Source: Loxodes magnus (lineage: Eukaryota; Ciliophora; Karyorelictea; Loxodida; Loxodidae). Taken from it: DNA of 64,000 nucleotides. Numbering within the stretch: position 1 is the stretch's first letter; each line of letters opens with the position of its first letter. Position numbers and translations under genes: made by a program. This document shows, one piece after another, positions 1 to 64,000 of the stretch. The notes below the pieces were generated by a model that saw only the letters and a program-made list of their open reading frames with translations, was not told the DNA's origin and made no database searches. Location: assembly GCA_946699065.1 (NCBI GenBank), contig CAMPDV010000927.1:62001-126000 (forward strand), given 5' to 3'.

Positions 1-929
1 TACTACTAACAAAATCATTCGCTATCCTAAAAGAAATTGATAAAAAATATTAAATATTTTGGTCATAATTTAATATAAATGAATTAGATTATTATCCGTC
101 TGCTAGCTTCATTATTTAATTTTTGCTTGAATGATTATATTAGATTGTTATATTTATGTAGTAGATCGGACTTTCTATATTTAGTTGGCGGTTTCTGAAT
201 ATTTTCTAGTTTGTAATTATCAAAATAAAATATTCTTGGTCTGAAATTCCGAAATTTTTAATTCAAAAGCTCATAGCATAACTTTATGAAGAATATAAGG
301 AAGGAAGTATCCATATGAATCAAAATCAGCTAAGTTAATCTCACTTTATCTTGAAGCTTTTAAAGGTTTATCTGAAATATCAATATACTTAGTTCTGTTT
401 AATAACAGCTCACAACTTTTTATTTCTGGAGATGGGTAGTAACTACATTCTTTCTCTAAAAGGCAGGGAGTTTATCACTTAGCAATTTATAATTAGTTAG
501 TATGCCCTAAAAGAGTATTAAAAAGGTAAAACCTGAATTATAGTAAATGACCAGTAAAAACATTATTTTATCCTATAACAAATACAGAACTCTCATTTCA
601 AGATAAATCATAAATGAAGCTTTTCTAAATTGCTAGGTAACTAGTGGAAGTAGAAATAATTACACTTGATTTTAATTAAGAATTAACTTTGTCCAGAGAA
701 AGTCCAATAAAAATCCAACTCGAGCAGTCTATTTTATCACTTTGATCTCATAACGTTAGATTATTTGGTTAATTTTTCCATACCATAGCAAAACTATACT
801 AGTCAACTGGATATTAATATTGATATATATTCAAACTCATTGAATCAAAGGTTCATATATTTTGCTTAATAGACCAAGATTGACAATCGCTTTTTATTTT
901 TATTAATTTCAACTAAAAAGGTTTTGGAC
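1..929. other. AT-rich non-genic stretch
   Basis: I see no recognisable protein motif, RNA or repeat here. A slightly GC-richer patch near 425-475 is too short to interpret. Open frames mean little because TAA and TAG are sense codons in this genome. Confidence 0.5.
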
Positions 930-1204
930 AGGAAACTCCTTTCCGATTGCACGACCCGACACTCTCTTTTTATGGAATAACGGGAATATCCTGTTGTGCT
1001 CCAGGCACAGCTACTAGGGAGCTCCATCGCTATGAGCAGCCAGGCTTCAAGCCCCTACCAAGAGCGGATAATCTCAAAGACAGTGTTTCCTTCAGAAAAT
1101 GACTCTGACCAGGGACTTTCTCAGCGACAGGAAAGGAGCTTGTTCCTAGCCATAAAACCAGAAAGTGTTGTCACGAAGGTCATTCTCAGCTCCCACCATC
1201 TTTT
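930..1204. other. GC-rich island, possible structured RNA or foreign DNA
   Basis: About 270 bases at roughly half G+C stand in flanks that are about 80% A+T, with sharp edges. A plus-strand frame runs through it (Met at 972), but it spells Gln mostly as CAG, whereas the certain genes here use mainly TAA and TAG. That argues against an ordinary native gene. The segment GGGAGCT at 1017-1023 can pair with AGCTCCC at 1188-1194, and T runs lie just inside the left edge (967-971) and at the right edge (1201-1204), as at RNA polymerase III terminators. A B-box-like element (GGCTTCAAGCC) lies at 1043-1053. It could be a non-coding RNA, a retroposed RNA fragment or transferred DNA. I could not match it to a known RNA family. 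Confidence 0.4.
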
Positions 1205-4200
1205 CAATTATTCTTTTTATTTTAATAGAACTTTATTAGATATAATAATTTTAAAAAAGAATTGAAGGATTAAATAAAATAATATAGTTGCATGTACTTA
1301 TAGAAAATATAATGCTTAGCTAGATAAAATTTTAATTAATAAGCCTTTATAAATAAATAATAAATTTCATGAAGGAATTAAGATATAATTGAAGATATTA
1401 GATCTTTTTTCTTTTATAATTTCATAATTTTAATAAAATCCAAAGTTTATAATTTAAACTAAAATCAGAAAAATTTGTCTTGCTTGCATATCAAATGGAG
1501 AGAAGGGAATTTTTAATGGGACTTTGCATATGTTTTTAAATTATCAATCATAAAAGGATTAAAATAATATCTAAATTTAAAACTTTATATTATTGCTGTA
1601 TTTTTCTTTTTTACATTTGTAAGTTGAAACTTTTAATCTCATTATAATTCATTTGATATTAATTTTCTACATTATGAGCTTGATTCATGAAAAGCATAAC
1701 TTAAAATAAAAATCAAAAATTCTAATTTTTATCTACATTTTATTTACAGTTTCAGTATCTACTTTTATCTCTTTATTAAACTCTCATAAAGCTTAGTTTA
1801 TTATTTTTTCCTCATTTATCATTTGCTTATTTAAAGGATTTTAATTTCTTTCTTTTTATACAAACATATAAAACTCATTTAAGATCTTTTAGTGTAAACT
1901 AGTTAGTATAATATATTTAATGATATTTCATTCAATTCGAATTAGATTTTAATAAAATTTAGAGAAATCCCTAATATTTTTCTCCCCAGATTTAGTTAAA
2001 TTGACAAGTAAGTCAATAAAAAATCCTAATTTTATCTTGGTTATTATTCAAGTTAGTTTTAAAAATTTAGAGTTTGTAGCATCTAAGAAATATGATATTC
2101 CTTTGTATATTAAATTAAAATTAATTTCCTTACTATAAACTTCAATTTTAAAGTTCAATTATGAGAATATTATTTTAATTTTTATCAATTTTTATAAAAT
2201 CAGTTAGCAATATATTTTTCTTTTCTCTTCTATCAACATTGCTAAGTTTAAAATTTATTTTTCTCAAAAGTATGATCTCATTTTCTCAAATTGGTTACAC
2301 TCATTTAGTTTTATGAACTAATACTTTTCCAATAATTTCTATTTGTTAATTTTCAGCAAATTATTCTATAGAAAAACACTAAAATAGCCCTTTTTTAACT
2401 CTAAACTTAAGAAATTTAGATTATTATTTAATATTCATAGAAAATAGCTAATTCTATTATAATTTTTATTTAAGTAGTTTCTTTTTATTTTTAATCTTTT
2501 AATTTATAGTTATAAGACAGTCATCTATTTACTAATGCTTCATCAAATTAAAATGGATTGTAGAATAGCAACTCAAATTAATAAAAAGTTAAAATCCTAA
2601 TTGTTTTATATTGATTAATTTCTTTTACTATCTCATGGAAAAATTTTATTTAAATCCATTATATTTACCTAGTTAATCTCTTATATGAATCATTCATCAA
2701 AAGTAAAAATCTACTTTAATTTAGCCAATGCATGAGCTTTATCCCTAGAATTAATTTTTTTTGCAAATTATTTTATTGATCTCATAGTAGTTTTTTATAC
2801 TTAAAATGAAGTTAATTACTAATTAAATCTCAAGCATCTTTTTCATTTACTTATATTGCTAGCTTTAAACTTTTTTATTTTTAATTAAAATTCCTTTAAC
2901 TTTTAAAAAGGAACTACCATAACTTTTTTCAGGAAATTAAAAAAGCTTTAATTTTATAAAATTTCTAGATAATCTGGGTACTACTATTCTATTAGCAGCA
3001 TATGCCTTTTAAACTAGAAAATATTTTAAATTTTTTATTAAACTAAAGATTTAATTTTAAGTTATTGTAGAATCAAGTTCATCTAATCTTTATTATTTCA
3101 TTTTGTATAATAGATTATATCTTTTATTCTTCTCTAGTTAATGATATAAAATGCTTATAAAGGAGAGATATCTATTATTATACTTGCCCTATCATTTAGA
3201 GTTCTTCTACTTTAAATTCTTATTTAAACCAATCAATTATATTATGTAAATTCATAACTTTTTTAAATACTTGGAGAAACCTTAAAGTCAAAGAGACAAG
3301 TGATTCTTTAATTCGTCTTTACTTTATAGCAATCTAAACAAAGCATACTACTATATTTAAGAAATAAAGTAGAGAGGCTTTCTGTATTAAAGCTTCACTG
3401 ACACAATCTTAAAAATAAGCTTCCTACAGCTATGAAGCTATGATATAATTTGAAATAAAAGGTTATATATTTCTAAAATATAACTATTTACATTATAACT
3501 TATATAACCTTTTTTGTGTATTTAGTTTAAGTTTTTATAGCTATAATACATTTAGATTTTAACTTTTGCTATAAAAGTTCAAATTAATTGGCCAGTTATC
3601 TATTACAAACTTTTTTTCTCAGCTAGATATCTAAAAAAGAAATACTTTCTAGGAGAATATAAAATATACTGAAAAAGAGTCTTATTAAATAAAGTGAATA
3701 AAGTATTTAAATCATATACTTTATTGTTAACTAATAATAATAAACTTATCTTTGATACTTGCAAAGTAAAGTTCTAGTGCTACTTATTAAAAAAGTTAAA
3801 AACTTTAATAGAAAGCTATAGAATCTTATTTTAAAATGCCTTTATAATAAAAACTTAAATCTGGTATATAAAAAGTACCTCTTTTAGAAGCCTTTTAGAG
3901 ATATAATTTGATTTATGTTCTATCACAGTGTTCTTATTAATTTAAAGTTAATACCTTAGTTAATTTATAGTAGACTTGTGTTATCTGGGAATGAAATTAA
4001 ATAGGTTGAATGATCTAAAACTAAAAGAAATTAAAAGAAATTAATTATCACTCTCAGATATCAAATAATTTTGGTATTAAAAGAAAGATAAAAGATATGA
4101 TATATTGTTATAGCAATGCTATGATAATTTGATATAAAGGCTTAATAATTCATATTAAATTGAAGTCTTATAAAGGTATGCTAAAATTATTTGGCTAATA

Positions 4201-7200
4201 AATAGTTTTTCTTTGTCGATGCATCGGATGATAATAATTTATTGCCTTTTACCCCTAAAACTTTTAAATCGCTTGAAACTCTAGTAGTAATAAGCAGATT
4301 TTGAGTCATTCATCAAACAGATTATTAAAATATTCACTAACTCAGGATTTATCTTCACATAATGATGCTTAGGATGCTATAAATTAAATTAATTGTTTAT
4401 ATAATAAACTCTAATCTCAACTCTAATCTACTTGTATTATTTCATCATTTACTTCTACACGATTTATTTATATTAGTTATGGTAAATAAAGATAATCTAC
4501 ATTGGATATAAAGTAAGAAAGTATAAATCAATTTACTTTCTATTAAAATAATCACTTTATTTATTAAGTAAAATAGATGAATTTAATACCTATGCTTTAT
4601 TTTAGTTATCGCTTAACTGTCATTTAAAAGATAGAACTACTAATAGTATTAGCCATTTCTATAAAAATATCATACCTCTCTTCTCCCCATACTTCTACTT
4701 TTCATAGATAATGAAGCAAATGCAAGTCATATGGAAAAATACATGAATGAGTTTTTAACTTAAAGATTGGGAAGGCTTCTTTCCTATATTTCTTGTTAAG
4801 TTTAGTTAATTTCTGTAAATATCTATATTCCTTGAAGTTGCTCTCTGAATATCAGCAACAAGTATTTTTCATTAACGTAAAGTTGCTTCTTAATAAAATT
4901 TTGTTTTCACTCCTTCTTCTAAATAGTTTTTAATAGTAAATTCGCTTGAAATAGTGAGTAAGTGCTCATTATTTATTCCATAAAACTAAAATTTCTTAAA
5001 TACTAAAAGTATTAAATCCCAAGTTTCAATTATATACAAAAAACTTTCTAGATTATACTCTGAATAATATAAAGCTTCTTTACATAATCAAAGGTAGAAA
5101 CGAAAGAAGCATTTTACCATATTATGTTTAAATTAAAGTCAGTTTAAGTTTATGAAACAGACTTAATTAAATTAGAGATAGACTTCTGTAAAGACTTTCT
5201 TGCCAATGTTGTCTTTTCTTATTTTTTTCATACAATTTATGCCTCTCATTAAGTTCAAGACACAAGTTCACCTCAAATATTCAGCTTTTAGTAATGTAAT
5301 CCTGCGACAAAACATTTACAAATGCCAGAATGTAGCATTCTTATAACGACTAAGAATCAATTAAAAAATGCATCTTCTATGCAGAATAGGAAAAAAAATT
5401 AATTCATTTTCCAAAGCCATTCATGAAAGTTCATATTATGCAATTAAATCCTAGAAAAGTTAACTTTACTAAGATAGATAGTTATGACGTAAAGCTTTCG
5501 TGCTATATTTTAATTAAAATTTTATAAATAATTGAAGAAATAGCTTTCATATGAATTTTATAAGATGAAAATATATTATTTAAAAGATTCAAATTTAAGA
5601 AATTGTGTATTCATATCCTTCTAGCAAAACATAAGACAAATCTATTCTTTAAATTAAACTTTTGCTGCTTGTTTAATAGAAATTAACAATTTTCTTACAA
5701 AGCTCTTAGTTTTTAATTAGTTTTACATAGAGTATTCAGGGTTATTATATGAAGTTACTTAAGATAATTATGAAAGTAAATAACTAAATTTAATAGTAAA
5801 AGATTTAAATAAAAGGTTAGACAATTTAGTCTACTGATTCTCCTTTTTTTAGAAGGAGATAAACTATGGAAACTCAATTAAAATTAATTTTGCACGATTT
5901 TATGTTGGTAGCATCTATTTATTCCACTATTTTTTAATGAAAAAATAGTAAATTTAGCTATCTTCATTATTATTAATTAGTATAAGTTAAGGCTTTATTT
6001 TAAAAGAAAGATATATTAATGTATCTAAATTCTTTGCCAACTAATTAATTTTGCTTTATCTTTACAAATTAGCTTCATATGAAGATCTATCTTTATATAT
6101 TAAAAATAATATCCTTAATTTTCTTATTTTATAGTATTAATTTCGATTAACTATATCATGCTTCCTCTTATTAAATAAATCTTTTAACATGAGTACACTC
6201 AAAGTAGCTATCATATCTTTATATAAATTGAGCGTATTTTATAAATAAGAAATCTAAAGCTTATTTAACTCTTAAATAGAGACAAAGGCAAAATTATTTA
6301 TAGCTTACAAAAGTTAAATTGTGTGAAATTTAAGATTCAAGTAGTATGAGTATTAATTTTAAATTTATTACTATATGAGTACTATAGTTACTTACGTATT
6401 AAGTTAATTTATCCAAACTAGTTTAAATCAGAATTAAGAAAACTACTAAAATGTATAAAATTATCATTGAAAGATTATCCAGAGTGAAAGAATAAACAGA
6501 ACTGTCCCAAAACACTAAAAATAAATCATCAAGTTTAGAGAATCGTACCACTAGACTTGATAGCCATTTATATATTAATATATAATAATTATTTATATCT
6601 ATGTATTTATTCCTTTAAATTATGGGTAAATGATTTATTATATCATTATTAAAGCTTTCTCTTCAACGGATACTATTTTATACCTTTAATAAAGACTAAT
6701 TATTAAGATCTTTAGAAAGCTACCTTTATAAAATAAATGTTTCTTAAGTTTATTTGGAAAGTTTATGCTTTTTTTTAATTTTTATCTTTTGATAGATTTA
6801 CTATTAATTTCAGTAGCTCCTGGCTTAGTTTAAGTTAAAAGAAAGCTATTAATTAAAGCTAAGCTTAAAGTTCTGAATTAGCTTCCTAATTAACTTGACA
6901 TAAATAATTAAATTAAAGGAAAGAATTTTGCTTTTAGCCAGCGAATTAAAAAACTCAAGCTTAAAATAAAATTTTTCTTTATTAGACTAGCAAAATTAAA
7001 TTAAATAAGGACCAAAGCTATTATATCCGCTATCTTATGTACTAAGTTTAATCATATACTTTGGTTTAACCTCATACTTATTAAAAGTGAGTGACTTTAC
7101 TTTAAAATTTATTTATCAGTTAGAAAATAAAATTGCTTAATATATATTGTTTATCTTTCATAACCTTAATCAATTGTTCACTTTATATCTTAAAATATAT

Positions 7201-8565
7201 CCTTTTAATTTAAAAAATCCAGACTTAAGATTAAAGTGAATGAACTTCGAAGATTTAATGAAATAAATTTGGTATATTTAGTAAGCTCCTTATAAAATAC
7301 ACTCTGGTGTATTTGTTTCACTTTTAGCTTCTTTAGCAATTCATAGAGAAATGGTTAGATAATTATTTGTAGAAGATTTATATTAATTAGTTATACTAAA
7401 TTTACTATATAATAATCAAGATTTTCAGCATAATTAAGCTAATTTTTCAATTCCATAATAAGAGATTTAATATCTTATAAAGAATTCCCTGCTATGATTA
7501 AAATTAGGTATTTATTCATTTGTTTTTTTATTATTTCCTCTCTTCGAAAAATTTCCATCTATATATTTAAAAAAATTAGGTATATGAAATAAACTTATCT
7601 TACTGATATAACACTACTATAAAATCTGAAAGCTTTATTTATTAAGCTAATTTAATTAGAATCTATTTATTATACCAAAAGTACCACAGCTAAATACAAT
7701 ACTAAATCTACGAAGAAAATACAAGAAATAGAATGTTTCTAAGCCTATTGTATCTGGACTATTCATTTAAATTTTAAAGCAATTTAATCTTATTTAAAAA
7801 TAGAGCAAACATTTCCCTTATAAAATTATACAATCAAGAGAATTAAATAAGTATGATATTGTATCTACAATTAACCTAGTATATGGTATAAAAGATTAAG
7901 TTCTTATTAACTGCTATTCTAAAATTAATCTAACTTTAGACAAGCAAAATTAATTTGAATCTCATGTATGGAAATATCAAAAGACTCAGTAAGAAAGATG
8001 CTTTCAAAAAATTTAAAATTAATTCTGGTTTAATAAACACTTTATAAAATCATTCATTTTTAGTTATTAATAACAGTGTAAAATTTTGGTTGTAAAGCTG
8101 CGAAATTGAATCAATACGTAGTAAAAGAATAAAAATTATCATAAATGTGTAATTAGAAATATTTATCTAACTATGCTTGCTAGTCGCATATGATAGATAT
8201 TTAAGAAATAGGGACTTTTTATATTTTTATATAAGTTATTCTTATATATGAGTCCATTAAATTTATCGTTAACTAAAGGTATAAAAATGAAAATATTCCA
8301 ACACCAATAAATAAGCCTATAATGCATGTATAATTAATGAATGCAATATTTGTTTTATAGTAGATAAATAGACTTAAATTATAATAATTTATAGATCTAA
8401 GTTCTTAAGAAGATGCTTTATGAAATTAAAACCAATTTGAGTATTTAAAATATTAAGAAATCTAAGCTAGCCTTAATCCTTATACAACTTAATTGAAGAT
8501 TTTAAACTTAAATTTATTCTTAGGATTTACTTTAAAGCTTAGCTATTAAATAAACAATTATAATA
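1205..8565. other. AT-rich gene-free stretch
   Basis: No gene is recognised in these 7.4 kb. The plus-strand stretch around 3269-3450 has a codon-like pattern and slightly higher G+C, but no family signature, so I do not call it. A hairpin-forming inverted repeat at 3457-3513 is listed separately. Confidence 0.4.
3457..3513. repeat. 13-bp inverted repeat
   Basis: AAAAGGTTATATA at 3457-3469 is the exact reverse complement of TATATAACCTTTT at 3501-3513, with a 31-base spacer. It could form a hairpin or mark a small non-autonomous element. In sequence this AT-rich, chance is a real alternative. Confidence 0.4.
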
Positions 8566-11500
8566 ATGGAGCTTAGTTCTAAATTGTTGTGGCAAGCCTT
8601 GGTGATTCAACTTTTGACTCTAACAACTTAAGCGCTTCAATTTTATGTTACAACTCCTGAAGTTTTCAGCAGACTAGGTCTAAGCGTCTCTAATGGTACC
8701 AAGTAATTTCCTTTCACATCCGTCGCATAAACAATATTTAATGCGAGTGAAGGAACTGCACATGAAATATTTCTCTCTCCTCATGATCATTATCTTGACT
8801 GCCTAAGCTGTAACTCCTGCTCGAACTAATGTGAAATAGTACGAGGAGGTGGTAGTAGTAACTGATATAAAGAAATAACGATAACGACATATTTGGATTG
8901 TTTAAAGGAGTTGAATTAGGCGATGTGTTGAAATTAGAAATAAAGTTCAACTTTAATAGTTAAAAAAACGGATATTAAATTAAACTTAAATAAAGATATT
9001 CTAACGTTTAAAAACTTAACTATTAGTGGTGATCAACTAATTACTAAAATCATATGTAACTAACCTAACTGCACTTAGTATTCATATAACTATTTTATTA
9101 AAATACTACACTCTAATTTTACCTTTTACAATGTTATCTTTAAGAACTTCTCTATAGAACCTGCTTGTTATATATACTCAGAATAAAGCACATTAGAAGT
9201 AAATAACTCAGTCATATTTAATAATAAGCCTAATGCGAATGGAACTCTTATATATGTAAACTAATCTTTAGTTACTATAAGAGGAACTAACTTTACGGAA
9301 AATAAAGGAAATGTTATAAATGGTATTTGGAGTAATATAACAGTCAATAATTCCTTCTTTATGAAAAACATAGCTACGTAAAGTCCCATTAATTATGATT
9401 ATTCTACTTTACAGCTAAATTTTTCACTCTTCTAAGAGAACTAAGGAAATTATAGTGGAGTATTGTAAGCAAATAATTCTAATTCACTGCTATATCAAAA
9501 TTCCTTTAAGAACAATAAAGCAAAGGGTTTAGGAGGAGCTCTGTATGCAGAAAATTCTAACTTTAGTGTGGATAAAACTGAGTTTATTGAGAATACTGCT
9601 ACCAATGGAGGTGGTCTTTATTTTAAAAAGTCTAAAGTTTATTTCATTAGACAATGTAATATTTCATCTAATTTAGCACTGGATACAGGTGGAGGGATTT
9701 ATTTTGATAATACAAGCATCAATACAATTAACAGCACTTGATTTATAAAGAATACTGGAACATAAAGTGGAGCTGTTTAGTTAAAATAATCTTAACTTGA
9801 CAAACTGGAAAACTGTTCATTTATATAAAACTAAGCTATATGAGTAGGAGCTTTCGGAGCTAATAATTCATACATTAATACGATTTCTTCCTTGAATGCC
9901 TCTTAAAATAAAGCTATTGCAAAAAATGGAGGATTTGCATAAATATCAGAATCTATCGTTGACACTATATAAAACAGCCAATTTAACGAAAATTAAGTAA
10001 GTTTAAACGGTGGAGCTTTCAATTTTTTAAATTCTACTTTAAATAATATGAACAATAACTCGTTCGATTCAAACAAAGCTGACCAAGGTGGAAGTTTATA
10101 TTTCTAGTAGTCAAATATTACTTCTATTACCAAGAGTCTATTTACAAAAAATAAAGCTTCTTCATACGGAGGAGTATTAAGACTAAAAAACTCAAGTTTG
10201 CTTTTAGTAGACGAATGCTAGTTTATTGGATAATTAACAACAACAGGAGCAGTTTTCTATTTTGAAAATTCAAGTATTTCTAACATAAGCAATAGCTATT
10301 TTTATTAAAATACGGCTAGTGTGAATGGAGGAGCTATTTCATTACTATATGCGAATGTTAGCTTTATATATAACAGTACTTTTATATAAAACAAAGCTAA
10401 TGGTGGAGGAGGAAGTATCTGAGGCCAGTATTCAAAAATTAGTTATATACAGAACAATTATTTTCAACTAAACAGTGCTACATACTATGGTGGAGTTATA
10501 AGCACTGATTAATTTAGTATTTAACTGATCGAAAATAACACTTTTATTGAAAGCTAATCATAATAAGGAGGAGTGGCATACTTTGTAAATAGTGAAGTTA
10601 ATCTAATAAAGGAAAACTATTTCTATAAAAACTAAGCTTTACAAAATGGAGGCGTTCTATACTTTCTCAAATCTTAGGCCTTTAATTTTGATGGGAATGT
10701 ACTCCTTTTAAACTCTGCAAAATATAATGGAGGAGCCTTATATTTTTCATAATCTAAGCAAAATGCAATTGTTAATAACTCCTTTTAATAAAATACGGCT
10801 GTGCAATACTATGGAGGAGCTATATTCATTTAGCAATCTAGCATCAGCTTAATAGAAAAATGTTAATTTATTGGAAATTAGGCTGTATAAGGAGGAGCTA
10901 TATTCTCATAGAATGCAAGTATCATTAATATTAGAAGTTGTATTGGTGAGTAAAACTAAGTTAGTGGATTAGGTGGAGTTTTCTATTTCTAGTAAGTAAA
11001 CGTAAGTAGTTTAAAAGACAGCTAATTCTAAGTAAATTAAGCCTAATAAGGAGGAGCATTCTATATAATATAATCATCAGTTTAGTAAATAGAATCTTGT
11101 AATTTTAATCTTAACTCTGCCTTAATATTAGGTGGAAGTATTGCTATTAAATAATCTAACATTGGGTATTTTTAGAAGAATCAGTTCAGTAATAATAGTG
11201 CTAATTAGCAAGGAGGAGCCATTTGAATAGAAGCTTCATAAATAACTTGAATAAAAGATTGCTCATTTACTGGGAATTTAGGGTTTGAAGGAGGTTGTAT
11301 AAATATACAAAAGTCAAATGTAAGTATAATATCTAATATAAACGCCATTGAGAATAAAGCAATTGGAAGATCTGGAGGATTTATGTTTCAAAACTGTACA
11401 AACATCATTTATCTAACTAACAGTTACTTTTCTTACAACTAAGCTGCTTATCAAGGTGGAGTATTTTACTTATTTAGCAACTCTAGTATCTTAAATATTT

Positions 11501-14500
11501 AGAGGAACACCTTTAAGTAGAATACTGCTAAATAAGGGGGAAGTTTATACTTATAAGATTCCAATGCTTATTTTATAGAAAATAGCGAATTTATTTAAAA
11601 TAAGGCTTTAGATTGAGGAGGTACTATTTCAACTGAAAACGCTATAATATTATCCATTTAAAACAGTTTATTCAGTGATAATCATGCTAATTATGGTGGT
11701 TCGTTATACGCTAGTAACAGCTTCATTAATTAAATTTAAAGTATAATCGCAATAAAAAATGAAGCCTTAATTTGAAGTGGAGGATATGCATATTTGCATA
11801 ATTCCATTTTGAATCAAATAAGAGATAGTCATTTCACCTAAAATGTTGCCAATAAATATGGTGGAGTTTTGGCTTTTTATTATGATTTGGAAAAAAATGA
11901 TTTTGAGATGTGAAATAGCTCCTTTAGTGATAACTTAGCGTTGTATGGAAGTGTTGGGTATTTCTAGAAACAGAAAGTGATTTTAGGAAAGTTAACTGTA
12001 ATGAGTAACTAAGCAAGAGCATCTGGAGTGTTCTATATTGAACAGTCAGAAAGTTGATTTTGACATATACTAGTTAAAAATAATAAGGCTAATAAAGGAG
12101 CATTTATTTATAGTATCTACTCAAATAATTCTTTAGAGAATGTACATGCTTATGATAACTAAGCAGAGGAAATAGGAGGTTTAGTTTACTAACAGTATGG
12201 ATATTTAAATATTAGTAATTAGATAGTTTGTTAACATAAGGCTTAGTATGGAAGCTGCTTATTTGTAACATTGGCTACTTACATTATAATTACTGAAAGT
12301 AAATTTCTAGATAGTCTAGCAACAGATGGAAGTTTAATAGAAATATCAAACTCTAATAGCTTATAACTATTTGAATGCAAATTTATAAACAACTTAGCTA
12401 ATTCAGTTCTTTATGCCTCTTAAATAGTATAAATGACTATAAGTTAGAATGATTTAAAATTAAATAAAGCACAGTATGGAATAATAGAGACTAAGAATGT
12501 TAAACTAGAAATAGATGAAAGTAAAATCGAATGAAATTAGATTTATAGTGGATCTTTAGTTTAAGTATTTAATAAGCATTTTTCTATAGCTAATATAACC
12601 ATCTCTCATAATATCAATATTAATGGAGTCATTATTTCTCTTTTTTAATCCAATGGAACAATCTAACATTCTAATTTTTATGGGAATTAAGGAATGAAAG
12701 GTGCTTCTATTTAATCTTAATTTTCAATCTATTAAATAGTGGGTAGTTATTTCTATGGCAATAGAGTTATTAATTCGGGAGGAATCATAGAAGCTAGTCA
12801 AGATAAAATTTAGATAGATAACTGTACCTTTATTTAAAATGAAGCTTTTATAGGAGCTGTCTTTTTCTTTTCTTAAGTAGATGCTCAAATAAATAACATC
12901 ATCAGTAATGAAAACATAGCAAATATAGGAGGATGCATGAAAGCTTAATAGTCAGATATATAAATTACTAACTCTTAGTTCAATTATAATAAAGCAGATG
13001 AAGGAGCTACTTTTCATGTATAGATGTCAATTATCAATCTATTTAAAGTCTAATTTAAAGGAAATATTGCTAAAAGCAAAGGAGGAGTTATATTTATGGA
13101 ATTAAAAAGCTAATTCAAAATAGACAAATCATAAGTGACTGAAAATGAAGCAGATGAAGGAGCATTCATATTCAACTAAAATTCCTATTTTTAGATTAAA
13201 GATTCATAAATACAGGATAACAAAGCATATGCAGTAGGAATAATAAACTTATGAAATTCAAATTAGCAGAAATAAAGTGAAGTTATAGATACAATCTTTA
13301 TTAATAATTATATGAAAGAATCACTCATTTATGTCTATAAAAGTAACTTAGAATTAAGATAAGTCAATGTTTCAAATAATATAGCTACAGGATAAACTTC
13401 TGGAGTTCATACTTCAAATGCAAAATTGTATATTCAAAATTCTAATTTTAATAATTAAAAAGCAAATACAGCAACTTTTATTTTAGGAGAATCAAAGTCA
13501 GAAATAGAAATTATTTATTCATCATTTAATAATGGAGAAGCTATATTTGGAGGTGCCTTTTATTTAACAGAATCTTAACTAATATTCAACTTCATTCATT
13601 TCTAAAATATGACGTCTCCTTAAGGAGGAGTAATTTATGCGATTTCATCTAATTTAACTATTCAAAACTCACGATTAACTCAGTGTTCATCCTCAAATGA
13701 AGGATCAGTTGCTTTTATAAAGGATTCTAATATGAGACTACAAGAATCTATTATATAAGATTACATCAACACTGCAATAGTTATTTAAGAGCAAAGCTAT
13801 CTAAATGTAACTTCCACCATCTTTAAAAATGGAGTCAGTGAAGCAAATTATGGATCAGCAGTTTACTCCTTAAACTCTTAAGTAGATATATCATACTGTA
13901 ATTGTTCTAATTAATAAGCTAAATAAGGTTCATGTTTTGCTATTTTAAATGATAAGATCAAATATAAATACTTCATTACTAATAATACTTTCACTAATTG
14001 TACTGCTAACCACTAAGGAGGAGTAGGATACTGTCAAAATGCTAATATTACATTTAACAATAACTTGTTCATTAACAACTAATTAAAAGGATAAGATGCT
14101 TAGTTATAAAAAGGAGGAGCTTTAAGATTAGTATGTGACTAGCAGTAAAAATGCGAGTATAAAATAGAAAATAACTAATTTATTAATAATCAAATCAAAA
14201 GTTATTCAAGTGAAGGAGGAGCTATTTCCTTCTAGGGAACTTTACCTATTTTCATTCCTCATATAACAAGCTAAGAAATTTGCTCCTTGTTTGTTAATAA
14301 CTCTGCTACTTATGGTAGTAATTTAGCTTCATTTGGATACACTTTAAGTAATAGCTATAAAGATGATGCTTTAAATCAGTGTAATGAAAGAAGAACTTAG
14401 AGATTGTTAGATAATTAGTTACCAGGATTTTTGATTTCTGAAAGGCGTATTTACATTACAGACATTTATGGATAGATAATAAAAACTGATAATACATCAA

Positions 14501-17037
14501 TAGTTTAAGTTTATTCTAATAATTCCAAATTATCTGGCAGTACTAGAATATATGCAGACTAGGGAATTTTTGACATTAAGGATATAGCAATCAAAGCAAA
14601 ACCAGCAACCTAAATACATTTATAGCTGGAAACAAATGCAGTAGATATGAATAACTTACCTTTAGATAATAATATCACTTATAAGTTTTATTTCTAATTA
14701 GAAATCATTAATTGCTTCGCTGGATAAATACTAGTTAATGGTGAAGAATGCTAAAATTGCTTTTATGGATAATACTCCCTAGATTAAACTCACAATACTT
14801 GTAAAGAATGTATCAAAGGAGCTAAATGCTATGGAAGTAATTTAATAACTCCTGAAAATGGTTACTGAAAAGAAAATTTCAACACTGATGTAATTCATAA
14901 ATGTCCTACCTCACTTGCTTGCTAAGGAGCATTTTTAAATAGCGACTATGTAACTAAATATTTGCAAGTTACAGATTGATAGGAAAGAGTTAATATGTAA
15001 AATTAAATAAACTGATAAGGAGAATGTGAAGAAGGGTATAAAGGAGTTATGTGTGATGTATGTGAAGAAGATTGAGCTAAAGATGGATAAAATAAATGCA
15101 AGAAATGCTATAGTAAAAAGGAATAAATTATTATGCTATCAGTTATTGTTTTTATTTTCGTTTGCTTTATTCTTTACTTAGTTTGATAAACTCTTAAATC
15201 AGCAAAAAAGCAAGCATCATATTATGGTGTGTATTTCAAAATTCTCACTAACTATATGCAATTTTCAGTTTTAATTTAGAACTTTAAATTCGATTGGCCT
15301 GATTATTTAATTGATTTCTTTCAATTGAATCAAGGATACTATTAAATAACTTCTAATATTTTTTAATTCGATTGTCTTTAAAAGGAAGGAGAATAGGTTT
15401 ATTATAGCAAAGTAAGTAGCTTAATTATGTTACCCTTCGTAATTTTAATAGTTACACTTTTGATTTTGATTTTGTTATCCCTAATTTAAATGAAATCTTT
15501 TAATAAATCCATTTTTATTACAGTCATGAGTGTCTCCTTTTTCTAAATATACACAGTACTGATTTAAACTATTTTTGGTGCCTTTAGTTGCTACAGCATT
15601 TCCTAAGAAGTCTAGGTTCTAAATGCCTACACAAATATAGTATGTTGGTAAGGAGAACATTTGAAATATGTATTTTCTTTTGCATTACCAGCATTAATAT
15701 TCTATGGGATTTTTATTCCTTTAGTAATAATTTTGTATCTCTACAAGAACAGAAAAATTATAAAATCCTATCTCATCAAATCTTAATTTGGGTTCCTTAC
15801 AATAGGCTTTAAGGACTAATTCTATTTCTGAGAGTTCATTAAGTTCTACTAGAAGTTTTCAATTTCCTTCATTTACATATTTTTATAGAAATCTACCATA
15901 GTTTTCTAGTACTGATGCCTTATGTCAGTTCTAGTAGTTTGCATATTAGCATAGAATAAATGCTAGCCTTATATTAATAAGGAACTAAATTCCTTAGAGC
16001 TAAATTATTTGATTGCTTCTACCTTTATTTTGTACTTAGGAATTTACTTTGGCTCAGGTTAGCGCTATTACGTCCTTGATTTAGCAAGTTTCATTCTACT
16101 AGTAATAGTCAATTGCTATGCTATAGTGATTTGGTTTTAGCGGTTTATGAGTTAAGTCAGTTAAAACCTACATTAAAATCAGTAAAAATGATTATTATGC
16201 TTATGAAGACTAAGAGGTAGCAGAATAAGTTTGATAGATACGAATTTGAAATGGGAAAATGAAAGCATTAAATAGTTAAAAAAATAATAAAAAAGAAAGA
16301 AGTGTAGAAAGTGACTGTCTAAGTTATTATGCATTAAGAAGAAGGAAAAAATCTAAGTATAGGAGGATCCTCCTTTATATGATATAGAATAAGAAAACAA
16401 ACATAGCAAAACACTTAAAATGCTTTTTAAGCAACAAGAGGAATTATAGCTTTTGAAGAAGATTGAATGATACCTTTTAACATAAACAAGTTTAAGTGAA
16501 CTCCATAAACTAATAAGTTTGAATTTTAAGACTTCATGGAAAAATTACTGAAATAGCAGAATTCAAGAGTTAGTAACAAGGGTTAATTTTCTTGAAAGCA
16601 TAAATTAATCTTAAGATAATAACGAAGAAAAGAATGAGGAAAGTACTTTAAAATTAGAGTTTGGTATTGCTAATGAAGAATAAAAATATTAATAGTCAAA
16701 ATGCTAATTAGATATAAAAATAACTGATTTAAAATGATAGAAAATGCAAACCATTGCTTACAAATAAGAAACATAGGAATAGAACGAAGGAATTAATTAT
16801 ACAAAGGTATAGCAAATAGATTAGATATAGAGTAGCGAAGTCAATAAATAGTTATTTTAGGATAAAAAGCATATTAATACATATAAATAAGTAAAAGAGT
16901 TAGCTATCATTGAAGAATTACAAGAAGATAAAGTCTCTTTGTAGTAGAGTAGCAATTAGTCAAAATTATTTAAAGACTAAGATTAAAAATTATAATATCT
17001 TCGAACTGAAGAGTGCTAGGTTGAAGAGCTCGATTGA
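8566..17037 (+). CDS. Giant PMP-like beta-helix membrane protein
   Basis: This is a single intronless frame of about 2,823 residues when TAA/TAG are read as Gln and TGA as Trp. I read it line by line and found no frame break. Met at 8566 is followed by a signal peptide (hydrophobic residues ~7-22). Residues ~290-1890 carry dozens of PMP-like repeats of ~30-35 residues, pairing an FxxN element with GGA/GGV, as in GLGGALYAENSNF. Such repeats form right-handed beta-helices. A Cys-rich stretch (~2048-2185) leads into a membrane helix at ~2188-2207, then about six more to ~2525. This module (pattern NYMQFSVLIQNF, then FDC, then CW) is common C-terminal to large protist surface proteins. A ~300-residue Gln/Lys/Glu-rich tail is probably cytoplasmic. 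The frame ends at tandem TGA TGA (17035-17040). I infer a surface adhesin or receptor; the ligand is unknown. Confidence 0.9.
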
Positions 17038-17040
17038 TGA

Positions 17041-20000
17041 ACTGAATTTACGTTTAACTTCATTTAATCTTTTTTATATTTAATATTCTTTGAACATTTT
17101 TATTATGCTTACAATCCATTTCGTTAATTAATAATTAGCAAAAATTCTTTATTAAAGAGAATTACATAGTAACATAACTTTAGCCATTTAACTATTAGAT
17201 ATAACTAAGTAAAATAATGATTATATGCTTAAGCATAAAATTAGATATAAATTAGTTTCTTTTTAAGAAATTTTTGAATCAATTCTTTTTTATTTTATCT
17301 ATTTCTGTTAAAGCTTTTTAGCATCTTCCTCTACTCTTCTTTGAATTTAAATCAATAAAAAATTTAATAATTATCTTTTTTATCGAGAAGATAAAGCTTA
17401 GTACATATCAACTATGTTTTAAAAAAAACTAAAAAACTTAACTTAAAAGACATTATGGAAATAAAATTATAAAATTTGGCTTATTAAAGACAATAAAAAG
17501 ATAAAAGTTAAAAAATCATAGTTGATACTTGTTTTACTTAGATTTAGCTATAAAAGACTATTCCTAAAATCATTATAAAAATAATAAAAACATTAAAACA
17601 TAAAAACTAGCTTTTTATTACTTTTTATTATTACTGAAACATCTATGATTAATTACAGTGCTTTTTACCACCCAGCAAGGATTGAGATTACATAAAAATT
17701 TATATTGTTTGGTATTTAAATTCTATTCAAATGTAATTTTCATTTTTTGGGACAATAAATTGGACTTTATCCTTGATATTGCTATATTAAATATGTAGTT
17801 GCAGGCTATATTTTTATAAATATTTTCTTTTTAAGTTATAAATAACTAAATTTTAAAATTACAATTAAATGTTTAATGAATTGAAGCGGGAATATTACCT
17901 TGCTGGTTAATTTTAAGAAATATCCTCCAAAAATTAAATATGCACTCAATTTAAAAAGGAATTGAATATTCATCAGATAAATATTCAAAAGTTTATAGAT
18001 GATTTACCCTAATTATTAGAAAAACTAGCTAAATTATAATTAAGAATTTACTAATTCTTTAATTATCAACTAGAAATCTATCCTGTATATAGATTTAACC
18101 TTTATCTTAGTTTAGTAATTACTGAGAACACAAATTAGAATCTAGTAGCAAAGAAGTGAAAATAAATAAGTTAAATAGTAAACCAATGGGAACTCTTAGC
18201 AAAAAACTAGATGAAATAAGGTATGAAACCTCAATATTTAGGTTTTAACTTATAATATAAGAATTTATTGTTTTAAAGAATAATAAATAGCTTTAGATAA
18301 TAATTTATTCCTCTAAGTATTGATAAAATATTGTGTAAACTTAATTATACTCACATTCTTCTACTTCTAATTTATTCTATCTGTAATATTTAAGACTCAT
18401 AACTTTTATTACTTTAGAATTAATAATTCTGTGTATGGTAACCCTTTAAATTATTTCCTCACTTAAATAGTTTACTATATTATTAGCATAATTTTACGTG
18501 TTAGTAAAGTATAAATGTATGTAGTATATATAAATATATATTTCCTACTTAGTAGTTTTGATAGTATTTGAATATATAGGAACATCAATTTTAAATATAA
18601 AAAAGTATAAATAGAGCTATAAGACGCAAAAGTATATAAGTATTATGCTTTAGGCTATATCTTTAATATACTCTAATGCTCTAAATTTAATTTAATTGGC
18701 ATTAAGATAAATAGAATAGTCATAGCTTATCTCATTCTTTCCTAATATTTATATAGCTGCTTTAATCCTTTATTTAAATAACTATTTTTATATTATTTTA
18801 AATATTTAAGAAGTTTAATAATTAAATAAATAAAGAAAATAAGATGAGTGATAACATCAGGACTCTATTTAAATAGCTAGATAATAATTTAAAGATGCTA
18901 TTATTTTAAAGGAATTAAGAAATTTAAGAACTTAATTAATAATCAAATAATTAGATATTATGCTTATATAGATTAAAGTAATAAGTATAGTAACTAATAA
19001 ACTCTTTTATTATAAATATGAAAAGTGTATTATCATTAACAATCCAAAATAGCTAAACTTTAAGTTTTAATAATTACTATGATTTAATTGTAAACTTCTA
19101 TCTTAATCTCATTTCTTTCATTTCATAGATTTTTTCTCAAATTTATAATTATAACATCATTAGTAGTTAAACTACCTATGGATGCAGAAAACTCCTATTG
19201 CAAATAATGCTGCTAATATAATTATAAAGACCTAAATAAAATAAATTCCTATAATTATAGCAAATTAAGTTCGTAATCAACCAAATGTAATAGATATACT
19301 CTGCTAAATGCTTAGAAGGTAAATTATAACACTACTTAGTCCTAAGTTTAATGAATCTTAGTAAAAAAACCAACCAAAACAAAATTTAAGGTTTTGAATC
19401 CTGACAAATTACATTAGAAAGAAAAGAAAAAAACAAAAATATAAAAGAAAATATAAAATATAGCTGATAAGTTTAGTAATATACCTTAATAAATAAGCTT
19501 TATGAAAAGTATTTAAGAGACACTTTATAAATATAAAAAATTAATAGTTATTTTTAAAAGTAAATATTTAGCCTAAGGATAAAATATATAAAGTATAAGA
19601 ATATCTTAATACTTCTGAAAATAATAATAAAATTTTGATTAAAAGCATTAATTTTAATTTAAATCAGCAACTATCTCTTTTATATCTATTACGCTCGAAG
19701 TTTTAAGTTAGTTAAATTTTTAATTAATTAAAGATAGCTTTATTAAAATATATAAAGCATCCATCTAGTAAGTGATGTATAAATTAGAGTTATTTTAATT
19801 AAATACATAAAAGGAATAATAAGCAAGAAGGGAAATATATTTTAATTTAGACTGTAGAATAGTTTTAAAAGTATCTCATTAATAAAAGATAAATCCTAAC
19901 TATTTAAATAATAAATATATTGTCAAATGATTTTATTATGTTTATAACTATTAATTAAAGCATTAGTAAAAGTATAAACGTTTTATCTAAATATAACTAA

Positions 20001-22700
20001 AAACCCTCATTTAATTTATATAGAAATATAAAAGTGGTGCTTATTAAATAAAAGTGATAGATAAACACTTAATATATTAAATAGCCTAGCTTATATTTAA
20101 GCTTTACTAATAACTGAGTATTAATAATCAAATGTTTTAATTATTATATTGTAAGCATTAAAATTAATTTTTACAGGATTGTCGATATTATTAAAAGCTT
20201 AACTCAATAAAATATCATATTAATTACTTTTGACAATAATGAGATAAAATATAAATCAAAATTTAAGTTTCTAGATTGTCATAAGATTATAAGTGGTATC
20301 TCCTCTTATTTAATAATTTTTATAAGCAAACTAAAATTAAATATAATAAAAATTTAATTAGAAACTTTTTACTAATAAATATAAAAGGATATACTTAATT
20401 TAACTTCATTAATTGAGAAATCTATTTCAATTTATGAAGATAATGATTCATTAGTAGAGAATTTATAAAATTTATCTTTTATTTAATGAATATTTAGGAA
20501 AACTAAAAGGATGTAAAAGATGCTTTTATTATTAAATAGCATTTATTATATTTTAACTAGCAAAAATAAGAAAATTATTAATCTATATTGATGTAGACTT
20601 ATTATTAAGCTTTAAAAATAAATCCTTATAAACTTTATGATTTTTTAATTATTTCTTCTAAATTTTTATCTTAAACTCAATAAAATTGTTTAAATTTAAA
20701 AATGTTAGATATAAAATTTAAGGAAAAAGATTATAGAAATTATAGTAATTACTATTATTAATTTTCTAGAAAGATGAGAGTTTATAAATTATTTTTATTT
20801 AATTGTATATAATTAATTTTTCTTATTTGATGATATTTATTTTATTTTTTTAATTAAACATAGAAGATTATCTGTTTCTAAAACTGAAGATTTATTTATT
20901 CTTATTACATTATTTAAATTTATTTTAGATTAAGTTCTTTAATTTTTTCATCTATGTCTTATTTATTTTTGAATGCTCTTAATTTTTAATGTATCTTTGT
21001 TTTTTAATAACAATCTAATAGTCCCATTAAAAAATAAGGACTTTTAGCTAGTTTGGTTAAATCTAATGAGTTGATCACATATTGATTTTATCTTAGATGC
21101 AACATTCTTTAAATTAAGTGTTATTATAGTTATATTAACTTTAAATTAGTTAAGCATTTTTAATATACATCAATCAAGTAAGCTATATTCAATTTCTTAA
21201 ATTTATTCTTAATTATAAATTATTCAGTTTATTATAAAAGCCTTAACTTAATTTTAAGAGATTTAACTAGATATATTTACCATATTTTTAAATTCTACTT
21301 ATAGCTATAAAATAAATTAGACATTTTGCTCATCCTATTTATCTATCTCAAGTTTAAATAATTGAAGTAAATAAGTTATAAATTAAATAGCTAAATAATT
21401 AAGAAAGAATAATTGTTTCTTATTATTCTTATCATTTAAATAAAAATCTAATTATTTAGTTAGAAGCTTTATTTAATTTATTCCTAGTATTTCTATTACC
21501 ACCTTAGTTTACTCATAAATATAAACATTTTATTTTTTATCAAATTTGAGCAAACTATGCGATATGATTCATCCTTAAAACTTCATTAGTAGATTAAAGC
21601 GATAATAAATTAAAACTTTCATTAAATAATTCTATTTAATTGACTTAGTATTTAAGAAAATTAAAATAATACTTTAGATAATAATAAGAAAAGGAAAGAG
21701 TTAGTAGTTATCAAACTTAAAAGAAAGTGGTTGATTAGAAAAGGTTATTAAGTATAACTCTTAATTTCACTTTATGGTTTCAATTATTTACATCCTAATT
21801 TCTCAATATAAGCTTATCATGATTAAGAAACTTTTGTAACTTCAACTTTTAATTTAAAAAGGTTCTATTTTTCATTTTAAGTATTAATTTATATAGATAA
21901 ATTATATTAAAAGAGTAAATCAATTATAAGAAATTTGATAGATAATTGTAGTTACTAAAATGCTTATCATATGAACCATAAAAATTAATGTGAGATATTC
22001 ATTAGATCATAGATAATAAATATCTAATATATAAATTATCAAATTTTAAGACTTTTAGACTCCATAAGTTATATTAAAATTTTGGTCAAAATAAATATTT
22101 TTAAGCTCTTCTATCTATTATATTATTCAGTTGGAAATTTTCCCTTTATTTTTATTTATAAATAAATTAGATAAAGAGCAATGCATTTAATTATTAAAAG
22201 GAAAAACTTTTAAATTTAATTATAAAAAGTAAAATATATTAACTATTTAGTCATAATGAAGAAACCTCTTTAAGCTAAATATTTTTAAAATAGGTACTTT
22301 ACTAAAATAACTTTACTTTTAAAGTACAAATAAACTAAATTTCTAATTTAAATTAAATAAGTATTTTCTATTATTGCTAAATAGATTATTAATAAACATT
22401 AAATCTAAAAGCTTCTATTTTAGTATACTGATATCATTTAATTATTTTAATTAGCATTTGTTATTATTTTCTTAGATATAACCAACTTAATATATTATCA
22501 AGCTAATAATTGATAACTATTATTAATAGCTAAAAATAAAGTTGAGATTACTATAATTTAGAAGAATTTTAGTTTTAAGTATTCTTTTAAATATTAAATA
22601 ATCACTTAGCTTCTATAGATAAATTTATTAATAATCTTCACTTCCCCTTTAGTACCTACTCCCTCTACAATCTAGTTATTAAAATTATTACGTCAAATAC
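17041..22700. other. AT-rich gene-free stretch
   Basis: Extremely AT-rich sequence with no recognisable domain. Translations are dominated by Ile, Asn, Lys, Leu, Phe and Tyr, as expected of random AT-rich DNA under this code. Confidence 0.45.
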
Positions 22701-22739
22701 TAAAATAAGCTTAAAGTAGAAAATTTCTTTTTTTTAAAT

Positions 22740-23350
22740 ATGATCAAAGTGCTAAAATAGAAAAATAAATGATAATTAAATTTAATTAATCTGGTTTAGA
22801 ATTTAGGCATATGATAATCTTTGCTTGGTTTGCTCCTACAAAGTTATAGAAATTTCTAGTATAAGAATAACTTTAAATTAAAGGGAAGGATATAACTTAA
22901 TATCTATCTTATTTTATATTAAATTAAATAATAATAGAAATGTATTAATTTTTATTTCTTTTTATAGTGTGACTCCTTATTAAATTATAGTTACATAAGT
23001 ATCATAGAAATAATTTTTAGTAGTGTGAAGTAATTTGTTCCTAAAAGATTTATATTATCAAGAGATTGATTCTAAAGAAGAAATTATATCTTTCAAATTA
23101 TAGACTGATTGAATCATTTATCAAGATATTGAGAAGGAAAGAAGTTGAAGATTTCGATAAAAGATATTTCCTTTTGAAATATTACATTCTCTTTATTAAC
23201 TTTTTTATTTAGAATTGCAAAAATATAGTAATCAAGACTCATATAAAAAAATCTAAATATCTACAACGAAGAAAGAAAAAAATGTAAGCAAAAAAAGAAA
23301 ATTCAGAGTTTAAAAAGCTTTGTTTAATAATTAAAAATAATTTTAGCTTT
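22740..23350 (+). pseudogene. Possible gene remnant, unknown family
   Basis: Two adjacent segments translate into well-balanced protein text in different plus frames: one around 22790-22915 (including EFRHMIIFAWFAPTK) and one around 22969-23340 (including DLYYQEIDSKEEIISFKL). The local G+C is a little higher than the flanks. The frame change between them may be a lost intron or an indel. I do not recognise the family and there is no clear start. It may be chance. Confidence 0.2.
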
Positions 23351-24820
23351 CTATGATTTTAATTAATAGTTTTATACACATTTAAATGAATTTAAGAGTA
23401 GAAATAATAATATGAAATTATATATTTGTAAAAAGAGATAAAAAGTAAAAGAAAAGAAAATATTAAAATAATAAAAATTAATAAAAAATAGAAATAAAAT
23501 TGTTTAAATAATAAAAGCAGAAATTCACATCATGACAGAAGAAGTTAAGAAGGGGATTTTTAAAAGAAGCGATCTAATCTTTTTTATAAAAACTTATTTA
23601 TCATAATTAAAAGAATAATTATAGCTTAATTTTTTAATTAGAATAAAGACTTATAAATAAGGAATTGTTTCTTAAGTCAAAGATTATAGATTGAAAGATA
23701 TTCAATTAAATAAAATATTAATAAAAATTAATATCTCTTAATAAATCACTAGCTATCTTATTATAAATTTAAGAACCAACATTTTTTAATAACTTAATTA
23801 AGTTTTATCATATACTTTTTAAGTGATGCTAATTATAATAATTTCAAGTTAAAGAAATCTAGGCTAATTAAAGTTTTAATTTTATTATATAAAAAAATAG
23901 CTGAAAAAATTTAAATCTACTGATTTAATTAAGACCTAAACTCAAGTATAGAAGCTTTATTTTTGGTGATAGACTCTTTATAAAAGAGAGTAGTTGAGCT
24001 TATTGATTTCTAAGACGTTTAAATCAGAAAAGTTATAATTATTTATTTAAATAAATAATTGTAAAAATTTATTTAGCTAATAAGTTAAATTTTAGCTTAA
24101 AATAAAAGCAAGTTCGTTTTCTTTAAACTTCTTTTTTAAATCTAATTATATTTGAGAGTTTGAAGAAATAAATACTTAAGATCTTTCTATTTTAGTTTCT
24201 GAATTTAAAAGAAAAATTCTTCTATTTTCATAAGGTTAAAAATATTATATTATGAAATTTGGAAATCACTTTTATGCCAGTCTAAGTAATTTTGTATTTT
24301 ACCCTTTGATTATGAGCTAATAAATAAATAAATAAAATCATCAAATGAGTATTTTAAATTTACTAAATCAAAAAAATAACAATATCCTTAGAAAATAAAC
24401 TGTAACTGATATAAAGCATTAAATCTTAATTTAAAAAAGTTAATTTAATAATTAAGAAAACTCTTTGAAGTTTTATTTTCATTAAATAATAGAAATAAAT
24501 TAAAAGAAGTTATGTCTAAATTTGTGCTCTTTTTCTAATAGTATAAAATTTTTTGTATTGTAAAGTTGGATAAAAGATTAAGAGGTATATATTCTTATAT
24601 ACTGAAAACTTGTTTTATTAGAAAATTTATTTTTCAGTCTTTAGAATAAAATAAAAAAGTTTAGAAAGTTTTATTTCAATCTTTTCACTTTAATAGCTCT
24701 TCTAGCTTCTGTTTATAATCCTTTAATAAGCTTACATTTTTCATAAATATATCTTCAAAATTGATAATCTAATTATAGAAGTTAAATTAAATAAATCTTA
24801 ATTTAAAATGTAATACATTT
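23351..24820. other. AT-rich stretch, nothing recognised
   Basis: I see no gene or convincing repeat here. The base composition matches the surrounding desert. Confidence 0.4.
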
Positions 24821-24829
24821 TCTTAAATT

Positions 24830-26266
24830 TGATTTCGTTTATTAAAGGATGCTCCTTTTTAAAATTTAATTTATGCTTAGGTATCAACTATTTAAAATGT
24901 TAGATCATATCTTTATCAATTATTTATTTTCCTTATGCTTTTGTATAAAAAAAGTTTATAATAATATTTCATTAATTCTTAATTAAATTATAAAATTCTT
25001 AATTAAGAAAATAGAGTTTGTAGTAATTTTAAGGTAAATAGGTTTGAAATGATGTAGGATTCTTATCTATCACATATAAGAATTTTAGAGATAAAGTAAT
25101 TAAATATAAATCCTATTTATTAAATTTAATAGTTGAAAGTCTTTTAATAAACTAAATAAAATTCTTGTTGATTCTACTTTTTTCTTAATAGTGTTAATTA
25201 CATTTAATTAGCAATTTTTATTATTTGTTATTTAAGTTTTAATAGCTTAAACTTTAATATCTCTTTTATTTTCCTAAAATAAAGCATTAGAGAAGTTAGA
25301 CGAAAATAAAAGTCTTTAAAAGAAAAAATAAAGTTTTATTAGAACATTAAAATTAGTTAAAGGATAACAAAGCTTAAGATAGATAATTATAACTTATCTC
25401 TTATAAATAATAGATGGATCATTACATTTAAGCAAGTAGCTGATAAAATTTCATTTCATAACTAATTCATTTTTTTTATTTTTATTCCCTTTCTTAAAAT
25501 TAATTAGCATTTAAGTTTTTTAAATCTAGGTAGTTCTGATATTTTTCTTGTTAAATTAGTTGTTGAAACAAAAATAGTTTCTAGCTTCAAATTATGTATG
25601 ATATTAGTTTAATTCCTTCTTAATACTCTGTTTGGTAATTTGAAAGAAGCAAAAGAGTAAAATATTTAATTATAATAGCTTTACTTTGGTAATTTTTTAA
25701 AATTTTAGTCTTCAAAATTAACTAAAAGGAGATTTAATAGCTTATATCATTATGTTTCTCTTAGCTTAATAAAACTTAATTTGCTAATTAGATTAAAATA
25801 AAAGCGTGAAGTTTAAAAATTTTAAGGTTTTAATACATCTACTTTTAAAATGAAATTTCTTAGTTAAGTATTTATTTTTTTGATCAACCAAACGATGTTT
25901 AATCCTGGTATTCAAAAGTTTAATAAATTTATATAACTAAAGCTTATAATTCTTTATATATAAGAAGGTATTAATTAAAGAGAGTAAATATAGGATATAT
26001 AAGGTTCAATCAATCTCTTTCATAGAATTTTATTTAAGTGTTTAACAATAGTTTGAATGCTTTAATTCATCTAATAAATAAATGTACTTCATTTCATTTT
26101 TAAAATACCATCAATTTTAAATTGATAGCATAGAAAAAGTTATATCAAAGATTTTGATAGGAGGAGCTGTTTTAGTTTCAGTTTATAGATTAGTTAAAAT
26201 TATAAAGCATAAGAAGATATCCTCTGCAGATTAAAGGCTTAAATAAGCAAGTGATGAAAATAAAAT
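24830..26266 (+). repeat. Duplicated block upstream of acetyltransferase copy A
   Basis: Diverged but alignable patches recur in the same order upstream of acetyltransferase copy B. Examples are TTGATTTCGT near 24830 and 35053, a patch beginning AATAGCTTATAT near 25737 and 36320, and the GATAGGAGGA patch at 26156 and 36741. Near 26100-26260 the sequence also aligns with the reverse complement of about 58760-58960, where a reading frame is visible. The block therefore probably derives from a gene that lay directly before the acetyltransferase. Its protein family is not recognised. Confidence 0.4.
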
Positions 26267-26816
26267 ATGCTTAAGGGTGATTTTTAAAGAGCTTCTGATC
26301 CGCTATTAACATTAGAAAGATTACAAGCTAGATATTTAGTCAGTAAATTCAACAAAAATAATCTTCCACATTAAGCTAATCTTAGACTGCAAGTTTTGAA
26401 ATAGCTCTTATTTTATGACGAATAAAGTCCTCCTTTAATTGAATCTCCTTTTCAGTGTGATTACGGTTATAACATTAGAAATTGGTAAAAATTGTTTCTT
26501 TAACTATAATTCTGTATTTTTGGACTGTGCAGAAATAACTATTGGAGACAACGTATTGGTTGCACCTAATGTTTAGCTTTTATACAGCTACACATGGAGT
26601 AGATTTAAAAAGTAGATTAGAAGGATTATAATATGCGAAACCTATTATAAAATAGGAAATAACGTTCGGAATGGAGGAAATGTAGTTATTTTGCCAGGTA
26701 TTACGATCGGAAATAACTCAGTAATTGGAGCTGGAGCTATTGTAACTAAAAATGTAGAAGCTAATACTGTTGTAGTAGGAAATCCTGATAAAGCAATCAA
26801 AAAGATAAGCAATTGA
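26267..26816 (+). pseudogene. Maltose/galactoside O-acetyltransferase-like relic, copy A
   Basis: This resembles bacterial Maa/LacA/NodL-type sugar O-acetyltransferases (~185 residues, acetyl-CoA dependent, left-handed beta-helix). From Met 26267 the first ~70 codons are clean and contain LKGDF and CDYGYNI. Family landmarks follow in broken frames: LDCAEITIGDNV, PNVQL, TATHGVD with the His usually taken as catalytic, KPI, then GNNV, LPGITIG and GAGAIVTKNV near the end, closing with TGA at 26814. Against the family pattern I see +1 near 26485, +1 near 26580 and +2 near 26645. The usual Trp-Ile after GNNV reads Arg-Asn. Two shifts fall in homopolymers, so sequencing error is a lesser alternative to decay. 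I infer ancient bacterial origin. Confidence 0.7.
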
Positions 26817-27149
26817 ACCTAAAATTTTCAAAATTTTTTATTTATAGGAAACTTGTATAGCCAAAATAATTTCTAAAGTATAAAATTTAAATCAAGAGGG
26901 ATATTTAAATTTTATATTTATCTTATATTTGCAAAGCAATTCTTTGTATTTGTAATCAATTTTATCATTGCTATTTTGATATATAAAATTAAGTTTTTTA
27001 TCTAAAGAACCCTTTAAATTCACTAATAGCGAAAAGTGTTACAATCATCTGTGCTTATCTATTTTTTATTAGATTATTATTTTTTTAATTTTAAATAAAT
27101 ATAATAGTTCATATACACTAGCTGTATTCTGAAGTTATTAATTTATAAA

Positions 27150-30100
27150 TTAAAAGAGAATAGTTATTATATGCTTTCTTAGCAATTCAATTTACTAAAA
27201 TTTAAGAACATAAATTTTATGAAAATTAACTAGATTTGTTTAATTTATCTATCTTTAGGTATAAATAACTATAATTACATATTTTATTTTATATATCTAT
27301 CTTCATAAATCAATTAATTAGCTGATTTTTTAAATATAATTATCTAATTAACTAAATAAAATCTTGTCTACCTATTTAATAGTGATTTAATAGCTTAAGC
27401 TGCTTGTTATCTCGCTTAACTTAAAAGGATTAAAAAATAGAATTTTAATACCTTTCATATAATATTTAATGAAATCCCTGCCAATTTTATTTAGTTAGTT
27501 TATATCCTGCTGCTTTTCAAATTTTTGCTTATTTAAATGATTTTTCTACCATTTATTGAAGACAAATGCTTATAACCCAATTAAATGATTTATTTAGCGA
27601 TGAATTAGCATAGAGTATTAAGTTGAATTTTGATTTAGTTTACACATAGAGCATCATAATTACTATTAAAAGGATAATAGAATAAATTAAACTTTATTAT
27701 ATAAGCAATACATCATAATAATACTTAAAGCTTTTATTAAGAGTTTAATTATAGCTACTAATAATTAGTTTTACAAATTAAAATTTTAAAACTGTGAAGT
27801 TTTAGAAAAATAAGAGTTATTTAATAAACTTTATTCATAAAATCTAAATATTAAATTAACCTTAAAATTTAATTTTTTCTTATGCTTTCTCTATTGAAAT
27901 CAAATTAGCTTATTGTACATTTATAGTTGCTTGATTATTATCACTTTTAGTGATTTGAAAGAATTGATTAGCAGATATGATATTTCTTAATTTTTAAAGA
28001 TAATGATTATTATTAAATATTTTAAAAAATAAAAGTTTATCATAAAATAATAGTTATGAAATAGATCTATTAATTAAAATAATCTAATATTAATTTTAAA
28101 ATTATTCCAAGCTTTTTGAACTATCTAGATATTTATATAATTTAGCTTAATAATAGTCATTTTGAAGAAGTATTAACTTTATTTTTGCGTTATTTAAAGC
28201 CTAATTTGAAAAATTAGATATAGTAGCCATATAATAATACTCGTGATGATCTTAAAAGGTAAAAAGGATTTAAGTTTTTAATTAGGAAAATCTATTAACT
28301 AAAATTAAATTAATAAAGTTTATAAATTGATAATAACTTCTATTTAAGATAATTAATCTGCTAATTATAACTTGAATCTTTATTTATTGAATACTTCTTT
28401 CCTTACTGTAGCAATTCCTACGTTATTATTGTTTGCTCTTTACTATCTGCTTCAAGGTTATAACTTAAATTAACCTTCTATTATATAATTTTAATTTGAT
28501 AGATATACAAAGCTCTTATTCTTAACTATGAACTAATGCTTTTTTAAATTTAATTTATCAAAAGTATACATTATAATGATGAGTCTTCTTAAATCAGATA
28601 TATAAATTATATATATTTAGTTGCTCCTTTATCTCTAGTGTTCTAGTTTTAACTTTTTTATTATTTTTAATATTCTTCTTTAGTTTTATTTCATCAATTA
28701 TATCTATTTTTAACAATATAAACATATAGAAGTTTATCAAAAGTTATTAGGTTTTATATTATCACTATTCTAACTTTTTATAACTTATTGGATTATAAAT
28801 TTAGAATTTACAAGATTTAAAAGTAAAAATGGAAAAGCAAAGAACTAATTAACCTTTTTCAGAAGACAAAAAAGGAGGTTTAAATGATTCATCGAACTTA
28901 AAAAAGAAAAGCTGAACTATTAATATCCTTATAATATAAATAAATTTAGATACTTCTTGCTAATTATAAATATAAAAATAATTAAAATAAATAGCAATGC
29001 TAAATATTCATCTTAATATACAAATTTAAATAAATAAATAACTTTAAAAAGGTAGATACATAACTAAAACCTTAGATTTAAAATGAATCTCAATCATAAT
29101 TTAATTAATATATAATAAATTAAAATATTAGTAATTAATATTAATATCAAAATAAATATTAATTATTAAATTAATAAATAAATATAATGTTCTAAAGATG
29201 TAATAAATTAAAATAAAAATATTTTACTAAGTTACTAACTACAATGAAAAAATAAGCAAATTAATATTATAAATTAATTTAAATTAGATAGGTTTATTAA
29301 GTTATTTTTAAATTAAAAAATAGATAAAATATTTAAAGTTATACTATTATTATTATTATTTCATTTATCTCTCAGAAATTAATTATTAATATCCATTTTT
29401 TATTGAGGCTATAATAAAGATTCCTAGATAAATAAATTTTCTGAAGATGTATGTTAGAAGCATGAAAATGCTCTCCATCTATAAATAAATAAAAATTTAA
29501 GAAAATAAGTGCTAAAAATAAGGAAAAGGTAATTAAATAAAAATTTAAAAATAAAGATAGAATCTCACATTTTAAATGAAAAGGTATAATAATAACTTAG
29601 CTAAATTTAATTAATTAATATAGATTTAATTTATATTGTAATAATTAATATTTTTATTATTATTTCTATTATATCTCAGAGAATTAAAGCTTATAGTCAA
29701 TTCTCTATTAAGGCTTAAGGTAAATTTTTTGAAATGTTTCTAAAAGTTAATCAAATCCTGCTTAAATTAAAATTACTCACAAATAACCTGTCATTCTACT
29801 ACTTTCTTTATAGAGCAAGCAAGTTATTATTTTCGGAATAAATTAAACTCAATAATCTAATCATAGAATTAATTAATAGCAAGTTAAATTGCTTTTATTT
29901 CTATCAAATTTTTGCTTTATTTATTCAATTAATTATTATATAAGTAGAGAAAGATTAAGAAAATAAACTATAGGATAAAATATACAGAAACTAAAATATT
30001 AAAAGTAATTTCCTTCTTTATAAAAATTTAATTTTTCAGATAGATTTTATTATCTTAAGTTTTATCTTTACTTGGACAATCATAACTTTTATATACTTAT

Positions 30101-31640
30101 AATGAGTTGCTGAGAGTTGAGAAATAAAAGCTAATATTAATATTACTTTATTTAATCTAGAACTTTTTTCAATGTCTTAAAAACTCCTTAAAGATTTGAA
30201 ATTTTAATTTAGTAGTTATGCAATTTATATAGTTGCAGCTCCCTTGAACCTTTTAATCTACTTAATAATGTCCTAGACAATTTTCTTTATTTATTAATAA
30301 TCTAAGCTTATGGAAGAGCTTAAAGTATTTTTTCAAATAAAAGAGATTATAATTTCTTATATATTTTAATTTTTACCTCTCATAACTTAGAAATATCATA
30401 GAATAAAAAATTTTAGAAAAGAAAGATTCTTAGAAAGTTATAAAATATAAATCATTTTGTCTCCCAAATCAATTTTTTCACTAAAGCTAAATAAATTTGG
30501 TTGAAATGATACCATATCCTAAGTAACTTAAGAAAATTATAGAAATTAGAAGCTATAATTTACAAACTTAATAATTATAATATAGTCAAAAAAAATTAAA
30601 GAGATTAAATATAAATTTGATATAAATAGATAATTTAGATATAATAAAGATATTATAATCCTTTTAGATAGATTTTAATATTACTATAAAATTAATTAAT
30701 TTATATATAATTTAATCTATTAATAACTATTATTTAAACATACCTTTAATCATCTTATAATTATACTAAAAAATTAAATTAAAACTCTTTTATAAAATAT
30801 ATAGACTAATCCTTATTTTTATTTGTTCAAACCTTATATTCCTAACTAACGATTATTTGACTATTATAAGTAAAATGTTAATATACTCTCATATTATTTA
30901 TATATATCCAATTAAATATAAAAATATAATCTCATCTAACTTATTTTAATAATAAATAAATAGAAGTCAAATAAAAATTTAGTGATAATACTTAATATAA
31001 GTTAATTATTTAATTATGCTTTTATCTTAGTACAATGCTTCTTTAAAACAATTTTTAAGATTTTTCTAAATTTTAGAATGTTTTATTCCTTATTATTTTT
31101 CCCTTCTATATTTTTATTTAATTTTCTCATTCTTAAGTACTGAAAGTGCACTTGGTTTTTACTAGAGGATAATTAAATTTTATTATTAAATAGAATTTTA
31201 ACCTATTTTAATTTAACTCCCTAAATACTAAGGTAAAATAAAAAATAATAGTAAGTATAAATCTAAAATTAAATTAGTATTTGTATTTAATTTCTTAGAT
31301 ATAAATGAAAAATAATAAATAAATATTAATCTCTAAACTTTATAAATTAATAAGAAATACTTAACTAAAACACATTGTAAGAAGTATAATTAAAATTAAT
31401 ATAAACAATTGTAAATCATACATCAAATAATTAAATATAATTAGTAAATTAATTAAATTAAACCTTATTAGTTTTTATTAGATGGTTGAATATACGAAAT
31501 CTTAATTAAATATTTTTATTTTACCTCCATATACTCATTAGCTTAAGATACATTTAAAAATAAATTAAGAAAGGAGAAGATATTTATAATCAGAGTATTT
31601 GAAATATAAATTAACTATTATGTAGGATTTTAAAATCTAA
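27150..31640 (+). repeat. Large decayed repeat, copy R1
   Basis: Several separated patches align by eye, in the same order and strand, with 51.2-54.15 kb: ~27180-27420 with ~51210-51450, ~28090-28240 with ~52010-52170, ~30580-30690 with ~53390-53500, and ~31470-31590 with ~54050-54170. Other patches match a third copy: ~27880-27970 with ~59950-60050, and ~28610-28730 with ~63560-63680. Spacing between patches differs from copy to copy, which indicates internal insertions or deletions. It may be an old duplicated gene or a dead mobile element. Confidence 0.5.
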
Positions 31641-33720
31641 ATATTCTTAGATTATACATAAATTACATTTATATTCATTTTTAATTTATCTTTATATTTT
31701 TCCTGCTTAAGCTTGTTAAATTTAACTTAGATTTTAAGCATTTATTGACTTATGTTTTGATTTAGTTTTTCAAAATTTAAATTCTTTTATCAAAATGATT
31801 TAAATAAGATAGCTTTAACTTTATTAATGAATACTTTTTATTTTAACTATTAATTAGTATTATCTCTCGCTTTTATAAAACAAATAAAACCTAAGAAAAT
31901 CTCAAAATATTTTTAATTTACCTTGAATTAAGCAAGTATAAATCTAAAATGCATTGCTTAATGCTGTAAAATAGGAATAATAGAATAAGTCTATTTTAAA
32001 TAATTAAGAGTAACTTTTATAGCTACTTAATTAGAAGGTTGCTTAAGATAATCACCTAATATAAGATAGAAAATTATATTAGAAAGAATAATTTTGTTTC
32101 TAAGTTAATTTTCTAAGATTAGCTAAAATAATTTAGGAAAAGAAGAATAAAAAAAATAAAAAGAATAATAATTATTATTTTAATAAAGAAGACTCTAACA
32201 TCAGCTTAGACTATTATAACATCTCCAAAGACAGCTCATAATACAAAAATAAAAATAAAATTTTAAATAGGAGTTACTAAGGAAAAATAGAGATAAAAAA
32301 CTTAAATTAAATAATGAAATAAGATATTAAATCTAAATAATAAGACATTCTATAAATATAATAGATCTCTTAAAAATAAAATTAAGATTCTCCTAAAGTA
32401 AGCAATAAGCTACCGATTATAGAATGCTTAGATTAAATTGACCTATAAATGTTTGGCATGCTTAATAATAATTTTATTAGAGTTTCTAATGAAATGATTA
32501 CTTAAATAAGACATTTAAAGAAGAATTTCTTATGAAAAAATTTTGCTCAGTTAAAAACTTGAATAGCAGTTAGAAATTTTGTACAAATCCTAAGCTTCAT
32601 AAGGTAAAAATGGGAGATAACTTAAAGGTCTGTAAAATATACTCAATGATTAATATTTAAAAGTATTATAGTTGAAAGTAACTTTGACAAATAAAGTAAA
32701 AATGTAATTGAAGAAGAACTTATAAAAGAAGAGTACTAAGAAACCATTAACTAATTTTGTACTATAGTAGCAAGAAAATCTTTCAACTAAAAAATTTTTA
32801 ACAAAAGCTAGTGCATATAAAATAGAAATTTAATCAATAATTAATATATGCAATAGTTTTAGAATTAATAATAACAAAAGAAATAAAAAACTAACAAATT
32901 TAGAAAAATAAACATTTCTTTACCAATTCATAAAAAAAGCTGATGAAGAAACTAAATAGAAAAAATGCTAAAATAATAAAAGGCTATTTCTAAAGAACTT
33001 GGTCATTTTTTAAAGTTAGATTAATAAACTAATGAGAAACTTACTTTATAATAAAAATAAGACTTAAAAAATGAAGGCTTTATATTCATATAATAAATAA
33101 ATAACTTCAATGAGACTTAAGCATTTATTAAGTGGAACTTTAAGATAATTCTTAAATGAAAATACTTATTTAATTAAGCTTGTAAATAATGACAGCATCA
33201 TAGAAATTAAATTAAATTTAAGTATGTTAAGCAGTCCTAACTAATTAGCTTGAAAACATAAAACAGGAAAAATAAACCTGAAAATAAAGTGGATAATATA
33301 AAGCTTTATAATAATCTAAGTAAAAATAGATAATAATTACCTGCTTTTTTTCCTTTTACTTTTATTAAATTCTGACTAATTCAGAATAAAATTTACATAT
33401 GATATTTTACATTTTTCGAAAGTAATAAAATGGGTAAGAGTTTTATTACTCATGATATTGAAGTTAATTCAATGATAATATGCTTTTGACTGATAGCTAA
33501 AATTTTAGCAACAGGGATATCTTAAAATCTGATAAGACCAAACTTTTTAAAACTTAATCATCTAACTAGCATAAATTTAAGTTACATACAGTAGAAGCAT
33601 TTTCTAAATGCTTGCTTTTTAAAGCATTCTGTAAGTAGGAATAAAGCAGAGAGATAAATCATAAAAAATGACAAAAAGAGAGAACATACACTTATAAAAA
33701 CAAGTAGAAATTTAGATAAT
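28590..33720 (+). pseudogene. Candidate long membrane-protein frame, intact or decaying
   Basis: One plus frame (codons starting at 28618, 30034, 32191) gives protein-like text at three places. A hydrophobic part near 29690-30420 contains YAIYIVAAPLNLLIYLIM and other likely membrane helices. A soluble helical part near 31800-33720 contains SNKLPIIECLDQIDLQMFG and EEELIKEEYQETINQF. G+C is slightly raised in these parts. Between them the text is like random AT-rich sequence. Openness is not evidence here and I recognise no family. It overlaps repeat copy R1, so it may be the remains of the gene that was duplicated. Confidence 0.25.
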
Positions 33721-33724
33721 TATA

Positions 33725-35040
33725 AAATAAACTATATGGATATAATTTATTTAAAAGTTTTTTTTAAAGTAGCAAGCTATGAGTTAAAGAAATGCAAGTC
33801 AAACTCATAAAATACATAATTAGATAATGTCTGATTCCAAGAAAATTATAGTAAAGATTAATAAACTAGAGAAGATACTAAAGAATCTACTTTATACTAA
33901 GTTCAAGCTTTTATTTTATATCTAAATTAATATAAGAGTGATAAATCAAATACACTGATCATCTCATTAAATAACTTGTTAATTATTAAGCTCTAGTTTA
34001 AACAAAGAAAATGCTAGCTATTTAAAAAAATGATATTTATTAAGCAGAATAAAGGATAAAATATAAAAAGCCTTAAGCTGATAATTTAGTAAAGGTAAAA
34101 ATAATAAGAGTAATAAAAAAAAAATATATCCATTAAAATAAATGTCTAATTAGGCTTATAGATTTCTAAGATAATTATAGTTAAATTCTTTATTAATTCT
34201 ATTAAATTATACAGCTATATACATTTTATTTTTATTTGGAATTTTAATTTTTAAATTTAAATTAAAGTAGAAAAGCTTTAGTATCTTTGAGCCAAGCCTT
34301 TACATCAATTTAAATTTGCAAGATTAATATATTAATACAAAAGAACTTCTAATTTAGTTATGATTTATAAAGAAAATTTCTTTAATATTTATAATGTTAA
34401 AAATCTTAAATTGTTAAATTTTAAATTATATAAGTACGAAGATCTTTTATTAAATATTTGATTTTAGTTGAAAGATATATAATAATTATCAGCATATCTA
34501 CCTTTTAAATTTATTATATCAATAAAATAAAAAAATTAATTAACTTAGTTAAACTTAACTAATGTAGAGTGTTAAATCTCATTTTAATTAATTAAATAAT
34601 TAATTAACTATTTAGATAAATATCTAAGATATTACTTACAATTAATAGTAAAATTTACCAAATATATGTTTATAAGATTATATCTAAATGTTTTTTATAT
34701 TTTAATGAAATAAAATTTTAATTATATTTTTAATTAGATTAAAGATTTAAAAATTTTATAAGGAAAGTCTGCTTAATTAGAATATAAAATTGTGTTCTTT
34801 AGAATAAACATAAAGAACTATGTATATCATACGTCTATCTTTTACCTTTATAATATTTTTAGTAACTATCCATTATAAATATTTCACAAATTTACCATAA
34901 ATTATAAATCACTTAATAAATTAGATTATTCTTAATTAAATCCTATAAACTGGGTATACCGTTTTTTATAAGCTAAATTAAAAGATAATGCTATAAAAAG
35001 TTTTCTTTAAGAATGATTATGTTTAGTTTATTTTAAACAA
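33725..35040. other. AT-rich stretch, nothing recognised
   Basis: No domain, RNA or clear repeat is seen. Composition matches the AT-rich surroundings. Confidence 0.4.
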
Positions 35041-35049
35041 ATACTCAAA

Positions 35050-36719
35050 GATTGATTTCGTCTTCAAGGTTGTTCCTTTTTCAAATTAAATTGTCGCATA
35101 ATAATTAAATCTCTAGCGAGTCAGATCTTTTTTAAATTTCTCTTTTCACTATATTAATAATTTAAGCAAGTTTAGAAAGATATTATTCCATAATATAATA
35201 TAATTAAAATTTAATTAAATAGAGTTATTAGTTATTTTAAATATATATATCTTTTTTGCAAATTGTTATATCTTTCTATTCTTCATCATTAAGTAATTTA
35301 GAATTTAATTAGTTTTTTATAAATCTCATTTATTTTATTTTTAGTATTAGTAAAACTTACTTATAACCTCTCTTTTATTTTATCATAACTAAAACCTTAA
35401 ATTCTTTATTTAGCTATTAAAGTTTTTCTTTTCATGATTATTAAGGTTTAGCTTGATATTACCAAGCCTATAATAATTTAAAATTTAGATAATAAGCTTA
35501 TGAAAATTACAAGGTTGACGCTAGATAAATCTTCTTTTTAAATTTTATTATCAATGTTTGAAAGTTCAATAAAATAAAATATAATAGCAAAGAGCTATAA
35601 TTGAGATTAGTTATAAAGTTGAATTATTTAAAAAAGTATATACATTAATATTTATAATCAAATGTCTCATTCATTAGTTTATATCCTTCATTTTAAAGGA
35701 CAATATTTATAAGCATTTGTAAGTTAATTATTAAAGGTAAGAGTTTTAAATCATTTATTTATTTTCGAATACTCTTTGTGTTTAATGCTGCTAATTAAAT
35801 TAATTGCAAGTTTAATTATTTATCAAGATATATTTCATAAATTTTAGCTTTATTATATCTTCTAATTGTTTTAAAATAAAATACTAGATAAGTAAGATAA
35901 AATGCAGTCTTTAAAAGATAAAAATTAAAGATAAGATTAGAATATTAAAGAATAATTATGAGGGTAATATATTTAAATAAATAGCTATAAATTACTAAAT
36001 TAATAAGAGATAGCTATTATATTTAAAATAAATAAGTTATAAAACTTTTATTTAACTATTTATCTATAATTATAAATTTATTGTCTATTTTATAATTAAA
36101 GCTAAAATATTTTAAATCTATATAATTATTATATTTTTTATTGTTTAATTAGTTAATTAAAATACAAAAGTTTCTAACTTTATATATTGGATGTATAAGC
36201 TTATTAATATTTAATAATTGTTTAATATTTTAAAAGAAGCGTAAGTTTAAGGTATTTATTATTATATGCTTTACTTTATTAAATTTTAAACTTTAGCTTA
36301 AAATTAGCTAATTAAGATGTAATAGCTTATATAAAGATATTTCATTTAGTTAAATTAAACTTAATTTATTAATTAGCTTGAAGAAAAAGATATAATTTAA
36401 GAGAAATTTTATATTTAAATATATTTGCTTTTAAGAGGAAAATTTTTGTAAATGTGGCCTTTTTCTTGATTATTAAGCAATGCTTAAGGATTAGCAATAT
36501 TAAATTTGATAATTTCATACATCTTAAATTTAAAACTCTTAATATGAAATAAGAAAATTTGATTTAAGCTAGTTAACGGTAGCTAATATGGGATTCTTTA
36601 AATTAAATCCATTTAAAATTATAATAATTTAATTTTAAGTTTTTTAAAAATAATTGGAATGCTTTAAATTCCTCTAATATAAATAAATTCATTATCTTTA
36701 TAAAACCAGCAAGTTTAAG
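35050..36719 (+). repeat. Duplicated block upstream of acetyltransferase copy B
   Basis: This is the partner of 24830-26266, with the same patches in the same order ahead of the second acetyltransferase relic. Similarity is interrupted by many small indels, so the duplication is old. Confidence 0.4.
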
Positions 36720-37143
36720 TTGATAGCATATCAAATTTTTTGATAGGAGGAAAGTCTTAATTGCTTTATATGTTTTAGTTAAAATTATCAAACTTAAGAA
36801 AATAACTTCTAGCATTTAAATTGGCTAAAGCAATTTCTTTAACTTTAACAATGAATTTTGGACTGTAAGAAATAGTTATAGGATACAATGTCTTGGTAAC
36901 TCCTAATTTTAGCTTTTAGCAACTACACATGGAATAGACTTTAAAAGTAGATAAGAACGAAAGAAATTTGCGAAACCTATTAAAGCAGGAAATAATGTTT
37001 GGATTAGAGGAAATATAGTAATTTTACCAGATATTGGACTGAAAATAACTTAGTAAGTGGATTTTTTGTAACTAAAAATGTAGAAGCTAATATTGTTGCT
37101 ACAAAAAATCCTGTTCAATCAATCAAAAAGATAATCAACTGGG
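36720..37143 (+). pseudogene. Maltose/galactoside O-acetyltransferase-like relic, copy B
   Basis: A second decayed copy of the same sugar O-acetyltransferase family. Recognisable pieces in different frames are EIVIGYNVLVTPN, ATTHGIDFKSR, then AKPIKAGNNVWIRGNIVILP and, at the end, KNVEAN and NPVQSIKKI. About 250 bases that copy A has between its upstream block and the hexapeptide core are missing. A few bases are also lost near 37045, and the terminal TGA has become TGG. Copy B keeps the VWI of the family where copy A has VRN, so the two decayed independently from a common ancestor. Confidence 0.65.
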
Positions 37144-40100
37144 ATTATACTTTTTAAAGTTTTCCATTTAAAAGAAATTGCATAGCTAAATTGTTTAAAA
37201 CTATTTTCGAAATTTCTTAGTTTATCTCTATTAAATAATTTATAATCTAAACTCTTTAAGTATTCCAATTATATTATACTAAGAATGCTTATCCTTATAT
37301 AGAAGATAAAAATTTAAAAATAAGAGAGATATTTTATACTTTTATATTTGTATACAATAAAAAGAAGATAAGGGTACTTGTTATATTATTCCTAATAACC
37401 TTGTCTGAGGCTTAATTAATAATACTTAAATAGCTTATTTTAAACTGCTTCATAATAAAATTATATATAATAATGATATTAATTTAGAATAGATAAGTCA
37501 ATCAATTATAATTAAATAAAGTAAACAATTTTGTTTGGTTGCTTATTTGATGAATTTTTAGATTTATAAGCAATATAAATATTTAGATATAAAAATGCTA
37601 TATCTTATTTACTAATTTTGCTTTAATTATAAACTTAATTTAATTCTTTTTTCCTTATATATTTATATCATTTTTAATGAAATTATTCTTTTACAATTTA
37701 TTTTAATATTAAAGTTAGTTAATTCTAATAAAATAAAGATTTGCAATAATCATAAAAGGTGTATACTTTCATAATTATTGGTAAATATAGTTCAATAATT
37801 TAAATAAGATATTTAGATGAAATTATTAAAACTCTATAATTTATTTCATTTCTTTAGCCAGCTAAAAATACCTTGAATGGCAATATTTTCTTGTAAGTTA
37901 ATAAGAAGCATTCTAACTGACTCAATGTTTTTATTGCTTCTATTCAATTTTTTAATCTCATGAAATGAGTCATAATTAAAGTCTTTCTTTAACCTAAAAT
38001 TTTTTCATTTTCCCTTGCTTATTTTATTTAAATCATAGTAGCTATCTTATTCTTTTTTTAATTTCTTTAAGTCTGCTTATTATGTTTTTTTTCTAAATTA
38101 AAACTTTAAATAATTTTTTAAAAGTTGTGAAAGAAGATTTTCTATTCTAAAGCTTCAGCTATTTTTTCTTTATTATTCTAGATAGCAGATTAAAGCAATC
38201 TCACAATTAGATAATTAATTATTCTCTTTCCCTTTGTAATTAAAATTATATTCCTATTACTCCACAAAAGTAACTTATTTCACTATATTACTATAAAATT
38301 TCTAAAATATTCAAATTGACTGTAATTTAATAATGAGCATTATGCTTAAAAATGAAAATGATTAGATTTATTTATTTTATCTATTAATTATACTCTACAA
38401 TAATAATTATAAAAGTATCTAAATATTTATTATTACTAGCTCTCTCTGTATCTTAGTACTTGATTGGTATTTATTCTAAGATTCCTATATTTTATTAATG
38501 CTTATTTTAATTTCTATCTTAATGGTTTCTTCATTTATTAGAAAATTATTTTATTTTAAAAGCAGCTTGATAAAAAACTTAGATATGAACATTTCTTACA
38601 AATAAAAGTGGAATTAATTTATAGTCAGTTTGTTATAAGATGGTCTTTAATAAATTTAAACAATTGGATGTATTAATTGCATAAACCAAAGGGTTTATCT
38701 TGCAATAATGAAGATATTTATTATAAAAAAGGTTAGCGATAAGCATATAATTATTAAGTTATAATAGAAAGCTAAATTTTCTTTAAAGTTACCTTTAGTA
38801 TTAAAAAAACATCAATAAAGCAAATTAAAAAGCAGGGTATCTTAAAGGTGCAGTCTAAAATAGTAAAACATATGAGAAGTTAGCATTATAAGTATTTAAA
38901 GAAATCCAATGAATTATTTATTTAAATTAATTAAGAAATTATAGATAAAGCTTTATTTATTAATAAATATATTACAACTTCATTCCTTTAATTAATTAAA
39001 ATTTATGCAAAAATAATTAAACCTTAAAATACTAGCAAAATAACTTGGTTATGAATACAGCTAAAATAACAAATAAAATTATAACTATTATGAAGAAGAA
39101 ACAGCACAAAATAGTTAAAAATGATATTTTTATACATTTAATTTGAATTAGTTATATAATGAGAAAAAAGATTAAAGTTTTAATTTATTCTTATAAATTA
39201 AGGTTAAATTAAATGTATAAATTTCATATGGCAATAATAAATATTTGATAAATAGTGAAACTTGAATATTAGTAAAGATAAGTATTAATATATAATAATT
39301 AATTTTTATTGTATAGAAATATAATAATAGTTATTAACTTAATTTAAAACTTTATAATAAATAAAATCCAAAAATGTTATTTATATAATTTTCATCTAAG
39401 GAGTTTTAAAATAAGTTATAAAGTATAAGCTAAAAACTAAATTTAGAATTCTTCTATTGATTAAATAAAGGACTTTAATGCAAAGAATGTAAATTAATTT
39501 ATAAATTAAGTTAAAATAAAGAAAGGATTAATTGTTCCTTATAATTTAGCTATTATATTAAACTTAGGAGGATTTAAGATATATAAGTAAATAATTTAAA
39601 TCTATAAAATTAAAGTTATCATCTGCTATAATCAAAAGAAAAGCTTATCCTTTTTAATTAGCATATTTAATATATAAGGATTTATACCATTCATACCAAG
39701 TAGTTATTAATAATCAACCTTAGTAATAACTTAAAAGCTTTTTTATTTATTTAATATAACAAATTGGATTGCTCTCCATTTATTTCGAAAATGACCAATT
39801 TACTTAAAAATTTGTAATAGAAGTTAAATAATAAAGGTAAGCAAATTTCAATAATATTGCTAAAAAGAAAAATTAAATGAAATCAAAAAGGAAATAAACA
39901 AAATGAGTATTATTCTAAAATAAAATAAAATGCTTCTTTCTTAATAAAATAAAAAGAAAACAAAAAAGTCTCTTTACTAATAATTTAATAGAAATAGTTT
40001 GGTAAAGTTATATAATAATAGATTTATTGATGTATCTAGATTTAAATTGTATATTCATATATTTTAGATAATATAAACAATTATAAGATCAGACTTGCAT

Positions 40101-43100
40101 TAGTAAACTAAGAGAAATATAAATTTAGAAAAAATCTTTCAAAAGAAGAAAGAAACTAAAAATTAATTAAAAAACTAAAGCATTAATGCATTATAAGTTA
40201 AGATTAAAAGAAAGATTAAATTAAAATTGATCTAACCCATATATAAAGCTTGATAGTTTTTAAATTTTTCGATTATAGACATATCTCTTTATAATCATAA
40301 AGAACTATGAAAAAAGAATCGCATCTTTTATAACTTCTAAAATTTCCTTTAATTTAAATTTATTATAATTTAATAGATAGAATATATAGATAAATAGTAA
40401 GAAAATTATTATATAATTAAGTTAGATACTAATAAAAGAGATAAATTTTCTATTATAAATATTCTTAGATTCTATATGATTTAGTTATTGCATCGCACAA
40501 AAGGAATAATTACTAAAATTTGGATTTAGATTTATTTTCTATTTAGAAAATAAATATTTTTCATATAAAAATCCAAGCTTTTTAATCTTTTAATTACTTT
40601 TAATATTTTCTTAATTTTCTCAAATTATTGCTTTAACTCTTTTGGTAAATCATCTAGTAAGTTAAAATTATTATAAAAATAGCATAATTTGATTGAAGTT
40701 TTAATATCTCATCGAGAGTTTTTTTATTTTGAACATTTTAAAGGAAGATATTAGGTTTTTTATTTAAAAAAAGTAGATTGATTTAATGACCTTGATGGAA
40801 AATAAAATTATAATTAGTTTAATATAAAAATCTTAATTTAGTATCTGGAAATTAGTTTTACATAAAATAAATACAATTATAGCATCTATTTAAAAAATTA
40901 AGCATTCTAATCTAAATCTAAGTTTCATAGATAAGTAAAGAATTACTATATTAGTTAAAGAAGAATTATTATAAGCAGGTATATTTAGTTAGATAATTAT
41001 TTAACTTATTTTTTATTTAGGTAAAAATATAATAAATTTGGAAAAGTGAGATAGCATATTCTTTAAGTAGTGATGAAGAGTAGGAATACTTTCTTATTTA
41101 TTCTAAATTTATTTTTTAAAGATGATAAAAATAATTAAGAAGCTAGCATTTTATATAAAGATAAAATTATAGGAAAGTTTTTGTGATAACTTTAAATAAG
41201 CAAAGAAATTTAATAGAGGTAAAAATAAAATTGAGGTAAATCTCTTTAGCGTTTTGAGATAACTATACAAGAACTTTTTTTAGAATTTTTTTCTTGATTT
41301 TAATTACAGTAACACTAGTAGATTCTATTTTAAAACAGAATCTAACTAAATATATAGTACAAAGAATCCTAAAGGATATTAAAAGCATAATGCATTAGTT
41401 TCATTATTTTTTCTTGGACATTTAATTATGCTTTAATAAATATTAAAAGATTTTAAAATTAATTATAATCATTATATCTCTAAGATTGTAAGTAATCATA
41501 GGGATATTAGAGAAAGTTTTAATTAGCTTGAGATGATACAATGTTGAGTTGACAACAATTTTTTCTAACTTTTTCACATATAAATTATTATCATGATATA
41601 ACACTATTTTTAAAGATGATATTGTAAAACTTAAAGTTAACTATGAATTTTTTTCTTCAAATTATACTTATCAAATGAAATAAAATAAATTCAATAGGCT
41701 GATATCAGTTTAAGAATTAAAAATAACTTTAACTATATTTAGAAATATTTTATAGAGTCAAAGTTTTATAAATTAATAATCTACATTTCAAAAATTGAAC
41801 ATTCGTAAAGAATAGCAAAAACAAATAATTACTATATTTCATTCATGCAAATAAATCTAATACTTTACAAGTTATTTTATAATTTTATCCTTTTATTTTT
41901 TTAAACTTCAATTTAAGGTAAAGACTTCAAATAGATTTAAATATTCATAAGATATAATTGATTAAATAGTTAGATATAATAAGCTATTAATTATTATTTT
42001 TATATTATACAAGTTCTTATCATTTTTCTCCAAATTATCTCAATGCTTTTTTATTTATAATTATTTTTATTTTGCTTATAGAAAAATTTAATAAGCTAAA
42101 TTATAAAGAAGTATAGTAGATATTGACTAAGCTCTATTTAGTTATATTTATAATTTATCTAAAATTATAAACTTAAACTTAAAATAAGAAAAATATTAGC
42201 GATATTATACACATAGATTACCTTTAATCAACTGTATTTTATTATTTTACCTTGGGATTTTAATTAAAATTATTAGCCTTTTACATCTTTCTTCCTGTTT
42301 TACTAAATATTATATCTTCATTAAGCTTAAAGACTTTCTTTTTTAATTTGTATTTAGATGTTTTTCTTAACTAATAGAAGTTATCAACGATTAAGGGTTA
42401 ACCAGAATATTTTAAAGAATATTTGCATATCTATTTCCTTTTTTATAAAGCTTATAAAGAGTTAAACTTTAGCAAAAAATAAATATTTTATAGCAACAAG
42501 TGAGTATTTAGTTACTTTACATACAAAACAATTAAAAAAATTTCCAAAATAAAAAGGAAATTATAAAAGATATATAAAAATATACAAGCAAACCTAAATT
42601 TAAGATAGAGATAATAATATTTAGTCAAAGCAATTATCATAAGCTGCTAAACTTATTTTTAATTAGACATACCAAATAATTATCTCTCATTCTTATACTC
42701 TGTCTAGGTATTTTAAATTATTAATAAAAAAGAAAGCTAAGTTAATGATTCATATAAGTTTAAGGAAATATTTTAAATGTAGGCAAATAACTATTAAATT
42801 GAAATTTATTTGTAATTGAGATTTTAGCCTAAAATACCTAAATAATTAAACCAAAATTATTTTTATTGGGTTACTATAAATGATAAATGAATTTAGCATA
42901 TATTAATAGTTAAAATAATTTATTTCATAAACTAGAAATAAAAGAATGATATACTGAAGATAAATTATTTACATGGTACTTACCTTAAACTATTCAAATA
43001 ACTAATAACTCTCAGGTATATCTAAGGATCATACAGCTATTAATATATATAAAATTTAAATTATTTTCTTTAGTATGATAAATGATAAACCATTTAAATG

Positions 43101-43327
43101 AATCAATGTATGCTTAGGTATAAAGAGCATTTAGATTGACTTAGCTTCTAAAATTTATATAAATAGACTTTTTAACAATATACCTACTATATTAAATTTA
43201 AAATTATAATTATATCTTTTAGCTTAGCTTTTGAAAATAAATGCTTAATTGATAGAAGTTATTTCAACAACTATTAAACTGATTCTTTTACATTCTTTTG
43301 TTTAATTTGAATTATAATTCGCTAAAA
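37144..43327. other. AT-rich gene-poor stretch
   Basis: No gene is called. A segment near 42190-42440 reads as a hydrophobic, membrane-protein-like peptide, but in a single short frame and without family motifs. Other slightly GC-richer patches (~38830-38890, ~41490-41560) are too short to interpret. Confidence 0.35.
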
Positions 43328-46300
43328 ATGTATGTGCCTAATAGGTTCTACATGCAAATTCTTCTCTTTCTTTGTTTATGTAAATATAATGCTAAAGCGC
43401 AAGCTTATTATGAACTAAGTGATTTCTTTTAATCCTAGGAAATCAGCTCGAGTACTTATTAATAGATATACACTTGAGATTAGTGATATTACTTGATGTC
43501 ATAAAGTTCATAATCAATAACTTTAACTTTATGAGTATGAAATAACTGCAAGGACTTTGAGAAGAGATATCTCTATTCCATAAACTCTGATGATATTTAT
43601 AAAGTTGAAGTAACTTTACAATAAAAAGAAAATAAAGAATAGGTTCTCTCTTTCTGCCATTCTGATACCAATGATTAATTCTCAGAATGCGAAACTTTCA
43701 ATCTAGAGTAAACTTGTAATCAGTGAATGTTTTTAGGGCTTAAATATAAGGTGTTAGGCTAAAAAGGAGACCTCATATTTTGCTACTCGTAATATTCTAC
43801 AACTGGGTTTGGCAAGAAATGTGATGAAAAAGGTCTAAGTAGGTATCTTATACAAAGATATTCTGATAACTCCGTTATTATAATAGGGAATTAAGAAAAT
43901 AAAAGTGTGGCGGGAAAAATTTTATAGCTTTTGTTCTGAATTTACGACTCTTATCAAATATCTGAAGACTTTTATGAAGCCATAATCTTAATTCCATGCA
44001 TTTAGAACTGTGGTAGCTAGTGCAATGGACTTGAGATAGCAAATTGCTAAAATTATTAATTCTAAAGCATCACTCCCAACAATATTCCTTATTTATCTAT
44101 ATAAGATAAATCTGGCAAAATAGTTGAACTATTAAATAATTAAATTTATATGTTAAGATACTCAGCATAATATATTAGTTTTTCTACTTGGATTTAAAGC
44201 AATTGCTAAGAAGAGATTGAATAAAACATATGAGTTTTTGAATAAGTTAGTTTAAACTTTTTGCTAGCATAAAGTTAAAATAATAAGTATACTTTCAAAT
44301 TAATACTATACTTGGAATAAGATAGTTATTATATTATTGAGTAAAACAATTTTATAAATTGCTCAAGCTGGATATTTGTTGGAATTACTTTGAGTAAACC
44401 AAACAGCGAAGTTACATCTATTGTAATTCTTCCAAAAGGAAAAGACTATAAAGTTGAGAAATCTAATTTCATTTTTGGCCCTTAGTGGAGTGAATACTCT
44501 TATATAATTTTAGGGAGCAACTAAGTTTTTACTGGACAAATTCTTTAATTTAGAACTTATCTTTTTGATACTCTATTAGACTATGATGATTTCTTATAAA
44601 TAGCTTAACATCAAACTCCATGTCACTTAGAAAAAGAGTGTAGCTAATGTCCTTCTCCTGAAGTAAAAAGTTGTGAATTAGTATAAACCAAATATAAATA
44701 TATAGAACTATCTGATAAACCTCTAAAATCATAAGAAGCTAATATGTATTAAAATACTTAGTTTGATGATTATGGATATGATCCTTATTAATATTCTTCA
44801 CAAACTTATTCTATGAGCTTTTGAATTAAAAACTATGGATTAACAGATTAAGAAGAATTCTTCTTTCTTATTTAAGAAGAGTATTCACCAAGAAGATATT
44901 TAAAAATATCTAATTACTTTCTAATTAGCATATAATTCGATTCAGTATAAAATATTCAAAGATTTAAATTTAGTGTTAATTATGACCTTTATTTTAATTA
45001 GAAAACAGATAAAAACTAGTGATTTTTTTTGTCATATTCAGTTTCATAGAATGGTAATCTTAGTGTTTGCTAAATAGACAATATCTAAGCATAGAATTTT
45101 AAATGTGCTTAAGATAAAATTATTTTCAACTACTTTTTTTAAAGCAATTAGTTAACATTCTATGATTCTAATTATGGACTTCCTTAATTCAATGGATAAA
45201 TCCTTCAACCAAGATTTTATACTTATGACTAGATTTTAACAGAATAAGACTGAATTTAAATTATTAACTATTATAATCCTTGTGCTTCTATCAATTAGAA
45301 GTAATGCCTTTCTCCTGATATTTAAGATGACTCTAATTTGCATTTCTTTAATATTACTTAAAGCTTGCAAGAAGTTACAGTTAGTGATTAATAATAAGCT
45401 AATTAGTTTACATTCGCAGATTTAGGATATGATCCTTCTAAATACTCTACTTAGAACTATAGCTTATCTTTATGATTCTAAAATATAGGATTAAATTCTT
45501 AATAATTATTAAGATAAATAAGAGATTTATAAGCATAGTAATGAAAATATATTTTTAGAATAGATAAACCATTAAGCAGTTAATTAGTCTTATAAGTAAA
45601 AGAAATTGATTACTAAACTTCTCGATTATAAGCTACTTTAAATTCCTTCCAAATTAATTTTGTATGAACCAAGACTATTAACACTCTTAAGTGATATTTT
45701 ATTTCTCTTAGTCTAAAATCATAAACCAATCCATTGATAATTTGCTTATCTGAGTTTATATATAATCAGGTTTTGAGTTGTGAATCTTTATAAACTACCT
45801 TTTTATAGTTTGATAAAGCGAGCAAAATAAGTTTAGGAGGTAATCAGAAAGAATAGAACTTTAAAGGAAGTATTTACGATGCAAAGTTTTATATTTATGA
45901 TACTTATCTAGATATTTAAGATTCTTAAGACATATTTAATAATAATGACTGCGCTAAAAGTTGCATATGAGATGTTTGCTAGAGTCCAAATATAAAAAGT
46001 TGTTCCTTGGTGTGTCATTAAAGTTGTAGTAGTTGTTTTGGAAATAAAGTTAATAACTGTCTTAGCTGTTATAGTGGATTTTATCTAGATGTTGGCACTA
46101 ATACTTGTGAAATTTGCATTAATAAAATATAGAACTGCTTAAGCTGCTAGAATTAAAATGCTAAAGTATAGTGTAATAGTTGCACTTTAGGATTCTTTTT
46201 AAATCAATCTTAATGTATTTCTTGTTAATTTGCTATAAAGAATTGTAGTTAATGTTAACTAGATTTAAACTAAGAAGTAAAGTGTACTTAGTGCTTGAAT

Positions 46301-48789
46301 AGCTTTGAATTATCTAATAACTAATGCAGTTGTAAGATATAAAACTGCTAAGAATGTGATAACTCTGGATATACTTGTTAGAGATGTGAAGAAGGATATT
46401 TCATAGATTAAAATAGTAGAAACTGCTAATCTTGCTAATAAATAGATCCAAACTGTAATAAATGCTTCAATGTAGATTAATGTCTTTAATGTTAATTTCC
46501 TTTCAAGCTTTACAATAATAAATGCGTTGAAAATTGTCCCTTACATTAATAAGATGAAGATAAAGATTTTATCTGTGAATCTTGCTAGAATTAAATTCCT
46601 AATTGTATTGAATGTGATGAAAAGGAAAGAAGATGCTATAAGTGCTAAGTAGGTTGGGTTATTTCAGAATAATAAGAAAGTTGTATTTTATGTAGCTAAT
46701 AAGTAGAAAACTGTGCTGAATGTTTAAATAGCAAATGCTTAAAATGTTTTCCAAGCTATAATCTCTATGAAGGTAGATGTATAGTAGCATGTCCAGCTGA
46801 GAAATGAATTTAAAAGGAATAAGAATGCTAGTTATGCGATTAAGTATATGAGAACTGTGAAAAATGTAATGAATATTAATGCTTTTAATGTAAATAGAAT
46901 TTTATTAGGAATGCTTTCTATTGTTATCCATGCTCATATTATATAGATCTATGTGAAGAATGTGATTAAGACAATAACTACTTAAAGTGCTAACAGGGTA
47001 CATTTTTGGTAGACAATTAGTGTCTTAAACCTTGCTAATAAAATTAAGAGAGTAATAGCCAAAATAAATGTACATAATGAAATGCTATATTTAAGAACTG
47101 TATAAATTTTAGCTATGAAACTAATTAATGCACTATATGTGATTAAAGTTATTATCTAGAAAAAGGAAAATGCTAAAAGTGTGAATTAATAGGATGTTCT
47201 TACTGTAGTTAAAATGATATTTGCATAGCTTGTTAAAATGAGTTTATTCTCTTCAATTCATAATGCATTTAAAAAATTGAATAAACTGAAGAATTTTAAA
47301 ATGAATAAGATAATTCGAAAGATTCTAAATCTTAAGAAGATCGAGAAAATTAAAAGAATATTCCTAATTCTGTCTCTGATTTTAACTTAACTTCTTATGA
47401 AGAATAATTTATTTCAACTGCATAAGGATCTCGTTCTGTTATCATTCCTATGGTATTAACAACAGGAATAATAGCTTTAATAGTAAGTAGTGGATCTACA
47501 TCTTTATGCTATTAACTATGAATAGCTTATTGCTTAGATGAAATGATAACTTGTACAGGAATGGTTTCTGTTATGATGCCTTAAATATTTTAAGCTTTAT
47601 TTTTGGTTAACTTAGATTTTCAACAAATCATACTAGATGCAATAGGTTTTGATTTAAATTCTAATTAAAAATCTTAAACTAATATCTGATATAACCTAAA
47701 AATTCAAGGTATTAACTCAGCTACTTTCCTTTCAAATGGATTAGGAGAAGTTATAAACTTTATTTTTTGTAGTATTTCATTTCTTTTCATATGAAAGGGT
47801 AAAAATATATAAAGCAGGCTATAGTAATACTTATAGAAGACTTATGAGAATTATAAGTTTTCTACATTTATAAGATTAATTTTAAATATGTCATTTGGTC
47901 TAATGACATCTATATTAATCTAAATTCGCTTTACAAGTAAAGATGATTCATATGTTATCTTTAACTCGGTACTTGCATATATGCTATTAGTAAGTTTTTA
48001 TTTTAGATTCTAATGATTTCATTCTAAATTCTTATCTATAGAAAACTAAGCATTTACTAGAAGAGTTTAATAGATTAATCCTCTTAATAATAGAATGTAA
48101 AGTTGACATTTTTTAAAGTATAGATTAAATAATAATATAATAGTCTCTTAACTGAACTTAAGGAAAGTTCAAGCAAATACTGCTTATAGTTTTATAGTAT
48201 CTTCCTAATAAGAAGAATTATTTAAGCTTTCGTCATCATATTTGGATAAGAATATCCAGAGTTCTAGATTTCAGCTAGTTCAATATTAACTTTCAGCTAT
48301 ATAGTGTATTTATGTAAGTTTAGACCGTTGAAAGATAAAGTAGAACTAATAGTAGTTATAATAAACGAAACTTGGATTTTAGTTTTATTTCTATAGTTTT
48401 CCATTTGAATAAATGAAGATGCAGATAGATACGAAGGATTTGCATTTGCTGTAGTTTTAATTACGCTCATAATAGTAATAGGAAATTATCTATTTGCTTT
48501 TAGTATTATATTATACAACTTTTATATCTATCTCAAATAAAAAAAATTAAAAGTATAAGTTTAAAACTTTAAACAGTAGGAAATAGTTGATAACCAAAAA
48601 TTAGAAGAATCAAATAAAGAATAGGAAATTTCAATTATGGGAAAAGAGTAAAATATAACAGCCATAGAGTTCTAAAACTGTGAAACTTCTAGAAGAGATA
48701 AAGAAGCTGCAAGAATAGAAAACGATAAGTCAGAAGCTATTATTTATTAATCTAAAGATAAGGAGACAATTGAAGAAGTTTAGTTCTGA
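43328..48789 (+). CDS. LamG-like/furin-repeat multi-pass surface protein
   Basis: About 1,814 residues after removing a 17-nt intron (47990-48006). Met at 43328 precedes a signal peptide; Met at 43352 is an alternative start. Residues ~30-875 contain four concanavalin-A/LamG-like units. Each has a strand motif such as YSMSFWIKN or YSLSLWFQN and most end in a block like FKGSIYDAKFYIYD. Residues ~876-1317 are a Cys-rich, furin/growth-factor-receptor-like array (CxxC repeats such as CLSCYSGFYLD). Hydrophobic segments between ~1370 and ~1740 form a multi-pass membrane domain, with YSIFLIRRIIQAFVII in its second half. A charged tail follows, ending at TGA 48787-48789. Trp is mostly TGA and Gln mostly TAA or TAG. 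The plan parallels the 8566-17037 protein. I infer a carbohydrate- or protein-binding surface receptor; the ligand is unknown. Confidence 0.88.
47990..48006 (+). other. 17-nt spliceosomal intron
   Basis: GTAAGTTTTTATTTTAG has a canonical donor and acceptor and lies between whole codons. Upstream, the gene reads in frame 2 through the hydrophobic sequence ending AYMLL. Downstream, the membrane domain continues only in frame 1. A 17-base removal is exactly the shift needed. Such tiny introns fit ciliates; heterotrichs are known for 15-nt introns. Confidence 0.8.
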
Positions 48790-50250
48790 TAGCTATAAAT
48801 AAATAGACTATCATTTAAACTCTTATTAAATATATATCTTTCTATTAATTTTATCTTAGTAATATAAAGCATTTCACTTAAATTTAAATATAATTTAAAC
48901 TTAATGGAAGATAAAAAATAACTTCAGTAGTTTAAATAAATTAGAGTTGATATAAATAAGATAGTTATCTATTAAATTTATATATATGTGTATGTATAAA
49001 TTAGATTGTATAATTACACTTTGAATATATTTATAAATTATTTTAGTAGAAAATATAATAATTAATAAACGTATAAAGGATTAATTTAAAAGCTAGATAT
49101 TTTATTAATAGTAATAAGAGTTTAGAATTAAGTATGATGATATAAGTTAAAAGTTTGAGTATTAACTAATATATAAATGTTTGTCTTATTAATTGGTATG
49201 AGACTAATATGATAAATATTAGTAAATTAATTCTGATTATTTTATTGCTGCTAAGGCTATTTTAGATGTCCTTCTAAATAATTATTTATACATTTCTTCT
49301 TGCTATAATTACTCTAGGCATTAATAATCATAACTATTTACATTTATTTATGATTAATATAAATATAAATATAAATATATATTAAGATAATTATGAAAAT
49401 CCTTCTTAAGGAAATAAAGCAGTTCATATAAGTACTTGATATATATATTCTATTTAATTGAATTGGTATAGATGAAAAAATCCTTCTAATTTTAAAGTGA
49501 CTATAAAAATTAATGCACTAAGCAAAAAATTAGGAAATTTTACTTATTGATATACTCTTTCCTTAATTTTAGAATTATTCTATTAGTAGAAATTAGAAAT
49601 TAGAAATTATTCTCTAGAAGTGAGTCAAATAGAAACTAACGTTGGTCTAATTTATAAAACATTGAAATAGATATAGCTTTTCTTTTTTGCTTCTATTAAC
49701 AAAATTTAAATAAGAGTACTAAATAATAATTTCCTATTTTAATTTTATCTATTAGCATTGAGAGCTGCTTAAATAAATTGCTTGTAGTATAGATAGAATG
49801 AATAATTAGAGATTAGTTAAACAAATGAATAAAGATTAATGCTTATTAAGTTTTTATTTAATAACATTTCTAAATTATTTCCTTAAACTAAGAGAAGTCT
49901 TAATTTTAATTCTGCTGATAAAATTTATCAAATGCAGTGTAAGACTTGATTAAATATGGGAAGCTATTTATGATTAAGAGAATAGTAGCTTATTAAAATA
50001 AAAATAATTATATGAAGCATTTAAATAAAATTAGTTTTTTATATTTATAATCTATAAATTAGATGTATAATACCTAGTGTATATTTAGAAAATAGTAAAG
50101 AATATTTATCTAATTTTACTAATATTATGGTTTATTTGAACTTTAGAAATAACTTTTTTAGGAAAATATCATTCTAATTAAAATTAATCATCTTATATAG
50201 TTATTTATCTAAAGCTAATAGTTATAATATTTTCTTTGTAAAATTAAATA
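48790..50250. other. AT-rich intergenic stretch
   Basis: No gene is recognised. It includes a short AT-rich tandem tract (AATATA units) near 49358-49382. Confidence 0.45.
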
Positions 50251-50499
50251 GAAAAATTCATCCGCCTGTTTCATGATAAGTTGTCGTTTTATTATATAAT
50301 AAAAGTTTATATCAAAGACATATTAGAAAAAGGAAAAAAGGATACATAGAAAAGAAAATTTAATTAAAAAAGAAATAGGAAAATACTATAGAGCAGTATA
50401 AAGCTAAATTTTTAAGAGTGTATAAAAGCTTGATAAAGAAGAAAAGAATTAGAAATGAATATTAGCAAGATATGTAAGAAAAAATAAATTAAGCTTGCA

Positions 50500-50715
50500 A
50501 TAAAGATCTAATATAGCGAAGATAGATAGAAGACAGAAGAACAAGAGATAATTTAGAGAAAATGAGGAGGTAAATAAGGAAAAATGTAACTAATAAGAGA
50601 AGAATTTCTATTATCTGAAGGCTTACTTGAAGAAACGGATATATATTGAGATGTGGAAAGAGCTGCGCACCAACGAGGTGCTACGCGCTGCATAATCAAA
50701 TTTATTTGTTTATTA
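50500..50715 (+). repeat. GC-richer segment with hairpin motif, copy 1
   Basis: The segment ends in a ~50-base motif (50666-50714) that recurs diverged at 57903-57951. It contains a perfect hairpin, GCACC-AACGA-GGTGC, at 50667-50681 and runs into a TTTATT-rich tail and then a (TA)n tract. In one plus frame the ~200 bases before it read as balanced protein text ending in AAHQRGATRCIIKF, with TGA as Trp. It may be the 3' end of a short interspersed or non-LTR element, or a coding remnant. Confidence 0.4.
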
Positions 50716-50717
50716 TT

Positions 50718-50722
<5 letters not shown>

Positions 50723-50782
<60 letters not shown>

Positions 50783-50790
50783 TATATATA
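50723..50790. repeat. (TA)n microsatellite
   Basis: About 56 bases of uninterrupted TA dinucleotides, then AAA and a further TA run. It lies directly after the motif copy at 50666-50714, as AT-rich tails of retroelements often do. Confidence 0.95.
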
Positions 50791-51199
50791 TTTAAATTTT
50801 AATAGAGAAATAGAAGAAAAATCTATAACTGGAAAATAAAAATAAAATAATAAAGAGTTTTTACGGATGAGAAAATTGCCAAGATTGTAAATAAAATTTA
50901 AAATATTTGATGCTATGTTATCAAAATCAAGAGCAAACATTGTCGACTTCTGGGTTTATTTGCTTATATGGAAACATTTTTTATAAATTATCCAGATTAT
51001 AAGATTTTATTGACTCTAAATAAGCAAAATTTTAAAAATAATTTAAAAGTTAGAAAAAGTTTTGATTATAAATAAAAAAAGTTTAGAAAAATAATAACCA
51101 AGTCTTTACTTTCTTATTTTAAAATAAAGTATATTCATTTTATACACTATACTCAGGTATTTAAGTCATAAATTTATAAAATTAAAGAAATTAATTTTT

Positions 51200-54150
51200 A
51201 TTTGTTTTCTTAGCAAAGTCATTTTACTAAAACTTAAGAAACAAAGAAATAAATTCAAATTTTTTTATTTTGTCTATCCTTTAGGAATAAATAACTATAT
51301 TTACTTATTTTTATTTTTTATATCTCTCTTCACAATCAATTAACTAGCCATTTATTTAAATCTAATTATCTAAAAAATCTAAATAAAATCATATAAACCT
51401 AATAAAATAGTGATGTATGCTTTTTGTTTCATTTAATTTTAAATAATTTAACACTAAAATGAATATCTTTCATAATAAGTTTTTATTAGATATAATCTAT
51501 AAGCATCAGCATTTTATTTTATCTTATAAATTACTAAATTTATATATGTAAAAAACTAAAAGTCTAATTATATATTTATTAAGCAATTAAAATCTTATAA
51601 TATATATAAATGAATAAAGCTTATTTGATTATATCTTAATCATATATTACAATATAAATAAAGTTTTATTATTAATTATTATATGATACTCTCTGATACA
51701 TTTTAGCTTTATTTATAGATATTTTTTAATTTATGATTATCTACTTTCTAAAGATAATATTCTCAATCTACTTTTAGCTAAAATTAATTAGGCCTTTTTT
51801 CTGTGTACATTTTAGCTAATTTAATTTATGATATTTTTTTAATAAGTTAAATTCTTATTTCAGAGTCTTTCAATTTTTGTAATAATTTAAGAGGATATCT
51901 CAAATTAAAAATAAGGATAGTTTAAACTATTAAAAAGATATAGAAGGTAAATAGACAAAAGTACATAACTTAAGAGTAATTTTGCTCTGATAATTAAAGA
52001 TAATTTATATTAATTTAAAATAATTCCAAGTTCTTTGAGCTATCTAGATATTAATATAATTTAGCTAAGCAATAGTCACTTTAGAAGAAGCTTTTCTTTA
52101 ACATTTACCTATATAAAGCCTATATTTAATAATTAAATAGATTGGCTATATTATAATACTCTCAATTATATTAAAGTATATAGATAAATGATTGTACTAT
52201 AGAATACTTAAAGTTTCTAGGTAGATATCTTTATAATTAAGATATTTTTATATTTTTTAAGGAAAGCCAATAAAAATAAGCACAATTCATAAGATGAGAG
52301 AAGTAAAATGTTTCACTCAAAAATTAAATAATTAAGTGATTAAGTAGTATAATTATCAAACAATTATTCATAAGCAAAGATAATAAAATAATAAAATTTG
52401 AATTTATATTATATTAAATTATATAAAATCACTATTAAAATAAGTAATCATTATCTAATAATATATGAATTAAAAATTAAACTTTGCATTAATAAAAATA
52501 GAAAACTCTTAGTGGAAGAACAAAAATTGTATAAGTATTAAGTTTGATTCAAAAAGAACTAGAAATAACTAATTTTGAGATTCACTAAAATTTCCGGTGT
52601 TTTATAAAATAAATTAAAGGAAAAAAGAGAATATTTAATTATTTTAATTTTTAAGTATCTTTATAGTGCTTTTTTTAATTATATTCTCTTAGATATTTTA
52701 GAAATTTTATAGTCATAATGTGATATAAGTAACTTGATACAAAGTAATTATACATTTATTTTATTGCCTAAAGGAAAATAATTAATTAGCTAGTTGGAGA
52801 TTGTTTAAACTTGATATCTAAGGAGATGGCAAGAATAGCGGAAGTTTTAGATTTAAAGAGTCTTCCTTCAAAAATAACAAGATAAGTTAAAAAAAAATAG
52901 AATTAGAAAAGAAAAATTTAGATTATAAGAATCTTATAAGTTTAAAAATACCAAGATAAATATTTATTATTTAAGTTAAATTATTTAGGAATAAAAAAAG
53001 TCTCAGGTTAAAAAATTTTATAATTATAAATCATATCAGAAGAATTTAAGTTCGACAAGGAAGAATAAAGCCAGCTTGATATTTACAAAACTATTTGATA
53101 AAATTATCTGATAAATTAATTTTTCAGCTGCTTATAGAAATGGAATGACTTGTAAATGAGATTAACTACACTCTAAACATTTTTAAATTTATTGTCCAGT
53201 ATATATTGATATTATTGAATATCTATACCTAACATGCCTAATGCAAATTATTATTATATTAAAGATAATAATCTCAACTAAATAAATTGTAAAAGTGATT
53301 AATTAGATATAATATAACCATATTATAAGTAAAACAATTAATTATGTAAGCTTGAGAAGATCTAATTTACAGGATAATTAAAGTAAAAAGGAAATAATAA
53401 TTTTAAAGAGATTAAATATAATTAAATTTATAAACCTAATGCTTAAATATAATAAAGATATAAAGCCTCTTACAAATAGATTTACACTTACTATAAATAT
53501 ATCTAAGATATATATTATTAAACTCTATTGATATTGGTTAATTAAATAGTAAAGCTCAAAATATCTAAATGATAGATATTAATGAGATTTAATTAAGGAG
53601 CTCATATTAAAAATATCTATATATATATCTTTTTTCTAATTGTTTTTTATATATCTAATACTTTTTTGGGTATATTAGATAAAAAGCTAAATACACTTAT
53701 CATTTTTATAAAAAAAAATCCATAAAAATAGAATAAAAATAAATATATCTTTAGTGTTTAAATCTCCTATTAAAAAAAGTCTATAATAAAGCAATAAAGT
53801 TAAGAGATTAATGGTGTTTATTAAGATTATATCTAACTTTTATCTTAAAAATAATTTTATTAGGTAACTTTGCTTTAAAATAATTAAGAGTACGAAATGC
53901 TCGTTTTATACAAAAGGAATTTAAAAATGATTACCAAAATATTTTAAACAAAGAGTATGATTAAATACAATTAAGAAGATTAGGTATATTGTATATAATA
54001 AAGACATATAAATATAGAATAAAAAGTTAATCCAATATCCTTTTTCAATAATTTTATCTAGATAATTGAATATACGATATTTCTTAAAATCCTTATATTT
54101 TATTTCCTCATATTATAAAACTTAAAAATAGTAAATAGAGGAGCAAATAA
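51200..54150 (+). repeat. Large decayed repeat, copy R2
   Basis: Diverged partner of 27150-31640, with matching patches in the same order and strand. It is about 1.5 kb shorter, so one copy has gained or lost sequence. A GC-richer stretch near 52790-52960 reads as balanced peptide (including RRWQEQRKFQIQRVFLQKQQ) in one frame and may be remnant coding sequence. Confidence 0.5.
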
Positions 54151-54234
54151 TAGAAAGAGCTTTGCAATAAGAAATAGCTAAAGTTAAAAGCTTTTAGTAT
54201 AGAACTTTAAGTTGGAAATCTCATGAAAAGTTTT

Positions 54235-54262
54235 GTGAAAAGTTTGATATAAAACTTTTCAC
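54235..54262. promoter_or_regulatory. Perfect inverted repeat upstream of eEF1A-like gene
   Basis: GTGAAAAGTTT (54235-54245) and AAACTTTTCAC (54252-54262) are exact reverse complements around a 6-base spacer. A further direct copy, TGAAAAGTTTTG, begins at 54223. The cluster ends 58 bases before the ATG at 54321. It could be a dimeric regulator site or a 5'-UTR hairpin. The arms are well above what AT-rich background usually gives, but function is inferred. Confidence 0.4.
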
Positions 54263-54320
54263 GACTTAATTGTGATTGGCTTATTTGACTTAAAATATTA
54301 AAAATAGTTAAATAAAAATA

Positions 54321-55745
54321 ATGCCAAAGGAAAAATCACATTTAAATTTAGTGGTAATAGGTCATGTAGATTCAGGAAAATCTACTACAATAAGTAATAT
54401 GATTAATAAATGTGGAGGTATTGACAAACAGACAATTTAAAAATTAGAGAAAGAAGCTGAATAGAAGAAAAATCAATTCAAATTTGCTTTTATATTAGAA
54501 ATATAAAGGTAAGAGCCTGAACGTGGAATATAAATTGATATATGCCTATAAAAATTAGAAACTTCTAATTATGAATATATGATAATAGATGCTCCAGGAC
54601 ATCGTGATTTTATAAAAAATATGATTACAGGTACTTCTCAAGCTGATGTTGCTCTTCTGATAGTAGCAGCTGCATAAGGAGAATTTGAAGCTGGTTTTAG
54701 TAAAGAAGGATAAACTAGAGAACATGCACTTCTTGCTTACACTTTAGGAGTAAAGCAATTGATTGTAGGAGTAAACAAAATGGATGATAGAACAGTAAAC
54801 TATGGAAAGAAAAGATTTGAAGAAATCTAAAATGAAATGAAGGAATATTTGAAGAAAGTAGGATATAATCCAGCAAAGATTCCTTTTGTTCCTGTTTCAG
54901 GTTTGTAGGGAGATAATTTGACTGAACCTTCTAGTAATATGAATTGGTATAAAGGATAAACTCTTCTTTAATGTTTAGATGAAGTTCTTTTACCAAAAAG
55001 ACTTATTGATAAACCTCTTCGTATACCTATTTCAAACGTATATAGGATTAGAGGCATTGGAACAGTTGCAGTAGGAAGAGTAGAAACAGGAGTTTTAAAG
55101 CCTGGCATGGAAGTAATATTTGCTCCTGTAACTTTAACTGCGTAAGTAGCCTCAATAGAAATGCATCATTAAACTCTTAAAGAAGCGATTCCAGGAGATA
55201 TAATAGGATTTAATGTAAAAGGTATATCTGCTAAAAATATAAAGAGAGGATATGTTTGTGGAAATGCAAAAAATGATCCTCCTTAGGAAGTAGGATCTTT
55301 CTTAGCGAAAGTGATAATTTTGAATCATCCAGGTAAAATTAAGAAAGGATATTGTCCTGTTTTACATTGTCATACTGCTCATATAACTTGTAAGTTTTAG
55401 GAATTGAAATAGAAAATAGATAAGCACACAAGTAGAGTAATAGAAGAAGAGCCTTAATATTTGAGATAAGGAGAGGCTGCTATTGTTTAGTTAGTTCCAA
55501 GTAAACCAATGTGTGTTGAAACGTTTTAATAATATCCTCCTCTAGGAAGATTTGCAATAAGAGATTTGAGACAAACAGTAGCAGTCGGAATAATTTAGGA
55601 AGTAGAGAAGAGAGAAATAGGAAAGAGAATGACGAAAGTGGTATGGAAGGAAAACAATGTATATAATTAAGCAATATTAAATATTATATTAATGAGAATA
55701 AGTTTAAAACTGAAGATTGAATATATTTTAATTAATTTTACATGA
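54321..55745 (+). CDS. Divergent eEF1A-like translation GTPase
   Basis: The translation aligns along its length with eukaryotic elongation factor 1-alpha, the GTPase that delivers aminoacyl-tRNA to ribosomes. G1 is [10 protein letters not shown]3 is [20 protein letters not shown] and G4 is NKMD. Domain 2 shows [12 protein letters not shown] and domain 3 HTAHITCKF and [19 protein letters not shown]. Switch I reads ERGIQIDI, where eEF1A has RGITI. The Thr that binds the nucleotide magnesium is thus Gln, spelled TAA. No intron or frame break is seen, and Trp appears only as TGG. The canonical length (~449 residues) is reached at a TAA, 55668-55670. The first TGA, at 55743, would add 25 hydrophobic residues. 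I end the gene at TGA following the inferred code, but 55670 is a strong alternative. It is probably a paralogue, not the main factor. Confidence 0.88.
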
Positions 55746-57654
55746 GATAGATTATATACATTAATAACTTTTTAAGAATAATAATAAAAGAATTAATAAA
55801 TAATTAAATTGGTATAAAATTTAATATCATTAATATTTGATTATTTAATTAGATACTTTTTTAATATTTTAATTTGTAATTTTAAACATGATTTGTCATA
55901 TCCTTTTTTCTTTATAATTTTCTAAAAAAAGAGATTATAAATATTATAATTAAAATTAAAAAAATCATATAAAATCATAACTTCTAGAAGAGAAATGTAA
56001 ATAGGAAAAATGCTTGAAAAGTTTAAATCTTAAAGATTAAAAGGATATTGTGAAAATTCTATGATAAGTAGCTTATACAATTAAAATATTAAAAGGTAAT
56101 AAAAGAAATTTAAGGCATACTACACATAAATCTTAATTTAGCAGTACTTATTATTATAAAAAATAGATTCTTGTGATTTTTCTTACAGTGATAAATATAA
56201 ACATTATTCCTGTCTAAAGCTAATATAAAAGAAAAAAATTGTTTCTGCCTTTCAAAATAATATATTTGAAGAAATTTGATTAAAGAAATTTTTAGGAGAA
56301 ATTATACAAAAATTAAAGGAAAAATATTAAATAATATTTAAATTAACTTAGCTATATTATATACATAATTATTATAGAAGTCTAGATGTAAATTGTTTTT
56401 ACTTATAATTCATATATAATTCCTATAATTTATATTATACGTTTATAATAATAAATAGGTTTAAATTTTAGAAAATTACCAATTAGATTAAGATCATAAA
56501 GAGCTTATTTTTAATAACTTGAACGTGTCATATTCTATGTTTCTATTTTTCGTAAAAAGATTGCTGTAGTTAATTTTTAATTTTATTCTTAAAGAATGAA
56601 AAATTCAATTATATATATATTTTTGGTAAGATTTAAATAAAAACAATGTACTATATAAAACCACTTTGTAACTATCTACTAGAAGTATTATCAATTTTAT
56701 ACTTATATGCCTCAACTTGATGTGATTAATAAAATTTAAAATTGAGATATTTAAGATTTATTATGAAAACTTTTAGTTGTTTTAAAATCTAACTTTTTCA
56801 CTTACTGGGTAACTTTTAATAAATAATTTAAATTATCTTGCTAACTGTTTCCTTTCTTTAGGTTTTATATATAATTTTTTTAATTTAAGTATTTATGCCT
56901 CTACTACTGTTTATACTCTTATTTATAAATTAAATTTATATATTTTCTTATACTATTTAACTTTTTATTATTATTTATTTCTTCCTTTACAAATTTTTCA
57001 GGTACTCTAATTAAGCTTTATAATAGAAAATTAAACCAAATACAAACCTAATTTTAGGTAAATAGTATTTAAAAAATTAAATTTATCTTAATTATTTATA
57101 AATAAGCAGATCTTACAAAAATTAATTCCATCAAGAGTAATCAATCAAATCTTTATGTCAAAGAAAAAGAATCCTTATTACTAGCTCTTCATATATTTTA
57201 AATGGTTTTATTTTTTGATGCTTTAGTATCCTTTAACAGTATAAAATAATCCTTAATTTCTCAACTTTTTATATATAATAGATATTATATATGTCTTAGC
57301 TAAATTTTAAAACTTAAATTATTTAAAAATATGATACTAAAAAGGGTTTTTATTTTAAATTTATTCATTAGTCGAAATTAGAGTTATAAATAGTCCAAAA
57401 AGATAAAATTATGCTTTTATTAATGTTTGAAGACAAATAAAGGAATAAAAACTGAAAGATATTACATTGAAAGTCATATTCAGTTTAAGATAAATTAGTA
57501 AATTAATTTTTGCAAGACAGAATTAAAAAAGATATATATAAAGGTATTTAAAAGAGTATAATGATAAATCATTTTAAATTACTTTTTACTAAATATTTAT
57601 CGAAATAATACTAAACTAAGCTATTTGTAGAACTTTGCTCTATTTCATTAAAAT
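55746..57654. other. AT-rich intergenic stretch
   Basis: No gene, RNA or clear repeat is recognised. Composition is that of the general AT-rich background. Confidence 0.45.
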
Positions 57655-57960
57655 AATGCTATTATAATAAACCAATAACAAGAAACTCCTAGAAGGAAGA
57701 TTCGAAAAACTGTAGAACTCTGAATGTCAGGAGAAAACCTTCTTCATCATAGATCGGGGAAAAGATGTACCCGTAATCGCATATTGCATCCTATGCATTG
57801 GAGGGTTAAATTGCATGCTCGCCCTGTAGGAAGAGAAATCAAAGATAGAGAGACTTATTAAATTTTATTTTTCGACTTTAAATAAAATTAATTTAAAGAA
57901 CTTCACACCAACGAGATTGTTATGCGCTCTATAAACCAATTTATTTATTTATTCCATAAC
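57655..57960 (+). other. GC-richer coding-like island with motif copy 2
   Basis: About 57680-57850 is markedly GC-richer than its flanks. It reads in one plus frame as a balanced peptide, including CQEKTFFIIDRGKDVPVIAY and CMLALQEEKSKIERLI, without TGA. I do not recognise the family. Downstream, at 57903-57951, is the diverged second copy of the motif at 50666-50714, again followed by a TTTATT-rich tail. The island may be the 3' part of a mobile element that also left its end at 50.7 kb, or an isolated gene fragment. Confidence 0.35.
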
Positions 57961-58399
57961 TTTTGTTTGTTTAGATATTAAATAATTTTAATTTAACCAT
58001 TTAAATTTAGAGTAATAATAATAATAATAAGATAAAAAAGTTTCAATACTTTGAGTATAGGAACATAATTGCACTACTTATATTTATATTTCATGCGAAT
58101 TATGTTAAGTATAAGAGTTTATGTAATTTTATTATCAACCTCTAGTTAATTCTTCTATTTCTATTATTAATTTCAGTAAGAATATATTAAAAGACTTACA
58201 AAAGTTTAACTTGGATCAACACAAAATTTGTCTAATAGAAATGAATTAAAGTTTATGATTAAAGTGAAACTAGAATTTAAGATATTTTTATAAGATTCTT
58301 ATATCTAAATATTTACATCTAGCGCTAAAATAAAAATTTAATTACACTAATTTAATAAAGAAACGAATTTTCGAAGAGATTTGATTAAAATTGATTAAG

Positions 58400-59668
58400 T
58401 GATTTACTCTAAAGCTGAAAGCTTTTATCTAGTTTTTAAGTCTATTTCATGTCTGACTATTTAAAAACTAACATCAGGAGTGACCTAGGAATTTTCTCTA
58501 ATAGTTATTTCTACTCAATCCAAAAAAATATTGTTGGTGTTAAATTAGTTATTTTGGCCAATTTAATACTATATCCATAATCACACTCCATAAGAAGCTC
58601 ATTTAAGAAAGGATTTTATTCTTCATAAAATTTGAGCTACTTCAAAACTTTTTGTTTAAGATAAAACTAATCTGGAAGATTTTTTTTTAATACTAATCAA
58701 ATATTTTTCTTGCTACTTACCAAATATAGTAGTAGATAAGAAGATTTTTGAAAATCACCCTTTAGCATTTTCAATTTTTCATTTTTTGTTATTTAAATCT
58801 TTATTCTGCAGAAGGTATCTTTTTATGTTTGATAATTTTACCAATTTATATAATACAATTTAGATTGCTCTTCCTAATAAACCTTTGATATAACTTTTTT
58901 TGCTAAAGTTAAAAAGCTTTGTTAAAGCCTTAGTAGTCAGACATCTGACCTATTCTATAGCTTGCCTCCATTAGTTTGTCATGAATTCCTACTAAGCTTA
59001 GTTAGGCGGTATAGTACTTCATTAGTGCATCATCCTTTAATATTCTGAATAGTTCTTATCTTGCATGTAGCGTTCCTAATTATTTCTCCAAGGATTAAGA
59101 TTTGAATTAAAGAATTTTTACTAGAAATTTTTCCGCTTTATGTTGGATATATCCTAAATAATTTTTTTAAATATATTATTTATTCTTTCTTTAAATTTCG
59201 CTAAGTTAGTAACAATTCTTTCATTGGTGTTATTTATTGCACACCTAGCATTTTATTCTTCTTTTAAACTATTATTCCTGTAACACTTATTTAATTTAAA
59301 TTTACTACTTATTGCAAATTAATTTTTACTGTTTATTTTAATTTGAGGCTTCATTTTCTATTTCCATAGAATCTGATTAATTCTGTTAAAACGAAAATGG
59401 CGTTACCTGAATTTATTATTAAATTTAAATAATTCCTTGTTCCTATTTGCTTTCTATTTCTTACGTTGATTAATATTGCTTCTCAAGCAAAGACGTTATT
59501 AGTTTTTCTAATTTTTCACTTTATCAGTGAGATATCTGCTTTAGAACATAAACTCATTTAATGACTTAGATAATATTTATATTTGAGTTTGTGTCGAGAG
59601 TTTTTCAATTCTGGATTTCCAAGTGGTTAATGTTCGCCATATCAATCATATTTCTCACTTTCACTCAT
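58400..59668 (-). pseudogene. Decayed locus: helical ORF followed by acetyltransferase relic, copy C
   Basis: On the minus strand a frame opens at Met 59668 (MSESEKYDWYGEHQPLGN). Balanced, probably helical text continues in two other frames, including NERIVTNLAKFKERINNIF and DALMKYYTAQLSLVGIHDKL. The frame shifts between them fit no obvious short intron. The last of these frames ends at TGA, and two bases later ATG starts MLKGDFQKS. That is the start of the acetyltransferase also seen in copy A, followed here by a degraded region with MECDYGYSI and, near 58410-58480, traces of the hexapeptide core. The locus therefore preserves the upstream partner of the acetyltransferase family. I do not recognise the upstream protein. 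Parts of it could still be functional. Confidence 0.5.
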
Positions 59669-59899
59669 TGTAATTATTTTGCTTTTTTAATTTTTTATAG
59701 AATTTTCCTGTTTAAATGTTTTGTTCAAAGTTCTGTTATTTCTTAGAAGCCATTTTATATATTTATATGTTAATAAAACCATATAAGCGAAAAGTGTATT
59801 AATTAAATTTAGGTAAGTAGCTATAAGTTAATAATTATTTTAGCATGAAGGATTAAACATTTTTAAAATAGTTAAATTAATAAAGTTTAGTTATTTATA

Positions 59900-60300
59900 T
59901 GCAGTAAATTAAATTAAAAGTCTATTACTACTAAAATTTACAATTTTTCCTATTTTTATTCTATATCTAAATCACTTCATATAAATTAATAGTTTCTTCA
60001 TTATTATCAGTTCTAGTGCTTTGCAAGAATTGCTAGAATTATTTTAAGTGTTTAATTACCGAAGAAAGGTATTATTATTAAAGATTTTGCTAAACTAAAT
60101 AGTTAAATTTAAAATAGTTAAATCTTATTTAGATATATTAATTATATATCTCTGATGATAATTTTAAACTTATTTATTATTCTTTATAGGTTTTATTTAT
60201 TTAGATATTGTAATATTTACACTTTTATGCTTTATAAAATTACTAGCTTTGATTCTTTTTTATTATTAATATTAAATAAAATATTTCTCCCTATATAATT
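59900..60300 (+). repeat. Large decayed repeat, copy R3 left part
   Basis: The stretch ~59950-60200 aligns with ~27880-28150 of copy R1, including an ATTATTATCA patch near 60000 and 27938. The right-hand part of this copy resumes at ~63200-63800. About 3 kb, including the Gag-like gene, lies between them, whereas the corresponding R1 patches are about 0.5 kb apart. Confidence 0.4.
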
Positions 60301-61015
60301 TATAAGATTTTTCTTAGATTAAAATTTAATTAAGTTTAAATAAAATAAAAGCTTTGAGCAATTATTTAAAAATGTATTTATCTTAAATAATTTTATAATT
60401 TTTAATTATAATAAATAGATGATTAATGTGTTTCTATCTTATATAATGCTTATAATTATAAAGTTTTATATAATATATTTAAGTTTTATAGATATCAATC
60501 ATAGTAAAAATTAATTATATTTATTTATATTAATAAAATCTTATAATATAATATCTCAATTATAACATGCTTAATATTTAAGATATTTAATTTAATGCTT
60601 TTTAAATATTATAATTTATTAACCTTAATTAATTTTAGCATCTATACTATTAAACATTTTTAATATTAAAATAGATATAAAATTAAAATAGCTAATCTGC
60701 TTCATATATTTAATTATTAATTACAGTATTAAGTAAATTTTAAAATAGACTAATTAAGCAATATCTCATTGCTATTTTAGATATTTTTAATTTAGATATA
60801 TATAATTTATTATTTTCCTTTTTTTGGAAAGGTTACTTACTTGAAATTAATTTCTAAGAGCTTTTTTAAATTTAGAGATTAATGGTTATATTATCTTTTA
60901 TCAACTATTAAATGAATCTATTTTCTATTTTTAAATATCTATTTTAGTTATTTCTTTTTGGTTCATGTTTAATTTAATTTATTCTTTAAAATTTTATTCA
61001 TAATTTTTAATAAAA

Positions 61016-62779
61016 ATGGTAGAGATTTTATAGAAAGTAAATGAAGAAAAAAGTCGAAGGAACTCTTGAAATTACTTTTCATAAAGCACCAGTAAAGTAT
61101 AAGTACCTTTCTGGAGAATCTGAGAAGTACTAGAAAAAAAATAAAACTCTAGCAAATAACCTCAGAAATCTCAACTTGAGACATTCGATAATTTGAACCC
61201 TAATTAAAAACTAGAGCTGGAAGAGCTCAAAAAAGAAGAACTTATTAGTTCTATCAAGGACATAATGAATGCTTAATCTACAATAAGAACAAGATTGATA
61301 TTTGAAGAAGATTACCCTTGTGAGTCTTCTCTAATGAAATAAGAATGATTCTGGGTACTAAAGGAAAATATTGAAATTTCGGGAGAGCAACAGGAAAAAG
61401 AGGCCGCCAAATTAAAGAGGAATTGCAAATAATATCAGAAAAGATAAACAATCTAGGAATAAAATAAGAAATTATATTAATGATAAAAATAGAATCAAAG
61501 AAGTCAACGAGATGTAAAACTTACAATTATGTGAGAAAGATAATGAAGAAAAACTAATACTACCCCTCTTAAAGATATTTACTAAGCAACTGTTGAAATT
61601 ATAAAGAACTAAAATAAAAACAAGAATAAATTATTGAAAAATGATAAATTAGAATTCCTGGAAGTGCTGGATACAAACAAATAGAATTTTAAAAAAGAAT
61701 CAAAAATTATTAGCTAAAGATACAGGGCTAAAAAAATAGGCTTACCCTTTTATTTGAAATAGAGAAATTTTTAGACTTTTAGATTAAGCTGAAAGGTAAA
61801 TAGTTATTTTAATAATTAATATTTTTAAAAGGGATTAATAAAATGGAAGGATTCAAAAGAGATTTCTACACCACTTCCAAAAATTGGAGAGGAAACCTAA
61901 TCCAATCTTGTATACTCTTCTTTCCCTCAACCCTAACCTTTCTCTTAATCCTAATGACCTGGAAAGTAACAGAAAAAAACTCAGAAAACAATACATGCAA
62001 TAACTCAAACCTCACAAGAGATGCCAAGGAAACATTAGAAGTCTGCTCTTCACTAGGAGGTTTCGGAGTTCAATCCTTCTAGCTAGATGAGTATGGAATG
62101 GCTCATCAAAGTGGTACTGAATCTCCAGGAAGAAGTCAGGAAGCTGGAAAAGAATTATAGCAAACTAATAGAGAATCTGAATAAGTAAGAGGAAATCAAA
62201 TCAAGACTCATGTCTAAGGTGAGATCTAAGCGCTTTCTGGAACATATTTCAGAGTCAGAACAGCTAATCCCAAAATCATGATAAAAAATTTAGAGAAATT
62301 GACGATTAATTAGCATAGCTAGTTGAAGGTCATCAAACATTGCAAAAGTAAATTGAATCAAGGGATTAGAAATAAGACAAGATGGAAATCGAAGAAATTA
62401 AAGTTAGCAAGCCTTTATACAAGCGAGAAATTAAATATTGCTACTACTGTGGCTCAAGAGAACATTTGTGAAGGAAGTGTAGGAAATTACTAAATTTCAA
62501 GCAGAGTTATTGGCAAAAGCAAGGATAACAGTAGGAAAAAAGGAATAGGTAGCAACAGCTCAAATTTAGAAGGAAAAGAGAACGATTACGGATGAGCACT
62601 CTTGGGAATATATGCAAGAAAAAAGGCAATTAATAATGGAAGAGAAACTAGAAACTTTAAGAACAAGAAAGACAGGGCAGTGGGCAGAGTACGAACATTT
62701 AATTTTAGGCTCTGGAGCAATCTGGAAGTAGGCTAGAAATAAGTTGAAATACCTAAAGAAAGTCAAACACTCCTATTCT
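61016..62779 (+). CDS. Gag-like coiled-coil protein with CCHC zinc knuckle
   Basis: From Met 61016 one frame stays coherent to 62218, first Lys/Glu/Gln-rich with likely coiled coils (LELEELKKEELISSIKDIM, later LQEEVRKLEKNYSKLIENL). After a frame change it continues to a zinc knuckle, CYYCGSREHLWRKC (62439-62480), matching CX2CX4HX4C; its Trp is TGA. After a second change an acidic/basic helical tail ends at four consecutive TAA (62780-62791). A 34-nt GTGAGA...TTTCAG intron (62219-62252) and a weaker 26-nt one (62506-62531) would join everything into 568 codons. A 36-nt in-frame segment (61796-61831) also looks intron-like. Indels in a decaying element are the alternative. G+C is clearly above the surroundings. 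Knuckle plus coiled coil suggests a retroelement ORF1/Gag, but no reverse transcriptase is in the window. Confidence 0.6.
62219..62252 (+). other. Putative 34-nt intron in Gag-like gene
   Basis: The segment starts GTGAGATCTAAG and ends ATATTTCAG, lies between whole codons, and its removal produces exactly the frame needed to reach the zinc knuckle. It has higher G+C than the 17-nt intron at 47990. A one-base indel near 62270 would explain the frame change equally well. Confidence 0.35.
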
Positions 62780-62791
62780 TAATAATAATAA

Positions 62792-64000
62792 AATTTTTTT
62801 AAAAGCAAACTTTACTATAATTATTTTAGAGTTAATTAAACTTTTTAATAATTTAATAAAATACCACTAATTTAAAATTATAATAATTTTAATTTTTAGT
62901 GTGAAATTAATGGAAAAAAGAACTAAGAAAAATCTAATTTTAATAAATCTTCACTCTATTAATTTTAATTAATTATATATTAAATTAACTATGCCTCCAT
63001 TTATTTTTACTATCTAGATTTCTATATTTTCAGTTATTAAAATTATCTTTAAAGAAAATAATTTTCTTTAGAACTTATCTCATTTAAACCTAATTTTAAT
63101 TATTAAGTATTGAAGTTCTAATATCATACTTTTGATGATTTAAATATTTTAAATTAATGAAATAATATCTTTATTTATAAAATAAGATTAATTAATTTAT
63201 ATAAATAAGATAAGTAAGTTATTAAATGTTCATATTTTCTTTTTCAGTTTATTTGATCTTCTTGATAGTGAATTATTTTTATACTTATTGGATGATTATT
63301 TCCTTGATTTAATACTTTTTATTTTGATGTTTTACTTTTCCTGTTAATCTGCCACATTTCCTTGTAACTCAATTTAGTCTTCCACTATATAATTTGAAAA
63401 ATTCTAAATATGTAAAATATTACATTTTGAATATTTGCTTCCTTTAAAAACCTCTAATCATAGATTTTAAAGTTAGATTCTCTTAAATTATAGTTATCAA
63501 AATGAATATTTTATATTAATTAGTTATCTTAAGAAGTTATATTTTAACTTATATCTAATCTAGTTGTTGCTTAATCTCTAGTAGTTTATTTTTCACTTAT
63601 ATTTTAAATTTATCTTTTAATCTTTTTCTTTAGTTTTATTTCCTCAATTATATCTCTTACTAGACAGTAAATACTTAATACCATTCCTAAAAATGTAATT
63701 ATGTTTGATATTATCAATTTACTTACCCTAACTTTTCTGAACTTTCTGACTAAATAGATAATAAGCTTCTCTTTGTGTATTGTTTATCTATCTAATAGAA
63801 GTAAATATTGAATAAACTTAAAATAGTTAGTCAAACTTCTAAAATAATATGAGTACAGTTAAGTACTTTTCTAATAAATGGATTAAATCTTATTATATAA
63901 ACTATTTATGATATACTTATTATGCTACACAGTACTATTTATGCTATTTAGTATTTCCTTAATCCTATTAAAATAAATGCTAAAATCAATCTTCTTACAA
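62792..64000 (+). repeat. AT-rich stretch with R3 right part
   Basis: No gene is recognised. The stretch ~63560-63680 aligns well with ~28610-28730 of repeat copy R1, including an exact CTTTAGTTTTATTTC patch (63628 and 28679). ~63290-63420 aligns more weakly with ~28370-28500. The copy runs to the window end. Confidence 0.4.

Follow-up and report, generated by a model that had tools for sequence, protein, structure and literature searches.

Ski7 of budding yeast, a paralogue of Hbs1, is an EF1-family relative with a non-canonical active site and a proposed pseudo-translational GTPase, suggested to bind GTP and not to hydrolyse it; it keeps the cation-coordinating Ser in switch I and carries a Ser for the catalytic His (PMC4509514). 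Tsr1 shows the EF-Tu-like domain order without a working GTPase, all five of its G motifs being disrupted (PMC4895721). In Escherichia coli EF-Tu, replacement of Thr61 of switch I by Glu (T61E) gives a protein that remains open when bound to GDP and, with GDPNP, has a slight preference for the open form; the authors conclude that a modified Thr61 locks EF-Tu into an open form that is not functional, or moves it in that direction (PMC5851678). Among protists, including Perkinsus, Paramecium and Naegleria, species-specific expansions of the core translational GTPases have been reported, in which duplication is massive and the copies are often highly divergent (PMC4342817). Fewer and less divergent paralogues have been reported from karyorelict transcriptomes (PMC6935857).

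The eEF1A-like gene described here lies in a window of 64,000 nucleotides from the karyorelict ciliate Loxodes magnus (GenBank assembly GCA_946699065.1, contig CAMPDV010000927.1, positions 62,001 to 126,000 of the forward strand), and all coordinates are those of this window. Like Ski7, its product is an EF1-family relative with a non-canonical active site, although here the catalytic His remains and switch I has lost its hydroxyl; in contrast to Tsr1, its G1, G3 and G4 motifs are intact. Among relatives for which a lack of GTP hydrolysis has been proposed, Ski7 is the closest precedent. The Loxodes family resembles the protist expansions in its massive duplication and divergent copies. It also shows repeated loss of GTP-site residues, of which the passages of that report on the expansions make no mention (PMC4342817), and at the genome level the family looks like an exception to the karyorelict transcriptome pattern. 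We regard this family pattern as more interesting than the single codon discussed below. None of the literature matches listed concerns a Gln at the switch-I Thr position or this eEF1A family, and the paper on the Loxodes genome does not use the term 'elongation factor' in its main text (PMC11441545).

The gene occupies positions 54321 to 55745 of the forward strand, 474 codons up to the first in-frame TGA, with TAA and TAG read as Gln. The 474-residue product matches human eEF1A2 over query residues 1-440 (E = 1.3e-192) and scores above the curated cut-offs of the Pfam domains GTP_EFTU (PF00009), GTP_EFTU_D2 (PF03144), GTP_EFTU_D3 (PF03143) and GTP-eEF1A_C (PF22594). Its PDB matches reach about 644 bits for eEF1A, against at most about 322 for Hbs1 and eRF3, and in a tree built without eRF3 or Hbs1 the gene branches among Loxodes eEF1A copies. 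By these criteria of similarity it is an eEF1A by descent, with an EF-Tu GTP-binding domain, a domain 2 and an eEF1A-type domain 3. The protein shares its three-domain architecture, G1, G3, G4 and the catalytic His with canonical eEF1A (human eEF1A2; Loxodes L014 and L018), and is 74-75% identical to four canonical-type Loxodes copies and 68% identical to L031. The sequence-only reading, an earlier note made from the letters of this stretch, had described the three motifs as intact, which is correct: the P-loop GHVDSGKS of G1 (54360..54383), the DAPGH of G3 and switch II including the catalytic His (54588..54602) and the NKMD of G4 (54774..54785) are all kept on the forward strand. Of the elongation-GTPase features of eEF1A that were checked, those absent are the switch-I Thr and the aminoacyl-binding pocket residues Q239, D240 and N295, here Ser, Asn and Ile. 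Compared with canonical eEF1A, the window protein thus has Gln for the switch-I Thr and three of six pocket positions changed, and in addition R67P, a longer tail and weaker constraint.

The replacement of the switch-I Thr by Gln, the central claim of that reading, stands. Residue 71, in the motif PERGIQIDI, is Gln encoded by TAA (54531..54533, forward strand), and it aligns at the G2 position with Thr72 of human eEF1A2, with Thr72 of canonical Loxodes eEF1A and with Thr62 of E. coli EF-Tu (Thr61 when Met is not counted). In the L. magnus code UGA is the sole stop and can also mean Trp (PMC11441545). Our alignments of the eEF1A family reflect this, in that 58 of 103 in-frame TGA codons stand opposite a Trp of a canonical copy, a tally in which a codon covered by overlapping alignments may appear twice and the remaining TGAs fall partly in divergent or broken stretches. 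A sequencing or assembly artefact, or a misread TAA, can be given next to no credence as the source of the Gln. Among 56 TAA codons at conserved columns, 30 stand at Gln positions and 21 at Glu positions, and canonical-type eEF1A copies have TAA at Q108, Q132 and Q239; the published code agrees (PMC11441545). Moreover, the TAA is identical in six copies with differing flanks, and Gln is present in the other two. Random sequencing error is excluded, because Gln is found in all eight contig copies, independent copies here standing in for reads.

These eight copies (hereafter Q copies) are L001-L007 and the frameshifted L045, and they read RGIQ at the site except for L004, which reads RGVQ. L002 and L003 show zero substitutions over 4.4 kb and five indels, and may be one locus assembled twice. 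The gene is carried by a segmental duplication on eight contigs at 94-98% identity (on C1283 and C706 in broken pieces), of which the interval 46000..63900 of the window covers only a part. Sequence extending 8.3 kb upstream and 8.1 kb downstream of the window gene is likewise found on the same eight contigs at 94-98% identity, and therefore the Gln form is present in every contig with the segment. Canonical eEF1A occurs in the same genome, with 12 copies on C232 and one on C126, and canonical-type copies are found on C373. In all, the genome has at least 96 eEF1A-like matches, counting fragments and more distant relatives and scoring only the best candidates; nine array copies on C256 and four hits on C4057 and C4072 are outside the fetched part. 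In that fetched part, 71 distinct stretches cover the switch-I site, with Thr in 55, Gln in eight, Ala in three, Ser in two, Asn and Ile in one each and a gap in one. Outside the genome, Thr is found in all 67 of the EF1A loci that cover the site, out of 75 found in the prokaryote collection. Two contigs, C232 with its 12 copies and C256 with 15 near full-length ones, hold many intact canonical-type eEF1A genes each, those on C256 forming an array with a repeat of about 1.64 kb.

In nucleotide and protein trees of 26 loci (from 31 aligned, with repeated array copies and partial and frameshifted loci omitted), the six Q copies included are monophyletic with 100% ultrafast bootstrap support and form one clade amid the Loxodes eEF1A paralogues. 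The trees and the selection estimates below use six of the eight Q copies, L003 being dropped as identical to L002 except for five indels and L045 as frameshifted. The closest relatives of the clade are L008-L010 together with L013/L015, then L029, and all have ACA (Thr) at the site. The change from ACA to TAA therefore represents two base substitutions, both placed on the stem branch of the Q clade. A Ser (TCA) step between the two is possible, since codon 214 varies between TCA and TAA within the clade. When compared with L008, the Q copies appear as a mosaic, with 45 differences in codons 40-80 (window 54438-54560) and none in codons 280-360 (window 55158-55400). This bunching suggests gene conversion. 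Pairwise omega values of 0.86 and 0.85 against L008, which look neutral, were discounted for the same reason.

The Gln is accompanied by other changes at sites that are otherwise nearly invariant. We selected 106 sites with at least 97% identity across the prokaryote-collection loci and no variation among five canonical-type copies, and 12 of them are changed in the Q clade: G25S, D61E, R67P, T72Q, F80L, T88M, Q239S, D240N, P251A/V, E276Q, N295I and G372S. Three of these map by alignment to the aminoacyl-binding pocket of EF-Tu. S238 and N239 of the window protein (55032..55037, forward strand) correspond to canonical Q239 and D240 and to E. coli E216 and D217, and I294 (55200..55202, forward strand) corresponds to canonical N295 and to E. 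coli N274; all three E. coli residues are among six pocket positions that were randomised to make EF-Tu carry phosphoserine (PMC6386890). The pocket change Q239S, D240N, N295I is present in 8/8 Q copies, and the other three of the six positions are the same as in canonical copies. A change in the pocket (D240 to Asn or Glu) is common to L008-L010, L013/L015 and L029. The pocket was thus altered before the Gln arose, because these sister lineages share its change and keep the Thr. The changed pocket suggests, at the level of residue mapping, that the grip on aminoacyl-tRNA may be weak or altered.

The sister lineages have lost GTP-site residues of their own: D91N in L008-L010 and L013/L015, D17E in L008-L010, and H95Y with N153S in L029. 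In the partial copies L043/L044 the changes are D91N and H95Y, and L038/L039 keep the pocket and have T72A with H95Q/Y. There are exceptions to this pattern. L033/L034 keep both the pocket and the GTP site, and L035 keeps the pocket and has D17N, G94E and H95C; the copies on C83 change N295 with none of the listed GTP-site residues altered, and L048/L049 have a changed pocket and retain T72, D91, H95 and N153. In the window gene, the helix and switch-I region (approximately residues 36-82, 54426..54566, forward strand) belongs to the part of the gene most diverged among the paralogues, and has lost one residue and acquired R67P close to T72Q. Variability across six paralogue lineages is highest in the stretch 41-80, with mean amino acid differences of 0.66 and 0.55 in its two 20-residue windows against at most 0.354 in the others; this stretch is not the most variable one in canonical-type copies (0.20 and 0.13) or in 63 outside loci (0.48 and 0.28).

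Gln is without the hydroxyl that coordinates Mg. An altered GTP cycle in the Gln protein is a fair inference by analogy, since the Gln sits at the equivalent of EF-Tu Thr61, the position at which T61E favours the open form. The analogy is imperfect. T61E is a laboratory phosphomimic in a bacterial protein whose Glu is charged and held by K56, whereas the window protein has a natural, uncharged Gln, common to a gene family, and a Pro at the position of K56 (R67). Because Gln adds no charge and the Lys partner is replaced by Pro, the trap would not be identical in detail.

It is quite improbable, given these changes, that the protein still works as an elongation factor, with the main chain of switch I sufficing for its function and aminoacyl-tRNA still delivered, perhaps with an amino acid preference shifted through the altered pocket. 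The catalytic His, the P-loop, NKMD and the three-domain sequence are intact, and the three changed pocket positions belong to the set of six that were altered in EF-Tu so that it would take other amino acids (PMC6386890). Nevertheless, Thr is kept in every outside locus covering the site and in the fetched canonical-type copies, T61E moves EF-Tu to the open form (PMC5851678), and switch I has both R67P and a one-residue deletion in a gene under relaxed constraint.

With moderate confidence, we favour the reading that the gene encodes a switch-impaired eEF1A-like protein, probably no elongation factor, that is weakly constrained for a non-elongation role or still eroding. The sequence, copies, phylogeny, selection and residue mapping are the observations from which we infer its biochemistry and its role. 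The gene would be a lineage-specific paralogue that arose by duplication from a canonical-type eEF1A copy, in an ancestor of which the pocket for the amino acid of aminoacyl-tRNA was altered first; the switch-I Thr would then have become Gln on the clade branch, with the P-loop, DAPGH and NKMD retained. The protein would be expected to hold guanine nucleotide still, through the P-loop and NKMD, with switch I closing poorly around Mg and the gamma phosphate. Nucleotide binding would then be uncoupled from the change between open and closed forms, and ribosome-triggered hydrolysis would be weak. The role seen by selection would most likely be a non-elongation function of eEF1A, such as that of a scaffold or cytoskeletal partner.

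The sequence-only reading had also observed that the frame has no disabling lesion and had taken this to suggest selection for a different role. The frame is indeed open over 474 codons, but this carries little weight, as an open frame is weak evidence of function in a code in which no codon acts unconditionally as a stop within genes. The point calls for general caution, as open frames say little wherever all three standard stop codons can be sense. Furthermore, the Q clade no longer has the ancestral TGA stop of its lineage. In the carboxy-terminal tail (55650..55745, forward strand), a one-base deletion and a base change have removed the terminal TGA of L008. The frame extends about 25 codons past the end of L008 into former 3' sequence; L014 and L018, both canonical, stop after 449 codons. 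Two of the eight Q copies are frameshifted, L007 by a 7-base deletion near the gene end and L045, which is broken into three frames.

Selection was estimated with a codon model written for this genetic code. The Q copies are under weak purifying selection and are not neutral. For the six copies, omega is 0.206 over 443 codons (26.0 for twice the log-likelihood difference from omega = 1; 0.207 and 25.8 on refitting) and 0.222 over 435 codons (22.3). As controls, 12 frames in the flanks of the same copies, fitted with five optimiser starts, gave omega of 0.43-1.54; two 3'-flank frames fell below 1 at nominal significance (0.43, difference 5.7; 0.49, difference 4.1), and none came near 22. Among the off-frames of the coding region, four gave 1.44-2.48 and one, an antisense frame, likewise had a low omega (0.38, difference 8.8). 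A neutral pseudogene was rejected on the comparison of omega of about 0.2 with these flank controls. No coding indel separates any of L001-L006, compared with 3-10 per pair in 1.5 kb of 5' flank, although the AT-rich flanks may gain indels faster than coding DNA. Conservation of the Gln itself proves little, because the copies differ by only about 0.7-2.3% in coding sequence.

The canonical-type set (L012, L028, L014 and L018) gives omega of 0.019, reflecting mostly deep divergence, with pairwise values of 0.010 for L014/L018, 0.020 for L014/L012 and 0.61 for the close pair L012/L028; L031/L032 differ by a single amino acid change. Constraint on the Q copies is thus about tenfold weaker than that on the canonical gene over its longer history, a rough figure since some recent canonical-type copies (L012/L028 and L031/L032) also look relaxed. 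Selection on the GTP-site region is not separable, because codons 1-125 vary within the clade at only three sites, all amino acid-changing, with omega not distinguishable from 1. Two more specific patterns of selection were considered and rejected. Release of the GTPase domain alone appeared in fits with separate branch lengths (0.62 for domain I, indistinguishable from 1, and 0.11 for II-III) and was absent with shared lengths (0.22 and 0.19, no difference). Positive selection on the branch leading to the Q clade found no support, as no omega there exceeded 1 (0.40 for codons 1-443, 0.25 for 1-125 and 0.54 for 126-443, the last not different from 1); these branch values come from a single optimiser start and are approximate, and the accompanying within-clade value of 10 for codons 1-125 is meaningless.

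The proposal of selection for a different role holds in one respect, that omega is well below 1; the neutral dN/dS which the sequence-only reading had named as refuting was not observed. As originally argued it does not stand, given the weak bearing of the open frame, the roughly tenfold weaker constraint, the lost stop, the frameshifts and the fact that the Thr change followed changes in the pocket. A distinct role for the Q copies is possible. The relaxed constraint, the frameshifts in two of eight copies and the lost stop also fit slow decay. In its full form, decay would make the Q copies an eEF1A pseudogene family riding on a segmental duplication, the change from Thr to Gln being one of many tolerated in the absence of any product or any need for one, with the apparent constraint a relic of a functional past or a distortion from gene conversion. 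The 12 changes at near-invariant sites and the omega of 0.54 over codons 126-443 on the branch leading to the clade are as this reading would have them, as are the many other eEF1A fragments in the genome. We consider it rather unlikely, though deserving of some weight, because the within-clade omega was estimated after the change to Gln and is clearly below 1, which most flank frames of the same copies are not, and because the six copies are free of coding indels and G1, G3 and G4 are intact.

A switch-impaired protein under weak constraint, the reading we prefer, would matter beyond this locus. A natural lineage without the switch-I Thr, under constraint that is weak but significant, would offer a ready-made test of what an eEF1A-like protein is capable of without its switch. 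Dozens of eEF1A relatives in one ciliate, with GTP-site losses that differ by lineage, bear on the way in which a translation factor with several functions gives up its enzymatic one. A bolder version, to which we attach very little probability, is that the clade represents eEF1A proteins that do not switch and that have a function on the ribosome other than amino acid delivery. They might, for example, sit in the factor site and adjust whether UGA is read as Trp or as stop, in a genome in which the reading of UGA is set by context. If so, the losses of different GTP-site residues in sister lineages after a shared pocket change would be convergent locking of the switch and not decay.

Elsewhere in the window, none of ten selected open frames between 1389 and 62595 matched Pfam at 0.001, long open frames arising easily under this code. 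Searches of the window with Rfam at the gathering score gave no match, and ARAGORN in its bacterial setting found no tRNA; viral contigs searched with patterns of the window protein likewise gave no match. Further paralogue groups of the eEF1A family (L033-L035, L038 and L039 on C139; L037 and L040-L042 on C83) carry in-frame TGA codons that mostly coincide with Trp positions, and their switch regions are altered (GNT, GMA, RCIT), with omega of 0.16-0.38 in sets of three to four copies. Two loci, L071 and L072, on contigs filed as a Desulfosporosinus genome, encode an eEF1A 78-79% identical to the ciliate protein, so that this bin probably holds eukaryotic DNA. Two repeats were also noted in the window. 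A stretch of about 870 bases at approximately 58904-59780 is found in at least 32 further places at 91-93% identity. The stretch at approximately 47330-49480 recurs at 80-88% identity on many contigs beyond the eight that carry the segmental duplication, and is therefore part of a wider repeat family.
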